Numbered from the stretch's first letter, positions 1-64,000 are shown. The stretch: 64,000 bases of DNA from Planctomycetota bacterium (GCA_027063065.1 JAMOSO010000007.1:8918-72917); one strand, 5' to 3'. Numbers and translations: made by a program. The notes: generated by a model not told the origin, from the letters alone.

Positions 1-168
1 ATTAAAACAAACGCCTCTAAAGTTGCGATGGTGAGCTTAGTGCAATGGCTGTTAGAGATAGGGGTAGAGCTTGTGGATTGTCAAGTAAGCTCTACCCATT
101 TAAATAGCTTAGGAGCGCAAAGTATACCTAGATCAGATTTTTTAGCCTTATTAAATCGTTTAATTTAA
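1..168 (+). CDS. aat: Leucyl/phenylalanyl-tRNA--protein transferase, C-terminal fragment
   Basis: Only the last 55 codons are in the window; the frame is open from base 1 to a TAA at 166-168. The readable part (NASKVAMVSLVQWL, then VDCQVSSTHLNSLGA and IPRSDFL) matches the end of the Aat family, which adds Leu or Phe to N-terminal Lys/Arg of proteins and so marks them for ClpS/ClpAP degradation. The DCQ...HL.SLGA..IPR pattern is characteristic of this family. The next gene is on the opposite strand and its stop codon begins at the very next base, so the two genes converge with no spacer. Confidence 0.85.
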   Translation: MKTNASKVAMVSLVQWLLEIGVELVDCQVSSTHLNSLGAQSIPRSDFLALLNRLI

Positions 169-2097
169 TCATGATATCTTTTTTAATTTAGCTTTAGCTT
201 GTTTATAAAGATATTTGCGTTCAGTATTAATCATCATATTAATATCAGAATCAGTTATGTTATCATCAGATAATAAATTTTTAATAGCTTTTCGTTCGGC
301 AGCGCAAACATTGCCATCGGCTAGTGCTAGGCGTATTAATTGTCTTAAAACCTCATGTGTTTCTTTGTGATTTTTTAGATCTAATTTAAAATCAGGATTA
401 TTTTTAACGTGATTTTCAATGGAATTAAATAGTTTTTGACTAACATTTAATTTGTTTGCCATTTTTAATAAGGTTTCACGTTCTTTTATGTCGCGTTTGC
501 CATCACTATCCATAACTAAAATCATAGCAGCAATTACTTCTTCAATTGGAATGTTATATAGTGGTGCTTCAATTACATCTGGCAATTTGGCTTTGGCTTC
601 GCTTATGGCGTCGTGATAATCTTCGTATTTATATGGTTCAATAGAATCTAAAACCCAATTTTTTAATCCGTCATTTAAAGCTATACCACAATAACTACAG
701 CAGTTGCTACTGTCTACAGTTTCAGGGGCTCCACAGCCTATACAACAATTTGCCGATAGAGCGTGTTTAGGATTGCTAATGGCGTCTTTATGTCGACACA
801 TAATTAATTTATGCTTATATATACGAGAATTTAAAAAGCTGGGTACATCACCTGGTCCAGGTTTAGATTCTTGCCAACATCCAGACCAAGTTACTATAAT
901 ATGGCAACGATTCATATCTGCTTTATTATCAAATCTAATAATTTCCACTGAGCCCACTGCTAAATCTTGTGCAAAAGTACGCATACCTTTTTGGTTTAAT
1001 TGAAATTCGTTTTTGTGGATATTTAAAAATTTATTATTTGCCATTTTACTTAAATATTTAGCATTACAAAAATATCTCGCACTGTGATATCGCCAAAACA
1101 TAATAGAGGCTCTATCTTCTAGGTATTGAATATTTAATGCTTTATCTTGTTGTTTTAATTGGCTTGCTCCAGCAATTAAGTCTGGATTACGATGTTGAAA
1201 TGCTTTAGCTTGGGTTATTTCTGAAAGTACCCAATCATATTCGCCACTGGTAATTAAGGCCTGACAAGACATACATTCTATTTTATCTGATAGCTTTAAT
1301 GGTGATCCGCAGTTTGGACAAAACCCTTCAATCGCACCGCCTTGTTGTAATGTTTTAGTTCCTGGTTTGCGTAAAAACGACCAGTATTCTTTAAAGATAT
1401 CTGTCGACAAAGAATATTTTTTATCTGAGCCTTCTTTAATATAATAATCTGCAGCAGATGCACTAATTGCTACAATAATGACGTCAAAAAATTCATCGCA
1501 TTTATATGATACTACATGTGCATCTTTAATGTCGATATCGGTAATTTTATTAATATATCCATTGGCTTTGTTTAATTCTAAATTTAGGTTTAATCTATCG
1601 TAGATGGCATCACTTAACATGCTTCTAACAGGAGACATGTTTTGGTTGTTCCAAGAATTTTGTAAAGCAAGAAAGGTTTGCTTGGCGCGTTCTAAAAATT
1701 GAATTTCATCAAAATTATTATCACGTTGAATTAATTTGTTTTTTTCATTGCGATTCATTGCAACATCATATTTGGCATTGCCTGTAGTGATGACATGGCT
1801 TTTATAAGAGTTAGCACCTCGTTGTGTACCAACTAAGCTAATATAACCACCTATTAATAACATAGGTATTCCAATTAATGGATGTTCAAGGCATAACCTA
1901 ATTAATAAATATAATATTAAACCATCGCCAGAACCACCGCTGGAATGGCCTCCAGAGTATCCACCGCTAGAATGGCTACTACCAAAGTTACCGCCACCGC
2001 CCATGCGTGCCCAAGTTTCGCTGGGCATAAATAATAGAATTATTAACGAGGCAAAGTATATTTGCCTCGGGGTTATTAAGCTTGTGAGTTTCCGCAT
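169..2097 (-). CDS. Membrane Tim44-like domain protein with zinc ribbons and TerB-like C-terminus
   Basis: About 642 aa from ATG at 2097; a TTG nine bases upstream is less likely. Domain order: a signal or anchor segment near residues 10-30; a Gly/Ser/His-rich linker; a second hydrophobic segment near 60-90; a Tim44-like domain near 135-230 (FLERAKQTFLALQNSW...DVIIVAISASAADYY); a zinc ribbon CPNCG...CMSCQ; a further domain; a second ribbon CIGCG...CSYCG; and a helical TerB-like tail (MDSDGKRDIKERETLL, LALADGNVCAAERKAI). The start overlaps the end of the upstream SPFH/zinc-ribbon gene by 22 bp, so the two are probably co-transcribed and coupled. Tim44-like and TerB domains suggest a membrane-associated scaffold or stress role, but no function is assigned to this architecture. 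Confidence 0.7.
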   Translation of the reverse strand: MRKLTSLITPRQIYFASLIILLFMPSETWARMGGGGNFGSSHSSGGYSGGHSSGGSGDGLILYLLIRLCLEHPLIGIPMLLIGGYISLVGTQRGANSYKSHVITTGNAKYDVAMNRNEKNKLIQRDNNFDEIQFLERAKQTFLALQNSWNNQNMSPVRSMLSDAIYDRLNLNLELNKANGYINKITDIDIKDAHVVSYKCDEFFDVIIVAISASAADYYIKEGSDKKYSLSTDIFKEYWSFLRKPGTKTLQQGGAIEGFCPNCGSPLKLSDKIECMSCQALITSGEYDWVLSEITQAKAFQHRNPDLIAGASQLKQQDKALNIQYLEDRASIMFWRYHSARYFCNAKYLSKMANNKFLNIHKNEFQLNQKGMRTFAQDLAVGSVEIIRFDNKADMNRCHIIVTWSGCWQESKPGPGDVPSFLNSRIYKHKLIMCRHKDAISNPKHALSANCCIGCGAPETVDSSNCCSYCGIALNDGLKNWVLDSIEPYKYEDYHDAISEAKAKLPDVIEAPLYNIPIEEVIAAMILVMDSDGKRDIKERETLLKMANKLNVSQKLFNSIENHVKNNPDFKLDLKNHKETHEVLRQLIRLALADGNVCAAERKAIKNLLSDDNITDSDINMMINTERKYLYKQAKAKLKKIS

Positions 2098-3182
2098 TCT
2101 GGGCAAAATTTAGCAGTTGGAGAAAGTAGCGCATTACAGTTCTTGCAGTGCATTTCTTGGGCAGCCCCACACAGTGGACAAAATTTAGAGTCTTTAGGAA
2201 TAGCTTGATTGCATTTTACACAGCTTTGTTCTTGTATGTGTAACGATTGGCCGCATCCACCACAAAATTTAGCATTGCTAGGTGATTGTTGTTGGCATTT
2301 AGGGCAGATTATAACTTCTTTTGGTTGTATTTGCTCTTGAGCTTTACCCATCATTCCGCCAAGATTAGCACCTACCATCATACCCATCATGTCCCCAGTG
2401 CCTCCTTGGTTATTGGCAGCATCTCTTAAAGCTTTTGCTTGTTGGTATTGGGCATATTGATTTAAATTGCCAACGGCGCTCATTGATGCGCGTTCGTCAA
2501 TGGCATTTTGTACGTCATCTGGCAAGCTGATGTTTTCTAGGGTAAAAGATAATAGCTCTAATCCCATTTTGATGAAATAGCCATTTAATTTTGTTTTTAT
2601 AGCATCACTTATTTCATCATATTGTGCAGCTAAATCTAAGGCTGGTATTTTAAGCTCTGCGATTGCATCCGAAAATGATGATACAATTTTAGTACGCACT
2701 TGATCTTCTAGAGCATCGGCAAAAAACTCTTCGCCAGCTCCTACAAATCGACTTAGCATATTTTCTTGTTCACCAATTTTATAAGAATAATTACCTCTAC
2801 ATCTTAATCTGACAATGCCAAAGTCAATATCGCGTAACATAATTGGATTTGGAGTACCCCATTTGCGATTTAATTGTTCTGTAGTATCAATAAAATAAAT
2901 TTCAGCTTTGAATGGCGAATTAAACCCATATTTCCATCCATATAAGGTGGATAGTATGGGCATATTTTTGGTTTCTAGCGTATATGTACCAGCTTCAAAC
3001 TGATCGGCAATTTTGCCTTCACGCACAAAGATGGCTTTTTGGCCTGGACGCACAATAAGTTGTGCTCCCATTTTGATTTCATTTTGATAGCGATTAAATC
3101 TATGTACCAACAAACCGTCTGTTTTATCAGTCCATTCAATAATATCTATAAATTCATTTTTTAATTTATTAAATAATCCCAT
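2076..3182 (-). CDS. SPFH domain protein with three C-terminal zinc ribbons
   Basis: 368 aa. The N-terminal two thirds is a cytoplasmic SPFH (band 7) domain of the kind often annotated virion-core-like: LIVRPGQKAIFVREGK, then TYTLETKNMP, and further on LLSFTLENISLPDDVQNAIDERAS. A Gly/Met-rich linker (TGDMMGMMVGANLGGMMG) leads to three CxxC...CxxCG ribbons: CPKC..CGGCG, CVKC..CPLCG and CKNC..CPECG. The ATG follows an AGGAGG-like Shine-Dalgarno (minus strand, about 3183-3189). It is the first gene of a two-gene unit with the Tim44/TerB protein. Family knowledge suggests an oligomeric membrane-microdomain scaffold; the partner is unknown. Confidence 0.8.
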   Translation of the reverse strand: MGLFNKLKNEFIDIIEWTDKTDGLLVHRFNRYQNEIKMGAQLIVRPGQKAIFVREGKIADQFEAGTYTLETKNMPILSTLYGWKYGFNSPFKAEIYFIDTTEQLNRKWGTPNPIMLRDIDFGIVRLRCRGNYSYKIGEQENMLSRFVGAGEEFFADALEDQVRTKIVSSFSDAIAELKIPALDLAAQYDEISDAIKTKLNGYFIKMGLELLSFTLENISLPDDVQNAIDERASMSAVGNLNQYAQYQQAKALRDAANNQGGTGDMMGMMVGANLGGMMGKAQEQIQPKEVIICPKCQQQSPSNAKFCGGCGQSLHIQEQSCVKCNQAIPKDSKFCPLCGAAQEMHCKNCNALLSPTAKFCPECGNSQA

Positions 3183-3280
3183 ATTCCTCCTAACATAAAG
3201 ATTTTTAATTTACTAATAGTATAGCCTTATTTATAAATAATAAACTTGAATTTTTTTTAATAGCAGTTATTACTTTTGGT

Positions 3281-4096
3281 ATGTTTAAAATTAGTGTTAT
3301 TATTCCTACATATAATCGACCGTTACAAACTTTATCTGCAATTAATTCTGTATTGGCTCAAACGTATAAAAATTATGAATTAATAGTAGTCGATGATGGT
3401 TCAGAAAAACTCTTAGATACTTCTATATTGCAAAAGCACAATAATTGTCGCGTGCTTTTATTAGATAAAAATTATGGGGTTTCTACTGCACGCAATGAAG
3501 GTATTAAGGCGTCTAACGGTAATTGGATAGCTTTTTTAGATAGTGATGACATTTGGCATTGTGATAAATTAAGACAGCAGGTTTTATATTTAAAACAAAA
3601 TTTAGAATGTCAGATAGTACAAACTCAGGAGCAATGGATTAGGCATGGTAAAAAAGTTAACCAGCCCAAAAAATGGCATAAAAAACAAGGTTGGATTTTT
3701 GAGCTTTCTTTGCAACGTTGTACTATTAGTCCTTCGTCAGTGTTGATTCAACGTAGTTTATTAGATGAAGTTGGTTGGTTTAATCCTAATTATTTAGCCT
3801 GTGAGGACTATGATTTATGGTTGCGAATAACATTAATTAGGCCTGTTGGTTTAGTAAATAAAATTTTAATGACTAAATATGGAGGGGCTTCAGATCAATT
3901 ATCTACATCTGTACAGAAGCAAGATATTTTTAGAATAAAGGCATTGCATAATATTTTAACATATGATTTAAATATTAATCAACGTGAAGCTGTATTGGAT
4001 TGTTTAAATAAAAAAATTGAAATAGTAGTAAATGGTTTTAAAAAACGTGGTAAATTAGCAGAGGCTGAAAATTTTTATATTGATTTTCATACTTAG
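3281..4096 (+). CDS. Family 2 glycosyltransferase
   Basis: 271 aa. GT-A fold of GT2: VIIPTYNRP at residues 6-14 (nucleotide-sugar binding start), VVDDGSE near 36-42, DSDDIW near 87-92 (the DXD metal-binding motif) and EDYDLWLRI near 180-188 (ED acceptor/catalytic motif). No membrane segment is visible, so it is probably a cytosolic or peripheral enzyme adding a sugar to a lipid- or glycan-linked acceptor. It stands alone, divergent from the SPFH operon and upstream of an Rpn-type nuclease, so context does not give the acceptor. No good Shine-Dalgarno precedes the ATG. Confidence 0.85.
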   Translation: MFKISVIIPTYNRPLQTLSAINSVLAQTYKNYELIVVDDGSEKLLDTSILQKHNNCRVLLLDKNYGVSTARNEGIKASNGNWIAFLDSDDIWHCDKLRQQVLYLKQNLECQIVQTQEQWIRHGKKVNQPKKWHKKQGWIFELSLQRCTISPSSVLIQRSLLDEVGWFNPNYLACEDYDLWLRITLIRPVGLVNKILMTKYGGASDQLSTSVQKQDIFRIKALHNILTYDLNINQREAVLDCLNKKIEIVVNGFKKRGKLAEAENFYIDFHT

Positions 4097-4164
4097 CCTA
4101 GATAAGATGTTTGCATACTGCTTGTATATGCAACATATAAATTAAATTATAGTTAGAGAAAATT

Positions 4165-5046
4165 ATGAAATTTGTTAATCCTCAAAATGATTTTGCATTT
4201 AAAAAGATATTTGGTAATGAACAAAAAACATCTATTTTGGTTTCTTTATTAAATTCAGTTTTAGATTTTAAAGGTCAAAATAAGATAAAAAGCGTATCGA
4301 TAGCTAATCCATATCAAGTTCCAAAGATTGATGCGTTAAAAGAAACAGTCTTAGATGTTAAAGCAGTAAATCGGCGAGGAGAGAGTTTTATTGTAGAAAT
4401 GCAAAGAAAAGACAATCATGATTTTGCTAAGCGAAGCTTATATTATACTTCTAAAGCTTATGTGTCTCAGTTAGAGCCAGGAGTACAGCACGGGTATGCT
4501 AATTTAAAAAAAGTTTATTTTATAGGTTTTTTAAATTTTAATATGTTTGCAGGAGACAACTATATAAGTAGACATTTAATTTTAAATAAAGACACGCTCA
4601 AACAAGAAATTAATGATTTTGAGTTTACTTTTATAGAACTGACAAAATTTAAAAAAAAGTTATCAGATTTAACTACGGTATTAGATAAATGGATATATTT
4701 TATCAATAATGTACAGAATTTAACTATGATACCTCAGGAATTTTCTAATTTAGATGAATTTAAATTAGCTTTTGATACCGCTAATCAGTGTTGTTGGGAT
4801 GCTAAGGAATTAGAAATTTATGAATATATGGCATTTAAAGAATATGAAGACCGCATGTACGTGCAACGTGAAATAGCTAAAGGTGTTCAAAAAGGCATTG
4901 AGCAAGGCATTGAGCAAGGCATTGAGCAAGGCATTGAGCAAGCGAAAATTGAGACTGCTAAAAATCTTAAAGCTTTAAATATAGATGTTAATGTAATTGC
5001 TAAATCAACAGGGTTATCTATAAGACAAATTGATAATATTCATTAA
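4165..5046 (+). CDS. Rpn family recombination-promoting nuclease / PD-(D/E)XK transposase-like protein
   Basis: 293 aa. The opening (NPQNDFAFKKIFGNEQKT) is typical of the Rpn/YhgA family. A PD-(D/E)XK nuclease core follows: LDVKAVN...FIVEMQRKDN, with the acidic residue in LDVKA and the ExQ of VEMQ. The C-terminal part contains four tandem GIEQ repeats and then a short helical segment ending in STGLSIRQID. Rpn proteins are endonucleases linked to RecA-independent recombination and, in some studies, phage defence with C-terminal variants made from the same gene. It stands alone between a glycosyltransferase and an ABC operon. The nuclease residues appear intact, so it is probably functional. 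Confidence 0.8.
   Translation: MKFVNPQNDFAFKKIFGNEQKTSILVSLLNSVLDFKGQNKIKSVSIANPYQVPKIDALKETVLDVKAVNRRGESFIVEMQRKDNHDFAKRSLYYTSKAYVSQLEPGVQHGYANLKKVYFIGFLNFNMFAGDNYISRHLILNKDTLKQEINDFEFTFIELTKFKKKLSDLTTVLDKWIYFINNVQNLTMIPQEFSNLDEFKLAFDTANQCCWDAKELEIYEYMAFKEYEDRMYVQREIAKGVQKGIEQGIEQGIEQGIEQAKIETAKNLKALNIDVNVIAKSTGLSIRQIDNIH
4894..4941 (+). repeat. Four tandem 12-bp repeats inside the Rpn-type gene
   Basis: The unit GGCATTGAGCAA occurs four times in a row with no mismatch, encoding (Gly-Ile-Glu-Gln)x4. The unit is a multiple of three, so slippage would lengthen or shorten the helix without breaking the frame. Confidence 0.95.
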
Positions 5047-5128
5047 GAAATACTATTTGATATACGTTATATATTTGCAATTTTATATTTGTAACATACA
5101 CTAAATGAATTAAGTTCAATGGAGTCTA

Positions 5129-6061
5129 ATGCAAAATGCAATAGAAATTAAGGGATTGACTAAATTCTATAGGGGTAAATTTTTTAGATTAAGTGTTAAT
5201 CCATCTTTGGATAATTTAAATTTAAATATACCTCAAGGTTGTGTATTTGGTTTTTTAGGCCATAACGGAGCGGGTAAGACTACTGCTATTAAGTGTTTAA
5301 TGGACTTGATTAAACCGACAAAAGGCAGTGTTACTATTTTTGATTTGCCTGTCGATAGTAAAGAGGCTCGCAAAAAAATTGGTTATTTACCAGATGCTCC
5401 ATCGTTTAGTTCTCATTTGTCCCCTAATCAGTTTTTAAAAACTTGTGCTAAATTAGTAGGCCTAGATTGGCAACTTCGTAAGCAACGCATAGAGGAGGTC
5501 TTAACTGATGTGGGTATGCTTGAGTATGCTTCAAATAATATGGGTTCTTTTTCGCGTGGTATGATGCAGCGAATCGGTATTGCTCAAGCTTTATTAAATA
5601 AGCCTGAGCTTTTGATTTTAGATGAACCTTTAGTAGGCTTAGATCCTCAAGGTCGCAGAGATTTATTAACAATAGTACAGAAGCAAAAAGAATTAGGTAC
5701 AACTGTTTTTTTTTGTTCACATATTTTATCTGATGTAGAAAAACTATGTGATTCGGTGGGCATTTTAAGTAAAGGTAAACTATTATTTGCTGGCGCTTTA
5801 AATCAGTTGACAAGCAGTGATGGGATCGTGGTTAAGTTTCCGGCGGAACACTTAGCAATAGCTCAATCTTTTATGATGCAAGCAGATAGTTCAAAAAAAA
5901 TAGATGATGGTGGCGTGGCATTAGAGTTTATTACAAATAATAATTGGCAATTAATTAAAAGAGCATCATTGCCTTCAAATGTGATAATAGAGGCGCATCA
6001 TGGAACTTTAGAGGAAGAATTTTTTAAATTAACAGGTGAGGATACACCAGGCAATACATAA
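5129..6061 (+). CDS. ABC transporter ATP-binding protein (ABC-2 export type)
   Basis: 310 aa. Walker A GHNGAGKTT near residues 45-53, signature FSRGMMQRIGIAQAL near 143-157, Walker B LLILDEPLVGLD near 164-175, and the switch His in CSHILSDVEKL. The Q-loop region reads IGYLPDAPS. The roughly 90-residue C-terminal extension is common in exporters of the CcmA/NatA type. It heads an operon with two ABC-2 permeases (6079 and 8514) and two single-anchor proteins, all on the plus strand with gaps of 20 bp or less. It is a paralogue of the ATPase at 55469, which has the same role in a larger locus. The substrate is unknown. Confidence 0.92.
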   Translation: MQNAIEIKGLTKFYRGKFFRLSVNPSLDNLNLNIPQGCVFGFLGHNGAGKTTAIKCLMDLIKPTKGSVTIFDLPVDSKEARKKIGYLPDAPSFSSHLSPNQFLKTCAKLVGLDWQLRKQRIEEVLTDVGMLEYASNNMGSFSRGMMQRIGIAQALLNKPELLILDEPLVGLDPQGRRDLLTIVQKQKELGTTVFFCSHILSDVEKLCDSVGILSKGKLLFAGALNQLTSSDGIVVKFPAEHLAIAQSFMMQADSSKKIDDGGVALEFITNNNWQLIKRASLPSNVIIEAHHGTLEEEFFKLTGEDTPGNT

Positions 6062-6078
6062 CTAAAATGGAGATAGGC

Positions 6079-6807
6079 ATGGATGAGGTCAATGCGATAG
6101 CAGAAGGTGTGTGGGGTAGGATTTTACGTATGAAAATATTGTATTTTTTGATAGGTTGTGCTTGGTTGCATATAATTTTATCATCACAGTATGAAGCTTT
6201 AATGTTAAAAGAACAAAAGATGTTAATGGCAGATATGTCATTTTTTTTGGCGGGATTAGGTGCTGTTTTAAGTGTTTTAACTTTAACTTTTGATTTGTCT
6301 AAAGATTTGCGTCAAGGTACAGCTATCGCTTATTTGTCTAAGTCTGTTAGTCGCACTCAGTATATTTTTGGTAAATTTTTAGGCACTGTTTGGGTTGGCG
6401 TTGTTGTGACCGTATTAATTGCCATAGGTTTTTTTATGATTCATAATGCCACTTATGGCTCTTTACCTGTAGTAATGGTAAAGGCGCATTTACTTATTAT
6501 AATTTCAGTTTTACCCATGGCGGCAATAGCTTTGTTTTTTTCTACTATATTGTCTGAAGCTGCCGCTGCTGTTTTAACGGTAGCAACAATTTGGATGGCT
6601 TATTCAGCTAATGCAATTAGTTCTGTATCTATGTTATATGGTGGCATTGTGCCAGATTTAAGCTTATTTAATATGCGTATGGAGGCGGTTCATGGCACAC
6701 AATTTGGCTGGTCTTATATAGGTTTAGCATTTATATGGAGTGTTGTTTATTCTGTTGGATTAGTTTCATTGTCAGGCATCTTTTTTAATAAACGTGATCT
6801 TGGTTAA
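6079..6807 (+). CDS. ABC-2 type permease
   Basis: 242 aa from ATG at 6079. I prefer this to the ATG at 6067 because GGAG at 6069-6072 is correctly spaced from it. About six hydrophobic segments. Between the second and third is the motif KDLRQGTAIAYLSKSVSRTQYIFGKFLG, written here in two parts: KDLRQGTAIAYLSKS and RTQYIFGKFLG. The same LSKP..R..Y..GKF.G pattern recurs in three other permeases here (8514, 48806 and 56416). It is the membrane partner of the ATPase just upstream (17-bp gap). Being co-encoded with an ATPase but no periplasmic binding protein suggests export rather than import. Confidence 0.82.
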   Translation: MDEVNAIAEGVWGRILRMKILYFLIGCAWLHIILSSQYEALMLKEQKMLMADMSFFLAGLGAVLSVLTLTFDLSKDLRQGTAIAYLSKSVSRTQYIFGKFLGTVWVGVVVTVLIAIGFFMIHNATYGSLPVVMVKAHLLIIISVLPMAAIALFFSTILSEAAAAVLTVATIWMAYSANAISSVSMLYGGIVPDLSLFNMRMEAVHGTQFGWSYIGLAFIWSVVYSVGLVSLSGIFFNKRDLG

Positions 6808-6818
6808 GGAGGCTTACA

Positions 6819-7799
6819 ATGGATTCAAATAAAAAATTAATTGTTACATTTATTTGTTGTTTTGTAATTGCTGGTGTATTGGCAATCAAACTTAATAGGG
6901 TACAACATCAAGTTTCTCCAACTCGTAAGTTAGTGGACAATTTACCTGTGGCTGGGTCGCAAAAATTATTAGCTGATATACAATGGATGCAATTTATTCA
7001 GTATATAGGTCGTCAAAAAACTTTAGATAAATCTAGTGCTGCAAATGTCGAAAAGCGCTTAAATAACATTATTGATTTAGATCCAGATTTTGCAAAAGTC
7101 TATTATGATGGTGCTTTAGTTTTGATGAATGATAACCCTGACGGCGCTTTAAAAGTGTTAGAAAAAGGTATGTTACATCCAATTATTGGTCGTAATTGGC
7201 GTTTATATATGCTTGCAGGTCATATTTTAATTCAGGGAGAAAGGGCAAATCGTCATGCACATCTACCTATAAATTATAATCGTGTCAAACGTGCGGCATT
7301 ATATTTTAAAAAAGCAATGAATTGTGCAGATTCGCAAAATTATGTAGTTAATCAATGGCTACAAGCAGAAGCTTTTAATGCTAGTGAAACTGCTAGTCAT
7401 TTGACTCAGTTGCAGACTATGCTGAGATTGTACAAAAAGCATTTAACTGATATGCAAGATAATGAAAATGAAATGTCTACGGGTATTTTTGGTAAATATG
7501 ATACACAAGAATTTATTGATAAAATGATATCTGAGGCTTTAGAATTGCGTCAAGAAAGTGAAAATCAAAAAGGTCTGAAAGCGTTATTAGATGAAGTAGT
7601 GTTGACTGTTTTTCCTAATCAAGAAATAGACCCTTATACTTTACGCCCATATCCTGCAGGTTTTAGGTTTTCTCCACAAACAGGAAAGCCATTAAAGGTA
7701 CATGGTGTGTGCAAGCATTGTGGACGTGTGTTGAAGGGACCATTTTGTTGGTATGATGGTACTGATAATGTGGCAGAGTGGAATAAATCTAAGCACTAA
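6819..7799 (+). CDS. Membrane-anchored helical (TPR-like) protein with C-terminal zinc-finger-like motif
   Basis: 326 aa. A single hydrophobic segment near residues 7-24 is followed by a long helical region with TPR-like spacing (VEKRLNNIIDLDPDFAKVYYDGALVL, readable as RLNNIIDLDPDF and KVYYDGALVL). The last 40 residues carry CKHCG..LKGPFCWYDG, a possible metal-binding knuckle. It has the same position and general plan as the anchored protein at 57741: both follow the permease of an ABC-2 cassette and share a LLADIQW / LLVDALW stretch after a short linker. The good Shine-Dalgarno (GGAGG, 6809-6813) supports the start. I know of no named family; an accessory subunit of the exporter is an inference from context. 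Confidence 0.55.
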   Translation: MDSNKKLIVTFICCFVIAGVLAIKLNRVQHQVSPTRKLVDNLPVAGSQKLLADIQWMQFIQYIGRQKTLDKSSAANVEKRLNNIIDLDPDFAKVYYDGALVLMNDNPDGALKVLEKGMLHPIIGRNWRLYMLAGHILIQGERANRHAHLPINYNRVKRAALYFKKAMNCADSQNYVVNQWLQAEAFNASETASHLTQLQTMLRLYKKHLTDMQDNENEMSTGIFGKYDTQEFIDKMISEALELRQESENQKGLKALLDEVVLTVFPNQEIDPYTLRPYPAGFRFSPQTGKPLKVHGVCKHCGRVLKGPFCWYDGTDNVAEWNKSKH

Positions 7800-7816
7800 G
7801 TGTTTGGTCTTAGTTG

Positions 7817-8512
7817 ATGGTCATTAAAAGAAAAGTTATTAGTTTATTTACGCTAATGCTTTTCTTTTTTTTATATTTGGTTGCCGAGCGTGGTTTACGT
7901 ACGCAAGTATATGATAATGCTCAATTAAATAGTTTTGATTATCGAAAAACTATGGAAATGTTACCAGAGTTTTTGAGAATAGCATTGGAGCATCAGGTAT
8001 TATTGGTTGAAAAACGTAAAAATGTTAATAATGCTAAAGGCGATGCTAAAATTAAGGCAATGTACATTTTAGCTGATGAGTATGGTTTAGGTATTAATTT
8101 TAGTGATTTAATGTTGCAAATAACACAAGATTCTAAGTTAAGAAATTCCAAATACGCTAGTCGCGCTTGGTTACATGTGTTAAAGGGCAAATCAGACAAA
8201 AATGTATTAGCAATTTATTTGCAATATTTGCACTCTATTAAAAAAGCGACTCATACAGACTTGATAGATTTGTTTAAATCTGGTTTACAGTTGGCACCTT
8301 TTGCAGAAGAAGAGGTTAAATTAAAGTATTATTTAAATATGGCAAAAAATAATTTGATTGATAAAACTTTGATAGATGCTTATGAAGACTTTGTGTTATT
8401 GTCATTTAAAGATGCAAATATAAAACAAATAGCAGAGAAATATTTAAAAGCATCTAAAGATGATTTATTGCAATTTGAAGCCTCTCAAGCACGTAAAAGG
8501 GCTACAAAATAA
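7817..8512 (+). CDS. Uncharacterised membrane-anchored protein of the ABC operon
   Basis: About 231 aa from ATG at 7817; the TTG just before it is also open. One N-terminal hydrophobic segment (SLFTLMLFFFLYLV) is followed by a charged, mostly helical region with no motif I recognise. It lies between the TPR-like protein and the second permease, 17 bp from the former, with its stop one base from the latter's ATG. Function unknown; its place in the operon suggests an extracytoplasmic accessory part of the exporter. Confidence 0.5.
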   Translation: MVIKRKVISLFTLMLFFFLYLVAERGLRTQVYDNAQLNSFDYRKTMEMLPEFLRIALEHQVLLVEKRKNVNNAKGDAKIKAMYILADEYGLGINFSDLMLQITQDSKLRNSKYASRAWLHVLKGKSDKNVLAIYLQYLHSIKKATHTDLIDLFKSGLQLAPFAEEEVKLKYYLNMAKNNLIDKTLIDAYEDFVLLSFKDANIKQIAEKYLKASKDDLLQFEASQARKRATK

Positions 8513-8513
8513 T

Positions 8514-9260
8514 ATGTGGGCTATAGCATGTCATACTTTGTATAAGGTCAAAGAGCCAGCTTTTGTATTATTGTTATTTGTAGGTGCTTTATTGGCTTGG
8601 TTTACTAAAGATATGGGTTGTATTTCGTTGATTGGTGAAGGTATTCATCGAGATAATATATTAATAGGTACAGTTATAATATTATCTTTTGGTGTAGTGG
8701 TGGCTTTGTTAGTAGGAGCAACAGAAATACCTAAGGATATGGACGCTAATATGATAGCAATTTTTTTAGGAAAATCTCTAAAACGAGAAGCGTATATTTT
8801 AGGTAAGGTAATAGGAGTTGCCATTTTAATTGTTAGCTGTTCAGGATTTTGGCTAACTTTACTTTTGTTAAGTCGTTATTGTTTTACGTTTGATAATGCA
8901 ATCGAGGCTATGTCGTTTGTTGATATTTGTAGTCAATATTTCAGCTTACTTTTATTATTGCCTGTTTGTGCGCTTGCCATTTGTACATCGTGTTTATTTG
9001 GTGATTTGGGTGCTATGATTTTTAGTTTTATTTATATGGGTTGTTCTTTATTGGTGAGCATTGTACCTTATATTTTAAAAATAGTTCCAAAGCCAATTAA
9101 TTATATATTAGAAATACCTTATTATTTAGTGCCTAATGTTATGTATTTTGTCAGTAGTTTAGATGTCATAGGTTTTTTATATTTGGTTATGTATGCTTTA
9201 GTTATAGGTATGTGTTTTGTATTGATTGCACAAAATGTATTTAACAAGGCGGAGTTATAG
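8514..9260 (+). CDS. Second ABC-2 type permease of the operon
   Basis: About 248 aa from ATG at 8514, one base after the preceding stop. A longer open frame upstream overlaps the previous gene and lacks the hydrophobic start. About six membrane segments, with the signature KDMDANMIAIFLGKSL..EAYILGKVIG after the second one, as in the other permeases of this window. It probably forms a heterodimer with the permease at 6079 under the single ATPase at 5129. It ends the operon; a 126-bp AT-rich gap follows. Confidence 0.75.
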   Translation: MWAIACHTLYKVKEPAFVLLLFVGALLAWFTKDMGCISLIGEGIHRDNILIGTVIILSFGVVVALLVGATEIPKDMDANMIAIFLGKSLKREAYILGKVIGVAILIVSCSGFWLTLLLLSRYCFTFDNAIEAMSFVDICSQYFSLLLLLPVCALAICTSCLFGDLGAMIFSFIYMGCSLLVSIVPYILKIVPKPINYILEIPYYLVPNVMYFVSSLDVIGFLYLVMYALVIGMCFVLIAQNVFNKAEL

Positions 9261-9386
9261 GGCGCATTTAAATCTTTTGTACTGTGATAAATTTCTTGAG
9301 AATAGGCATAACTTGTGTATCATTGTAATTTTATTATATTCGCTGTTTATGCTTTTGCGTATACAGTTTTGTTTTGAAAGAAATAT

Positions 9387-11153
9387 ATGAATCCACATAC
9401 TTTTCATATCCCAGTACTTGGGACAGCCTTTACCATAGATACACCTATTAAGGTGGCTCGTTTTGGTATATCTTCTGTTATATCTTTAGCGGATGACTTT
9501 TTAATTGAAGATATGCGTAAAGTTTATGCTACCAAGTATTCTCAAGAATATACTCGTATTGAAAATAATGCTGAAGATGCTAGGGCACGTCGTATTACCA
9601 GTTATTTAAATTTAGTGAATTATATTGTTAATCAACAAATAGAAAATTTAAAACAAGAAGAATTTAAAGCTGATACTGAAATTACTAAGTATTTTGAATT
9701 ATTACCCGATGGTGTTTTAAAAACTAAATATCAAGCTATGTTAAATGCTTCGGCATCTGATAGACACAAATTAGAAGAAGAGTTGCGAGGAGCTATTAGG
9801 CCAGGTCGTATTGATGTTAATATTATGACTAAACTAGATAGGGATAATTATAAAAATCGTCAAAAGTTACCTTCTGAATTTAGTGATGCTTTAGCTGGCT
9901 TGCGTGGTTTTGCCCAAAGTGATTTAAGTAATGCGTGTGTTGTGTTTTCGGCTGGAATGAATCCTCGATTGTATGGTTATGCTACAGAATTTAAAGATTT
10001 TTATCCAAATGAAGAAGGCGTCATTAAAAAAGGTATTATACTTAAGGTAAGTGATTATCGTTCTACAGCTACGCAAGGTAAATTTTTAGCCAAGCGTGGT
10101 TTGTGGGTACAAGAATATAGGATAGAATCAGGCCTTAATTGTGGTGGTCACGCATTTGCTACTGCTGGGCTATTAATGGGACCAATATTACAAGAATTTA
10201 AAGATAATCGTGATGATTTGCAGGCAAAGCTTGTTAAAATTTGGTTAAAGGGCATTGATAAGCAAAAGCATCAGGCTCATGGTTTAGAACCTAAGTTTGG
10301 CATTACTTATCAGGGAGGTTTAGGTAGTGCCCAAGAAAATAAATTTCTATGTACTTATTATAATTTAGAAGGTACTGGGTGGGGAACTCCATTTATGTTG
10401 GTACCAGAGGCTATCACAATAGATGATGATCATTTGTTAAAATTAGCTAAAGCTAAAACAGGTGATGTGTGCTTAAGTAAGGCGTCTCCATTAGGTGTGC
10501 CATTTTGGTTATTAAAGGCATCTTCTAGTGAAGACGAGCGCAAACAACGTATATCTGCAAATAAATCTGGTAGTCCTTGTCCTCAGGGTATATTAAAATT
10601 TGATACGGAATTTACTGAAGTGCCTATTTGTACGGCATCAAGGGGTTATCAAAATTTAAAATTAAAACAATTACAAGATGCTAATTTAAGTGATGAACAA
10701 AGAGCAGAATTAATAGACGATGTTTTATGTAAAAGTTGTATTTGTAAAGATTTAGGTGGCTCAGCTCAGCTGATATATAATGTTGTAAAACAGGTGGCCA
10801 TTACTGTGTGCTCAGGGCCTAATATTGTAAATTTTTCGCAAACAGCAACTTTGCAAGAAATGGTGGATTTTATTTATGGTCGAGTGAGTGGTTTAGCAGA
10901 TTCTGATCGTCCGCATGTATTTTTAAATGAATTAAATATTTATATTGAATATTTCCGCACAGAATGGCATCGTTTTTCTATTGGGTTGTTAGACAAGAAA
11001 GATACTTATTTTAAAGAATTCCAACAAAATTTATTAAATGGTGTTGAATATTATAAAAATATTACTGAAAATTTTATGGAAGATACACGTAGTACATTTT
11101 TGACAAGATTAGATGCTTTGCGCCGTGAAGTGGAACATTTAATTCCTGTATAG
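9387..11153 (+). CDS. Large conserved protein of unknown function, possible FMN/Fe-S enzyme
   Basis: 588 aa, no signal peptide or membrane segment. The start MNPHTFHIPVLGTAFTIDTP.KVARFGISSVISL looks like the first strand and loop of a flavin-dependent TIM barrel, and ESGLNCGGHAFAT near residue 245 recalls glutamate-synthase-like FMN domains; both are resemblances only. The last third has Cys in SPCPQG, PICTASRGYQ and CKSCICKDLGG, a spacing that could bind a metal or Fe-S cluster. I recall similar uncharacterised proteins in Bacteroidota, but I cannot name a family. It is monocistronic, with a convergent zinc-ribbon gene starting four bases after its stop. Confidence 0.5.
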   Translation: MNPHTFHIPVLGTAFTIDTPIKVARFGISSVISLADDFLIEDMRKVYATKYSQEYTRIENNAEDARARRITSYLNLVNYIVNQQIENLKQEEFKADTEITKYFELLPDGVLKTKYQAMLNASASDRHKLEEELRGAIRPGRIDVNIMTKLDRDNYKNRQKLPSEFSDALAGLRGFAQSDLSNACVVFSAGMNPRLYGYATEFKDFYPNEEGVIKKGIILKVSDYRSTATQGKFLAKRGLWVQEYRIESGLNCGGHAFATAGLLMGPILQEFKDNRDDLQAKLVKIWLKGIDKQKHQAHGLEPKFGITYQGGLGSAQENKFLCTYYNLEGTGWGTPFMLVPEAITIDDDHLLKLAKAKTGDVCLSKASPLGVPFWLLKASSSEDERKQRISANKSGSPCPQGILKFDTEFTEVPICTASRGYQNLKLKQLQDANLSDEQRAELIDDVLCKSCICKDLGGSAQLIYNVVKQVAITVCSGPNIVNFSQTATLQEMVDFIYGRVSGLADSDRPHVFLNELNIYIEYFRTEWHRFSIGLLDKKDTYFKEFQQNLLNGVEYYKNITENFMEDTRSTFLTRLDALRREVEHLIPV

Positions 11154-11157
11154 TCTT

Positions 11158-11445
11158 TTATATATCTAAAGCAGCTAATTGTTGTATAAAATATTGGTAT
11201 AATATTTTTAATGCTAAAAAAGACGCTATGGTTATTGTTGTGCATAAAATAGTGATTATAACTTTAGTTGCTTTTTTGTATGTGGGATGAAACCAAATAA
11301 GCGGCAACATCAAAGGACCTACACATAAAAAAGAAAATACGATATTTGGAGTTCTATAATACCATCTAATTTGATTGCATCCGCAAAAACGACATTTAAT
11401 AGCAGCATCTTGAATTTCTTCAGCACAAAAGAGGCATTTTTTCAT
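11158..11445 (-). CDS. Small zinc-ribbon membrane protein
   Basis: 95 aa from ATG at 11445 (a TTG four codons upstream is less likely). The N-terminus is a compact ribbon, CLFCAEEIQDAAIKCRFCG, of the kind often fused to membrane domains, and is followed by two hydrophobic segments near 35-55 and 63-85. Small ribbon-plus-two-helix proteins are common in bacteria and have no agreed function. It is convergent with the 588-aa gene and downstream of nrdJ, separated from nrdJ by a predicted terminator. Confidence 0.6.
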   Translation of the reverse strand: MKKCLFCAEEIQDAAIKCRFCGCNQIRWYYRTPNIVFSFLCVGPLMLPLIWFHPTYKKATKVIITILCTTITIASFLALKILYQYFIQQLAALDI

Positions 11446-11463
11446 TGTTTTTTCCAATTAAAT

Positions 11464-11495
11464 AAAAAGGCCAGTTACTTATAACTGACCTTTTT
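11464..11495 (-). terminator. Predicted terminator after nrdJ
   Basis: Inverted repeat: AAAAAGG-C-CAGTTA, loop CTTA, then TAACTG-A-CCTTTTT, with one C/A mismatch. On the minus strand the hairpin is followed by a run of T. It lies between nrdJ and the small zinc-ribbon gene. Confidence 0.7.
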
Positions 11496-11507
11496 ATAAA
11501 GTTTAAT

Positions 11508-11529
11508 AAAATATCATATATGATATTTT
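11508..11529. repeat. 22-bp perfect palindrome at the nrdJ stop codon
   Basis: The sequence AAAATATCATA and its exact reverse complement abut without a spacer, covering the TAA of nrdJ. It could add to termination or be a protein site; in AT-rich DNA it may also be chance. Confidence 0.6.
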
Positions 11530-13936
11530 AGCTACATTTACTAAATCCACAACTATGACATTTTGCACAACCTTCGGCCATTACAAGTTCTCCAGCACAT
11601 TCTGGGCATTTTAGCTTAAAAGCTGTATTTGCTGTGGTTTCTTTGGCGCCCATATCATCACCCATAGTTCTAAGGCCTTTAGATACTTGGCTTAAATCAC
11701 TTTCGCCAAGCAGTAAGGCTTTTAAGCCACTATCTTTTTTGGCATGTTGATATTTTTGAATAGCTTTCGCTAACCCGTCTGCCAATGATGTAATACGGCC
11801 ATCTTTGGTTGATATGGATAGGCTAGAGCCGATTCCTTCTAGTTGTTTTACAACATCGTTAAGACTGCCTTCAACACGTAAATATAAGCTCATAAGGCGA
11901 CACATAGCCTCTAGATCAGAACATGCCACATCACCACCTTTGCCTAATTGCGCAAATACTTCACGTTCTTTTCCAGATATTGGATCTACAACAATTTTTA
12001 CATGCATATTACCAAACGGAGTCATTTGTTTAATGCGAATAGCTGTAAGGATGTCTGGTAAACGCATAGGCTTAACAAAACCATCTTTGGTTAATTTTAA
12101 GGTAGATGTAGCTGGGATTACTTCTTTTTTAGTTTCTTTTTTCTTTTCAGTTAATGCCATAGGTTGATTGTCACGACATCCATCGCGGTATACAGTAACG
12201 CCTTTGCATTTTTGTTCCCAAGCTTGCACATATATATCGCTAACTTCTTGTATGGTAGCTTCATGAGGGAAATTAGTAGTTTTAGATATGGCACTATCAC
12301 AGTGTTTTTGAAAAGCAGCTTGCATTTTTACATGCCATTCAGGAGTTATGTCGCGTGCGGTTACAAAAACTTTTTTGATATCTTCTGGGATACCATCAAT
12401 TTGAGATATAGAACCTAATTCACAGATGCGATCTAATAATTTTTGAGAATGGATGCCAAGTTTTTTAGAAACTGTTTCAAATTGTTCGTTTACTTCTGTC
12501 AGACGTTGACCATCTAATACATTACGATGAAAAGCCAATGAAAATAATGGCTCGATGCCACAAGAACAGTTGGCAATAATTGAGATCGTACCTGTAGGTG
12601 CTAATGTGGTTGTGCAGGCATTGCGCATTTTGCGTTTGTTTTTTTCCCATATAGAGCCTTTCCAATTAGGAAAACACCCACGATCATCGGCTAATTTTTC
12701 TGAAACAGCATGAGATTCATCGTTTAAAAACTTCATTACTTTTTCAGCAAATTTTACCCCTTCTGATGAATTATAAGGGATGCCCATGGCGTATAAAGTG
12801 TCGCCAAAACCCATTAACCCTAAACCTATTTTGCGATTATTTTTAGCTATATCTTCAATTTCTTTTATTGGGTAATTATTGGCATCAATTACATTATCTA
12901 AAAATCTAGTTGACAGATGTATGGTGTTTTTTAGCGAGTCCCAATTAAAATTTGCTATGCCATTCTCGTCTTTTTCAACAAATTTACAGATGTTGATAGA
13001 TCCTAAATTGCAAGATTCGTAAGGCAATAATGGTTGTTCTCCGCATGGATTAGTCGCTTCGATTTTGCCGATATGTGGCGTGGGGTTTTTGCGGTTTACT
13101 TCGTCAATAAAAATAATACCTGGTTCACCTGTATTCCAAGCTTTTTGTACGATTTCATCATATATTTCTTTGACAGACCAGTTGCCTCCGTTGTCTTTGG
13201 GTATATTAGATGCTTCGCCAGTGCGTGGATTATAGCATACATGGTCGCTATTTGGATTGTCTTTTAAATTTTGCATAAATTCATCAGTAACCGATACAGA
13301 TAAATTAAAATTAGTTAAATTGGTTAAATTTTCTTTGACATTAATAAAATCGACAATATCTGGATGGTCAATACGCATCATGCCCATATTGGCGCCACGA
13401 CGAAAAGCTCCCTGTTGAATAGCGTTGGTGGCCTCAGAAAATACCTTCATAAAAGAAAGAGGTCCTGAAGTAGTGCCTCCTGATGAGCGTACAATATCAT
13501 TTTTAGGACGTAAATTGGCAAAGCTAAAACCTGTTCCGCCGCCGGCTTTTTGGATAAGAGCAGTGTTTTTAATGCTGGTAAAAATACCGTCAATACTGTC
13601 CTCAACGGGTAAAACAAAACAGGCGCTTAACATACCCATACTTCTACCGGCATTCATTAGAGTAGGCGAGTTAGGCATAAAACGTCCAGATACCATCAAA
13701 TCATAAAATTCTTGTTTGACTGTTTCTATGGCGCCTTCGGATAGACCGTAATTTTTTTCAACATCAGCTATGACGGTGGCAACTCTGTTAAATAGTTCCG
13801 CTGGGGTTTCAATAGGTTTGCCATTGTCGTCTTTTGCAAGATAACGAGCTTTTAAAACAGCCTCTGCATTTTTGGTAATGGCATATGTTGATTTGTCCCC
13901 TGCAACTCTATTTGTACTAGTTTTCACAGCCTCCAT
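11528..13936 (-). CDS. nrdJ: Adenosylcobalamin-dependent (class II) ribonucleoside-diphosphate reductase
   Basis: 802 aa. It converts ribonucleotides to deoxyribonucleotides using coenzyme B12 radical chemistry, so it needs no oxygen and no NrdB subunit. Visible signatures: SPTLMNAG...LSACFVLP with the first redox Cys near 106, QKAGGGTGFSF, NPCGEQPLLPYESCNLGSI (active-site Cys and Glu), a barrel end with APTGTISIIA, and a C-terminal Cys-rich tail (CPECAG...CAKCHSCGFSKCS) that relays reducing power. The region near 600-740 is the extended NrdJ insertion. A strong Shine-Dalgarno (AAAGGAG) precedes the ATG. The 200-nt leader carries a pair of NrdR-like boxes. A CobT homologue at 35875 fits a B12-dependent organism. 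Confidence 0.95.
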   Translation of the reverse strand: MEAVKTSTNRVAGDKSTYAITKNAEAVLKARYLAKDDNGKPIETPAELFNRVATVIADVEKNYGLSEGAIETVKQEFYDLMVSGRFMPNSPTLMNAGRSMGMLSACFVLPVEDSIDGIFTSIKNTALIQKAGGGTGFSFANLRPKNDIVRSSGGTTSGPLSFMKVFSEATNAIQQGAFRRGANMGMMRIDHPDIVDFINVKENLTNLTNFNLSVSVTDEFMQNLKDNPNSDHVCYNPRTGEASNIPKDNGGNWSVKEIYDEIVQKAWNTGEPGIIFIDEVNRKNPTPHIGKIEATNPCGEQPLLPYESCNLGSINICKFVEKDENGIANFNWDSLKNTIHLSTRFLDNVIDANNYPIKEIEDIAKNNRKIGLGLMGFGDTLYAMGIPYNSSEGVKFAEKVMKFLNDESHAVSEKLADDRGCFPNWKGSIWEKNKRKMRNACTTTLAPTGTISIIANCSCGIEPLFSLAFHRNVLDGQRLTEVNEQFETVSKKLGIHSQKLLDRICELGSISQIDGIPEDIKKVFVTARDITPEWHVKMQAAFQKHCDSAISKTTNFPHEATIQEVSDIYVQAWEQKCKGVTVYRDGCRDNQPMALTEKKKETKKEVIPATSTLKLTKDGFVKPMRLPDILTAIRIKQMTPFGNMHVKIVVDPISGKEREVFAQLGKGGDVACSDLEAMCRLMSLYLRVEGSLNDVVKQLEGIGSSLSISTKDGRITSLADGLAKAIQKYQHAKKDSGLKALLLGESDLSQVSKGLRTMGDDMGAKETTANTAFKLKCPECAGELVMAEGCAKCHSCGFSKCS

Positions 13937-14138
13937 CGAAGCTCCTTTATAAGAAAATGGTTAAATTATTGTTTGTCTATGCAAGATTGTTGCAAAGAAA
14001 GTTGTACTTAAAACTTGTGCAAAATTTATCAGCTTTATAAAAAATGACAAGTAAAAACCAATCAAATGCGTAAGACGTTATGCTGAAAGTGTTTAAGTAA
14101 TGTTAGCCTTATTTGCAAAGTTGTTTTTGTACAGTTTC

Positions 14139-14187
14139 ATACTATATATGGTATATGCTTATTGTTTTTAAGCCCTGTATATAGTGG
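14139..14187 (-). promoter_or_regulatory. Pair of NrdR-like boxes upstream of nrdJ
   Basis: On the minus strand, CCACTATATACAGGGC (14187-14172) and ATACCATATATAGTAT (14154-14139) each match the 16-bp NrdR consensus acaCwAtATaTwGtgt at most positions. Start-to-start spacing is 33 bp, about three helical turns, as expected for cooperative NrdR binding. The boxes lie about 200-250 bp upstream of the nrdJ ATG. The TATATA in the first box could also act as a -10. No nrdR gene is in the window. Confidence 0.7.
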
Positions 14188-14232
14188 TCGTTTTTGTTGT
14201 TGACAGACTCTAACCTCTAAGAGAGCAAGGGT

Positions 14233-14757
14233 TTAGGGTGATGATGTATATTTTTTTGCCAGTGCTTGGTATTTATTTGCCCACTTTATATGAGTTTGTA
14301 TAGTATGTGGCTCTAAGTTTTTAATTGTTTTGCCAGGAACGCCTACGACCATTGATCCAGGGGTAATAATTTGCCCTTCGCGTATTAATGCACCCGCACC
14401 AATTACGCTACCTTGTCCAATAATAGCCCCAGATAATACTATGGCGCCTATGCCTATTAAGCAGGCGTTTTCTACTACACAACCATGCAAATTAACATTG
14501 TGTCCAATGGTACAGTTGTTTCCTATAATACATGGATGGTTATTGCTAACGTGTAATACACTACCGTCTTGAATATTTGTATTATCACCAATTTGAATAT
14601 GATTGATATCAGCTCTTAATACAGCATTGTACCATATGGAGCTATTGTTACCTATTTTTACATCGCCAATAATTTTGGCTCCATCGGCGATAAATATACT
14701 TGAATGAAATGTTGGAATAGAGGTATTAATATTTATGGGTAAATCAGTAGCTGTCAT
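14233..14757 (-). CDS. Gamma-class carbonic anhydrase family protein
   Basis: 174 aa, the usual length for the short (CamH/YrdA-like) members. It is a left-handed beta helix of hexapeptide repeats (IIGDVKIG, SSIWYNAVLRAD, IQIGDNTNIQDGSVLH and others) ending in a helix. The three expected zinc-ligand histidines are visible at about 69 (SVLHV), 86 (TIGHN) and 91 (NLHGC). Proteins of this kind bind metal and trimerise; many have weak or no carbonic anhydrase activity, so the reaction is uncertain. It is transcribed in the same direction as nrdJ but separated from it by the 296-bp regulatory gap, and is divergent from the recombinase gene. Confidence 0.88.
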   Translation of the reverse strand: MTATDLPININTSIPTFHSSIFIADGAKIIGDVKIGNNSSIWYNAVLRADINHIQIGDNTNIQDGSVLHVSNNHPCIIGNNCTIGHNVNLHGCVVENACLIGIGAIVLSGAIIGQGSVIGAGALIREGQIITPGSMVVGVPGKTIKNLEPHTIQTHIKWANKYQALAKKYTSSP

Positions 14758-14801
14758 TAGTTAGTTCTCCAAAAAAAAAAGTTATCTGTTATACTACATA
14801 A

Positions 14802-15884
14802 ATGTCTATAAACAATGAAGCAAGAGATTTAGCACAAAGTATATCACAATTGGGTTCACATAGTGCTTTAGAAGAAATGCGTCATTTAAAAGGTGAGGCA
14901 TTAGTTAAACGTTATTTAGAATTTTTAGCTAATTGCACCCTTGAAACAGTACATAGTTATCAAGTGCATTTAATGCAGTTTTTTGAAGTAATTGGTACAG
15001 ATGATATAGGCAAAGTTGATGGTGAAGCAGTTGCGGATTATATTTTTCATCTCAAGCAAGAAAATTACGCTCAAGATTCGATTAAATTAAAAATCGGACG
15101 CGTGATGGGTTTTTTGCGTTTTTGTAATGATTTAAATATGCTAAATTTCCCATTGGGCTTGTTATCTCATTTAATTAAAGCACCTAGAGTTCATACAAAA
15201 GAGTTAAGCAGTAAAGATATCTTTGATTTGGGTGATATAGAAAAGTTGGCAATGTATTTTAATACACGCATTTCTCAAGCTACTGTAGAAAACAATTTAA
15301 AAGCCATGCGTTTGGCATGGAGAGATAGGTTGATTTTTACGATAGGTCTTAATACTGGCATTCGAGTTAGTGAGATATCTAATATCCAAATTAAGGATAT
15401 GATTCAATATAATGGAAAATGGTATATTAAGATTATTGGTAAGGGCTCTAAACATTTTGATGTTCCTTTATTAGGTAGAGATTTAACAGAGGTTATTAAA
15501 CCATATTTACAAATTACAAAACGCACGATGGGTGATAGAGATAGTTATTTATTAATGAGTGATAGATCTAAAGGTTTAAAACCTCTTAATCGTACAGCTA
15601 TTTTTAAAGTAATTAAAAAGGTATGTTTAGAAGCAGAGATATATAAAAATTTATCACCCCATTCTTTGCGTCATACCTTTGCTACAAATTTAGCCTTGCA
15701 GGGTGCCGATATTCATACGGTTAAAGAAGCTTTACATCATGAAAGTATCACTACTTCAGAGCGATATATTCATATGGCTCAGCAGTTAAAGGATAAAATC
15801 CGTAATTATATACCAGGTGTGGTATTAAATGCGCAAAAGGGTGGGGAAGTTTATATTAATTATCATGCAGGTTATAATTTATAA
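14802..15884 (+). CDS. Xer-type tyrosine recombinase
   Basis: 360 aa. An N-terminal SAM-like core-binding domain (about 30-125) precedes the catalytic domain. The full catalytic set is present: Arg188 (NTGIRVSE), Lys214 (IIGKGSK), His287-x-x-Arg290 (HSLRHTF), His313 (LHHESI) and the nucleophile Tyr322 (ERYIHM). Housekeeping XerC/XerD are near 300 aa; this one has about 30 extra N-terminal residues and a short C-terminal tail. It is followed after 2 bp by pcnB, so it sits in a chromosomal operon with no attachment site or mobile-element genes nearby. That favours chromosome-dimer resolution over phage integration, but I cannot tell XerC from XerD. Confidence 0.85.
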   Translation: MSINNEARDLAQSISQLGSHSALEEMRHLKGEALVKRYLEFLANCTLETVHSYQVHLMQFFEVIGTDDIGKVDGEAVADYIFHLKQENYAQDSIKLKIGRVMGFLRFCNDLNMLNFPLGLLSHLIKAPRVHTKELSSKDIFDLGDIEKLAMYFNTRISQATVENNLKAMRLAWRDRLIFTIGLNTGIRVSEISNIQIKDMIQYNGKWYIKIIGKGSKHFDVPLLGRDLTEVIKPYLQITKRTMGDRDSYLLMSDRSKGLKPLNRTAIFKVIKKVCLEAEIYKNLSPHSLRHTFATNLALQGADIHTVKEALHHESITTSERYIHMAQQLKDKIRNYIPGVVLNAQKGGEVYINYHAGYNL

Positions 15885-15886
15885 AT

Positions 15887-17128
15887 ATGTCTGAACCAAT
15901 GTTTTTATCCCGTGATAAGCATCCAATATCTCGTAAAGATATTGATAAGGGTGTATTACATATTTTATATACATTAAAAGATTCACGTTTTAGAGCCACT
16001 TTGGTTGGCGGATGTATTAGGGATATGTTATGCGGTTTAAAGCCAAAAGATTTTGATATAGCTACTGATGCGCCTCCAGAGAAAATCAGACGGTTATTTA
16101 GGCGTTGTTATATTATAGGTCGTCGTTTTAGGTTGGCGCATGTATATACCTCTAAAAATGACTTTGTTGAAGTGGCTACATATCGAGGCCCTGTTGATCA
16201 GGACGCAAAAGAAAATCAAATGCATCCCCAAGCTAATAATACTTATGGTAGTATTTCTGAAGATGCCCTGCGCAGGGATTTTACTATCAATGCGTTATAT
16301 TATGATATCAATGGCTTTAGTATTATTGATTATGTTGGTGGCTTAGATGATATTAAAAATAAAATTGTGAGGATGATAGGTGATCCGTATCAGCGAATTT
16401 TAGAAGATCCAGTGCGTATAATACGCGCTGTAAAATATGCTGCTAAATTAGATTTTAATATCGAACCAGTTTTATTGACACAGTGTCAAAATTTAATTCC
16501 AGAGCTTATTAAAACTAATACTGTTAGACGTTTAGAAGAATTGTATAAAATATTAAATAGTGGCTATAGTGCGCCAGTTTTTAAGTTATTACATAAAATA
16601 GACGCTATTAACGCCATTGCCCCACAGTGTGATAAGAATATAGATTTATTAATAACTAGATTGCGTTTACTAGATGAGTCGATTGCCAATGGTAATAAAT
16701 TTTCTAGGGGTGTTTTAATTGGCTTATTATATTATCAACGCATTTTAGGTGCTTTGCATACTAAGCAGGCACAATTAGGTAAACGTATAGATGCTACATC
16801 TTTTTATTATGATGAGTTTACACCTATTGCTATTAGTATTAGTTTACCTAAAGTCGATCGTGAGATTATGCGTAGTGTTTTAATGCAACAAGATATTTTT
16901 AAAAACCCTTATGAGCGCTCGTTTAATAAAAAGCGTTTTGTACAATCTCGCAATTTTAAAGACGCATTTGATTTATTTAAAATTTTAAATAACGCAGATG
17001 AAAACTCAGAAATATTTGAGTTTTGGTATGATTTAATCGATAAAATACCACCCTTGCCAGATAAGCCAAAAACCAAAAAAAAGGCCAATCGCTATAAGCG
17101 TAAACGTCGCAAGCCACCTGTTAAATAA
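15887..17128 (+). CDS. pcnB: Poly(A) polymerase I / tRNA nucleotidyltransferase family protein
   Basis: 413 aa. Class II nucleotidyltransferase head: LVGGCIRDMLCG at 39-50, DFDIAT at 55-60 with the two metal-binding aspartates, RRFRLAHV near 80-87, LRRDFTINAL and RVIRAVKYAAKL (readable as VRIIRAVKYAAKL). The RRFRLAHV motif and the long basic tail (KKKANRYKRKRRK) are typical of bacterial PcnB rather than CCA-adding enzyme, though a CCA-adding role cannot be excluded without other family members to compare. PcnB adds 3' poly(A) tails that promote RNA decay. It is translationally adjacent to the recombinase gene. Confidence 0.82.
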   Translation: MSEPMFLSRDKHPISRKDIDKGVLHILYTLKDSRFRATLVGGCIRDMLCGLKPKDFDIATDAPPEKIRRLFRRCYIIGRRFRLAHVYTSKNDFVEVATYRGPVDQDAKENQMHPQANNTYGSISEDALRRDFTINALYYDINGFSIIDYVGGLDDIKNKIVRMIGDPYQRILEDPVRIIRAVKYAAKLDFNIEPVLLTQCQNLIPELIKTNTVRRLEELYKILNSGYSAPVFKLLHKIDAINAIAPQCDKNIDLLITRLRLLDESIANGNKFSRGVLIGLLYYQRILGALHTKQAQLGKRIDATSFYYDEFTPIAISISLPKVDREIMRSVLMQQDIFKNPYERSFNKKRFVQSRNFKDAFDLFKILNNADENSEIFEFWYDLIDKIPPLPDKPKTKKKANRYKRKRRKPPVK

Positions 17129-17134
17129 CAGGTG
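17115..17134 (+). terminator. Hairpin at the end of pcnB
   Basis: Perfect inverted repeat CACCTGTT / AACAGGTG with a 4-base loop, overlapping the pcnB stop codon. No T tract follows, so intrinsic termination is doubtful; it sits between two convergent genes. Confidence 0.35.
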
Positions 17135-17164
17135 CAATAAGGCTAGATTGCCTTAGCGATTAAT

Positions 17165-18601
17165 TTAGTTATGTATATGTGTTACTGTAAAATGAGTAAT
17201 ATTTTTGCCAATTATTTTAACCTGTTCACCACGATTGATAAAGCAACCTTCAGTAACTACATCAATGGTTTTATCATTGATAATTATTTTGCCACTGGGT
17301 CTTAAATCGGTGGAGGCTATACCAATTTGATTTATTAAGTCGTCTTGACTGTTGGAGCAGGTGATGCTTTTGTCTAATGTAGTTTTTAAAGCTATAGCGT
17401 TAAAAACTGGTACATCTGGCAAATAATAGGCCAATATTAAAAATATAACTATTGAGGTTGCAAATGAGCCAGATAAAATTTGCATTTGGGTAAATACAAA
17501 ATCAGTTTGCAATGGCGTATCAGGGATAATTATTCCACCGGTGAAGGATAAAACTAAACCCATTAAAAATAATCCAAAGCCAATCAAACCAAATAGCATA
17601 GTGCCAGGAATAATAAATAATTCTATTACGATAAGTACAATGCCTGTAAAAACCATAATAATATAAGGTATATCAGCTAAGCCAGATAAATAGCGTGCAC
17701 CTAATAAAATACTAAAACAGGCGATAGATGTTAAACCAGGCATTCCAAAGCCAGGCATTTTAAATTCTGTCCACATGGCGACAAGCGCAATAATTAATAT
17801 GATTGAACTAACTCCACTAGAGGTTAAATACATGGTTAAATTTTCTGACCAATTTGGTTTAATAGAGGGAAGTTCTTGAAGGTTATAATATTGTTTAAGT
17901 TCACTTATATCTTTTATATTAGCTTTAGAAAATCCCATTTCCAAGGCTTCACTGTTGTCTATGGTTAATAATTTGCCTTTAGCTATGATGGTCTTTTTTT
18001 GAGTATAACGATTTTTTTTGATTTTTGATAAATCTTGATATTGCTGTTTGCTTAGGTAAGTGGTTTTGCCATTTAATTTAAATTTATAAACTTCTATGCT
18101 CTGATCGACAAAAGCTTCAGCTAATGGTTGCGAATAACCATTGCGTCTGGCAAATGATCTAAATTGAGAGCGTAAAACGGTTTCTATTTTTTCGCCAGCT
18201 GGGGTTGGTGCGCCATTGTTGCCTCCTACGATTGGTTGGCAATCACCTATTTGTGCTCCGTGTGTCATTATTATTTCATTGCAACTCATACTAATTAAAG
18301 CCCCCGCAGAGATGGCTCTAGTATTGACCCATGCAATGGTTTTAATCTTTGGATTTGTATTAATTGTATCGCAAATTTTTAATGCACTATCTACTCTGCC
18401 ACCAAAAGTATTTAGTTTGTATATAATAATATTTACACCGTTTTTGATTGCTTTTTGGGTGGCATTTTCAATGTGCATAGCAAGACTGGGGCTTATTTCT
18501 CCGTCTATATTGATAAGCACAGCTTTAGTTTTGGTTGATTCTTGAGCTTGTATATGCAAGCAAGAGATAAATAATGTAACAAAAATAGTTATATATTTCA
18601 T
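17165..18601 (-). CDS. NfeD-type membrane-bound ClpP-class serine protease
   Basis: 478 aa. Signal peptide (about 1-19, ending HIQAQ). A ClpP/crotonase-like protease domain follows near 25-230, with AVLINIDGEISP, LNTFGGRVDSA and AISAGALIS; the Ser in ISAGA is the likely nucleophile and a Lys further on (GEKIET) could be its partner. Four hydrophobic segments near 255-400 and an OB-like NfeD domain at the end complete the long NfeD1b form. Long NfeD proteins cleave membrane or stomatin-like partners; no stomatin gene is adjacent, although SPFH genes occur elsewhere in the window. The start overlaps the end of larB by 4 bp, so the two are coupled. Confidence 0.85.
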   Translation of the reverse strand: MKYITIFVTLFISCLHIQAQESTKTKAVLINIDGEISPSLAMHIENATQKAIKNGVNIIIYKLNTFGGRVDSALKICDTINTNPKIKTIAWVNTRAISAGALISMSCNEIIMTHGAQIGDCQPIVGGNNGAPTPAGEKIETVLRSQFRSFARRNGYSQPLAEAFVDQSIEVYKFKLNGKTTYLSKQQYQDLSKIKKNRYTQKKTIIAKGKLLTIDNSEALEMGFSKANIKDISELKQYYNLQELPSIKPNWSENLTMYLTSSGVSSIILIIALVAMWTEFKMPGFGMPGLTSIACFSILLGARYLSGLADIPYIIMVFTGIVLIVIELFIIPGTMLFGLIGFGLFLMGLVLSFTGGIIIPDTPLQTDFVFTQMQILSGSFATSIVIFLILAYYLPDVPVFNAIALKTTLDKSITCSNSQDDLINQIGIASTDLRPSGKIIINDKTIDVVTEGCFINRGEQVKIIGKNITHFTVTHIHN

Positions 18602-19308
18602 TGATTGTTTGATTGTGCGTATGCATCAACCACCTTTTTATTAATCATTGAGGCTTGATATCCAGCCCCAAATCCATTGTCAATATTTACCACCGATATA
18701 CCGGCAGCACAAGAATTTAACATGCTTAAAAGGGGTGCTAATCCGTTAAAAGATGCTCCATACCCAACTGAGGTTGGCACAGCAATAACAGGAGTATCTA
18801 TTAAACCTCCGATTACAGAAGGTAATGCTCCGTCCATACCAGCAACGACAACCACGGCATTTGCTTGCTTAATTTGATTTATTTTTGCCAAAATTCTATG
18901 CAGTCCTGCCACACCACAATCACTTATGCGGATTACTTTGCTACCTGTTACCTCTGCGGTAACGGCGGCTTCTTCAAAGACAGGCCTGTCGCTTGCACCA
19001 GCTGATATTATGGCTATTAATCCAGATTGCTGAATGGGTTGATTATGTATTATTATTGTGCGTGCTATTGGGTTGTGTTGTGCGTTTGGATATATAGCTA
19101 ATATTTTATCTGCTGTTTTGGATGATACTCTTGTGCCAAAAAATATTTTATTTTGGTCAGTAAAGTGTTTGACTATAGTCAAAATATCTTCGGTAGTTTT
19201 TTCGGCACAGTATATAGTTTCAGGCGCAAGGCATCTTTTTTGGCGGTGTGCATCAATGCAAATATGCTCTAAATCTTGATAATAATCATTTAAATGGTTT
19301 TGGTTCAT
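18598..19308 (-). CDS. larB: Nickel-pincer cofactor biosynthesis protein LarB
   Basis: 236 aa. The C-terminal half is a PurE-like fold (IAIISAGASDRPVFEEA, VVVVAGMDGALPSVIGGL, PVIAVPTSVGYGASFNG), and the N-terminal part has the LarB-specific (IYCAEKTTED...FGTRVSS) region that PurE lacks. LarB carboxylates and hydrolyses nicotinate adenine dinucleotide in the first step of making the nickel-pincer nucleotide of lactate racemase. larC, larE and larA are not in the window. It sits in a minus-strand run with an AsmA-like gene upstream (1-bp gap) and an NfeD protease downstream, neither with an obvious link to lar. Confidence 0.85.
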   Translation of the reverse strand: MNQNHLNDYYQDLEHICIDAHRQKRCLAPETIYCAEKTTEDILTIVKHFTDQNKIFFGTRVSSKTADKILAIYPNAQHNPIARTIIIHNQPIQQSGLIAIISAGASDRPVFEEAAVTAEVTGSKVIRISDCGVAGLHRILAKINQIKQANAVVVVAGMDGALPSVIGGLIDTPVIAVPTSVGYGASFNGLAPLLSMLNSCAAGISVVNIDNGFGAGYQASMINKKVVDAYAQSNNQ

Positions 19309-19309
19309 A

Positions 19310-20833
19310 TTAAAAGAATCCTGAAAAATCTACATTGGGTAATGGCAGGTCGCCTTTGATTTTAATAGGATAGATTTGATTTTTTTTGACTGTGGGATCT
19401 AATTTGTTAAATCCTGTTAATCCTATATTTAAATTAAGATAGTTTGGTGCTTTAAAATATCCATTTAAATATGTATCAAATGATGATGGGCTATTGATTT
19501 GAATATCTTTTAATTGATATTGGTTGTTTTTAAATATTAATTTGCCAGAGTTAATATTAAAATCATATTGATTGGGTATGGTTTGGATAATATTTGCTAT
19601 TTGGTGTTGGTTGTGATTATTAGCTTGTGTACTGATGGGAAATTGCAATCCTATCTTTATAAATTTAAACCATTGTGCATTTATATGTCCGTTGCGTAAA
19701 CGTGGCTCGGCATTAAAACTTAGATGATGCATAATAGGATTGTATTGCCAACCTTTGGTTTGTAAATCATTAATGGCAACATTTAATTGTCCTGACACAC
19801 CCGCTAATGATGAAAATTTTGATTGAATCATTTGTGTGATGTCTAAATTACTAATATTGCCATTGGCTGACCATACAGGATTGGTGTTATTTATATTGCC
19901 AGATAAACTACCTGTTGCTATGCCATGAAATATAGATGCGTGGTTAAGATTTATACTTAGCAGACCATTATCTAAAAAACTTTCCAACTGTATATTTTTG
20001 ATGGGTGCAATCGGTGTTTGTAAAATATCAAGCGATGCTTTGTTGTTAAGTGTAATCTTGTTATGATTTGCCTTAGTTATTTGTATAGTTCCATTAGTAT
20101 TAAAGTTTTTAAATGAGTATCCATTAGGTAAAAGTTCTGGAAAGTTTAGTTTTAGCATATCATCATTTTGAATTGTGATACTGTAATCAAAACTGTGTTG
20201 ATTATGATTTGAAATACCAGACAATACTATCTTGCCAATGGGCGTAAATATGGTGGTATCTTGAATACTAATCAAGTTGTTTTGTAGTGCAATTTTAATA
20301 TTAAATTCTATTTTGCAAGCGCTTAAATTGACTGGGTGTAAACCTAATGCTAATGGCGTTGCTTGTAGATTTGCCGTTGTATAACCTGTAAAAAATAGTT
20401 TTTTAGTGTTGCCATTTATTTGACAATTTAAATTAATATTTTTTAAGTTAATTTTATATTGATTTAAATAAATCTTAAAATTTGCGTGTTTAAAGTTTAT
20501 GTTTTCTATTTTTAGTTTACCTTGTAAAAGCGATGGCGTGTCAACTTGCGCCAATATTTTTTTGGCATCAAAAACATTTTTTTTATGCCTTAAGTGCATA
20601 TTGCTGATTTGAATATCAGATTTATTTAAGCCTGTACTAATTTGTAAGTGTTTTAATTTACAGTCCCCTTGTATATATGTGCTTAATACTTGTTCTAGTT
20701 TAGCTTTTGTTGATTTGCTAGAAAGATAATTAGATATTATATTTGGCAGAATAACAGTGCTTGTTATTAAAAAAATTATCAGTCCAACCGTGCCAAAGAT
20801 AATAGCTTTATTGTAAGTTTTAGATATTTGCAT
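19310..20833 (-). CDS. AsmA-like membrane-anchored protein
   Basis: 507 aa. One N-terminal membrane segment (GLIIFLITSTVILPNII), then a long beta-rich region with many repeats of the AsmA/TamB type (LQGKLKIENINFKHANFKIYL, readable as LLQGKLKIENINFKHAN; GSLSGNINNTNPVWSANG; GVSGQLNVAINDLQTKG). The extracytoplasmic beta-rich fold is typical of the lipid-transfer-like AsmA superfamily; a DUF748 relative is equally possible. It is unusually rich in Asn and Ile, as expected for AT-rich DNA. It is upstream of larB with a 1-bp gap. The decayed gene at 28317 belongs to a similar superfamily. Confidence 0.6.
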   Translation of the reverse strand: MQISKTYNKAIIFGTVGLIIFLITSTVILPNIISNYLSSKSTKAKLEQVLSTYIQGDCKLKHLQISTGLNKSDIQISNMHLRHKKNVFDAKKILAQVDTPSLLQGKLKIENINFKHANFKIYLNQYKINLKNINLNCQINGNTKKLFFTGYTTANLQATPLALGLHPVNLSACKIEFNIKIALQNNLISIQDTTIFTPIGKIVLSGISNHNQHSFDYSITIQNDDMLKLNFPELLPNGYSFKNFNTNGTIQITKANHNKITLNNKASLDILQTPIAPIKNIQLESFLDNGLLSINLNHASIFHGIATGSLSGNINNTNPVWSANGNISNLDITQMIQSKFSSLAGVSGQLNVAINDLQTKGWQYNPIMHHLSFNAEPRLRNGHINAQWFKFIKIGLQFPISTQANNHNQHQIANIIQTIPNQYDFNINSGKLIFKNNQYQLKDIQINSPSSFDTYLNGYFKAPNYLNLNIGLTGFNKLDPTVKKNQIYPIKIKGDLPLPNVDFSGFF

Positions 20834-20916
20834 AATTAATTAAAATGTCCTTAAATAGAAATTACATTGTAATGCCTTTGTTAATGGATGCAATTGTACC
20901 TATCTTCTTTTGCAAA

Positions 20917-20958
20917 TAGAAAATGTTAAATAAATAATAGAAAAAGATATTTATTAAT
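20917..20958 (+). promoter_or_regulatory. Candidate AraC operator, copy 1
   Basis: TAGAAAATGTTAAA at 20917-20930, a second TAGAAA starting at 20938 (21 bp later, two helical turns) and ATTTATTAAT at 20949-20958. The same three blocks with the same total length lie upstream of the DUF4838 gene (26038-26079). It ends 104 bp before the PQQ-protein ATG. Confidence 0.6.
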
Positions 20959-21062
20959 CAATTATAGGTATTAAATTGTAATTAAGCTTAAATCTAATCA
21001 TAAGCTTATATTATTTGTTAAAGTTAAATATAGTAATAACAACAAAATAAAGGTGAAATTCT

Positions 21063-24000
21063 ATGAAGGCGTATTTTAAAATAATTTGCATAATATTGGT
21101 AATCACTGGTACAGCTTATGCCAATCAAAATTGGCCAATGTATCGTGGTGATAATCAGCGTAGTGGCATAGTAGATGCCAAGCTAACATTGCCATTGCAA
21201 ACGTCATGGGTGCATAAGCCTTTAAATGAGCCTAATCCATCTTGGCCAAAACCAGCTAAGCAAGATTTTTGGCATCGTGTTGCTAAATTAAGTCCAACAA
21301 CTATTTATGATAGGGCATTTCATCCAATTATTTTTAACGGTATGGTTGCTTATTCATCATCTGCGGATGATACCGTTTATTGTTTGGATGCAAAAACAGG
21401 CAAAAACATTTGGCATTTTAGCACTAACGGTCCTGTTAGACTGGCACCTGCATATAAAGAAGGCAGGTTGTATGTTGGTTCTGATGATGGATATTTGTAT
21501 TGTCTTAATAGCAATAATGGTGAGTTGATTTGGAAATTTTGGGCTGGCGATGACAAACAACGTTTGTTTTTGGGTAATTCGCGTTTGATTTCTCGTCAAC
21601 CTGTGCGTACAGGAGTTGTTTTTAAGGATGGCTTTGTTTATGTAATAGCAGGCTTATTTGCTAAAGAATCTATTTGTTTATCTGCTGTTAATATGCAAAC
21701 AGGTAAAGCTAAATATAAAACAAAAGTAGATGTGCCAGCTCAAGGATATATCACTTTATTTAAAAATAAATTAAGTTTTCCTGTGGGGCGTACTGCACAG
21801 GCTGTATATAATATAGAGACAGGCAAAAAACTTTTTAGCTTTGCGCCAGGCTCAAATGCGGCTGTATATGACAATTTGTTTTTTTCTGGTGTTGATGAAA
21901 GGGGCTTTGGAACATTGTTTTTAGTCGATGATGGCAAAAAAACAGTTGTGGCTAAGCTTCAGGCACATCAAATAACAGTTATTAAAGATATTTTATATGT
22001 TTTTACTAACAACACCATAACTGCCTATAAAAGAAATGATTTTGTAAATTCGTCAGTTAAATATAGTCAATTAGCTTTGGTTAAGCATAACCAGCGAGAC
22101 GCCAAATGGAAAGCTGCCGCAAAAGCTGCTTTAAAAATAAAGCAAAATAGCAAGTTATGGAGCGCACCTGTACGCGAAAACATCTCAGTTATTACTACGG
22201 CAGATTATTTTATTTTGGGATGTAAAAATAAAGTTGTGGCAGTGTCAAAAACAGCAGGAAAAATTTTATGGCAGGCAAAAACAGAAGGAAAAATTTATGG
22301 CTTGGCAGTTGTAGATAATTGTTTGGTTGCCGCTAGTGATAATGGTAACATTTATTGTTTTAATAATGTTAATAAGAAAACGCCTACAAATATTATTACA
22401 ACTTCTAAAAAAACACCAGAGGCTACATATCAGCGTAATTATGATGACAGTTTGTCTAATGCTTGGATATTTTCAAAGTCCAGCATTGATAAAGGATTTG
22501 TAAAGGATCAAAAAGGCATTAGGGATGTGGCTGTTCCAGTGGCGCAAATAGTAACGGATAAAAAAAATAGTTACCTTAAATTGTCAGGTAAATCTTGTGT
22601 GTCAGTAGGTGATGAAACTAATATCAATCTTTTACCTAAAAAAGCATTTACATTGGAAGCAATAGTTTTAATTAGTAAACCATTAAAATGGGGCGGTATT
22701 ATTGGTGCATTTCAAGATAATGGCAACGATGAACATGGTTGGGTGTTAGGTTTTTTAAATCAACGCTTTATGTTTGGGCTTAAATGCAAAGATTCAAAAC
22801 AATTAACTTATTTAAAATCTGCTCAAAATTTTAAGCTTCATACTTGGTATCATGTGGTTGCTACTTATGATGGCACAGATATGGTGCTTTATATAAATGG
22901 TAAAAAATCGGCCTCGTCTAAAGCCCAACGGGGTGAGATAGATTACAGTAAAAACTTTTTTTATGATATCGGCAGTTATCACGATGATAATGAATTTTAT
23001 AAAATGTCAGGACGTTTGTTAGAGGTTGCTGTATATTCTAGTGCATTGACAGCTACACAGGTTGCGGAAATGTCAGATTTTCTTAAACCTTGGATGCCTG
23101 TTGTAAAATTAGCATCTAAGAACTCAAAAGGTAATGTGATATCTAAAGATTTGTATGGCGAACCCAGTGTCTTATTTGATTATCGTGGTATTTGCACAAT
23201 ATCTTTTACAGAAAAAATGACATTAGATACAAAGGTGGCTTATGGCACAGATCGTAATCAGCTAGAAAAAACACTATCGCCAAAAAATGCTCAGGTGGTG
23301 ATTAGTGATTTGCAACCCAACACTAAATATTATTTTACAATAGTACCCGCTAACGGGAAAAAAACAAAAATATATGAAATGCATACCCCAATAAATCCTT
23401 TTAAAACCAAACAAATACAAAGTAGTGTTGCTAAAGTTGCAGAACAAATATTAAAAGCAGGTAATGTTACAAAAGGGTATTGTTATATTTTAGATTTTGA
23501 TAATGGTGATTTAGCTTTAGCTTTGGCATCTAAAAGCAATTTGCAAATAATTGGCATTGCTACCGATACTAAAAAAGCAGCTTTAGTTAGAGAAAAATTT
23601 AGAAAAACGGGTTTACTAGGTACGCGTATTACGGTTTTAAATCTAAAAGATTTAAAAAAATTGCCAGCTCGTACGGCTAATATTATTACATCAGAGTTAT
23701 CATATAAAACTAATACATTGCCAGATTATGATGATAAATTAATTAAAAGACTTTTACGTCCTAATGGTGGTACTTCTGTTTTTATTACCAGCCAAAATAG
23801 TATGGTGTATAAGCGTCCGGCGTTAGAAGGTGCTGGTAGTTGGACACATATCTATGCAGATAGAGGTGCAAGTGCCAATAGTCAAGATTCTTTAATTACA
23901 TCAGATATGGAGATTCAATGGTTTGGCCGTCCAGGACCAAGGCGTATGGCAGATAGGCATCATAGGCAAATGCCACCTTTATATAGCAATGGCAATTTAT

Positions 24001-25130
24001 TTATTTTAGGCAATAATTATTTATATGGTGTAGATGCTTATAATGGCACAATTTTATGGGAACGAGGCATACCTAAATCAAGACGATTAGGTGTGATGTA
24101 TGATACTGGTATTATGGCGGCATCGGCAGATAAATTATATATTGGTTCGGGTGATAAATGCTTGGCTTTAGATGGACGCAGTGGAATAGTAGAAAAAAGT
24201 TTTGCCATCTCTTATAAAGATAGTGAAGTTGGTTATATTGCTATTGATAATGATAATTTAATTCTTTCAGCTCAACCTACAAACGCTTCATGGAATAAAC
24301 TTTATCGCAATAATGCATTAATGGAAGGTGATTTTAGGCCTATTGCTTGTAGCAGAGCTTTGTTGTCGTATTCAGTTGCTTCGCAACAAATCAAATGGAA
24401 ATATAAAAATGGTATTATTTTTAACCCAGCCATTGTGCAAAGCGATGATGCCATTTATTTTTTAGAATCTCGTAATCCAAACTTGATGAATAAGCCAGAC
24501 GGTCGTTTTGGTATAAAAGATTTATTGGCAGATGGTTATGGTTTTTTAGTTGCCTTAGATTTAAAGACGGGCAAAAAATGTTGGCAACAAAAAGTAGATT
24601 TACCTTTTACTAATATTGTCTTTTTAAATTATAGTCATAATGTTGTTGTGGCTAGCGGTAGTTACAATATGGATAAGCACGTAAAATATCAAGTGTCTGG
24701 ATACGATGCTAAAGATGGTAGTTTAAAATGGCAACATGATGCGTCTTTAAAAGGTATCAAAATTAATGGAGCTCATGGTGAGCAATGGCAACATCCATTT
24801 ATATTAAATGGCGCAGTGATATTACAAGCTCACGTTATTGATTTAGCTACTGGCAAAATCAAAAGAGGAGTAAGAGCAATGGCGCGCAATGGCGGTGGAT
24901 GTGGTACTATGTCATGTAGTGCTAATTTTACTTTTCAGCGCTACCGTTATCCAACCCAAAAAAATCTAAAAACAGGTGTATTGTCAAAATTGACCACAGA
25001 AATTAAACCGGGATGCTGGATTAATATGATTCCTGCTGGTGGGATGGTTTTAATTCCAGAAGCTAGTTCTGGATGTACCTGTGCCTATGCTATACAAGCT
25101 TCAATGGCTTTGGCGCCTAAAGAAGAATAA
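21063..25130 (+). CDS. Secreted PQQ-propeller / LamG / methyltransferase-like multidomain protein
   Basis: 1355 aa. Signal peptide 1-20 (ends AYA). Order of domains: a PQQ-like beta-propeller part with repeats such as VYCLDAKTGKNIWHF and LYCLNSNNGELIWKF (about 20-450); a LamG/concanavalin-like domain (about 480-680; TWYHVVATYDGTDMVLYING); a fibronectin-like segment (TKVAYGTD...LQPNTKYYFTIVP); a Rossmann methyltransferase-like segment near 800-920; and a second propeller part (VDAYNGTILWERG, ALDGRSGIVEKS) with a Cys-rich end (SGCTCAYAIQASMA). I recall this composite in Planctomycetota and Lentisphaerota exoproteins. Sugar binding by LamG and a shared operator with the AraC/DUF4838 locus suggest a role in polysaccharide handling; cofactor use and activity are unproven. 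Confidence 0.75.
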   Translation: MKAYFKIICIILVITGTAYANQNWPMYRGDNQRSGIVDAKLTLPLQTSWVHKPLNEPNPSWPKPAKQDFWHRVAKLSPTTIYDRAFHPIIFNGMVAYSSSADDTVYCLDAKTGKNIWHFSTNGPVRLAPAYKEGRLYVGSDDGYLYCLNSNNGELIWKFWAGDDKQRLFLGNSRLISRQPVRTGVVFKDGFVYVIAGLFAKESICLSAVNMQTGKAKYKTKVDVPAQGYITLFKNKLSFPVGRTAQAVYNIETGKKLFSFAPGSNAAVYDNLFFSGVDERGFGTLFLVDDGKKTVVAKLQAHQITVIKDILYVFTNNTITAYKRNDFVNSSVKYSQLALVKHNQRDAKWKAAAKAALKIKQNSKLWSAPVRENISVITTADYFILGCKNKVVAVSKTAGKILWQAKTEGKIYGLAVVDNCLVAASDNGNIYCFNNVNKKTPTNIITTSKKTPEATYQRNYDDSLSNAWIFSKSSIDKGFVKDQKGIRDVAVPVAQIVTDKKNSYLKLSGKSCVSVGDETNINLLPKKAFTLEAIVLISKPLKWGGIIGAFQDNGNDEHGWVLGFLNQRFMFGLKCKDSKQLTYLKSAQNFKLHTWYHVVATYDGTDMVLYINGKKSASSKAQRGEIDYSKNFFYDIGSYHDDNEFYKMSGRLLEVAVYSSALTATQVAEMSDFLKPWMPVVKLASKNSKGNVISKDLYGEPSVLFDYRGICTISFTEKMTLDTKVAYGTDRNQLEKTLSPKNAQVVISDLQPNTKYYFTIVPANGKKTKIYEMHTPINPFKTKQIQSSVAKVAEQILKAGNVTKGYCYILDFDNGDLALALASKSNLQIIGIATDTKKAALVREKFRKTGLLGTRITVLNLKDLKKLPARTANIITSELSYKTNTLPDYDDKLIKRLLRPNGGTSVFITSQNSMVYKRPALEGAGSWTHIYADRGASANSQDSLITSDMEIQWFGRPGPRRMADRHHRQMPPLYSNGNLFILGNNYLYGVDAYNGTILWERGIPKSRRLGVMYDTGIMAASADKLYIGSGDKCLALDGRSGIVEKSFAISYKDSEVGYIAIDNDNLILSAQPTNASWNKLYRNNALMEGDFRPIACSRALLSYSVASQQIKWKYKNGIIFNPAIVQSDDAIYFLESRNPNLMNKPDGRFGIKDLLADGYGFLVALDLKTGKKCWQQKVDLPFTNIVFLNYSHNVVVASGSYNMDKHVKYQVSGYDAKDGSLKWQHDASLKGIKINGAHGEQWQHPFILNGAVILQAHVIDLATGKIKRGVRAMARNGGGCGTMSCSANFTFQRYRYPTQKNLKTGVLSKLTTEIKPGCWINMIPAGGMVLIPEASSGCTCAYAIQASMALAPKEE

Positions 25131-25140
25131 AATTAATTAG

Positions 25141-26013
25141 TTATGATTTAGGGTTTTTATGGTACTGATCACGGTAATGTTTAGGTGATTGACCGATAAT
25201 AGTTTTAAACGCTCGGCTAAATGCGTATATATTTTCATAGCCACATTCTTGGGCAATCGTACTGATGCGCATATCAGTAGTGCCTAATAATTTACATGCT
25301 TTATGACTTTTAACTTCGCGGATATATCGGCCTAGGCTCATGCCAAAACTTGTTTTAAAAATAAAACTCAAATGCGATACAGAACAACATAGACTTTCAG
25401 CAAGCTCTGCAATCTGTAAATTTTTATGTATTTGATTATGAATTAATGGCAAAACAGATTCTAGTAATGAAGAAGGTATAGGTTGGTTATTGGCACAAAT
25501 AGGGTCTTCATCGATTTTTTGCAATAAATAATGATTTAATAATTCAGCAGCTTGCAAATTTATAGCTCGTAGATTACTTATAGAGTTATCTTCATCTTGA
25601 TATAGTTCTAGCATTTGTTGTGTGTGTTTTATGGCTTTTGAATCGATATTGGTGGTATGAAAACGCAAGTGGTTTAATTCTTCTGATGAATAATGATCAG
25701 GTAATGCAAATGTAGTAAATAACCAAGTAGGATTTGGTGGTACATCAATATAATAATGTTGTTGAAATGGAAAAATCAAATAAGCATGCATCGGTTCAAA
25801 GGGTATTAGTTTGCCATCGACACATAAAGTACCGGTTGTTTTAAAGTTTTGTATTAATACAAAACGGTTGTGTTGATCAGGTGTAGTATTTGCAAATAAT
25901 TTAGGTGCGCAAAAACAAATTATGTTTTTTGGAATGACAATTTCCGGTATAGCTAACCCTCTAAAAAATTGTGGGGGATTAGGTAGATTTCTGATTTGTT
26001 GGCACACATCCAT
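25141..26013 (-). CDS. AraC family transcriptional regulator
   Basis: 290 aa. An N-terminal cupin-like sensing domain (about 30-150) leads to two helix-turn-helix motifs in the last 100 residues: LQIAELAESLCCSVSHLSFIF (read as IAELAESLCCSVSHLS) and MRISTIAQECGYENIYAFSRAFK with the family signature ending GQSPKHYR. It probably senses a sugar and controls the divergent DUF4838 gene and the neighbouring PQQ/LamG gene. The shared 42-bp element begins 24 bp upstream of its own ATG, so autoregulation is likely. It converges with the PQQ gene, with a 10-bp gap. Confidence 0.9.
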   Translation of the reverse strand: MDVCQQIRNLPNPPQFFRGLAIPEIVIPKNIICFCAPKLFANTTPDQHNRFVLIQNFKTTGTLCVDGKLIPFEPMHAYLIFPFQQHYYIDVPPNPTWLFTTFALPDHYSSEELNHLRFHTTNIDSKAIKHTQQMLELYQDEDNSISNLRAINLQAAELLNHYLLQKIDEDPICANNQPIPSSLLESVLPLIHNQIHKNLQIAELAESLCCSVSHLSFIFKTSFGMSLGRYIREVKSHKACKLLGTTDMRISTIAQECGYENIYAFSRAFKTIIGQSPKHYRDQYHKNPKS

Positions 26014-26037
26014 AGATTGTATTATATAGGGTTTTCA

Positions 26038-26079
26038 TAGAAAATGTTAAAAAAATAATTAGAAATACCATTTATTAAT
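26038..26079 (+). promoter_or_regulatory. Candidate AraC operator, copy 2
   Basis: TAGAAAATGTTAAA at 26038-26051, a second TAGAAA at 26060-26065 and ATTTATTAAT at 26070-26079. It lies in the divergent gap between the AraC gene and the DUF4838 gene, 65 bp before the latter's ATG. Block order and overall length equal copy 1, with a compensating one-base shift of the middle block. Confidence 0.6.
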
Positions 26080-26144
26080 AATGAATTACTATTAAATTAT
26101 GAACAATAAAATAATTTAAAGTATATTATATAAAGGTTAGTAAA

Positions 26145-27980
26145 ATGGATAAATTCATTATTAAAACACCGCACTCAGCTAGTAACATTATTGATTTTGC
26201 TGCGATAGAATTACAAAAATATCTTTGTAAGGCTAATTTAGATTTATATTTTAATAACTCAGATTTTCAGCTGATATATCATTTGAAACTTGATAATAAT
26301 TTAGATTCAGATGGGTTTTCTATAGCTGTAGATGATAATAATATATATTTGATAGGTTTAAATGAACGATCAGTTTTATTTGCTGTTTACACTTATTTAG
26401 AAAAATATATTGGCTTTAGCTGGCCACATGTTGGTGAAGATGTTTATTCTAATAAGTCTATTGTATATCCATCTACTGCTAAAGAAGATTTTAAACCAGA
26501 TTTTTTTGATCGTGGTTTTAATTTAGAAACAGGTTTTACAGATGATGATATGTTATCCTTTGTTGATTGGATAGCTAAAAATCGAATGAATACTGTTGCT
26601 ATACCGTTTCATTGTTGGGATAAATTTAAAGATATAGTATCTCAACAAATTATAAAACGTGGTATTAAATTAGTATTAAGTGGTCATTCTTATTTTAAAT
26701 TTTTACCTAAAGAAAAATATTATGCCGATAACCCTCAATGGTATGCTCTTATTGATGGCAAACGCAAAGAGACGGGTCAATTATGTTTTGCTAATAAGCA
26801 GGCTATTGATACCTTATATAAAAATGTTTTAGACTATTTAAATCAGCAACCGACAGTATCAAGGTTGTCTATATGGCCAGCTGACAATAAACAATTATGC
26901 GAATGCGAACAATGTTCTCAATTTAGTTTCTTAGAAAATTATTGTCGGTTTACCAGTAATTTAAAAAGTTTTTTGGCAGACAAAGGTTATGTTATTGAAG
27001 TTGACCATTTAGCATATAATGCAGCGTTATCAGAGACTATGTTGCATGCACCAGATAATGCCGATGCCCATGAAAATATTGATACACAACTTGCGTTTTG
27101 GGGTCGCAATTATAAATTTCCTTTGGCAGAATCACCAATTTTAACCGATCAAAAATCAAAGGATACTATCGTTAATTGGTCAAAATTAAGACAGGCAAAA
27201 TCACAGTCCTTATATATTTTAGAATATTATACTGATTACTGGATGTTAAGCCCGTTATTTCCACCGCTAACTAATGTGATTGCAAAGGATATGAGTTTTT
27301 ATAAAAGTATTGGCGTACAAGGTATGTATTCATTATGCGTAGGGTGTTCATTTGGTTTTTTTAAAGGCAAGGGATATCCTTGGCAATGGCGTCAAGGTTT
27401 AAATATGTACGTGTTTGCCAAGGCATGTTGGGACAGTAATTTAGACGTTGATGCAGTATCGGATGCATATTTCACAGATTATTATGGAGAATATGCTCAG
27501 GAGGCAACTAAAATATTTAAAATTTTAGAGCAAAATTTACCATCTTTAACATCTTGTAATATACCATTATTTAGATTGCGATTTGTTGATATTTGGCAAC
27601 GTGATGAAACGCCAGAAGAAGGTGGCGTGATGTTTGACCCGCAAGACTGGCACCCAGAGCAATGTCAAAGTAATGCCGAAAAAACTAGGGCACTTTTATG
27701 CAAAGAAGTTACACAAAATTTTATCAAATGTACCCCAAAAAGTTTTGGTGATAAAAAGTCAATTTACTATGACAGGTATATGCACGCGTATAAATATTAT
27801 GACTATTGTAAAAATAAATTAATTGCATTAAATGCTCAATTAGAAGCTCAACAAGCCATACAGAATGGCGATAAAAAATATGCTATTAAATGTTTACAGC
27901 AAGCATTGTCATTGCAACATAAATTGTATAATCAAAATATTGATAATTGTAATAAATGGTTAAAAATATTAACTGAATAA
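26145..27980 (+). CDS. DUF4838 glycoside-hydrolase-like protein
   Basis: 611 aa. The N-terminus (AAIELQKYLCKANL...GFSIAVDDNNIYLIGLNERSVLFAVYTYLEKYIGFSWP, read in parts) is the beta-hexosaminidase/alpha-glucuronidase-like N-domain. A TIM-barrel DUF4838 region follows: FFDRGFNLETGF, WIAKNRMNTVAIP, GQLCFANKQAID and LSIWPADNKQLCECEQC. DUF4838 proteins are common in Bacteroidota and Lentisphaerota and are thought to act on uronic acid or amino-sugar glycans, but few have a known substrate. No signal peptide is visible, so it probably acts on imported oligosaccharides. It is divergent from an AraC regulator with which it shares an operator-containing gap. Confidence 0.82.
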   Translation: MDKFIIKTPHSASNIIDFAAIELQKYLCKANLDLYFNNSDFQLIYHLKLDNNLDSDGFSIAVDDNNIYLIGLNERSVLFAVYTYLEKYIGFSWPHVGEDVYSNKSIVYPSTAKEDFKPDFFDRGFNLETGFTDDDMLSFVDWIAKNRMNTVAIPFHCWDKFKDIVSQQIIKRGIKLVLSGHSYFKFLPKEKYYADNPQWYALIDGKRKETGQLCFANKQAIDTLYKNVLDYLNQQPTVSRLSIWPADNKQLCECEQCSQFSFLENYCRFTSNLKSFLADKGYVIEVDHLAYNAALSETMLHAPDNADAHENIDTQLAFWGRNYKFPLAESPILTDQKSKDTIVNWSKLRQAKSQSLYILEYYTDYWMLSPLFPPLTNVIAKDMSFYKSIGVQGMYSLCVGCSFGFFKGKGYPWQWRQGLNMYVFAKACWDSNLDVDAVSDAYFTDYYGEYAQEATKIFKILEQNLPSLTSCNIPLFRLRFVDIWQRDETPEEGGVMFDPQDWHPEQCQSNAEKTRALLCKEVTQNFIKCTPKSFGDKKSIYYDRYMHAYKYYDYCKNKLIALNAQLEAQQAIQNGDKKYAIKCLQQALSLQHKLYNQNIDNCNKWLKILTE

Positions 27981-28084
27981 TTAATATTTTGATGGTATAG
28001 ATAGCCGTGGTTATAAAGTCGTGGGTGATTTTTTTAGCTCAAAAAGTTTATATCGTTGCTATCCAAAAGATGTATGCGGTTACA

Positions 28085-28262
28085 TGTTTTAAAATCACTT
28101 ATATATGATAGTTATCTTAATGCATACGAATCTATAAATGAAGCAAAACAGCGGATAGGTAACTATTGTAATAATTACAATAGTTTTAGACCTCATGTAG
28201 CTATGAGTGGAAATACGCCAGAGGAGGTTTATTATAAAAAGGAGTTGAAACAAGTGGAATAA
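28085..28262 (+). pseudogene. IS3-family transposase C-terminal remnant
   Basis: About 58 codons survive. The peptide (LKSLIYDSYLNAYESINEA, then IGNYCNNYNSFRPHVAMSG.TPEEVYYK) matches the last part of the IS3 OrfB integrase core, in which WRS.KYE..YLNAYES and YN..RPH are standard. The catalytic DDE residues and everything upstream are missing, and no terminal inverted repeat was found. It is therefore a fossil, with no mobility expected. Confidence 0.8.
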
Positions 28263-28316
28263 AATTTCACACTAGAAAATCAGTGGGAGACTGCTACGCA
28301 ATCGTTAATTAACTTT

Positions 28317-28776
28317 TTAAAATTTAATGGTTTTTTTCTTATTTACCACTGAATCTGTCTGTTGATTGGGGACCGCTTTACCAGAAGAACTCAGTGGATT
28401 AAAATTTAAATTTCCTTGCCATTTTATTTGCATTTGTTTATTGGTTTGGCAATAAAAGAGCATGGGGTTGTTAACGTTTGGTTTGGTGGAAAAATTATGT
28501 ACAGTAAAATTAATATTATTTAAAATGCGTTTAAAATTAAAACTTTATCAATGAAGTATAACTTACTTTTTGTGATAGAAATATTTTTTATGTCTAAAGG
28601 TGATAAATGCAAAGGTTTATTGTTGGGCTTAGTTTTAGTTGGGTGCTGTAATATAGTTAAAAGATTTATAGAATGCTCATGGTTAATTGTTATGTTGATA
28701 TTTGTTTCTCGACTTTTAAACTCATCTAAAACAATGCGCCATGTAGTTAAACTTTTTATCGCTTAAAAATCTTTGC
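28317..28776 (-). pseudogene. Decayed DUF748 (AsmA-like) gene, frameshifted
   Basis: The minus strand holds two adjoining frames of one protein. The first reads TTWRIVLDEFKSRETNINITI, then INLLTILQHP and SPLDIKNISITKSKLYFIDK. The second reads FKRILNNINFTVHNFSTKP, then QIKWQGNLNFNPLSSSGK and a TAA at 28317-28319. Together they follow the DUF748 order (N-L..LL; L..L.I...+..F.D; ...L.NFST.P; W.G.L...PL.S.G). The break is near 28530-28550. Both ends of a normal DUF748 protein (usually several hundred residues more) are absent. It lies next to the IS3 remnant. Confidence 0.7.
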
Positions 28777-28839
28777 ATTATACTCGCAAAATTAGTCTAA
28801 TTATATCCGCAAAAAATCACATTTTTTTATGGAAACCCA

Positions 28840-30951
28840 ATGGATAATATAAATATCATATCAGATAGTTTAGGCTATAGACACAATAGCGTAAAGGCTG
28901 TTTTGGATTTATTAGCAGATGGATCTACTGTGCCATTTATCGCTAGATATAGAAAAGAACAAACAGGCAGTTTAGATGAGGTGGCGATTGCCAAAATACG
29001 TGATACTCATACACAAATTTTAGAATTGTCAAAAAGACGTAACGTTATTATTGCATCATTGTCTGAGAGAGATTTATATAAATCTAATTTAAAAAATAGT
29101 ATTAATAATGCTAGTAGTTTAAAAGAACTAGAAGATTTATATTTACCATACCGCCTTAAAAGACGAACGCGTGCTACTATAGCTAAAGAAAATGGTTTGC
29201 AACCATTGGCAGATAGTATTTTTAACAGTGCTGATATCTCATTGTTAAAAAATGCTGATGAACAATCCATACTAGGTGCTCGGGATATTATTGCAGAAAA
29301 GATTAGTGAAAACACACAGTTGCGCAAAAAATTACGTGAATTGTATGCCACGCAGGCAATATTGGTTAGCAAGGTTGTAAAAAAGAAAACAGAATGTGCT
29401 ATAAAATATAAAGATTATTTTGAGTGGTCAGAAAATGCAAGTAAAGTGCCTTCACATAGATTCTTAGCAATATTGCGTGGAGAAAGTGAAGGTTTTTTAA
29501 AAGTTCAAATACGCCCTGCGCAGATAGATGCGTTAAGGTTAATGCAACATTATATTATTAAGTCTAAACATAAAAATCATCCCCTTATCTATAGTCAAAT
29601 TAAGCAGAGTATTGAAGATGCGTATAAGCGTTTATTAGCACCGTCAATGGAGACAGAGTTGCGATCTGTTTTAAAAGAAAATGCCGATGAAGATGCTATT
29701 AAAGTATTTACGGATAATCTGAGGGAATTACTTATGGCACCGCCGTTAGGGCAAAAGGCAATCTTAGCTATAGATCCAGGCTTTAGGACAGGTTGCAAAG
29801 TAGTTTGTTTAAATCCACAAGGTAAATTGCTTTATAATACAGTGATTTATCCGCAGGCACCTAAATCAGTAAAAAACTCTGAGCAAATATTGGTTGATTT
29901 GGTTGATAAGTATATGATTGAAGCCATAGCAATAGGCAATGGCACGGCGAGCCGTGAGACGGAATCATTTGTGCGTCAATGTAATTTTAAGCGTAAGCCA
30001 ATTATTGTACAAGTTAATGAAAGTGGAGCGTCTATTTATTCTGCTTCGGATATTGCTCGTGCAGAATTTCCAAATGACGATATTACTGTGCGTGGGGCAG
30101 TTTCGATTGGACGTAGGTTGGCCGATCCGTTGGCAGAGTTGGTTAAGTTAGATCCAAAATCTATAGGTGTAGGTCAGTATCAGCATGATGTCGATCAGCA
30201 TAAACTAAAAAAAGGTTTGGATGATACGGTTGTGTCGTGTGTTAATGCAATAGGGGTAGAACTAAACACAGCCAGTGCTTATTTGTTGTCTTATGTTTCT
30301 GGTTTAGGTATGCAACTAGCACAAAATATTGTTGATTACCGCAATGAAAATGGAGCGTTTACATCTAAGGCGCAATTAAAAAAGGTTAAGCGTCTAGGGC
30401 CAAAAGCATTTGAGCAATCAGCAGGTTTTTTGCGTATTCATAATGCTAAAAATCCTTTGGATAGTTCTGGTGTTCATCCAGAACGTTATCCTTTAATAGA
30501 GCAAATATGTAAAGATTATCAGACTAATATTGCAGATTTAATGCAAGATGCTACATTAAGATCTTCTATTAATTTATCAAAATATATAACTAATGATGTT
30601 GGTTTGCCTACATTAAAAGATATTATTGTGGAATTATCCAAGCCAGGTAGAGACCCTCGTCAAAAATTTGAGTTGTTTTCTTTTGCTACAGATATTAATA
30701 CAGTTGATGATCTTAAAAAGGGGATGCGTTTGCCTGGTATTGTTACTAATGTCACTAATTTTGGTGCGTTTGTGGATGTGGGGGTGCATCAGGATGGTTT
30801 AGTGCATATATCTCAATTGGCTGATAAATTTGTTAAAGATCCATCTGCTATCGTTAAAGTAGGTCAAAAAGTTAAGGTATGGGTATGTGATATTGATAAA
30901 AAACGCGCTCGTATAGCCTTATCGTTGCGTAGTGAGTATCAATGTGATTAA
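28840..30951 (+). CDS. tex: Tex, S1-domain transcription accessory protein
   Basis: 703 aa, slightly shorter than the usual 720-780. Domain order: Tex N-terminal helical region (DGSTVPFIARYRKEQTGSLDE), a YqgF/RNase H-like domain (AILAIDPGFRTGCKVVCL...IAIGNGTASRETE), a helix-hairpin-helix (GLGMQLAQNIVDYR...LKKVKRLGPKAFEQ), and an S1 RNA-binding domain (GMRLPGIVTNVTNFGAFVDVG...DGLVHISQL). Tex is a highly conserved RNA-binding protein affecting transcription and translation. The last four bases overlap the end of the convergent sensor-kinase gene. Confidence 0.95.
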   Translation: MDNINIISDSLGYRHNSVKAVLDLLADGSTVPFIARYRKEQTGSLDEVAIAKIRDTHTQILELSKRRNVIIASLSERDLYKSNLKNSINNASSLKELEDLYLPYRLKRRTRATIAKENGLQPLADSIFNSADISLLKNADEQSILGARDIIAEKISENTQLRKKLRELYATQAILVSKVVKKKTECAIKYKDYFEWSENASKVPSHRFLAILRGESEGFLKVQIRPAQIDALRLMQHYIIKSKHKNHPLIYSQIKQSIEDAYKRLLAPSMETELRSVLKENADEDAIKVFTDNLRELLMAPPLGQKAILAIDPGFRTGCKVVCLNPQGKLLYNTVIYPQAPKSVKNSEQILVDLVDKYMIEAIAIGNGTASRETESFVRQCNFKRKPIIVQVNESGASIYSASDIARAEFPNDDITVRGAVSIGRRLADPLAELVKLDPKSIGVGQYQHDVDQHKLKKGLDDTVVSCVNAIGVELNTASAYLLSYVSGLGMQLAQNIVDYRNENGAFTSKAQLKKVKRLGPKAFEQSAGFLRIHNAKNPLDSSGVHPERYPLIEQICKDYQTNIADLMQDATLRSSINLSKYITNDVGLPTLKDIIVELSKPGRDPRQKFELFSFATDINTVDDLKKGMRLPGIVTNVTNFGAFVDVGVHQDGLVHISQLADKFVKDPSAIVKVGQKVKVWVCDIDKKRARIALSLRSEYQCD

Positions 30952-33308
30952 TTTTTTGGATTAATTTTGATTATTTTTTCTGGTGGGATTTTAACCATGA
31001 AGGTTGTCTCTGGCAAAGTGGTATTGTCTGTCTCTAGTAGGCTTAAATGTCCGCCAATTTCGCACATCATATTAAATGCATTGTGTAATCCAAACCCATA
31101 GTGTTTGTTTTTGGTTGTAAAACCGTATTGAAATATACTATCTTTGTTTTTGGCTGGGATAGCTACGCCTTTATTTGATATTGTAATTTTAATGCCTTGT
31201 GTTTCATTGCCACTTAATTTAACCTCTATATTTTGGTTGGGGTTTTCTTCTAATGATTCAATAGCATTATTTAATAGTTCAATAAAGACATGGGCTAATT
31301 TTGATTTGTTTAATTTGATATTTATGTTTGCGTTTATTTCATTGATCAACGAGATGTTATTTATTAATGCGTTTTGTTTAAACAATAAAAGTTCTGTTAT
31401 CATATTTGTTAGGTTAAATTTTAAGTCAAACTCTGGGTAGCGGGTTAATTTTTTTTGTGATGTAATAGTTTGCGATATTAAGTCTAAACAATGTTTTAAT
31501 TCGTTTTGCTGTATATTTATATCGCCATGTAGCTTTAAGATGCCTTTGTAAAAAGATGTTCCAAGTATCGATAGGTGTCTAGATTTGTGTTCTATATCAA
31601 GATTAGGATTGTTTTTAATTTGATTAAATTCTTGATTTAGGCGTTCAAATGCTTTTAGTTCGTCATTTAAATTGCTAGATAAATTGTCGTAGGCAGTGTT
31701 GGCAAGTACTAGACTGTTGCCAAATAGGTGCACAATATTGGTGGCTATTTCTGACTTGCCAGATTCATTGGCTTGTTGTAATAGTTCGGCTTTTACTTTT
31801 GCTAGCTCATTGGTGCGGTTGGCAACTTCTTTGCGTAGTTGCTGTTTTACTTCTTCTTGAAATTTAACATATTCACTTACGTCATTGATTATTATTACTG
31901 CTCCTTGGCTGATAGGGTAAAAGGTAATATTTACTTGTCGTGTTGTATTGTTGTTTTCTAGTTGTAGTGTGATATTTTCTTTTGTGGTTATACATTTGCA
32001 TCCGATTGTTTTTTCTATTTCTTTTTTAAAAGGGTTTAATACATTTATGTATTCAAATAATGGGCGACCAGCGATACGGCGAATATCTAAATTGATAATT
32101 TTGCTTGCTGCTCTATTGGCAGTGGTAATAATTAATTTATGATCAATGACAAATATAATAGCGGGCATTGAATCTATTATGTCTGTCAAATTATTGCGGG
32201 ATTTAATTACGTTATCTCTCTGGGTTTGGATATGTCTAAATGCTTTTTCAATAGCATTGCCAATAACATTAAAGTCTTTTACTACAGTTTTTGTAAATGG
32301 TTTTATATTTGTGTAGGCTGTTTCGGAGTTTCTAATATATGTTAAAAGCTTAGATAGAGGTTTGTTTATAAAGAACGAAAAAAATAATAAGATAATTAAA
32401 ATAATAATTATGTAAGCGACTGTTAATATTGGAAATTTATATTTGAATGTAGTAGGGGCTTTTTTAAGTGGGCTAGCTAATATTATATTTAACTTATTTT
32501 GTGTTTTGTTGTTATGTAATGGGTATGATTTACAATATATGGTATTTGCTTTAGTGTGTTGTTCTATCAAATTGTATGGTGTATCTGTAAAGCGTAGTCC
32601 AATTTGTGATTTGGCGATATGTTTTGTAAATTCTTGGTAAAAACCTACTATGGGTTTATTGTTATAGGTTATTAAAAAATCTTTATTATTTAGAATTTGA
32701 ATAATTTTTGAATATATATTTAAGTTGTTGTTAATAATGGTTGCGCCTGTAATGGTTGCAATGACTTCGCCATCTTGACTTAAGATTTCTTTGGAGCTTA
32801 CTTGATAAAGCTTGATTTGTTTTTGATCATCGACAAATGAATATATAGAAGCATCGTCGTTATTGACGTTTTGTACGATTGAATTTAAAGTTTTTTTGCT
32901 GTACATACCCAAGCTTAGATTTAGCCAAACTTTGTTATTTTTTGTGATAAATAATATTTCACTCTGTTCAATTTCAGAAAACAATATAATGCTATCTGCT
33001 TCGTTTAAGGTGGGTTGTTTTTGATTTGATTTTATAAGTTGAGAAAATCTTTTATTATTAGCTAAGTTAGATATGAAATTTTCGAGTTGCTTCCAATTTA
33101 AGTTAAGGCTGTACTCAATTGAAAGTTTGTTGTGATCAAATTGTGAGTTGACTTCATTTTTTAATATTTTTTGTGAATAATCATTGATTTCTAGGTATAG
33201 TCCACCTAGCCCGATGGCGGATATTAGTGTTATAAGTAAGATACTTAAATTAATTACTTTCCATTTGTTATTTGTTTTATCGTTTGGCATTAGAGTATCG
33301 AAAAGCAT
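30948..33308 (-). CDS. LuxQ-like sensor histidine kinase
   Basis: 786 aa. Membrane segments near 20-40 and 290-315 enclose a periplasmic sensor domain; a HAMP-like linker, a PAS domain (LTDIIDSMPAIIFVIDHKLI), a coiled coil and a kinase core follow. The phospho-acceptor is probably the His in EIATNIVHLFGNSL, a variant of the LHN.GN H-box. The ATPase domain has HVFIELLNNAIESL (N box) and FTTKNKHYGFGLH. The G1 box reads ISNKGVAI where most kinases have DNG.G, so the conserved Asp is Asn. Unlike Vibrio LuxQ there is no receiver domain. It overlaps the LuxP-like gene by 32 bp, or by 14 bp if translation starts at 33290. The pairing supports AI-2 signalling; the response regulator is not here. Confidence 0.75.
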   Translation of the reverse strand: MLFDTLMPNDKTNNKWKVINLSILLITLISAIGLGGLYLEINDYSQKILKNEVNSQFDHNKLSIEYSLNLNWKQLENFISNLANNKRFSQLIKSNQKQPTLNEADSIILFSEIEQSEILFITKNNKVWLNLSLGMYSKKTLNSIVQNVNNDDASIYSFVDDQKQIKLYQVSSKEILSQDGEVIATITGATIINNNLNIYSKIIQILNNKDFLITYNNKPIVGFYQEFTKHIAKSQIGLRFTDTPYNLIEQHTKANTIYCKSYPLHNNKTQNKLNIILASPLKKAPTTFKYKFPILTVAYIIIILIILLFFSFFINKPLSKLLTYIRNSETAYTNIKPFTKTVVKDFNVIGNAIEKAFRHIQTQRDNVIKSRNNLTDIIDSMPAIIFVIDHKLIITTANRAASKIINLDIRRIAGRPLFEYINVLNPFKKEIEKTIGCKCITTKENITLQLENNNTTRQVNITFYPISQGAVIIINDVSEYVKFQEEVKQQLRKEVANRTNELAKVKAELLQQANESGKSEIATNIVHLFGNSLVLANTAYDNLSSNLNDELKAFERLNQEFNQIKNNPNLDIEHKSRHLSILGTSFYKGILKLHGDINIQQNELKHCLDLISQTITSQKKLTRYPEFDLKFNLTNMITELLLFKQNALINNISLINEINANINIKLNKSKLAHVFIELLNNAIESLEENPNQNIEVKLSGNETQGIKITISNKGVAIPAKNKDSIFQYGFTTKNKHYGFGLHNAFNMMCEIGGHLSLLETDNTTLPETTFMVKIPPEKIIKINPKN

Positions 33309-34362
33309 ATTCTTTAATTTTTTTCAGTTCTGCTTTAGTGGTGTTTTGGTCGATAATTTTCATGGAACCAGAATATATAATAGGCTTAGGTAATTTTTGG
33401 GCTTCTATATTTAGTTTAATTGCTTCGGCCATCGCAACACCATTGTCATCGTTAAGGCGCATTACTGTAAAAGCCATATCTTTTTTTGCTATTGATTTAA
33501 GCTCGTCGCTGCCTCCGCCCCAACCATTAACTATGGGTGGGTTTGATATGTCGCTGTCTTTAATTGCCGATATTGCGCCTAGTGCAATGTCGGTGCTACA
33601 GGCGTATATAAAATCTAGCGAGTGTTGTTTTTTTAGTATTTTTGCTGTTGCTGTTTTAGCTGTTTGAAAATCAGCTTTAGTATAAAACGCATTGGTTAGT
33701 GTGAATTTAGACTTTTTAAATAAGTTTGTAAAATACAGGCCTCTTTGTCTGTTTATGGGAGAGTTTCTTAAGAAATATAAAATACCAAAATTTATTTTTT
33801 CTTTTTTGGCAAAGATTTTTTTATATTTATCGGCTAGCATTTTAGTGCCTTTGCGGTGAGAAAATCCAACATACATAAATGGTGGTGTGTTGCGCCATTT
33901 TTCTAGTGGCTCTACTAGGTTTTGAATAATTACTTTTGTATTTTTGGCAGCTAGAAGGTTAGAGATGGTTATTTCGTCGCTTTTAGAGCTAATAGTAGTT
34001 ACAAGATAATCTGGTTGTAGCAACATGGCTTTTTGAATGGCGATATGTGCTTTGCGTTTTTCGTAAATGGCGGTGGAAAATTCATAAAGTTTATAATTTA
34101 TTTTTAATTCTTTCATACGTGCTTCAAATGATTGTATGCTACGTCTCCAGTAATCGGAATTTTGTTTTAGAGGTGTTGCAAACGCTATTGTTACATTCTT
34201 GTTTTGTAGGTTGGCTTTTATTGGTCTTGCAGGGGTTTTTATAATTTTTTGAAAGTTATCTTGAAAGCGTGTAGCTGTTTGTGTGTTATCTGCGAAGGTG
34301 TTGGCTAAAATGTTGCAGTTGGAATAGTTACAAATTAAAAATAATAGGATAATAATACGCAT
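33277..34362 (-). CDS. luxP: LuxP-like autoinducer-2 periplasmic binding protein
   Basis: 361 aa with a signal peptide (about 1-20). The whole length matches Vibrio LuxP as I remember it: SDYWRRSIQSFEARMKELKINY (read as SDYWRRSIQSF), IIQNLVEPLEKW, PFMYVGFSHRKG, FIYACSTDIALGA, VNGWGGGSDEL, VMRLNDDNGVAMAEAIK and AFRYS at the end. All residues I could align to the AI-2-borate pocket are present: Gln67, Ser69, Trp72, Asn148, Arg207, Ser256, Thr257, Asp258, Trp281 and Arg302. The related ribose-binding family lacks this set. It overlaps the kinase gene downstream. Receptor for AI-2 or a close furanosyl compound is likely; luxS is not in the window. Confidence 0.85.
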   Translation of the reverse strand: MRIIILLFLICNYSNCNILANTFADNTQTATRFQDNFQKIIKTPARPIKANLQNKNVTIAFATPLKQNSDYWRRSIQSFEARMKELKINYKLYEFSTAIYEKRKAHIAIQKAMLLQPDYLVTTISSKSDEITISNLLAAKNTKVIIQNLVEPLEKWRNTPPFMYVGFSHRKGTKMLADKYKKIFAKKEKINFGILYFLRNSPINRQRGLYFTNLFKKSKFTLTNAFYTKADFQTAKTATAKILKKQHSLDFIYACSTDIALGAISAIKDSDISNPPIVNGWGGGSDELKSIAKKDMAFTVMRLNDDNGVAMAEAIKLNIEAQKLPKPIIYSGSMKIIDQNTTKAELKKIKEYAFRYSNAKR

Positions 34363-34396
34363 AGTATGTCCTTATTAAAAGTATTATTACTGCAAA

Positions 34397-34432
34397 TACA
34401 ATGGCTTTTGCCGTAGTTCAAAAGCCATTGTA
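34397..34432 (-). terminator. Long perfect hairpin between the 34443 gene and luxP
   Basis: TACAATGGCTTTT (34397-34409) and its exact complement (34420-34432) flank a 10-base loop: a 13-bp perfect stem. On the minus strand it lies after the 34443 gene and 35 bp upstream of the luxP ATG. The T run is short, so it could be a terminator or a leader structure for luxP. Confidence 0.6.
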
Positions 34433-34442
34433 TTATAATTTG

Positions 34443-34745
34443 TTAGGAGTCTTTTTTGATTTGTAATTTTTTTATTTCGATGATTAATATACCGACAGCA
34501 GCAATTAATAAACCCATTTGGCATTGATTGAAATAATTTTCAGTGATACCTTGTTGCATGACATTTTGGGGTGAAATTAATATATATTGTATTAGTGAAT
34601 ATAAAAACCAATACGAACCGATACCAACAAAACCTACTCCAGAGGTCAAACCTAAAAAGCCCATTATTTTAAATAAGGTTTTGTTAAACCAATTTTGAGC
34701 ATCTTTTGCCTCAAGATCATAATTACATTCTTGTTTATCTTCCAT
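34443..34745 (-). CDS. Small two-helix membrane protein, unknown
   Basis: 100 aa. Hydrophobic segments near 28-55 (MGFLGLTSGVGFVGIGSYWFL, read as GLTSGVGFVGIGSYWF) and 75-90 (MGLLIAAVGILIIEI) with charged ends; an N-terminal acidic stretch (EDKQECNYDLEAKDAQ). A Shine-Dalgarno (AAGGAG) precedes the ATG. No family recognised. It is followed by the long hairpin, so it is probably transcribed separately from luxPQ. Confidence 0.5.
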   Translation of the reverse strand: MEDKQECNYDLEAKDAQNWFNKTLFKIMGFLGLTSGVGFVGIGSYWFLYSLIQYILISPQNVMQQGITENYFNQCQMGLLIAAVGILIIEIKKLQIKKDS

Positions 34746-34898
34746 TTATATCTCCTTATTAAATTAATTATAGTTTAAAGATATAAAATGTAAAATCTAA
34801 TAAAACTAGATAAATAATTATAATGTTAGATGTTGATTTATATCAATGTATCTTAATCAGCAGTGGCAACCGCGGAGGTAAGGCCATATAATAAGTTT

Positions 34899-35657
34899 AT
34901 GCTTATTTTAATTTCACCTACAAAAACATTAAATTTTGTGCAAAATATAAGCGGCTTGGCAGAAACCAAGCCGCTTTTTTTTGATAAAAGCGCAAGTCTA
35001 GTCAATGTAATAGCAGGTATGTCATTGGCTCAGATTAAAACTATTTTTAAATTAAGTGACATGTTGTCTCAAAAAACATTTAATGAATATCAAGATTGGT
35101 CGGTAACAGATATACAAAATCCAGCGATTTATTCTTATGCTGGTACTGTTTTTGATAAGATGAATCCATCTCAATTTTCTTTAGAAGATATGCAGTTTGC
35201 ACAATTACATTTATGTATTATTGATGGTTTATATGGTTTGTTACGTCCTATGGATATGATTAAAAGATATCGCTTAGAAATGAATACAAAAATACCGTTA
35301 CACGGCTTTAAAAATTTATATGCATTTTGGTGCGATTTAATAACCTCTTATTTGCAAACACAATTATGCCAGTCAGACTATATTATAAACTTAGCTTCCA
35401 AAGAATATTTTAAGGCTATTAAATTTGAAGATTTAAACGTTTTAGTAATTACGCCTACCTTTGCAGAATGGTCAAATGGTGTATTAAAAACAAAAGCGAC
35501 TTATGCCAAACAAGCTAGGGGGTTAATGGTGGCTTTTTGTATTAAAAATCAAATAGAAAACCCCAATGATTTAAAGCTTTTTAATCAAGAAGGATATGAG
35601 TTTTCTGAAACGCATTCCAACAAAAATAATTTTGTTTTTATCAGAAAATCACAATAA
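34899..35657 (+). CDS. yaaA: YaaA family peroxide-stress / DNA-binding protein
   Basis: 252 aa from ATG at 34899, giving the canonical MLILISPTKTL start; a GTG-initiated longer form (34863) adds 12 atypical residues. YaaA limits DNA and protein damage from hydrogen peroxide by lowering free iron. Typical motifs: YSYAGTVFDKM..., LYGLLRPMDMIKRYRLEM, INLASKEYFKAI and ATYAKQARGLMVAFCI. A GGAGG lies 20 bases upstream of the ATG, farther than normal. Codons 17-28 encode a strong terminator-like hairpin, yet the protein sequence through it keeps the family pattern. It is monocistronic. Confidence 0.9.
   Translation: MLILISPTKTLNFVQNISGLAETKPLFFDKSASLVNVIAGMSLAQIKTIFKLSDMLSQKTFNEYQDWSVTDIQNPAIYSYAGTVFDKMNPSQFSLEDMQFAQLHLCIIDGLYGLLRPMDMIKRYRLEMNTKIPLHGFKNLYAFWCDLITSYLQTQLCQSDYIINLASKEYFKAIKFEDLNVLVITPTFAEWSNGVLKTKATYAKQARGLMVAFCIKNQIENPNDLKLFNQEGYEFSETHSNKNNFVFIRKSQ
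34949..34982 (+). terminator. Terminator-like hairpin inside yaaA
   Basis: Stem AAGCGGCTTGG (34949-34959), loop CAGAAA, exact complement 34966-34976, then a T run ending at 34982. An 11-bp perfect GC-rich stem followed directly by eight T (two within the stem) is a textbook intrinsic terminator, 50 bases into the coding sequence. Confidence 0.75.
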
Positions 35658-35734
35658 TTAACATTATTTTGACAAGGATTTTAACATCGGTTTTGTTATA
35701 GTGTGTATATAATTAAATTGGAGAGCATAGTATT

Positions 35735-35847
35735 ATGAAGTATAAGCCATTTTTAAAATGGACTCTTTAAATTGTAGGAGGATATTAAGTAATTCTGATG
35801 TTAAGGCTGATTATGGAACAGATACAATAGATACGTTTATAGATTAG
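35735..35847 (+). pseudogene. Possible small gene remnant upstream of cobT
   Basis: An ATG at 35735, well spaced from GGAGAG (35720-35725), opens an 11-residue peptide (MKYKPFLKWTL, stop 35768-35770). In another frame the reading continues without a stop as NCRRILSNSDVKADYG..TIDTFID up to TAG at 35845-35847. One frameshift would join them into a peptide of about 37 residues. It could be a decayed small gene or a short leader peptide; no family is recognised. Confidence 0.3.
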
Positions 35848-35874
35848 CAATTTAGTTAAAGGTAATAAATTAAT

Positions 35875-36921
35875 ATGAGTATAGAACAAAAATTAGAAGT
35901 GATTTGTGGTAATATTCCAGAGTTGGATATGGGCTGGGCAAAGTGTGCTAAGACTAGATTTAATGAGTCATTTTTGCAAGGTGGTGGTTTGGGTACTTTA
36001 GTAGAACCAGCATCAATTGTTGCGGCAATTAACGAAGATTTATTATCTGGAATTAAAAGTAAAATGTTATATATGGTTGCTGCTGATCACGGTTTATTGC
36101 GCAATTTTGATGTGTCAACTTTTGGCTCAGATTTTTTAAATGAAGCTAGTCAAGCAATTTTAAATAATAAATCTGCGGGAACAATTACTGCAAAAGCATC
36201 GGGGGTTAAAGTACGTTTGATAGATGCTGGTATTAAGGGTAAAATAGAAAAACACCGCCATTATATCGAGATAGGTAAACGCATATCCGCAGATATAACC
36301 ATTGAAAATGCTTTTAGTCGTAATGAAACCCTTGAGGCAATTGGCGCAGGTGTTGGGTTGGTTGAGGTTGGAGTCAGAGCTACAATGGATTGCATTGCTG
36401 TTGCTTCATTGGGAGTGGGTGCCGAGCTTAGTGCATTATCTTTATTGGGTGCAATTACAGATTTAAAAGCGGAACAACTTTTAGATAATACAGATGAAAA
36501 ATATACGCAAAAACGCACAGTAATAAATAAGTCAATAAATCGTACTAATAAAAATCAAAATGCCATAGATTTATTAGCTACAATTGGTGGTGCTGATATA
36601 GCGGCCTTGGTGGGTATTTGTTTGTCTGGTGCTTTTTATAGGCGACCAATTGTTTTAGACGGCATAGCATCTTTGGTTGCAGGTATTATTGCTTGCGAAT
36701 TAGCACCCGAAGTGCGCGGATATTTATTGGCTGCTCAAGAAGGATATGACAATGCAACTGATAGAGCATTGGAATGTTTACAAGTGCCTGCCATAATTGA
36801 TATGGGCATAGGTGAAGGTGATGGCACTGCAGCATCTATTGCCTTAAATGTTTTGGATACCAGTATGCAGTTATTAAATAAATTACCAACTTGTAAAAAT
36901 GTAGGTATCAACAAAATTTAA
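35875..36921 (+). CDS. Divergent CobT-family phosphoribosyltransferase
   Basis: 348 aa. The fold-level pattern of nicotinate-nucleotide:dimethylbenzimidazole phosphoribosyltransferase is clear: ADHGLLRNFDVS, GGADIAALVGI, RRPIVLDGIASLVAGI, LAPEVRGYLLAAQ and DMGIGEGDGTAAS, where Glu314 matches the catalytic Glu of CobT. Two core motifs differ: the LTKPPGSLG loop reads FLQGGGLGT (33-41), and GEMGIGNTT reads ASLGVGAEL (177-185). CobT makes the lower-ligand nucleotide of cobalamin. The changes suggest another base or substrate, or an inactive homologue. It precedes pabBC by 1 bp, an uncommon pairing. The B12-dependent NrdJ makes a cobamide role plausible. Confidence 0.7.
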   Translation: MSIEQKLEVICGNIPELDMGWAKCAKTRFNESFLQGGGLGTLVEPASIVAAINEDLLSGIKSKMLYMVAADHGLLRNFDVSTFGSDFLNEASQAILNNKSAGTITAKASGVKVRLIDAGIKGKIEKHRHYIEIGKRISADITIENAFSRNETLEAIGAGVGLVEVGVRATMDCIAVASLGVGAELSALSLLGAITDLKAEQLLDNTDEKYTQKRTVINKSINRTNKNQNAIDLLATIGGADIAALVGICLSGAFYRRPIVLDGIASLVAGIIACELAPEVRGYLLAAQEGYDNATDRALECLQVPAIIDMGIGEGDGTAASIALNVLDTSMQLLNKLPTCKNVGINKI

Positions 36922-36922
36922 A

Positions 36923-38695
36923 ATGTTACCTAAAAAAGATTTTGTTTTTCTGGATAACGCATTAAAAAGTGAATCTGGTTTTGGTTTTGGAAAGCATCAA
37001 TTGCTTTTTACTAACCCACATAAGCAGTTGGTGTTAAAATCATTTAAACAGGTCAATTCATTTTTTGATGATATAGAAAGGTTATCTAAAAATTTTTGGT
37101 TAGCTGGATATTTTACTTATGAGCTAGGTCATTATTTTAATACAGGTATAGCCAAAGCAATAAATACTCCACTGGCTTGGCTTGGTGTATTTGATGAACC
37201 AAAAGAACCAAATCAAAATTTTTTATCGATGACGCAATCATTTGATATGTCCCAAGGGGCTTTATCACAAACCAAGCAAGAATATTTTAAAGCTATTGAT
37301 TTAATTAAATTAGCCATTGAATCAGGTGTTACTTATCAGGTTAATTATTGTTTAGCATATTTGTTTAAACTCTGCGGAGATCCGTGGGGGCTTTATAAAT
37401 TTATGCGTTCTCAACAACCAGTGTCCCATGGGGCTGTATTACAATGTGCAAATATGTGGGCTATTTCAGCTAGCCCAGAATTGTTTTTTAATTGTAAGTC
37501 AAATAAATTACGATCCAAGCCTATGAAGGGTACAGCTTGTCGAGGGCGTAATAATTATGAAGATAACCAACAATCTAAATGGTTGCAAAATGATATAAAA
37601 TCACGGGCAGAAAATGCAATGATTGTAGATTTATTACGCAACGATATTGGGGCGTTATCTGAGTTGGGCTCAGTTAAAGTGAAAAATTTATTTGATATAG
37701 AAAAATACCCAAGCTTATTGCAAATGGTATCTAGCGTTGAAGGTAAATTAAAAAACAATACATCTTGGCAAACAATGTTTACAAAGTTATTTCCCTGCGG
37801 TTCTATTACTGGTGCGCCAAAAATATCTACGATGCATTTAATTGATCAATTAGAGACTCGGCCTAGAGGTGTTTATACAGGTGCAATAGGTTATATACAT
37901 AAAAATTTAGCAGAATTTTCTGTGCCGATCAGAACGGTTCAGTTACAAGAAAATCCCTTGGGTGATTTTAATGCAAGCTTAGGCTTAGGTAGTGGAATTA
38001 TTATGGATTCTGATGCACAATCAGAGTTTGATGAATGTTTACTAAAAGCAAAATTTTTGCAATATAGATACCCAGATTTCCAATTGTTAGAAACTATGTT
38101 ATGTAAAAATGGTACTATAGAGTTATTGGATTATCATTTAAATCGAGTGCGAGAGTCGGCTATTTATTTTGGATGGGATTTAAATCATCAGTTAATTAAG
38201 CAACAAATATTGTCTTTAATCGTAAGCTTAAAGGGATATTATCGTATCAGAATGTTAATTTTTAAAGATGGTCGATGTAAAATTGAAAAATTTTCTTTTA
38301 AAACAGATAAATCTAATCAATTACTTAATGTAACAATTAGTAATCAGCGTATAGATTTGAAAGATTGTTTTCATTTGCATAAAACTACTAATAGAAGTTT
38401 TTACGATAAGCAATTTTCTATGGCACAAAAACGGGGCTTTGCAGATATTGTATTTTGTAATAAAGATGGTTTGCTTACACAAGGTGCTATTAGCAATATT
38501 TGGATTAAGCGTAAAGGTGTACTATTGACCCCGCCTGTTTATGTGGGTGCGTTGCCAGGTGTTTATCGCCAATATTTATTGGATAGGGGGGCAAAAGAAT
38601 CAAAATTATATTTAGATGATTTAAAAAATGCAGATGAAATATATTTATCTAATGCCCTGCGTGGTTTGCGCAGGGTTACATTAAATATTAATTAA
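36923..38695 (+). CDS. pabBC: Fused aminodeoxychorismate synthase component I / aminodeoxychorismate lyase
   Basis: 590 aa. Residues about 1-385 form the chorismate-binding PabB part (GYFTYELGHYF near the start; VTYQVNYCLAY; ELFFN; SKPMKGTACRGR; NAMIVDLLRNDIG; PCGSITGAPKISTM; GVYTGAIGY). Residues about 390-590 form a class IV aminotransferase PabC (LLDYHLNRVRESAIYFGW; LTQGAISNIWI; LLTPPVYVGALPGVYRQYLL). Together they make p-aminobenzoate for folate from chorismate, given an amidotransferase (PabA) encoded elsewhere. The fusion is common in several phyla. Its last 8 bases overlap the end of the convergent methyltransferase gene. Confidence 0.93.
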   Translation: MLPKKDFVFLDNALKSESGFGFGKHQLLFTNPHKQLVLKSFKQVNSFFDDIERLSKNFWLAGYFTYELGHYFNTGIAKAINTPLAWLGVFDEPKEPNQNFLSMTQSFDMSQGALSQTKQEYFKAIDLIKLAIESGVTYQVNYCLAYLFKLCGDPWGLYKFMRSQQPVSHGAVLQCANMWAISASPELFFNCKSNKLRSKPMKGTACRGRNNYEDNQQSKWLQNDIKSRAENAMIVDLLRNDIGALSELGSVKVKNLFDIEKYPSLLQMVSSVEGKLKNNTSWQTMFTKLFPCGSITGAPKISTMHLIDQLETRPRGVYTGAIGYIHKNLAEFSVPIRTVQLQENPLGDFNASLGLGSGIIMDSDAQSEFDECLLKAKFLQYRYPDFQLLETMLCKNGTIELLDYHLNRVRESAIYFGWDLNHQLIKQQILSLIVSLKGYYRIRMLIFKDGRCKIEKFSFKTDKSNQLLNVTISNQRIDLKDCFHLHKTTNRSFYDKQFSMAQKRGFADIVFCNKDGLLTQGAISNIWIKRKGVLLTPPVYVGALPGVYRQYLLDRGAKESKLYLDDLKNADEIYLSNALRGLRRVTLNIN

Positions 38696-39698
38696 TTTTT
38701 TTTGCTTCAATTAGCCAGTGAGGCAATGGGGCTGGCAATTTTGTGGTGCAAGCATTTTTAAAATTGGCATTACTTAACCATTGTTTTATTTCTGTATCGC
38801 TAAAAACCCACCCATTGTCAGTAGTGAGAGCCATATTGATAGCAAACAAAGCCGAAAACGTAGGTTGTGTATGGGTTTTATCTGTCATCATATCTAAAAT
38901 ATAAATTTTACCACCCGGTTTTAAAGCTGTATAAGCTTTTGATAATAACTTTTTTATGTCCTCGGGACTTTCTTGGTGTAGCATACCAAAAAAATTAATG
39001 GCATCCATATTTTGTGGAAATTCTATTTCATGATAACTACCTGCTAAAGTGCTAACTTGTTGATCCATATTATGATCGGTAATGATTTCTTGCGCCACTT
39101 TTACGACTTCTGGTAAATCTAGTACGATTGATTTTAATCGTGGGTAGGCTTTGGCAATTAAAATGGAGTATGTGCCGGGGCCACCACCAATATCAAGTAG
39201 TCGTGAACAATTGTTATAATCTAAGTGTGGTATTAGACCTTTGCCAATTGCCATAGCTCTACCGTGCATTGAATAAACAAAAGTTCTAGTTCTGTTTAAA
39301 TCACTGCCTAGGTGTATTTCTGGTTTTTCTACTGGCTTACCAGATTTAATTAATTGTGGCAATTTACCCCATGCATTATATACATCACGGTTATAGCGAA
39401 TGGCTTTAGATAAATCTGCGGGTGAATTTTCACTTAAAAATATGGAGCTTATTTCTGTATTATTATAGGTATCATTATTTTTTTGTAATAATTGTAGGGC
39501 GACACAACCATCTAACAATAATCTTGCACCACGTGTATCTATTTTTAAATCTTTGCTGATGTGTTGAATATCTTGATTTGGATTGTTTTGTAGATATGTA
39601 AAAACACCTAAATCACTGGCAGTGAATAAAATACAAGAGTCATAAAAAGCAGAAGCCATATCAGTAATATATTTTGGATTTATTTTATTAGATTGCAT
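38688..39698 (-). CDS. SAM-dependent O-methyltransferase of the Ebo-type cluster
   Basis: 336 aa. An N-terminal winged-helix dimerisation domain (LFTASDLGVFTYLQ, LKIDTRGARLLLDGCVALQLL) precedes a class I SAM-binding fold: RLLDIGGGPGTYSILIAKAYP near 165-185, VLDLPEVV and NFFGMLHQESPED. This layout is that of small-molecule O-methyltransferases (hydroxyneurosporene / acetylserotonin type). It starts within the last 11 bp of eboE and is the last gene of the run, so its substrate is probably the metabolite the Ebo proteins process. Methyltransferases are not part of the eboA-F core that I know. Confidence 0.82.
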   Translation of the reverse strand: MQSNKINPKYITDMASAFYDSCILFTASDLGVFTYLQNNPNQDIQHISKDLKIDTRGARLLLDGCVALQLLQKNNDTYNNTEISSIFLSENSPADLSKAIRYNRDVYNAWGKLPQLIKSGKPVEKPEIHLGSDLNRTRTFVYSMHGRAMAIGKGLIPHLDYNNCSRLLDIGGGPGTYSILIAKAYPRLKSIVLDLPEVVKVAQEIITDHNMDQQVSTLAGSYHEIEFPQNMDAINFFGMLHQESPEDIKKLLSKAYTALKPGGKIYILDMMTDKTHTQPTFSALFAINMALTTDNGWVFSDTEIKQWLSNANFKNACTTKLPAPLPHWLIEAKKIN

Positions 39699-40809
39699 TT
39701 ATTTTCTCCATGGCGAAATAGTATTCGTTAATAATTGATTTGGTTAAACCAATATTTTGTAAATTTGTTGGCAGTACATTAAAAGTGTAGGTTTCGATTT
39801 CAAAATGTTTTACACCAATTTTTAAAGCCGTTTTAAAAAAATCTAAATCAATTTGATTATTGGTAGTTTTTATATTGTCATAACCATTAAAATAAATCGG
39901 CAAATGAAAATGTATTCTCATCTCTTGCCATAAATCAGTATTTTGTTGCATAATGTCTGGTGATAAATCGCTAAAACTTAAAATATTTTTATTTGTTTTT
40001 ATTTTAACTTGATGTAAATATTTATCATCGTAAAACTCGTGCAATAAATTTTGTTGAAAATTTTTATCAATACGCAAAGCGGAAGATATTTGTATTTTAT
40101 TAATAGGTATATTGGCGGCGTGTAGATTAAGTAAGCTTTGGGTTAAGTTCTCATATTGAATAGCTAAATGGCAGGTATCAAAACATAGTCCAATATATTG
40201 TTGAGTTATATTATTTAATTGTTGATAAAAATCAATAAATTCTTGGCTAGTTTCTATACAACAGTCAGGTTCTGGTTCAATGGCAATATCAATATGTTTG
40301 CCAGTTTTTAATTCTATGTGTTGTAAAAATAGAGCAATATCATTTAATTTTTTTTTGGATTGTTTAATTTTATCCCAAGAATTATTATTGGTTTTATATG
40401 AGATGGGTATACTACTAATCGATCCATTAATATTGTCTGGTAATAGCTCAGCCATAATATTGCAAACTCGTTTAGAGTATTGCAATCTTTCTGATGAGGT
40501 CCAGTCGGGATAGTATACCTTTGTTTTTAAATTTGGAGTAAAAAAATCACCATAGGGAAAAGCATTTATTGTAAAACAATATAAATTATGTTTGATTAAA
40601 AACTCTTTAAATCTGTTTAAATTATTTGGTTTTTCTAGCTCTATAGAGGCTTTATTAGATAGGTATAAACCTAATCCAAATGGTTGATCAGGGCATATTT
40701 GATTTTTTATTTTTAGTGAATATTCTTTAATAGCTAAGGAAATTTCATCAATATTATTTGCATTATGTACGTTAAGGCAATAGGTTAAATGGCAATTTTG
40801 AATTTGCAT
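39688..40809 (-). CDS. eboE: Metabolite traffic protein EboE (TIM barrel, xylose-isomerase-like)
   Basis: 373 aa. HLTYCLNVHNANNIDE at the start, YCFTINAFPYGDFF, KVYYPDWTSSERLQYSKRV, IAIEPEPDCC and GLCFDTCHLAIQYE follow the EboE pattern I know. The EPEP and DTCH motifs are metal-site-like features of the AP-endonuclease 2 / xylose isomerase TIM barrel. Ebo clusters are linked to transport or processing of small phenolic/aromatic precursors (for example, scytonemin precursor export in cyanobacteria); the reaction of EboE is unknown. 16-bp gap from eboD and 11-bp overlap with the methyltransferase. Confidence 0.85.
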   Translation of the reverse strand: MQIQNCHLTYCLNVHNANNIDEISLAIKEYSLKIKNQICPDQPFGLGLYLSNKASIELEKPNNLNRFKEFLIKHNLYCFTINAFPYGDFFTPNLKTKVYYPDWTSSERLQYSKRVCNIMAELLPDNINGSISSIPISYKTNNNSWDKIKQSKKKLNDIALFLQHIELKTGKHIDIAIEPEPDCCIETSQEFIDFYQQLNNITQQYIGLCFDTCHLAIQYENLTQSLLNLHAANIPINKIQISSALRIDKNFQQNLLHEFYDDKYLHQVKIKTNKNILSFSDLSPDIMQQNTDLWQEMRIHFHLPIYFNGYDNIKTTNNQIDLDFFKTALKIGVKHFEIETYTFNVLPTNLQNIGLTKSIINEYYFAMEKINAI

Positions 40810-40825
40810 ATTTAATAAATGTCAG

Positions 40826-41974
40826 TTAAAAATGAGTATTGATAATATGAGCTATTAATTCAAAATCCATTTGATGTATTTCTTGTGATGAGCCAATAGA
40901 TGTTGGTAATGTTATATTAAGCTTTCCACCTAGGTGGGTTCTAAATTCTTCTAGGCCTTTTAATATTTCTAATTTTTTATTTTTATCTTTCTTGTGTAAA
41001 AAACTGCTGTTTAAAACTAAACCACAGTTCTGCATGGTTTGTAAAATATGTTTACATTCAGATAAGCCAATCATATTTTTATAATGAGCATAGCGTACAT
41101 CTAAGGCAATGCCAATGGCTACAGATTGACCGTGGTTTAATGAATATTGACTTAAACTTTCTAATTTATGTGCAGCCCAATGACCAAAATCTAAAGGTCT
41201 TGCCGAACCAAATTCAAAAGGATCGCCATTTGTAGCGATATGATTTAAATGGATTTGTGCACACTTTATGATAACTTTTTCGATAGAGTTTTCATCGCGC
41301 GCTTTCAAAAGTGGGGCAAAAGTTTCTAATAATTTAAAAAAAGAAGAGTCTTTAATAATAGCTACTTTAAAAGCTTCTGCTAAGCCGCCACTCCAATATG
41401 ATAAAGGTAAAGAATGTAAAAAATCAAAATCATTAATTACTGCAAAAGGCGGAGCAAAAGTTCCTAAAAAATTTTTATAATTATCTAAATCAATACCGTT
41501 TTTCACTCCAACGCCAGCGTCATTTTGGGCTAATACGGTACTGGGAAGTCTAACAAGTCGTAGCCCTCTATGTACAAGGCTAGTTGCTAAGCCTACAGAG
41601 TCTAGCATACTGCCTCCGCCAATTGCTATCACAAAGCTATGTCGACACGGATTTACAGTTTTTAAAATTTTTAAAATTTGCTTAAATGATTCTGTGTTAT
41701 TTTTCTGTCGTTCACCACCGACGGTAATTTGTGGTTGTATAAGTAGATTTAATTGTTTGCAATAATGTTGAAAATACTTATTTATATTATTTATTAATTG
41801 TGGTTGGGCAATAGCTAAGCCATCATCAACAAATATAATCACTTTGCTTTTTTGTGATGTAGAAGAAAGTAATGTTTGTAATAATAAAGGATTGTTGCAA
41901 TTAAAAATATCTCGACAAAAATGCACAGGATATGAAAAATCAACTTTAAATTTTTGAATAATAGTCTGTGTCAT
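40826..41974 (-). CDS. eboD: EboD, 3-dehydroquinate-synthase-like enzyme
   Basis: 382 aa. NAD-binding pattern IAIGGGSMLDSVGLATSL near 118-135, substrate part RLPSTVLAQNDAGVGVKNGID and SGGLAEAFKVAI, and a metal-binding segment FEFGSARPLDFGHWAAHKLE (read as SARPLDFGHWAAHKLE) with the helix HGQSVAIGIALD. The SARPLDFGHWAAH stretch separates EboD from the shikimate-pathway AroB. The start overlaps the stop of eboC as TAATG, so translation is coupled. Sugar-phosphate-cyclase chemistry is likely; the substrate is unknown. Confidence 0.88.
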   Translation of the reverse strand: MTQTIIQKFKVDFSYPVHFCRDIFNCNNPLLLQTLLSSTSQKSKVIIFVDDGLAIAQPQLINNINKYFQHYCKQLNLLIQPQITVGGERQKNNTESFKQILKILKTVNPCRHSFVIAIGGGSMLDSVGLATSLVHRGLRLVRLPSTVLAQNDAGVGVKNGIDLDNYKNFLGTFAPPFAVINDFDFLHSLPLSYWSGGLAEAFKVAIIKDSSFFKLLETFAPLLKARDENSIEKVIIKCAQIHLNHIATNGDPFEFGSARPLDFGHWAAHKLESLSQYSLNHGQSVAIGIALDVRYAHYKNMIGLSECKHILQTMQNCGLVLNSSFLHKKDKNKKLEILKGLEEFRTHLGGKLNITLPTSIGSSQEIHQMDFELIAHIINTHF

Positions 41975-42858
41975 TAGCTTGTATAAAAATGTTTACGTAA
42001 AAGTTTGTTAGTATTAAATAATATTAAAGCTACCCCCGCAAATATTAAACCTAATTTATTATATAAACCGATTAGGGCAGTTTGAAAGAATATTAAATTA
42101 GTTATTAAGACACCGACTATTTGAATGGTAATATTAGATTTGACAGTGCCTGATAATATGTAAGAGCATTTAAATGCAGTGGCGGTTGAAATCAAAGCTA
42201 ATATTACAAAATAGATACTGGGTTGGTTTTGGATAGTTAAGATATAACTAAGGGTTATAAATAAAGTCCCAAAAGGCATAAATTTTAACCAACCTATTTT
42301 TGTGTCTTGTCTTTCATTATAGGCAATCATTGTTACGCTCATAATATATAGGCTTTCGCCTATCGCCACGATTAAGACAGTAATATGGGTAATGCTTTGC
42401 CAACCCAATATACTAGCACCCATAAACAAACTTAACCCACGACATAACCCCATAAAGATGCCAGCTAAAACGTTGTTTTTTTTGGCCCACATATTATATA
42501 TTAAAATATTTAGCGTTAAAATTATGGCTATGATGCCTGTGGTTTTTGAAGTATACAACCCTAAAAAAATGCCAACACATAATAAAAATACCGCAACGAT
42601 TTTAGCATGAAATGGATTTATTTCTTGGGTAACTAAAGGGCGTTTTAACTGATTATTTGTATCTTCGTTAATATCGATAATATCATTAATAATTAAGCCT
42701 GCACAATAAAACATTATTGAAGCTAACATAATAGGATATGCCTGTTTAAAACTTATAATTTTATTTAAACTAACAGCTGCAATACAAAACCCAGCAAGCG
42801 CATCACCGGGTACAGTTAAAATGTTTGGTAAGCGTATTAATTTTAACCAAGCATACAT
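41974..42858 (-). CDS. eboC: EboC, UbiA-type prenyltransferase
   Basis: About 294 aa from ATG at 42858 (one base after the SDR stop); an upstream open extension overlaps the SDR gene. Eight or nine membrane segments. The first aspartate-rich motif is NDIIDINEDTNNQLKRPL near residues 50-70 (the consensus NDxxDxxxD), where Mg-diphosphate binds; the second motif (YNERQDTKIG, near 165-175) is reduced but has the D. EboC joins a prenyl chain to a small hydrophilic or aromatic core. It lies between the SDR and eboD with direct overlaps. Confidence 0.85.
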   Translation of the reverse strand: MYAWLKLIRLPNILTVPGDALAGFCIAAVSLNKIISFKQAYPIMLASIMFYCAGLIINDIIDINEDTNNQLKRPLVTQEINPFHAKIVAVFLLCVGIFLGLYTSKTTGIIAIILTLNILIYNMWAKKNNVLAGIFMGLCRGLSLFMGASILGWQSITHITVLIVAIGESLYIMSVTMIAYNERQDTKIGWLKFMPFGTLFITLSYILTIQNQPSIYFVILALISTATAFKCSYILSGTVKSNITIQIVGVLITNLIFFQTALIGLYNKLGLIFAGVALILFNTNKLLRKHFYTS

Positions 42859-42859
42859 T

Positions 42860-43585
42860 CTACGCCCAAGGTGTCGAAGAATTACGATGAATATCAATTT
42901 GGTCTATTACGCCCGATGTTCTAGTAAGTAAAAACAGTACAGTCTCAGCTATTTCTTGTGTTTTAATTAATGCGTTGCGATCTAAATCAGGTCTGGAAGC
43001 AGCAACCATTTCTGTGTCTACGCCACCAGGGCAGATGGCATGGACACGGATATTGTCGTTTTGTAGTTCCTTACCTAAAACTTTACTCATTCCCATTAAA
43101 GCATGTTTAGATGCTGTGTAAGCCGCTTGGTTTACATAACCTTTTTGTCCTACCACCGAAGCTATATTTACAATTGCTCCACCACCGTTACTTCTTAGAT
43201 GTTGTATGATTTCACGAGATAAAATAAAAGGGGCTCTAGTATTGCTAGCCATAATTAAATCCCAAGTTTCTACGCTAGTTTTTTCTAGTGGTTCAAAGAT
43301 ACCAAATCCAGCATTATTGATTAAAAAATCAATTTTTCCTGTTAGTTCAGATGCTTTTTTAATCAGAGATATACATTCAGACTCTTCTAATAGATTAGCG
43401 GTGATAATATGGGCTTTACCGCCAGCTTGTGATATGCTTTTTGCTACTGCATCTAATAAAGCTATTTGACGCCCAGTGATAATTACAGTTGCTCCTTGCT
43501 TTGCAAGTGTTTGTGCAATGCTAGCACCAATACCACGAGATGCTCCAGTTACTAAAGCTACTTTACCAGTTAAGTCTAAATTCAT
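42860..43585 (-). CDS. Short-chain dehydrogenase/reductase
   Basis: 241 aa, classical SDR. NAD(P) motif TGASRGIGASIA at 14-25, NNAGFGIF (NNAG motif) near 88-95, catalytic Ser in NIASVVGQKG, then YTASKHAL with the YxxxK pair, and ICPGGVDTEM. It resembles FabG-type 3-oxoacyl-ACP reductases, but many SDRs of that type act on other ketones. It sits between eboB and eboC with an 11-bp gap to the former. An SDR is not part of the standard eboA-F set, so its product step is probably specific to this cluster. Confidence 0.88.
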   Translation of the reverse strand: MNLDLTGKVALVTGASRGIGASIAQTLAKQGATVIITGRQIALLDAVAKSISQAGGKAHIITANLLEESECISLIKKASELTGKIDFLINNAGFGIFEPLEKTSVETWDLIMASNTRAPFILSREIIQHLRSNGGGAIVNIASVVGQKGYVNQAAYTASKHALMGMSKVLGKELQNDNIRVHAICPGGVDTEMVAASRPDLDRNALIKTQEIAETVLFLLTRTSGVIDQIDIHRNSSTPWA

Positions 43586-43596
43586 AAATCCTCTTT

Positions 43597-44427
43597 TTAA
43601 CGTTGAAAACTTTTTATTTCCAATGGTTTTAAATCAAAGTTAGGTTTAAATTTTCCAGAATAAGAATAAAAATTCAAGGCATTATTGTGAGTTAGATTGT
43701 TAATATCTTCTTGACTATGACCATCTTTTTGCATTTGTGTTACAGTATCTACCAATGCTAGGGGGTTAGAAACTCCCCAGTCAGCACTACCATTGACCAT
43801 CATTTTTTGAGAGCCATATTCTTTTATAATATTAGAAACTCTTTGAGGAGTTAGTTTTGATACAGGATATACAGTAAAACCGCAAAAGTAACCTGAAGCG
43901 TACGAGGCTGCAATGGTTTCTTCGGTGTTGTGATCTATTAAGGCCATATCTGTTGGTACTTGCATTTCTTTTAATATATCAATAGAGCGCAAAGTTCCCT
44001 TTAATTTATCTTCATGTGGCGTATGTAACATAATTGGTAAATTATGCTTTAAGGCAACTTCTATTTGGGCAATAATCGATAGTTCTTCATTTTTAGTATT
44101 ATTATTAAACCCAATTTCACCGACACACAAACATCTGTCGTGATTTAGGTATTCGTCCATACCTGCAATCACCTCTTTAGCAAGCCCTACATCTTCGCTT
44201 TCTTTTGGATTCATGGCAATATTAGACCAATGATCAATTCCAAACCTAGAAGCGCGCAAGGTTTCAAATTCTAATGATAATTGAAAGTAGTCAAAAAAAC
44301 TACCTGCGTAACGTCTGTTGCTACCTTGCCAAAAAGATGGTTCGACACAAACCCTAATGCCAGCTTTGTACATAGCTTGGTAATCTTCGGTTGTGCGTGA
44401 AAGCATATGAATATGTGGTTCTATCAT
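43597..44427 (-). CDS. eboB: EboB, TatD-family metal-dependent hydrolase
   Basis: 276 aa. IEPHIHMLSRTTEDYQAMYKAG at the start (read as EPHIHMLSRTTEDY) supplies the HxH metal ligands. EPSFWQG...RYAGSFFDYF, FGIDHWSNIAMNP, VGEIGFNN, LPIMLHTPHED, ALIDHNTEET and NGSADWGVSNP follow the EboB sequence, including its TIM-barrel His and Asp ligands. It starts on the last base of the upstream gene (TAATG), so it is coupled to the cyclase-fold gene at 44427-45671. The hydrolytic substrate is unknown. Confidence 0.88.
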   Translation of the reverse strand: MIEPHIHMLSRTTEDYQAMYKAGIRVCVEPSFWQGSNRRYAGSFFDYFQLSLEFETLRASRFGIDHWSNIAMNPKESEDVGLAKEVIAGMDEYLNHDRCLCVGEIGFNNNTKNEELSIIAQIEVALKHNLPIMLHTPHEDKLKGTLRSIDILKEMQVPTDMALIDHNTEETIAASYASGYFCGFTVYPVSKLTPQRVSNIIKEYGSQKMMVNGSADWGVSNPLALVDTVTQMQKDGHSQEDINNLTHNNALNFYSYSGKFKPNFDLKPLEIKSFQR

Positions 44428-45671
44428 TATGGCTCCTGTGTTGATAGTTTAAATTCTGTTGCTAAAGCAAATTTTTGAGCTATTACTGCGTAAGCTGTGG
44501 TTAATTCGGGGATGTTTTCCCAAAAACGACCATTTTCATTTATCCAATGTCCATCAGCTTTTTGTATGGATATTAGCTTTGTGATTAATTCTGGTCGCCA
44601 TTTATGTTTTTGTTTATCTGGTGTTTGAATTGTTTCTATTTTCATTGCATCTAGCGCTTTTGATGCGGTCATATAGTAATAGTATAATGCCGAGTTGCCT
44701 GCTTTTGGGTTCTTTTTAAATTTTGGATCTTCAAGCTTTGGATTGCGTTCCCAGGTATAGTGCTTTTGAATCCAATCAAATGCTTTTTGTACTTTTTCTG
44801 TCATTTCTGGAGTATGTAAATTTGCATAGACTAAAGATTTTACTCCGGCGTAAGTCATAGAACCATAACTGCGACTGCGTTCGGCTTTGTAAGTGCCAGT
44901 TTCGTATCTAAATCCGCCGTCATTTGTGGCGTAATCCATTTTATTATATTTTGTATTTTGACAACGATTTAAAAAAATTAATGCCTTTTGCCAGTGTAGT
45001 CCTAGTTCTTTTTCTTCTTTTTGCATTTCTTTTTTGGAAGGCAAAATAGTTTTAAATGATTGCATATATAATTCTGCTTCATGTATTGCATCTAAAGCCA
45101 TTTGTGTATTTGATAAATCTGGACGTGTATCTCCACCGTAGCCAATACCACCATAAAATTTATGATTTTTATTAAAGCCTTCGCCCTCGTCTAATTGAAA
45201 TTTAACTAAAAAATCATGAGCATTTTTGACAATATCTTTATATTTTGGATCACGAGTTTGTGCAAATGCCATTAAACATACAGCTGTTATATAATTGCGG
45301 TATTCTTTTTTGTAAATACCACCATTTTTTTGTACAAAGCCCTTTAGAAAATTAAATCCGGCTTCTACAGATTGATTGGTTTTGTTGTCATTGATATAAA
45401 AGTTAGATTGAGGATCTAACACTATCGAGTATAACACCATGGCAGTTATAGGAGCAGAATCGCACCAAGAACCATTTTTTTGTTGTTGTAACATTAAAAA
45501 AGTATGAGCTTGAGCTAAGCTATGTTTGCTTTCTTTGAGTAGTGATAGAGGCAAGTGATCATCGGCTTTTATAGGGGCGCAGACTATTATCAGACATAGT
45601 AAATACAATGGTAGTATGCGATTGACAAATATGTCTGTTGTATGTGTTTTTAAGTCTTTTGTGAAAAGCAT
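44427..45671 (-). CDS. Secreted alpha-alpha toroid (squalene-cyclase/prenyltransferase-repeat-like) protein
   Basis: 414 aa, start supported by AAGGAG. A signal or anchor segment is visible near 18-37 (LYLLCLIIVCAPIKA). The body has helical QW-like repeats with the pattern FLMLQQQKNGSWCDSAPI, FLVKFQLDEGEGF, NDGGFRYETG and SIQKADGHWINENG (Q..dGsW type). No DxDD acid motif of hopene cyclases is visible, so a catalytic cyclase is doubtful; the fold may bind ligand or protein. Planctomycetota and Lentisphaerota carry many such proteins of unknown role. Its stop overlaps the eboB start. Confidence 0.7.
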   Translation of the reverse strand: MLFTKDLKTHTTDIFVNRILPLYLLCLIIVCAPIKADDHLPLSLLKESKHSLAQAHTFLMLQQQKNGSWCDSAPITAMVLYSIVLDPQSNFYINDNKTNQSVEAGFNFLKGFVQKNGGIYKKEYRNYITAVCLMAFAQTRDPKYKDIVKNAHDFLVKFQLDEGEGFNKNHKFYGGIGYGGDTRPDLSNTQMALDAIHEAELYMQSFKTILPSKKEMQKEEKELGLHWQKALIFLNRCQNTKYNKMDYATNDGGFRYETGTYKAERSRSYGSMTYAGVKSLVYANLHTPEMTEKVQKAFDWIQKHYTWERNPKLEDPKFKKNPKAGNSALYYYYMTASKALDAMKIETIQTPDKQKHKWRPELITKLISIQKADGHWINENGRFWENIPELTTAYAVIAQKFALATEFKLSTQEP

Positions 45672-45673
45672 TT

Positions 45674-46357
45674 TTACTCCTTGGATTTTTTTATAATAAT
45701 CAAAATTTTTTGATCGATGGATATATCAATGTCACTAGGGTGAGTCATAATAAACCCTGCATTTTCATTTTGATATGGATTCTGACCAGTGTTAAATAAA
45801 TTTAATGGCGCACTTGAATCTGGCCAAATACCAATATAACAAAAATCAATATCAGCCATATATTTATTGTTTGTGCTAAAACATCCCCCTGTATAAACCC
45901 AAGTTAAATTTTTATTTTGGTAATCTTTAATTTCTCTATTTCGCAGAAAAAGGGCGGGGGAGAGCTGTGTATCATATAAATATAAATTAATATTAAATAT
46001 AGAGTTAGGGTATTTGTGTTTTAGTTGTTGCAGACCATTTGTCATTTTTTGATATTTCATTAATTCTGCAAAAGGTACAGGCTCGGAGCCTATAAGTAAT
46101 AATGCAAAGTTTAATTCTGAACCTTTAGTTTTTGAGTCTACTTTAAAGGCAGATTCGTAAGTTTTGCCCTCTTCGCCAACTAGGAAGTATTCTAATATGT
46201 CGTGTTTAACAGCAAATGATGCTTTAATTTGTATTTCGGACGTTTGTTTATTAATTGAAATGTTATTGATTTTAATAGTTTCGTGTTTCAGAGAGGGTTT
46301 GGCTAAAATTTGATTTGTAAATACGGTAAAAAATATAATTAAGATGAGGTATTTCAT
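45674..46357 (-). CDS. Secreted YdjY-domain-like protein
   Basis: About 227 aa from ATG at 46357, which gives a clean signal peptide (MKYLILIIFFTVFTNQILA); an earlier in-frame ATG at 46381 would hide it. After the signal comes a beta-rich domain: IQIKASFAVKHDILEYFLVGEEGKTYES (read as HDILEYFLVGEEGKTYES) and LNFALLLIGSEPVPF. The pattern G.(L/I)E....G..GK.+ES is that of YdjY-type proteins common in Planctomycetota and Lentisphaerota. The stop is 2 bp before the next gene. Partner role unknown; it is co-encoded with two toroid proteins. Confidence 0.65.
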   Translation of the reverse strand: MKYLILIIFFTVFTNQILAKPSLKHETIKINNISINKQTSEIQIKASFAVKHDILEYFLVGEEGKTYESAFKVDSKTKGSELNFALLLIGSEPVPFAELMKYQKMTNGLQQLKHKYPNSIFNINLYLYDTQLSPALFLRNREIKDYQNKNLTWVYTGGCFSTNNKYMADIDFCYIGIWPDSSAPLNLFNTGQNPYQNENAGFIMTHPSDIDISIDQKILIIIKKSKE

Positions 46358-46415
46358 TATTTTTAAAGGTAAGATGCCCATATTAAATTTTATTTGATAT
46401 GGGCATCTTATATAA

Positions 46416-48035
46416 TTAATGTGCGGCGTAACGCCAAAAGACTTCCATAGAAAGTGTATTAAAACAAGTTACACCGGTTCTGCCTAATTTATTTTCTCCA
46501 TGCTGATGTCCTTTGACGGCGTCTACAGCCCAGCTACCATTAGTTAAACCACCTGACTTGTCTTGAGTTGGAGGCAGACATTTTAACATACCATCACGCC
46601 AGGTTTTCCAATATTTACCACCCATTTGAAAATTTACTAATGCGCCATAATACATGGCATAATAGCCGTTTGCTCGATTTTCTTTGCCTGTTGGTCTGGT
46701 TGGAACGTATTTTTTACTTAATAAATATTTTGCTGGTTTTACCAATTGTGGATCGGTTTTTTTCATGCCAAAAAATTCTTTAATACACATAACTACTAAC
46801 GTCATAGTAGGGGTGCCAAAGTTGGCGTGTCCTTTTAATGGGGACTGATAGTTGCCCTGAAAATTTTTCTTGCCATCTGTGGTAGCGCGGTCAAAAGCAG
46901 CTAAAGCTTTTTTGATTTTTCGTTCATTTAATTTTAAATGAGCTAGTTTAGCAGATTTTATTGCCATCATTTGCCAGCCAGCAACAGACGTGTCATTTTT
47001 TCCATCTGGCTGTTTTTTATTTTTTGTTTCTCCAGTGGAGTATCCCCACGAACCCGCATTGTTTTGTGCGGCAAAGACCCAGTTGATGGCTTTTTGAGCC
47101 GCCGCTTTGGTTTTGCTTTTGTTAGCCATAGCTGCTGCTTCTGCTAATGCCATAGTGGCTATACCATTGATGTAAGTTCCTCCATGTCCAAAACCGCCGT
47201 CATTTTTATGTTGTTGTTTTAATAAAAATTTAATGGCGTTTTTAACATTTTTACGATATTTACCCGCTATTTCAGTATGGCCAGCCCCTAAAAAACAAAG
47301 TACAGCTAAACCTGTGATTGCAATATCATTTTTATCAGGTTGGGGATTGGCATTGGGCTCTTTTGACCAAGAACCATCATTTCGTTGTACGCGGGCTAAA
47401 TATTTTAAAGCGCTTTCAACTGTTTCAATTACTTGTTTGCCACCGCCACCTCTAGCAACAGCTTTTCTGCGTCCTTTTTTGGAACCACGAGCAGCTAACA
47501 TACCACCTTTAATGGCTCCGCCAGCATCGCCTACGCCAAATACGCCTAATTCTTCGCCTCCTACTGGTGCGTCAAACGAAACATCTGATATTTGTTCGTC
47601 GGATACTTCGGTTTCTTCAAAGGCGTCAACTTCAATGTCGGTTTCTACTTCGATATTATCTTCTACTACTTCTTCTTCAACAACATCGTCAACTTCAACG
47701 TCATCAACTTCGACTTCTTTTTCTTCTAACTTTTCTTTTAATTCTTCTTTTTCTTTGTCTTGTACTTGTTCAATCATTTCTGATTGCACAACAACAACCT
47801 CTTCTTGATCTTTTGCTTTCATAGTTACTATTAATGTCATTAAAAAAATAACAACTCCGTGGGCAGCAAAAGAAATAAACCACCATGGTGATGATTTGAT
47901 TTGGTCATCAATAATTTGTTTAAGGCTCTTTTTTTCGTAAAAACTTTCAATCAACTCATTATGACCACTATATTCACCTTCATGAATTTCCTCTTCGTGG
48001 TTTGGTGTTTCGTCAATTTCTTGATTGTCTGACAT
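46416..48035 (-). CDS. Membrane-anchored toroid-repeat protein with acidic linker
   Basis: 539 aa from ATG at 48035, preceded by GAGGA; an upstream TTG is unsupported. A cytosolic acidic start (EIDETPNHEEEIHEGE) leads to one membrane segment near 54-74 (WWFISFAAHGVVIFLMTLIV) and a very acidic Val/Glu/Asp linker of about 80 residues. A Gly/Arg patch (GSKKGRRKAVARGGGG) follows, then prenyltransferase/squalene-oxidase-like repeats: LARVQRNDGSWSK, LLKQQHKNDGGFGHG, FAAQNNAGSWGYSTG. The layout recalls TonB/ExbD-like anchors fused to a toroid. It heads the toroid/YdjY/Ebo run. Confidence 0.75.
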   Translation of the reverse strand: MSDNQEIDETPNHEEEIHEGEYSGHNELIESFYEKKSLKQIIDDQIKSSPWWFISFAAHGVVIFLMTLIVTMKAKDQEEVVVVQSEMIEQVQDKEKEELKEKLEEKEVEVDDVEVDDVVEEEVVEDNIEVETDIEVDAFEETEVSDEQISDVSFDAPVGGEELGVFGVGDAGGAIKGGMLAARGSKKGRRKAVARGGGGKQVIETVESALKYLARVQRNDGSWSKEPNANPQPDKNDIAITGLAVLCFLGAGHTEIAGKYRKNVKNAIKFLLKQQHKNDGGFGHGGTYINGIATMALAEAAAMANKSKTKAAAQKAINWVFAAQNNAGSWGYSTGETKNKKQPDGKNDTSVAGWQMMAIKSAKLAHLKLNERKIKKALAAFDRATTDGKKNFQGNYQSPLKGHANFGTPTMTLVVMCIKEFFGMKKTDPQLVKPAKYLLSKKYVPTRPTGKENRANGYYAMYYGALVNFQMGGKYWKTWRDGMLKCLPPTQDKSGGLTNGSWAVDAVKGHQHGENKLGRTGVTCFNTLSMEVFWRYAAH

Positions 48036-48103
48036 AATTATCCTCAAATTACAATTGTAAGTTTACAAATGATTTACGCTTTAAAATTCAAAAGGTTCAA
48101 AAA

Positions 48104-48715
48104 TTAATTGTTTTTATCTTGGTTTCCATTTATCTCAACGGAATCAGGTAATTCTTTAGTATTTTTTAGTCCAAATAGTTGTAAAAACTCATCAGTTGTA
48201 CCATACAATAACGGACTGCCAAGGCTTTGGGCTCTACCTATTACTTTAACTAATTTTAACTCCATTAAACGGCGTACATTTTGGCCACATCCAACACCTC
48301 TGATGTTTTCTAAGTCTTGTCGTGTGATAGGTTGCTTGTATGCGACAATTGATAGCGTTTCTAAGACAGCTGGAGTCAAATCTTTTTTATTTACGGGTTT
48401 AGATAATTCTTGTAATACAGGAGCGTAGCAACTTTTAGTTAGCAATTGAAACCCTTTGGCTATTTCTATTAATTCATAAGGTCGAGAACTGTTGTTTATT
48501 TCGTCCGCTAACAATTCTATTGCGTCGCATAATACTTGAGGATTAATTTTACCACCTAAATTTTTTGTAATTTGTTTTAAGCTTTGAGGTTTATCGCTGG
48601 CAAATAAAATTGTTTCGATCCACGGGCATAATTCAACTGCATTTAAATTTTCTAATAAAGGCAATTGGTTGTTGTTTTGTTCATTTAACGGATTTATTGC
48701 ATCTAAACTATTCAT
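48104..48715 (-). CDS. scpB: Segregation and condensation protein B
   Basis: 203 aa, standard size. Two winged-helix domains: LCPWIETILFASDKPQSLKQI, and then LTPAVLETLSIVAYKQPITRQDLENIRGV (read as LETLSIVAYKQPITRQDLENI), followed by LMELKLVKVIGRAQSLGSPLLYGTT. This is the MukE-like partner of ScpA in the bacterial SMC condensin. scpA is not adjacent; the start is divergent from the ABC-2 permease at 48806. A 68-bp gap separates it from the toroid gene. Confidence 0.92.
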   Translation of the reverse strand: MNSLDAINPLNEQNNNQLPLLENLNAVELCPWIETILFASDKPQSLKQITKNLGGKINPQVLCDAIELLADEINNSSRPYELIEIAKGFQLLTKSCYAPVLQELSKPVNKKDLTPAVLETLSIVAYKQPITRQDLENIRGVGCGQNVRRLMELKLVKVIGRAQSLGSPLLYGTTDEFLQLFGLKNTKELPDSVEINGNQDKNN

Positions 48716-48805
48716 ATTTTATATATAGTGCCATTAGGGCAATAAATGTCAATGAAATAAATAGTGGTAATTTAATAAAAAACTCAATACTATGTTTCTT
48801 AAACT

Positions 48806-49765
48806 ATGAAGATTATAAGCCTTAGCTACAATACTTTTTTAGAGATAATACGTCAGCCATTTTTCAGTTTAATTCTGATAAGTACGGCTGCGATTATCGC
48901 TTTGTCACCCGCTTTTACTTTTTTTACTTTGATGGATTCTACAAAGTTGGTGCAAGATATGTCATTGGCAAATATGTTGTTGGCAGGTTTGTTTTTAGCT
49001 ATTTTTTCTGCTGGGGATTCATTGGTTAGAGAATTACAACACCATACAGTGCTTACGTTATTGTCTAAGCCTATGGGCAGAAGTAGTTTTGTAATAGGTA
49101 AATTTTTGGGTATTTTGGCTTCACAGGCTGTGAGTTTTTATGTGTTGACAGTTGTAAGTTTATTGGTGGTTAAGTTTGGCACGCAAGATGCAAATTATAT
49201 AATATTAGAAACGCAATGTATGATATTGCTTGTAATTGCTTTTTTATTGACGCTTATTATAGCTGCTACCATGAATTTTTTAGCCAATAAAGTGTTTTTA
49301 TCTACTGCGGTGATAGTTGCTATTCCGATGTTTACATTGGCTTTGATAGGCGGGGCTTTATTGGATCATAATTGGAGTTTTATTGTTTTTGGATCTGATA
49401 TTAAATGGGATATTGCATTAGCGGGGGCATTAGCTTTTTGTGCCTGTGCAATTTTGTCTGCCGTAGCCATTACTTTGGCAACTAGATGCAATTTAACCTT
49501 GACGGCATTAGGTACTATTTTAATCTTTTTTATTGGATTAAGTGTTAGCTTTGTAACCAGTCATGTAATTTCTGTGTCTTGGATGTCAAAGTTTATGATG
49601 GCTGTTGTTCCTGATTTTCAAATGTTTTGGGTTGCCGATGCTCTTAATTTAGGTTCTCATATACCTTTTAATTATTTATTATTGTCAGCTAGTTATGCTT
49701 TAAATTGTATCGTTGCCATTTTAGCATTGGGCTGTTGGCTTTTTTCTTGTACTGAGGTTAGTTAA
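48806..49765 (+). CDS. ABC-2 type permease, first gene of the SPFH/ATPase locus
   Basis: 319 aa. Six or seven membrane segments. The N-terminal loop carries LVRELQHHTVLTLLSKPMGR and FVIGKFLG, the same signature as in the permeases at 6079 and 8514. No ATPase precedes it; the nearest candidate is the ABC ATPase at 55469, four genes on. Its stop overlaps the next start (TAATG), so it is coupled to the HflK-like gene. No obvious Shine-Dalgarno precedes its own ATG. Export substrate unknown. Confidence 0.78.
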   Translation: MKIISLSYNTFLEIIRQPFFSLILISTAAIIALSPAFTFFTLMDSTKLVQDMSLANMLLAGLFLAIFSAGDSLVRELQHHTVLTLLSKPMGRSSFVIGKFLGILASQAVSFYVLTVVSLLVVKFGTQDANYIILETQCMILLVIAFLLTLIIAATMNFLANKVFLSTAVIVAIPMFTLALIGGALLDHNWSFIVFGSDIKWDIALAGALAFCACAILSAVAITLATRCNLTLTALGTILIFFIGLSVSFVTSHVISVSWMSKFMMAVVPDFQMFWVADALNLGSHIPFNYLLLSASYALNCIVAILALGCWLFSCTEVS

Positions 49766-51618
49766 TGCTTGAATTACAACCAGATCAATCACTTGTTTCT
49801 CATAAGCGCGCTTTAGCTATGTCTGCTTTTGGTCTATTTTTTACTATTATATTAGCAGTTGGTTTTTTTGTATGTGATATGCAAGTACCAAACGTGGGTA
49901 CAGAGGCTACATCATGGATATTAATAGTGCTTGCTTGTTCTTGGTTATATCCATTGTTGGAGCTTTATTTAGAAACACGAGTGGATAGAGAGGCTATTGA
50001 TATTGAATATTTAAAAAGTCAAAGTAGCCAAGGTAACTTATTTGACGATGCTGATGATTATTCTGCTGCTGCTAGGTTAAAATTAGTGAAGTTTTGGTTA
50101 GTTCCAATATTTGCTTTATGTATGGGCGTGCTTTCTTTAGTTTTGTCCTTTTATGTGTGGCACTTAAAAACAGACAAAAATATAATTATAGATCAAAATT
50201 CATTGGTAATTACAGGTTTTATACAAGCTTTCATAGGTTTTATTTTATTTATTTTTGCTAGATTTTTGGCAGGCTTAGCATCTCAATCTGGGTATGGTAT
50301 TTTAAGATCTCCTGCTGGGTTAATGATGTTATCTGCTTGGGCTGCATTATTATCGGCAATTGCTAGAGCAGGTAATTATATGAATTGGCCTATCGGATCT
50401 GTTGCGCTTGGATATATATGTGCAGTAGTTCTAGGTTTATATGCTTTAGAAACCTTGGGTGGTGTTGTATTGCATATTTATAGTAATCAAAAACAAACTA
50501 GGCGACCTCCGCAGGATTCACGTTTATTGTTTATTTTGGCTTCTCCGAGCCGTATTGCTAAAAGTATAGGAGATGTCTTAGATTATCAATTTGGGTTTGA
50601 AATTTCAAAAAGTACCATGTATCGTGCGTTTGAAAAGGGAATAGCACCATTTTTGATAGCGCAAATTATTATATTATGGCTGTGTAGTTCTATTACTATT
50701 ATTGATGCTGGATATGTAGGTTTTGTAGAGCGTTTTGGCAAACGGGTTAGCAAAATACCGCTAGAGGCAGGTTTGCATTTTAATTTACCTTGGCCAATTG
50801 ACAGTATACGCAAAGTTAATGTTGGCAAGGTGTATGCTATGCAATTGGGTTTATTGAATGAAAAACAAGAAATTAGAATATGGACTACAGAACATGGTCA
50901 AGCTGAAGAGTCTATGGTGGTTGCGTCTGCAGAATCAGTAGGTGATGAAGTCCCTGTAAATTTATTGGCAACCAGTTTTGCTTTAATTTATAAAATTCGG
51001 CCAAACAGGGCTGTTGTATGGGCATATAATTATGCCAATGCAAAGGATTTATTTGAAAGTAGGGCTAAAGCAGCTTTGACAAGGTATTTGACAACGGTTG
51101 ATTTTTTTAAAGTGATGGGAGAGGGAAGGCGTAAGGAAGCAAAGCGTTTAACTACAAAATTAGAGGCTATTGCAAATTCGATGGGTGTTGATTTAGCTTA
51201 TGCAGGTTTTGTAGGTGTGCATCCACCTGTTGAGGTTGCAGAAAGTTATGAAGCTGTAGTTAAGGCAGATGAAGCCAAGCGGGCAAGGTTGCTACAGGCA
51301 GAATCGACTAAAAATAAGTTAAGTACATCTGCGGGTTATGAGGCAAAGGTTATCGAGTTAAATGCTCAGGGTCAGGCTGCTGGTATTGTGGCATTAGCTA
51401 AAGGTGATGCTGGTCGTTTTGGTTCACAATTAATAGGATATAAAGAGGCTCCAAAATTATATAAAATTCGTAGGCGACTAGAGATGCTAAAAGTAGCCAT
51501 GACAAAAAGCAGAAAATATATAGTTCCAGAAGGAAAAGATAGAGTAGATATTTTAAATTTAGAAGAAAAATTAAGAGCTGATATTACAGATTTAGACTTA
51601 AATAGTTTAGCGAACTAG
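49765..51618 (+). CDS. HflK-like SPFH protein with multi-pass N-terminus
   Basis: 617 aa, longer than E. coli HflK (about 420). The first 290 residues hold about six membrane segments, unusual for this family. The SPFH part begins with a further segment near 290-315 (IIILWLCSSITIID, then GYVGFVERFGKRVSKIPLEAGLHFNLPWPIDSIRKV, read in parts). After it come YAMQLGLLNEKQEIRIWTTEHGQ, an oligomerisation helix rich in Ala and charged residues, and LRADITDLDLNSL at the end. HflK/C complexes form cages around membrane proteases such as FtsH. It is the first of three consecutive SPFH genes. Confidence 0.8.
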   Translation: MLELQPDQSLVSHKRALAMSAFGLFFTIILAVGFFVCDMQVPNVGTEATSWILIVLACSWLYPLLELYLETRVDREAIDIEYLKSQSSQGNLFDDADDYSAAARLKLVKFWLVPIFALCMGVLSLVLSFYVWHLKTDKNIIIDQNSLVITGFIQAFIGFILFIFARFLAGLASQSGYGILRSPAGLMMLSAWAALLSAIARAGNYMNWPIGSVALGYICAVVLGLYALETLGGVVLHIYSNQKQTRRPPQDSRLLFILASPSRIAKSIGDVLDYQFGFEISKSTMYRAFEKGIAPFLIAQIIILWLCSSITIIDAGYVGFVERFGKRVSKIPLEAGLHFNLPWPIDSIRKVNVGKVYAMQLGLLNEKQEIRIWTTEHGQAEESMVVASAESVGDEVPVNLLATSFALIYKIRPNRAVVWAYNYANAKDLFESRAKAALTRYLTTVDFFKVMGEGRRKEAKRLTTKLEAIANSMGVDLAYAGFVGVHPPVEVAESYEAVVKADEAKRARLLQAESTKNKLSTSAGYEAKVIELNAQGQAAGIVALAKGDAGRFGSQLIGYKEAPKLYKIRRRLEMLKVAMTKSRKYIVPEGKDRVDILNLEEKLRADITDLDLNSLAN

Positions 51619-51625
51619 GAGAAAA

Positions 51626-52522
51626 ATGCGTTCTAAACCCCTTACATTACTTATTGCTTTAGGTATTACATTAACCTTAGTTATTTATTTGCTTGCATTT
51701 CAAGTAAGTCAAACGGAACAGGCGGTTGTTTTTAGCTTTGGAAAACCGCAACGGCCTATTACTGAGGCAGGTTTCTATTGGAAGTGGCCTGCGCCAATTC
51801 AGACAGTTAGCACTTTTGAAAAACGTCTTCAAGTTTTTCGTGGGAAATTAGAGCAGGGTATTACCCGTGATGGTAAAAATTTAATTTTAGAAACAGCTGT
51901 TGTGTGGAGGATTGTTGAGCCATTAAAATTTTATACAAGTGTTGGCGAGGTAAGTGTTTTTGAAAATCGTTTTGATGCAATGATTAGATCGGCAGATAAA
52001 GCTGTGTTGGGTATGTATAAATTGGCAGATTTAATTAATGTAAATCCAAAGGTAATCAAATTGGATGCTTTTGAAAACCAAGTTCTCGGTGAGGTAAAAA
52101 CACAAGCTGCAAAACGATTTGGCGTTGAAATCACAGACTTTAGTATTGAACGTATAGCCTTTCCAGAGTCTACTACGCAAGAGGTATTTAATAGGATGAA
52201 AGCAGAGCGCAGTCGTATTATAGAAAGAATTAATGCCGAAGCAGATGGGGAAGCTCGTGAGATTGAAACTGCCGCCCAGTCAGAACGTGCACAATTATTG
52301 GCCGAGGCCAATGCTAAGGCAAAACAAATAAGAGCGGATGCTGATGCGCAGTCTGCCCAGTATTATAAAGTGTTTAGGCAGAATCCAGATTTGGCAACTT
52401 TCTTATTTGAAATAGATTCTTTGGAAGAAATATTAAAAAGTCGTTCAACAATTATTATGGATACTGGAACAAGTCCATTTACTCAATTAAAACAGGGTAG
52501 TGTTGGAGGTTCTGGTGAGTGA
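51626..52522 (+). CDS. HflC-like SPFH protein
   Basis: 298 aa. One N-terminal membrane segment (LTLLIALGITLTLVIYLLAF), then SPFH: TEQAVVFSFGKPQRPITEAGFYWKWP (read as QAVVFSFGKPQRPI), FEKRLQVFRGK, LILETAVVWRIVEPL. An oligomerisation helix is rich in Ala/Glu (RIIERINAEADGEAREIETAA, read as AEADGEAREIETAAQ). The length is close to E. coli HflC (334). A Shine-Dalgarno AGGAGA precedes the ATG and the gap from the HflK-like gene is 7 bp. Coupled to the next SPFH gene by an 8-bp overlap. Confidence 0.88.
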   Translation: MRSKPLTLLIALGITLTLVIYLLAFQVSQTEQAVVFSFGKPQRPITEAGFYWKWPAPIQTVSTFEKRLQVFRGKLEQGITRDGKNLILETAVVWRIVEPLKFYTSVGEVSVFENRFDAMIRSADKAVLGMYKLADLINVNPKVIKLDAFENQVLGEVKTQAAKRFGVEITDFSIERIAFPESTTQEVFNRMKAERSRIIERINAEADGEAREIETAAQSERAQLLAEANAKAKQIRADADAQSAQYYKVFRQNPDLATFLFEIDSLEEILKSRSTIIMDTGTSPFTQLKQGSVGGSGE

Positions 52523-53567
52523 AGATAAAAAAATAGCAACAAATCCAGCTTTTGAAGCTTTAGCTGGTGCGTTGCAGACTTCATTTATAGTTTTAAAAGC
52601 CATTATGTTATTGATTGTTTTAGCTTATATATTTTCTGGAATGTATATGGTTAAAAGTTATCAACAAGCAATGGTTTTTAGATTTGGTAGATTAGATAGA
52701 ATAGAATCAGACGGTTTGCATTTTGCTTGGCCAGCACCTATTGAGCGTGTTGAAAAAGTATCGGTTAGACGAGAACAAAGTTTTGCAATTAAAGATTTTT
52801 ATTTTAAATCTACAGCTGATGGTAAAAATAGTGCTGTAGGTAAGACTTTATCGCCTGTGACAGATGGTTATTTAATTACAGGTGATACCAATATTGTACA
52901 TGCTTTAATGACAGTGCATTATCGATTAAGTGATTTACGCAGTTATTACAATACAGTTGGAACTGTAGAAAAAGAACATAGATTACTTAAATTGGCAGTA
53001 AAAAATGGTGCTGTAATTGCCGGCGCTACTATGGCAGTTGATCCATTGTTGCGTCATGGAGCAATTAGTTTTAAAGATGCTATTGAGTTTTCTGCAAAAA
53101 ATTCATTAAAAAACTGGGGCACGGGCATCGAAATAGCCTCGGTAGAAGTGAGTATAGTTCCGCCACGACAGGTTAAAAAAGAGTTTGATAAAGTTTTATT
53201 GGCCGAACAAAACAAATCAGAAGAGATGTCTAAGGCTAAAGGAAAGGCTCAACGGATACTTAATCAAAGCAGAGGCGATGTCAGTGCCGTTTTGGCATCG
53301 GCCAAGACGTTGGCAGCGCAATCTTTGGCGCAGGCACGGGCAGATGCTAAATATTTACAAACCATTATAAATAAGTATGGCAAGGATAAGACAGCGTTAA
53401 ATTTATTTGTTGTTAATACACGTTTTGCACGTTTAAAGCGTATTTTAAAGCAGGTGGAAGCTAAGTATTTTTTGCCTGATGGTGGTAAAGAATTACGTTT
53501 GCGATTGGGCCTTGATCCACAGCGCATAAATAAAGATGCAGAGGAGTCAGAAAATGACAGAGGCTAG
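52515..53567 (+). CDS. Third SPFH (HflK/HflC-like) protein
   Basis: About 350 aa from GTG at 52515, which follows GGAGG (52505-52509) at the right distance; an upstream GTG is less well placed. One N-terminal membrane segment (FIVLKAIMLLIVLAYIFSG), then SPFH: QQAMVFRFGRLDRIESDGLHFAWP (read as QAMVFRFGRLDRIES), IVHALMTVHYRLSDLRSYY, and an oligomerisation helix with AKGKAQRILNQS. An extra insertion near 90-125 (FYFKSTADGKNSAVGK) is not seen in the other two. It overlaps the P-type ATPase start by 14 bp. Confidence 0.82.
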   Translation: MSEDKKIATNPAFEALAGALQTSFIVLKAIMLLIVLAYIFSGMYMVKSYQQAMVFRFGRLDRIESDGLHFAWPAPIERVEKVSVRREQSFAIKDFYFKSTADGKNSAVGKTLSPVTDGYLITGDTNIVHALMTVHYRLSDLRSYYNTVGTVEKEHRLLKLAVKNGAVIAGATMAVDPLLRHGAISFKDAIEFSAKNSLKNWGTGIEIASVEVSIVPPRQVKKEFDKVLLAEQNKSEEMSKAKGKAQRILNQSRGDVSAVLASAKTLAAQSLAQARADAKYLQTIINKYGKDKTALNLFVVNTRFARLKRILKQVEAKYFLPDGGKELRLRLGLDPQRINKDAEESENDRG

Positions 53568-55476
53568 ATGTTGTAATGCGTCAGCGCAGTTAGAAGCAGC
53601 TATGGATAGTTGTGATGAGCATGATGGGCATGATCATTCCTTGTCTAAAATAGGAATTATTTCTGTGTTTGGAGGTTTGGCGTTTTTTTTAAATTCCTTT
53701 TTGGCAGAAATATTTTTTGGAGGTGATTTTTACCCTCAATTTTTTGCATTAATTGCTGCTGTTTTCATTGGCGCTCCTTTGGTTTTTGGTGCGGTAAAAG
53801 CTTTGATTCATGGTCATTTACACATGGAAGAACTAGCTGCCTTGGCGGTAATTGCTTGTATTAGTCTGGAGGATTATCGCACCTCTGCAGTGGTGGCATT
53901 TTTAATGTTAACTGCTAATTTAATTGAATCTCGACAGGCAAAAGGTGCATTTAAGGCTATTGAAGGTTTGATTAAATTAACTCCTAAAAATACATTAGTA
54001 AAACGTGATAATGATTTTATTGAAATCCAAGTATCAGAATTATCTATAGGTGATATTGTAAAGGTTTTACCTGGGGATTCTTTTCCAGCTGATGGGGTTA
54101 TTATAAAAGGCGAAACAACTATCAATGAAGCCCCTATTACAGGTGAGTCATTGCCTGTAGAAAAAGGAGCCAATGATGAGGAGTTGACTGTATTTGCAGG
54201 GACGGTTAATTTGACAGGGGCGGTAGAAGTTAAGATAGATAAATTAGGTGGCAATACTCTTTTGGGGACAGTACGTGAATTAATTTTAAAAGCTGGCTCT
54301 ACAAAAATAGCAGTTACAAAAATAGTTGATAAATATATAGTTTGGTATACACCAGTTGTCTTGATGTTGTGTGCTGTTATTTTGTTTTTTACAAAAAATA
54401 TGTATGCGGCTATTACAACATTGGTGATAGTGTGTCCTTGTGCTTTTATCTTGGCTACGCCAACAGCTATGATAGCGGCGCTTTCTGCTGCTGCCAAATC
54501 AGGAGTATTGGTAAAAAATGCAGTCGATCTTGAAGAAGCAGCTAATATAGATGCGGTTGTTTTTGACAAGACAGGTACATTAACCACAGGTAATTTGGAG
54601 GTTTTTAAAATAGAACCATTTGATATAAATCCTATTGAATTTTTAAAAATATCCAGTTCAGTAGAACTGCATTCACGCCATCCTGCTGCGCTTGCAGTTG
54701 TTGGCGCGGCTAAGCGTGCAAAGATAGATGCTGAAAATATAGAAGATTTTGAAGAGGTGCACGGCAAAGGTGTTAAAGCTAAATATCAAGGTTCAAACAT
54801 CATAATAGGTAGAGCTACATTTTTGCAAGAAAATGCGATTACAGTGCCAAAGGATAAGTCGGATTTAGTTGCTTCTATTTTACATGTTGCTAAAAACGGT
54901 AAATATATAGGCAGAATCTTAATGGCTGATAAAATGCGTACTGAAGCTAAAGAGGCTGCTCAAGAATTGCGTGATATTGGTGTAGGTAATTTGACTATGC
55001 TTACAGGTGATCGTTGGGAAGTAGCTAATAGCATAGGTAAGGAGCTAGGCTTTACTAAGGTTGAGGCGCAGTGTTTGCCAGAGCGTAAACTAGAAGTTGT
55101 AGAAGAAATAAAAGCCCAAGGGCGTACGGTGGCAGTAGTAGGTGATGGTATAAACGATGCTCCAGCTTTAGCTGCAGGTAATTTAGGTATCGCCATGGGT
55201 GCTTTAGGTAGTGATATTGCTATACATTCGGCATCAATTACTTTTATGTCTAGCGATTTAAGACGTTTACCATTTCTAATAGCTTTATCAAAACAAACAC
55301 GCAAGATTATTTATCAAAACTTTATTTTTGGGATTGTATTTATTGTTATGGGAACTGGCTTAGCTATTAGTAATTATATAGAACCGATGCAAGCCGCTTT
55401 ATTACATAATATAGGTTCGTTTTTTGTGATTTTTAATTCAGCTAGATTATTGCGCATGGAGCAAAAGAATGTCTGA
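53554..55476 (+). CDS. CPC-type heavy-metal P-type ATPase
   Basis: 640 aa from ATG at 53554, preceded by GAGGAG; an earlier ATG at 53536 lacks one. The N-terminus has a His/Asp/Cys-rich start (CC at 6-7, DEHDGHDHS at 21-29) in place of a full GMTCxxC domain. About six membrane segments. P-type motifs: TGES (186-189), VIVCPCAF with CPC at 284-286 (P1B heavy-metal transport), DKTGTLT at 328-334 (Asp328 phosphorylated), SRHP (HP motif) and GDGINDAPAL. The metal (Cu, Zn, Cd or other) is not decided by sequence alone. Coupled to the SPFH gene upstream and the ABC ATPase downstream. Confidence 0.9.
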   Translation: MTEARCCNASAQLEAAMDSCDEHDGHDHSLSKIGIISVFGGLAFFLNSFLAEIFFGGDFYPQFFALIAAVFIGAPLVFGAVKALIHGHLHMEELAALAVIACISLEDYRTSAVVAFLMLTANLIESRQAKGAFKAIEGLIKLTPKNTLVKRDNDFIEIQVSELSIGDIVKVLPGDSFPADGVIIKGETTINEAPITGESLPVEKGANDEELTVFAGTVNLTGAVEVKIDKLGGNTLLGTVRELILKAGSTKIAVTKIVDKYIVWYTPVVLMLCAVILFFTKNMYAAITTLVIVCPCAFILATPTAMIAALSAAAKSGVLVKNAVDLEEAANIDAVVFDKTGTLTTGNLEVFKIEPFDINPIEFLKISSSVELHSRHPAALAVVGAAKRAKIDAENIEDFEEVHGKGVKAKYQGSNIIIGRATFLQENAITVPKDKSDLVASILHVAKNGKYIGRILMADKMRTEAKEAAQELRDIGVGNLTMLTGDRWEVANSIGKELGFTKVEAQCLPERKLEVVEEIKAQGRTVAVVGDGINDAPALAAGNLGIAMGALGSDIAIHSASITFMSSDLRRLPFLIALSKQTRKIIYQNFIFGIVFIVMGTGLAISNYIEPMQAALLHNIGSFFVIFNSARLLRMEQKNV

Positions 55477-56374
55477 TGCTCTTGTTGTAGATGTTAGAGA
55501 AATCAGCAAAACGTTTCGTGATTTTTGGATGCGCCCTAAAGTCAAGGCAGTTCGCAATATTAATTTTACGATTAAACAGGGCGAAATATTTGGATTATTA
55601 GGGCCTAATGGTGCAGGTAAATCCACAACTATAAAGATGCTTTTAGGGTTGTTGTTTCCAGATAGAGGACAAATATCTATTTTAGGCAACCATCCCCGTG
55701 CTAATGCTGTTAAAAAATTTATTGGTTATATGCCAGAAGAAAGCTATTTGTATCCATATTTAAGTGCAGAAGAAACATTGCGATTTTATGGTAAAATTTT
55801 TGGTTATTCATCTAAAAGTTTACAAATAAGAGTAGATAGTTTGTTGGAAATGGTAGGTTTAAAAGGAGCTTCTCAACGACCTATTGGTGAGTTTTCTAAA
55901 GGTATGGCTAGACGCATTGCCCTTGCTCAGGCTTTAATGAATGATCCTCAGTTAATTATCTTAGATGAACCAACAACAGGTATGGATCCATTGGGAAATA
56001 GAGAATTTAAAGAATTGATTTTACACCTTAAACAAAAGGGTAAAACAATTATTATTTGCTCTCACTTGCTTTCTGATATGCAAGACTTATGTGATACAGT
56101 GGCAATATTCTATGGAGGTACTATTGTTAGTAATGGTGCAGTTAAAGATTTATTAAGCCCTAATCAAACATTAGAAGATTACTTTTTAAGTGTAGTTGAC
56201 GATGCTAGTGCTAAATTTAATACGGGCGGTGCTAAGGTTGGTGATTTAACTAATAGTATATTTGAACAATCTACTGCAAATGCTAAAGAGGCCTCTGTAC
56301 CCGCGGAAGTGGATGAAGTATTAGAAACAAACGATCCAAATCAAGATGTTATTGATGAGTTATTAGGTAATTAA
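55469..56374 (+). CDS. ABC transporter ATP-binding protein of the SPFH/ATPase locus
   Basis: 301 aa. Walker A GPNGAGKST near 45-53, Q-loop region IGYMPEESYL, signature FSKGMARRIALAQAL near 140-154, Walker B LIILDEPTTGMD near 160-171, and CSHLLSDMQDL with the switch His. The C-terminal extension after residue 220 is acidic and low-complexity. The ATG overlaps the P-ATPase stop by 8 bp with GGAG just before it. It probably energises the permeases at 48806 and 56416. Confidence 0.92.
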   Translation: MSDALVVDVREISKTFRDFWMRPKVKAVRNINFTIKQGEIFGLLGPNGAGKSTTIKMLLGLLFPDRGQISILGNHPRANAVKKFIGYMPEESYLYPYLSAEETLRFYGKIFGYSSKSLQIRVDSLLEMVGLKGASQRPIGEFSKGMARRIALAQALMNDPQLIILDEPTTGMDPLGNREFKELILHLKQKGKTIIICSHLLSDMQDLCDTVAIFYGGTIVSNGAVKDLLSPNQTLEDYFLSVVDDASAKFNTGGAKVGDLTNSIFEQSTANAKEASVPAEVDEVLETNDPNQDVIDELLGN

Positions 56375-56415
56375 TGTTTTTTACAAACATAGTTAAAATT
56401 TGATTTGAATAGTTT

Positions 56416-57741
56416 ATGCATACTTTAACAGCAATTATAAAACTAACTTTAATAGAGTTTGTACGAAGGCGCATACCTTTGGTTATGGGATTGTTTTTTT
56501 TGGTTATGGTTTATGCCATTCCATATATTGTTATAGGCGACGGTACTGTAAAAGGTAATTTTCAATTAATTTTGACTTATACGTTGGGTTTTACAACTTT
56601 CTTTTTAGCCGTATTTAATATGTTCTTGTCAGTAAATGTATTGCGTAAAGATTGGCGAGATAAAGTATTATTTGTTTTAGATTCAAAGCCTGTGGCGCGT
56701 TATCAAGTATTATTAGGAAAGTTTATTGGACTTTGTATTTTAAATGCTTTTTTACTTGCGATTGTTTATGGGTTTACTTTATTTAATATAAATTCATTAG
56801 AGCGCGACTATCAAAAGCAAGCTTCGTTGAATAAACATTTAGATTTAATGCCTGGTGATTTGTCAGATGCTAAGGCAACTGTGCTCTCAGCTAGATCGCC
56901 ATTAAAACCGTTATTAAACAAAATGATAGTTAAGTATCAAAAGGAAAGGAAAAAAACCATTTCTATTAAATCAGGTAAGTGGTTTCACTGGCAGTTTAAG
57001 CCTGAAGAAGTGTCAAAAGATGTTAAAAGTTACACTTTACGTTATAAATTTTATACATCATCAACAACAGACACTTATAAAGTAAGGGCTACTTGGATTA
57101 TCGGCAATCCAACTAAAGATGGAGGGTTCATACGTTTGATCACAAATAATTCAGTTAATTTGTATCATGAACTAAAAATCCCAGCAAAACTTTTTAAGAA
57201 AGATGAAATTTTGCAAGTTAGCTTAGGAAATTTTAATAAGGATTCTATTTTAGTAAAAATTAAGGATGGATTAGTTGTTTTAGTGCAAGACAGAAGTTTT
57301 ACATTTAACCTACTAATAGCGTTTGTTATTTTATTTATACAGGTTATTTTTTTGGCGGCCATTGGGTTGTCGTTTAGCACTTGTTTATCATCTAATGTGA
57401 GCCTTTTATGTGTATTAGCCTTTTATGTTTTATTGTTAAGCGGTGGTATAGTAAAAGATTTAACTCATTCTAAAATATTGCCAAAAGAACAACCAACCAT
57501 ATCCGCATTTGATAAAGGGTATAATTTATATACTAAAAGTTTAGCCTCTGTAGTTTCGGTGATGTTACCAGACTATGTTGAATTATCTCCTATGGATCAA
57601 ATTAGCCGTGGTGTAACAATCGGTGGGAGTTTTCTGTTGTTTAATGTTGTAGGTATAGGGCTTAGATTGTTATTAGTTTTGTGTTTTGCTTGTATTGTTT
57701 TTGCTACGCGCGAACTTGGCTTAATTCAGGATATTTCATAA
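56416..57741 (+). CDS. Large ABC-2 type permease with extracytoplasmic loop
   Basis: 441 aa. Six or more membrane segments. The cytoplasmic loop has LRKDWRDKVLFVLDSKPVAR and QVLLGKFIGL, the same signature as the other permeases. An unusually long soluble segment (about residues 130-295) lies between the early and late membrane segments and is probably extracytoplasmic (includes WHWQFKPEE-like beta-rich stretch). It follows the ATPase by 41 bp. Its stop overlaps the ATG of the next gene (TAATG). Confidence 0.8.
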   Translation: MHTLTAIIKLTLIEFVRRRIPLVMGLFFLVMVYAIPYIVIGDGTVKGNFQLILTYTLGFTTFFLAVFNMFLSVNVLRKDWRDKVLFVLDSKPVARYQVLLGKFIGLCILNAFLLAIVYGFTLFNINSLERDYQKQASLNKHLDLMPGDLSDAKATVLSARSPLKPLLNKMIVKYQKERKKTISIKSGKWFHWQFKPEEVSKDVKSYTLRYKFYTSSTTDTYKVRATWIIGNPTKDGGFIRLITNNSVNLYHELKIPAKLFKKDEILQVSLGNFNKDSILVKIKDGLVVLVQDRSFTFNLLIAFVILFIQVIFLAAIGLSFSTCLSSNVSLLCVLAFYVLLLSGGIVKDLTHSKILPKEQPTISAFDKGYNLYTKSLASVVSVMLPDYVELSPMDQISRGVTIGGSFLLFNVVGIGLRLLLVLCFACIVFATRELGLIQDIS

Positions 57742-59096
57742 TGCGTCATTTATTATTATTGATAGTATTGAGTTGCGTAGTTATTAATTATTCTTTGGTA
57801 GATAGATTGCATATACAGCGTGATAAAAATGCGTTATCAGCAATGCCTTCTTTACAGGGTGTGCCACCTGAAATTATATTTGCAACAACAGCCTTGGGAG
57901 CGTTTAGAGGGTTGTTGGTAGATGCTTTATGGTTGCGTGCAACATCTATGAGGGATAGAGGAGAGTTTTTTGAATTGGTTCAATTAAGTGATTGGATAGG
58001 TAAGTTAGAACCAAGAATGCCAAAAATATGGTCTTTTAATGCGTGGAATTTAGCATATAACATATCGGTAGAGTTACCGACTTCAGCGGAGCGTTGGAAT
58101 TGGGTTAATCAGGGTATGAAAGTTTTAAAAGAAAAAGGAATACCTTACAATCCAAAATGTGCAGATTTATACGAGGAATTATCTTGGATTATCTATCATA
58201 AAATAGGTCAATATACAGATGATCATAATAATTATTATAAATTGCGTTTAGCGGATGAAATTGATCGTGTTATGGGTTCAAAGTCCGCAACAGAGATTTT
58301 AGAGAAATATCCCGATATGGCTAAGCGTATAAAAGACGAATTAAGTTTAGATGTGTCTTTTATGGTAGAGTTAGAAAATAGGTTTGGTTTTTTTGATTGG
58401 CGTTTTCCAGATGCTTTAGCAATTTATTGGGCTCAAAAAGGCAGGCCGTTTGCCAAGGCTAATACGATAAAAAATATGGATCGAATTACTTATTCTGGAT
58501 TGCAAAATTGTTTTAGGCGTGGCCGTTTGTTTATAGCTCGTGATGATAATGGTAATGCTATTTCATTTTATTCAGTACCAAATTTTAGCTTTGTAAATGC
58601 TGTTATTAAATTGTTTGAAGCCAATCTAAAATCTTTTGGACGTAAGGTAGGGGTGGTCTCGGCTTATAAATATTTTTTGGAAGAGGCCTTAACAACAGCT
58701 TATATTTATGGTGATAAAAAAACAGCCAGTATAATTATGTTAAAATTACAAGAGCAGTTTCCAAAAGATAAAAAATATAAAAAATCATTTAATACTGTGG
58801 CACAGAGGTTGTTGATGGAGGGGATAAAAGAGGCTAATAGAGATGATTTATATAATTATATAACAGGTTATTTGACCAATGCGTATGTTCATTTGGGCTG
58901 GGGCGAATCAGAGGCTTCAAAGCAAATGGAATTTATTGCTGCCAAATTATATAAGTATTTTGAAAAGACTTTTCAATCTAAAGGGCAAACATTGCCAAGG
59001 TTTGATTTGTTGCGAACACAAGCATTACGTCAGGCTAATATGATTTTGCCTCATAAGCTGCGTATGAAAATGGAACTAATTAAAAAAATGGAGTAA
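57741..59096 (+). CDS. Membrane-anchored helical protein of the SPFH/ATPase locus
   Basis: About 451 aa from ATG at 57741, preceded by an AGGAT within the upstream gene; a longer open frame starts inside the permease. One N-terminal hydrophobic segment (LLLLIVLSCVVINYSLV), then GVPPEIIFATTALGAFRGLLVDALWLRA and a long helical region with Trp and Tyr-rich spacing (SFNAWNLAYNISVELPTSAERW, read as IWSFNAWNLAYNIS). It corresponds in position and plan to the protein at 6819. No named family; an exporter-associated periplasmic subunit is an inference. Confidence 0.55.
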   Translation: MRHLLLLIVLSCVVINYSLVDRLHIQRDKNALSAMPSLQGVPPEIIFATTALGAFRGLLVDALWLRATSMRDRGEFFELVQLSDWIGKLEPRMPKIWSFNAWNLAYNISVELPTSAERWNWVNQGMKVLKEKGIPYNPKCADLYEELSWIIYHKIGQYTDDHNNYYKLRLADEIDRVMGSKSATEILEKYPDMAKRIKDELSLDVSFMVELENRFGFFDWRFPDALAIYWAQKGRPFAKANTIKNMDRITYSGLQNCFRRGRLFIARDDNGNAISFYSVPNFSFVNAVIKLFEANLKSFGRKVGVVSAYKYFLEEALTTAYIYGDKKTASIIMLKLQEQFPKDKKYKKSFNTVAQRLLMEGIKEANRDDLYNYITGYLTNAYVHLGWGESEASKQMEFIAAKLYKYFEKTFQSKGQTLPRFDLLRTQALRQANMILPHKLRMKMELIKKME

Positions 59097-59101
59097 TTAT
59101 A

Positions 59102-60637
59102 ATGCAATGCGGTAAAGCAACCACAGAAGCAACTAAAATATATACAGAAACAAAAGATATGCCAAATAGTATATTGGGAAAAACAGGACTAAGCGTATCT
59201 CAAATAGGTTATGGCGCTTACAGGGTAGAGGCTCATGAAGACGCGCATTATGACGCTATGACTAAGGCCTTTCAAAATGGCTTTAACTTGGTAGATACAA
59301 GCGCTAATTATACAGACGGACGTTCTGAGGAGCTAGTTGGTGTAGTAATTGACGATTTAATTGATGCTAAGGATATTAGGCGTGAGAATATAGTCGTTGT
59401 TACTAAAGGTGGTTATATTCAGGGTGAAAATTTAACTATATCACGAAAACAGCAATCAGAGGGCATCGCTTGGGATGATTTAGTGCCATATAGCGATCAT
59501 TTAGAGCATTGTATACATCCAGACTTTTTAAAAGATCAGATATATAGATCTCTGTCTAATATGGGCTTAGACTGCATTGATGTGTATATGTTGCATAATC
59601 CGGAATATTTTTTAGATTGGGCAAGAAAAGAGGGCTTGGATTTAATTAAATCTCGTGAGATTATGTATAAACGCATAAAGGATGCTTTTGTGTTTTTAGA
59701 ACAAGAAGTGTCTGCGGGTAGGATTGCTTGGTACGGTGTTAGTGCAAATACTTTTATTGCACCAAGCAATGATTTTGCTTTTCTTTCGGCTAAAAAACTT
59801 TTAGAAATAGCAAATGAAGTCTCTGAAAATCATCATTTTGCCGTAATAGAATTTCCTGTGAATTTAATGGAAAGTCATGCTGTTACATTAAAAAATCAAG
59901 ATGAGGAGTCTTTGTTGCAGTGGGCGGTTAAAAATAATATGGGCGTTTTGGTCAATAGACCATTAAACGCGTTAAGAGCAGATGCTATGATTAGATTGGT
60001 AGATGTTGAAGAGCGTGGTTTAGCTAGTGAAGGTGAAATTATATCAGCTATTAAGGCTGTAACTGATGAAGAAAACGAATTATTGCAAAGATATATCAAG
60101 CCAATGAAGCTAGCGGAATCAGTAGAAAAGCAAGTTGTTGAAATGATTTCTGTCGGACGTGATTTGTCTCAAATATGGAAAAATTTTGCCTCTTGGGATC
60201 AATGGCGGTGGAGTCAAGAACAGTTTTTTATGCAACGTGCGCAAAATGCCATTAAATTTCTTTTAAATCAGCTTGGGGATACAGTGGATCTCAGGCAGGA
60301 TTTGGAGCATTTTGTTGCTACTTTATCGTCCGCTTTAGAGGCGGTGGATTCTGTATACCGTATAAAGGGAGCGGATGATATTAATAAGTTAAAGGATGCA
60401 GTTGCTAAGGCGGATAAGGATTGGTCAGTAAATATTAATATGAGTCAGTTGGCTGTGCGAGCCTTGCGTAGTACTTTTGGCATACATACGGTTTTGGTTG
60501 GTATGCGAAATGTAAAATATGTCGATGATATGTTAGAAGAGGTGAAAGTTTTAATTGATCCAAAAGATAGAAGCGTGTCCTGGCAACAGCTAGATGAAAA
60601 TCTTGAGGCCATACAAAAAAATTCGGCACACAAATGA
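59102..60637 (+). CDS. Aldo/keto reductase with extended C-terminus
   Basis: 511 aa; the usual length is near 330. Residues 20-300 are the TIM barrel: LGKTGLSVSQIGYGAYRVE, NLVDTSANYTDGRSEELVG (catalytic Asp and Tyr of D...Y), VVTKGGY, then YMLHNPEYFLDW with the HNPE-type His. The remaining 200 residues are helical (LLQRYIKPMKLAE, SWDQWRWSQEQFFMQR) and contain MSQLAVRALRST and TVLVGMRNVKYVDDM, which is the barrel end, so the helical region is an insertion rather than a tail. 5-bp gap from the anchored protein. Substrate unknown. Confidence 0.82.
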   Translation: MQCGKATTEATKIYTETKDMPNSILGKTGLSVSQIGYGAYRVEAHEDAHYDAMTKAFQNGFNLVDTSANYTDGRSEELVGVVIDDLIDAKDIRRENIVVVTKGGYIQGENLTISRKQQSEGIAWDDLVPYSDHLEHCIHPDFLKDQIYRSLSNMGLDCIDVYMLHNPEYFLDWARKEGLDLIKSREIMYKRIKDAFVFLEQEVSAGRIAWYGVSANTFIAPSNDFAFLSAKKLLEIANEVSENHHFAVIEFPVNLMESHAVTLKNQDEESLLQWAVKNNMGVLVNRPLNALRADAMIRLVDVEERGLASEGEIISAIKAVTDEENELLQRYIKPMKLAESVEKQVVEMISVGRDLSQIWKNFASWDQWRWSQEQFFMQRAQNAIKFLLNQLGDTVDLRQDLEHFVATLSSALEAVDSVYRIKGADDINKLKDAVAKADKDWSVNINMSQLAVRALRSTFGIHTVLVGMRNVKYVDDMLEEVKVLIDPKDRSVSWQQLDENLEAIQKNSAHK

Positions 60638-60685
60638 TAAGTGGTCTATAGTGATTTAATCGCTACAATATTAATGATAATTTAG

Positions 60686-62929
<2,244 letters not shown>

Positions 62930-62946
62930 GGTTTAGGATTTAAATT

Positions 62947-62977
62947 AAAAAAGCCCGCTAATATTGCGGGCTTTTTT
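62947..62977. terminator. Bidirectional terminator between idh and the TPR gene
   Basis: AAAAAAGCCCGC, loop TAATATT, then GCGGGCTTTTTT: a GC-rich stem with A/T runs on both sides, serving both convergent genes. Confidence 0.93.
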
Positions 62978-62995
62978 AATTTAATATAAAAGATG

Positions 62996-63940
62996 TTAAC
63001 CTTGTAAGGTCAAATCTTGTTTGGCTAATTCTTCTTTTATCTCTAGGATAGCACTGACACCCATATTTTTTATTTGTGAGAGTTCTTCTTCATTCTTTTC
63101 TATTAACTCACTAATTAAGTTTATGCCTGCTTGAGATAGTCCACGTTTTACTCTGGTTGATAATTCAAGAGTGTCTATAGGGCGTGCGTTAGGGTCGCTA
63201 GATTCGCTTATTTGTGCTACGCGTCCGTCTAATTTCATACCGAAATATAAATTGTGGCTTTTTAGTAGGATTTTTATTTCTTTTAAAGAAGTGTCACCGA
63301 AGTTCTTGAAAGACAACATTTCTTGTTCTGTTTTTGTAACTAAATCGCGTAAAGAATTGATTTTGATGCGTTTTAAACAGTTGCGACTTCTAACAGATAG
63401 TTCAAATTCGTTAACGGGCATATCCAAAATATGATTTAATGCGTCATCGCTTTGTCCTGGTGCGTTAGTAACAGCCATACTTTTTGATGAGGCTATATCG
63501 TTTCTTAGTTTGATAAACGCTGTGTTTGTTGGGTTTATTTTTAATGCGTGATCTATGCATTGTTGTGCTAGTTCATATCTGTTTTGATCGTTTAATAAAA
63601 CGGCCAAATTATATATTGCATTAATTGGGCATTCTGGTTGGGCAACTAATTTTTTGTAATGTTCAATTGCTAAGTCGTCACAGCCAGTTCGTTCAAATAG
63701 ATAAGCTAATCTAAAGCGCGCCAAGTTATTATCTGGGTTTTGTGCTACACAGTCTTCTAGCATCTCAAGGGCATTGGCGGTGTCTCCCATGACCTCTGCC
63801 ATCATTGCTTCTACTACTTGCAATTCGTTGCTGCTTTCTAATTCAGCACGTTTAGATTTAAAAAGGTTCTCGGCTTTTTCAATTTCACCAATTTGAATTT
63901 GTTGGCTAATGTCCTGGTAAGCGGATGATGCTATAGACAT
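62996..63940 (-). CDS. TPR protein with two RNA-polymerase-alpha-CTD-like domains
   Basis: 314 aa. Residues about 1-150 are TPR-like helices (NALEMLEDCVAQNPDNNLARFRLAYLF, read as MLEDCVAQNPDNNLARFRLAY; RYELAQQCIDHALKINP). Two helix-hairpin-helix alpha-CTD-like domains follow: LSVRSRNCLKRIKINSLRDLVTKTEQEM...NFGDTSLKEIKILL, and LSTRVKRGLSQAGINLISELIEKNEEEL...NMGVSAILEIKEEL (read in parts). This is not rpoA itself, which lacks TPRs. I recall this combination in Planctomycetota and Lentisphaerota. The TPRs could bind a partner while the CTDs bind DNA; role unknown. GGAGAA precedes the ATG. Confidence 0.8.
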   Translation of the reverse strand: MSIASSAYQDISQQIQIGEIEKAENLFKSKRAELESSNELQVVEAMMAEVMGDTANALEMLEDCVAQNPDNNLARFRLAYLFERTGCDDLAIEHYKKLVAQPECPINAIYNLAVLLNDQNRYELAQQCIDHALKINPTNTAFIKLRNDIASSKSMAVTNAPGQSDDALNHILDMPVNEFELSVRSRNCLKRIKINSLRDLVTKTEQEMLSFKNFGDTSLKEIKILLKSHNLYFGMKLDGRVAQISESSDPNARPIDTLELSTRVKRGLSQAGINLISELIEKNEEELSQIKNMGVSAILEIKEELAKQDLTLQG

Positions 63941-64000
63941 ATATTCTCCATAAGGGTTGTTAAATACAATATTTAAAAAAAAGGATTTTAATGAATGCGT

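Follow-up and report, generated by a model that had tools for sequence, protein, structure and literature searches.

The window analyzed here is a 64,000-nucleotide stretch of DNA from a Planctomycetota bacterium, and positions 48806-59096 contain eight plus-strand genes that overlap or lie 41 bp or less apart. The run was put forward in an earlier sequence-only reading, and all of its open reading frames and junctions were confirmed. It begins with P1 (48806..49765), an ABC-2 type permease (ABC2_membrane_2, 32.6 bits; cut-off 27.2), and continues with genes for three SPFH proteins: K (49765..51618), which combines a CDF-fold membrane domain, an SPFH domain, and a coiled coil; C (51626..52522), of the HflC type; and S3 (52515..53567), an HflK-type protein with a GTG start. 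These are followed by a P1B-type heavy-metal ATPase (53554..55476), the ABC transporter ATP-binding protein abc (55469..56374; ABC_tran, 115.7 bits), the long-loop ABC-2 type permease P2 (56416..57741; ABC2_membrane_2, 33.4 bits, cut-off 27.2), and T8 (57741..59096), a membrane-anchored helical protein. Together, abc and P1/P2 have the composition of an ABC-2 exporter, an ABC ATPase with ABC2_membrane permeases. T8 has no match in Pfam or NCBIfam; its AlphaFold2 model (pLDDT 90.1) is a TPR-like superhelix, and comparison with the PDB returned weak TPR matches.

Most junctions are TAATG sequences or overlaps. TAATG joins P1 to K (49763-49767) and P2 to T8, and overlaps of 8, 14, and 8 bp join C to S3, S3 to the ATPase gene, and the ATPase gene to abc. 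Gaps of 7 bp and 41 bp separate K from C and abc from P2. Promoter and terminator matches at the locus do not exceed those in shuffled sequence, so the case for a single transcript comes from the overlaps. A ninth gene, encoding an aldo/keto reductase, starts at 59102, 5 bp past the run, and could be co-transcribed.

The source genome (2.13 Mb, 90% complete) has one FtsH gene, located on contig C62, away from the locus; the absence of FtsH from the eight-gene run was noted correctly before. The window P1B-ATPase is the only E1-E2 (P-type) ATPase found in the genome, and a stand-alone SO_0444 permease is encoded on contig C31. No protein of the genome reaches the cut-off of the HflK model.

All three SPFH proteins match Band_7. 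In a tree of SPFH domains that included E. coli HflK and HflC, C groups with HflC, S3 falls near HflK, and K forms a clade of its own; the tree was built quickly and leaves many forks open, and it supports the three-way split and not the finer order. C also exceeds the HflC cut-off (TIGR01932, 136.3 versus 134.4 bits), as expected from its first description as HflC-like. S3 (111.0 bits) and K (88.1 bits) are both below the HflK cut-off of 159.4 bits (TIGR01933). We therefore refer to S3 as HflK-type, based on its place in the tree, and do not file it as HflK. The sequence-only reading called K HflK-like and S3 a third SPFH. S3 is indeed an SPFH protein and not an additional type, and K is the separate one, so these two names should be exchanged.

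K was modeled with AlphaFold2 from 32 orthologues (mean pLDDT 78). The model has six membrane helices, one more helix, the SPFH domain (residues 312-514, window 50698-51306), and a long coiled coil. In Foldseek searches, HflK/C, stomatin, and prohibitin matched the second half, and the first half gave weak matches to ZnT3, YiiP, and SLC30A10. Superposition of the N-terminal half on YiiP with VIA-align gave a Z of 19.9 and 2.9 Å over 202 residues, above the usual helical background. When K residues 1-250 were compared by profile (hhalign) with the CDF domains of the fusion proteins described below, the match reached 94.3% (E 9.6e-08) and was collinear across 198 columns; a permease decoy in the same comparison with K gave 0.3%. 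This CDF-fold domain spans approximately residues 10-245 (window 49792-50499). It has the six-helix membrane fold of the CDF family without the metal ligands: the positions of the H/DxxxD and HxxxD motifs in helices 2 and 5 correspond, by profile alignment, to I52, L56, L186, and S190. None of these positions holds a conserved D, E, H, or C, and there is no Pfam CDF match in K. The N-terminal half is thus a CDF-derived domain that lacks the metal site. An intact CDF transporter was considered for K and rejected because the metal site is lost. The polytopic half of this long protein is therefore a CDF-fold domain. Two orthologues (L041 and L101) have His-rich loops inside the K SPFH domain.

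The pump was previously read as a CPC-type P-ATPase, and this stands. It exceeds the TIGR01525 cut-off (504.8 versus 346 bits), it has the E1-E2 and hydrolase domains and the DKTGT and CPx motifs of P1B-type ATPases, and the CPC motif of the membrane site is at 54433-54441. A His in the last helix aligns with the HEGST motif of the P1B-4 protein CoaT (7qbz). P1B-4 ATPases have SPC in the membrane site; because the window ATPase has CPC despite a last helix that aligns with 7qbz, we do not predict its metal.

A scan of named genomes with the K alignment returned at least 561 relatives. The best 80, which were retained, are mostly from Verrucomicrobiota, Planctomycetota, Lentisphaerota, and Kiritimatiellota. 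With profiles of all eight proteins, the order P1-K-C-S3-ATPase-abc-P2-T8 recurs repeatedly among the matches listed. Order was counted at 94 loci from the same four phyla, mostly at 25-34% identity, and only where the contig has room for the next gene; these loci are the best K matches, so the fractions describe window-like clusters. K is followed by C in 82/91, C by S3 in 76/78, and S3 by the ATPase in 65/71; for the remaining genes, the values are 47/61 (ATPase to abc), 50/53 (abc to P2), and 47/47 (P2 to T8). P1 is upstream of K at 73 of 88 loci, on the same strand in 57 and divergent in 16. The sequence-only reading would have failed had the order not been conserved in related genomes, and the K-C-S3-ATPase order is kept over several phyla of one bacterial superphylum. 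Conservation across phyla indicates that the arrangement is not due to chance. The ATPase is not beside K in L042, L044, and L156, and K occurs alone in some rumen Lentisphaeria (L135, L137, L139, L140, and L152). A scan of IMG/VR with K found no relative.

The ABC genes have a distribution of their own. P1-abc-P2-T8 occurs without SPFH or ATPase genes at three loci, L288 (genome G015), L289 (G116), and L294 (G147); K has no match in G116 and G147 and only a marginal one in G015 (E 2e-4). K-C-S3-ATPase occurs without the ABC module at four others (L039, L046, L048, and L051). P1 belongs with abc, P2, and T8, which places the SPFH-pump block inside an ABC module, and most window-like clusters interleave the two modules. 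The sequence-only reading took the ABC exporter as an obligate part of one complex, on the grounds that a permease precedes the SPFH genes and the ABC ATPase follows them. In that form the proposal is not supported, given that P1 goes with the ABC genes and that each module is found alone. In a stricter version, all eight genes would encode a single obligate machine that passes one substrate through the ABC exporter and the metal pump in series. The eight-gene order, in which P1 and abc flank the SPFH/pump block, is widely conserved and fits such a machine, but the two modules are each found without the other (in G116 and G147 with no K match at all), abc-P2-T8 lies far from K-C-S3-ATPase in G047, and P1, abc, P2, and T8 have no His-rich tails. 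We regard it as highly improbable. A functional link between the ABC module and the SPFH/pump block is likely, though not an obligate one.

The ATPases of these clusters form one clade, in which sequences from Verrucomicrobiota, Kiritimatiellota, and Lentisphaerota group by phylum. Two members appeared to be outsiders. The gene in G056 is at a contig end and completes a cluster ATPase that is cut at the end of another contig, and the gene in G002 is an unlinked copy in a genome whose cluster has no ATPase. Both cases confirm the clade.

His-rich tails, defined as at least six His in 20 residues, are present in 21 of 78 S3 and 23 of 66 ATPase orthologues, and were found in none of 226 P1, abc, P2, and T8 proteins and none of 15 canonical HflK/C proteins. 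A control for His-rich tracts with background ORFs was set aside because it contains spurious frames. In the S3 and ATPase examples listed, the tails are N-terminal. The N-termini of HflK and P1B-ATPases are cytosolic, so the tails are predicted to be cytosolic too. The window ATPase has a milder version (CC...C...EHDGHDH) in its Cys/His tail at approximately 53554-53643.

In relatives, an HflK-type SPFH domain and a metal exporter are encoded as one polypeptide. We found such fusions at 21 loci, and they involve three unrelated exporter families. There are 14 SO_0444/ArsP_1-SPFH fusions (L056, L057, L060, L063, L064, L215-L220, L269, L274, and L275), four CDF (Cation_efflux)-SPFH fusions (L052, L266, L267, and one on a plasmid of Aquibium oceanicum), and three P1B-ATPase-SPFH fusions (L268, L276, and L277). 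Both halves of every fusion scanned exceed their Pfam cut-offs. L057, L064, L268, and the CDF fusions also reach the cut-off of the NCBIfam HflK model, which is stricter; L056, L060, L063, L276, and L277 do not. HflC and another HflK-type gene follow the fusion at 19 of 21 loci and are absent nearby in L276 and L277. The CDF parts have HxxxD in both helices. In L266, L267, and Aquibium, a P1B-ATPase is close to the CDF-SPFH, HflC, and HflK genes, which is the window layout with an intact CDF. A. oceanicum is cultured; its fusion is on a conjugative plasmid, near a P1B-ATPase, copper chaperones, and a two-component system, and is annotated only as an FtsH modulator. No SO_0444-SPFH fusion was found among plasmids. 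We rejected read-through or assembly chimeras as a source of the fusions, since the ORFs are uninterrupted at all 21 loci; one of these loci is in a genome assembled as a single contig (G372), and another is on a complete plasmid. At the N-terminus, other SO_0444 ORFs of 600-700 aa (L221-L234) are extended by a different sequence, which does not match SPFH.

These fusions bear on an alternative explanation, that C, S3, and K are the HflKC of this lineage around FtsH and that the metal pump is a mere operon neighbor or a substrate with regulated turnover. C and S3 are of the HflC and HflK types, and the genome has an FtsH gene and no other HflK above the cut-off, so the trio could be its only HflKC. 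We nevertheless find this explanation rather unlikely, because the cluster is without FtsH, because covalent fusions join SPFH domains to three unrelated metal exporters, and because two genomes (G044 and G057) have an ordinary HflK-HflC pair in addition to a trio linked to an exporter, which makes the trios a separate line in those genomes.

The proposed link between SPFH proteins and a metal pump is upheld by the conserved K-C-S3-ATPase order, the single ATPase clade, and the fusions of HflK-type domains to P1B-ATPase, CDF, and SO_0444 proteins. We consider it likely that the locus specifies an SPFH assembly devoted to metal export, flanked on both sides by the parts of an ABC-2 exporter module. 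C, S3, and K would associate by way of their SPFH domains and coiled coils, forming a ring or dome at the periplasmic face, and the P1B-ATPase would take the place of the enclosed client, as FtsH does within E. coli HflK/HflC. The pump would export metal, a direction that we infer. Because its metal site is lost, the CDF-fold domain of K is probably an anchor or dock for the pump and not a transporter, although this role is a guess. The HflK-type subunit of relatives is fused to a CDF that looks active, to an SO_0444 permease, or to a P1B-ATPase. The Cys/His-rich tails of the ATPase, and of S3 in many relatives, probably gather metal on the cytosolic side. Several observations count against housing of a pump: P1B fusions are few (three) and two of them (L276 and L277) have neither HflC nor a further SPFH gene in the vicinity, the ATPase is missing beside K at some loci and others have K alone, the window S3 and K fall short of the HflK cut-off, the role of the CDF domain of K is a guess, and the tree has open forks.

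An SPFH trio could also act on a pump without a cage, as a lipid microdomain or a shield from proteolysis, with fusions that only raise local concentration. A role as scaffolds of microdomains is widely ascribed to SPFH proteins (PMC10434171, PMC12005517); the SPFH half of K matches structures of cage-forming HflK/C and prohibitin, though this does not separate the two possibilities. We judge such action without a cage to be quite improbable. The conserved cluster and the fusions suggest that metal pumps, like FtsH, are surrounded by SPFH scaffolds in bacteria. We put forward a wider proposal only tentatively: SPFH rings may serve bacteria in general as a chassis for exporters of metal. The chassis would be a cage of the HflK/HflC type whose third subunit carries the client, and CDF, SO_0444, and P1B pumps would have been recruited into it repeatedly. 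Exported metal would enter a closed-off chamber in the periplasm, and the CDF fold of K would descend from a transporter and now serve to dock the P-ATPase.

The E. coli cage is built from 12 HflK-HflC pairs and encloses FtsH, the well-known client; HflK/HflC phenotypes are mild, and what SPFH proteins do in bacteria is still largely an open question (PMC12005517). ATPases, transporters, and metals go unmentioned in a survey of prokaryotic SPFH proteins (PMC2636767). We found no description of SPFH-metal exporter operons or fusions in the literature searched, whose coverage excludes most subscription papers. The conserved operon and the repeated fusions suggest that metal pumps are a second class of SPFH client, an idea that makes a clear prediction (metal tolerance) for which a cultured organism exists.

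The window locus shares HflC-type and HflK-type subunits with the E. coli FtsH-HflK-HflC complex (PDB 7wi3, 7vhq, and 9cz2), and the SPFH and coiled-coil parts of K match chains of these structures. It differs in the absence of FtsH, in a third SPFH subunit with a CDF-fold domain, in the P1B-ATPase of the operon, and in the His-rich tails of many S3 orthologues. The N-terminal half of K has the six-helix membrane fold of CDF zinc exporters (YiiP/FieF and the ZnT family) and profile similarity to the CDF family, but its metal ligands are replaced, it has an SPFH domain instead of the cytosolic domain, and it has no Pfam CDF match. The SO_0444 family Cu/Zn efflux transporter (NF033936) is absent from the window locus and is fused to the HflK-type subunit of the SPFH trio in relatives. 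The window ATPase shares TIGR01525, the membrane CPC, and the last-helix His (that of HEGST in 7qbz) with P1B ATPases such as ZntA, CopA, and the P1B-4 CoaT, and is distinguished from them by the combination of CPC with a P1B-4-like His, by having no HMA domain that we could find, and by membership in a clade tied to SPFH genes.

In the related locus L046, an ArsP_1 permease gene (L046:7719-9263) overlaps the start of the K-C-S3-ATPase block, which places a further metal-type permease next to the SPFH trio. At the loci L221-L234, SO_0444-like permeases are extended at the N terminus by about 240-380 residues of a different kind, which are not SPFH. In the window's own genome there is also an SO_0444-type permease that stands alone; it is 419 aa long and scores 309.8 bits (G000 contig C31:43597-44526).

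K, the protein that joins a CDF-fold membrane domain to an SPFH domain, occurs alone at the Lentisphaeria-like loci L135, L137, L139, L140, and L152, several of which come from the rumen; neither C, S3, nor the ATPase was found within the flanks examined of these loci. At another locus, an HflC-type protein (L147:11550-12599) has a Cys/His-rich N-terminal tail (CCGHNHDHDHKDCKCEHEHDH).

The window contains a second SPFH locus (169-3182, minus strand), with genes for a zinc-ribbon SPFH protein (Band_7_1) and an overlapping Tim44-like/TerB-like protein. Also encoded on the minus strand are a protein of 543 aa (46416-48047), which has a squalene-hopene-cyclase-like repeat domain and is acidic in its N-terminal half, and a 314 aa protein that combines TPR repeats with RNA polymerase alpha C-terminal domains (62996-63940).

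A CDF-HflK fusion, HflC, HflK, and a P1B-ATPase are encoded together (L286:9001-17690) on NZ_CP018172.1, a conjugative plasmid of Aquibium oceanicum that also bears copper chaperones. The existing annotation of this plasmid locus is as FtsH modulators.
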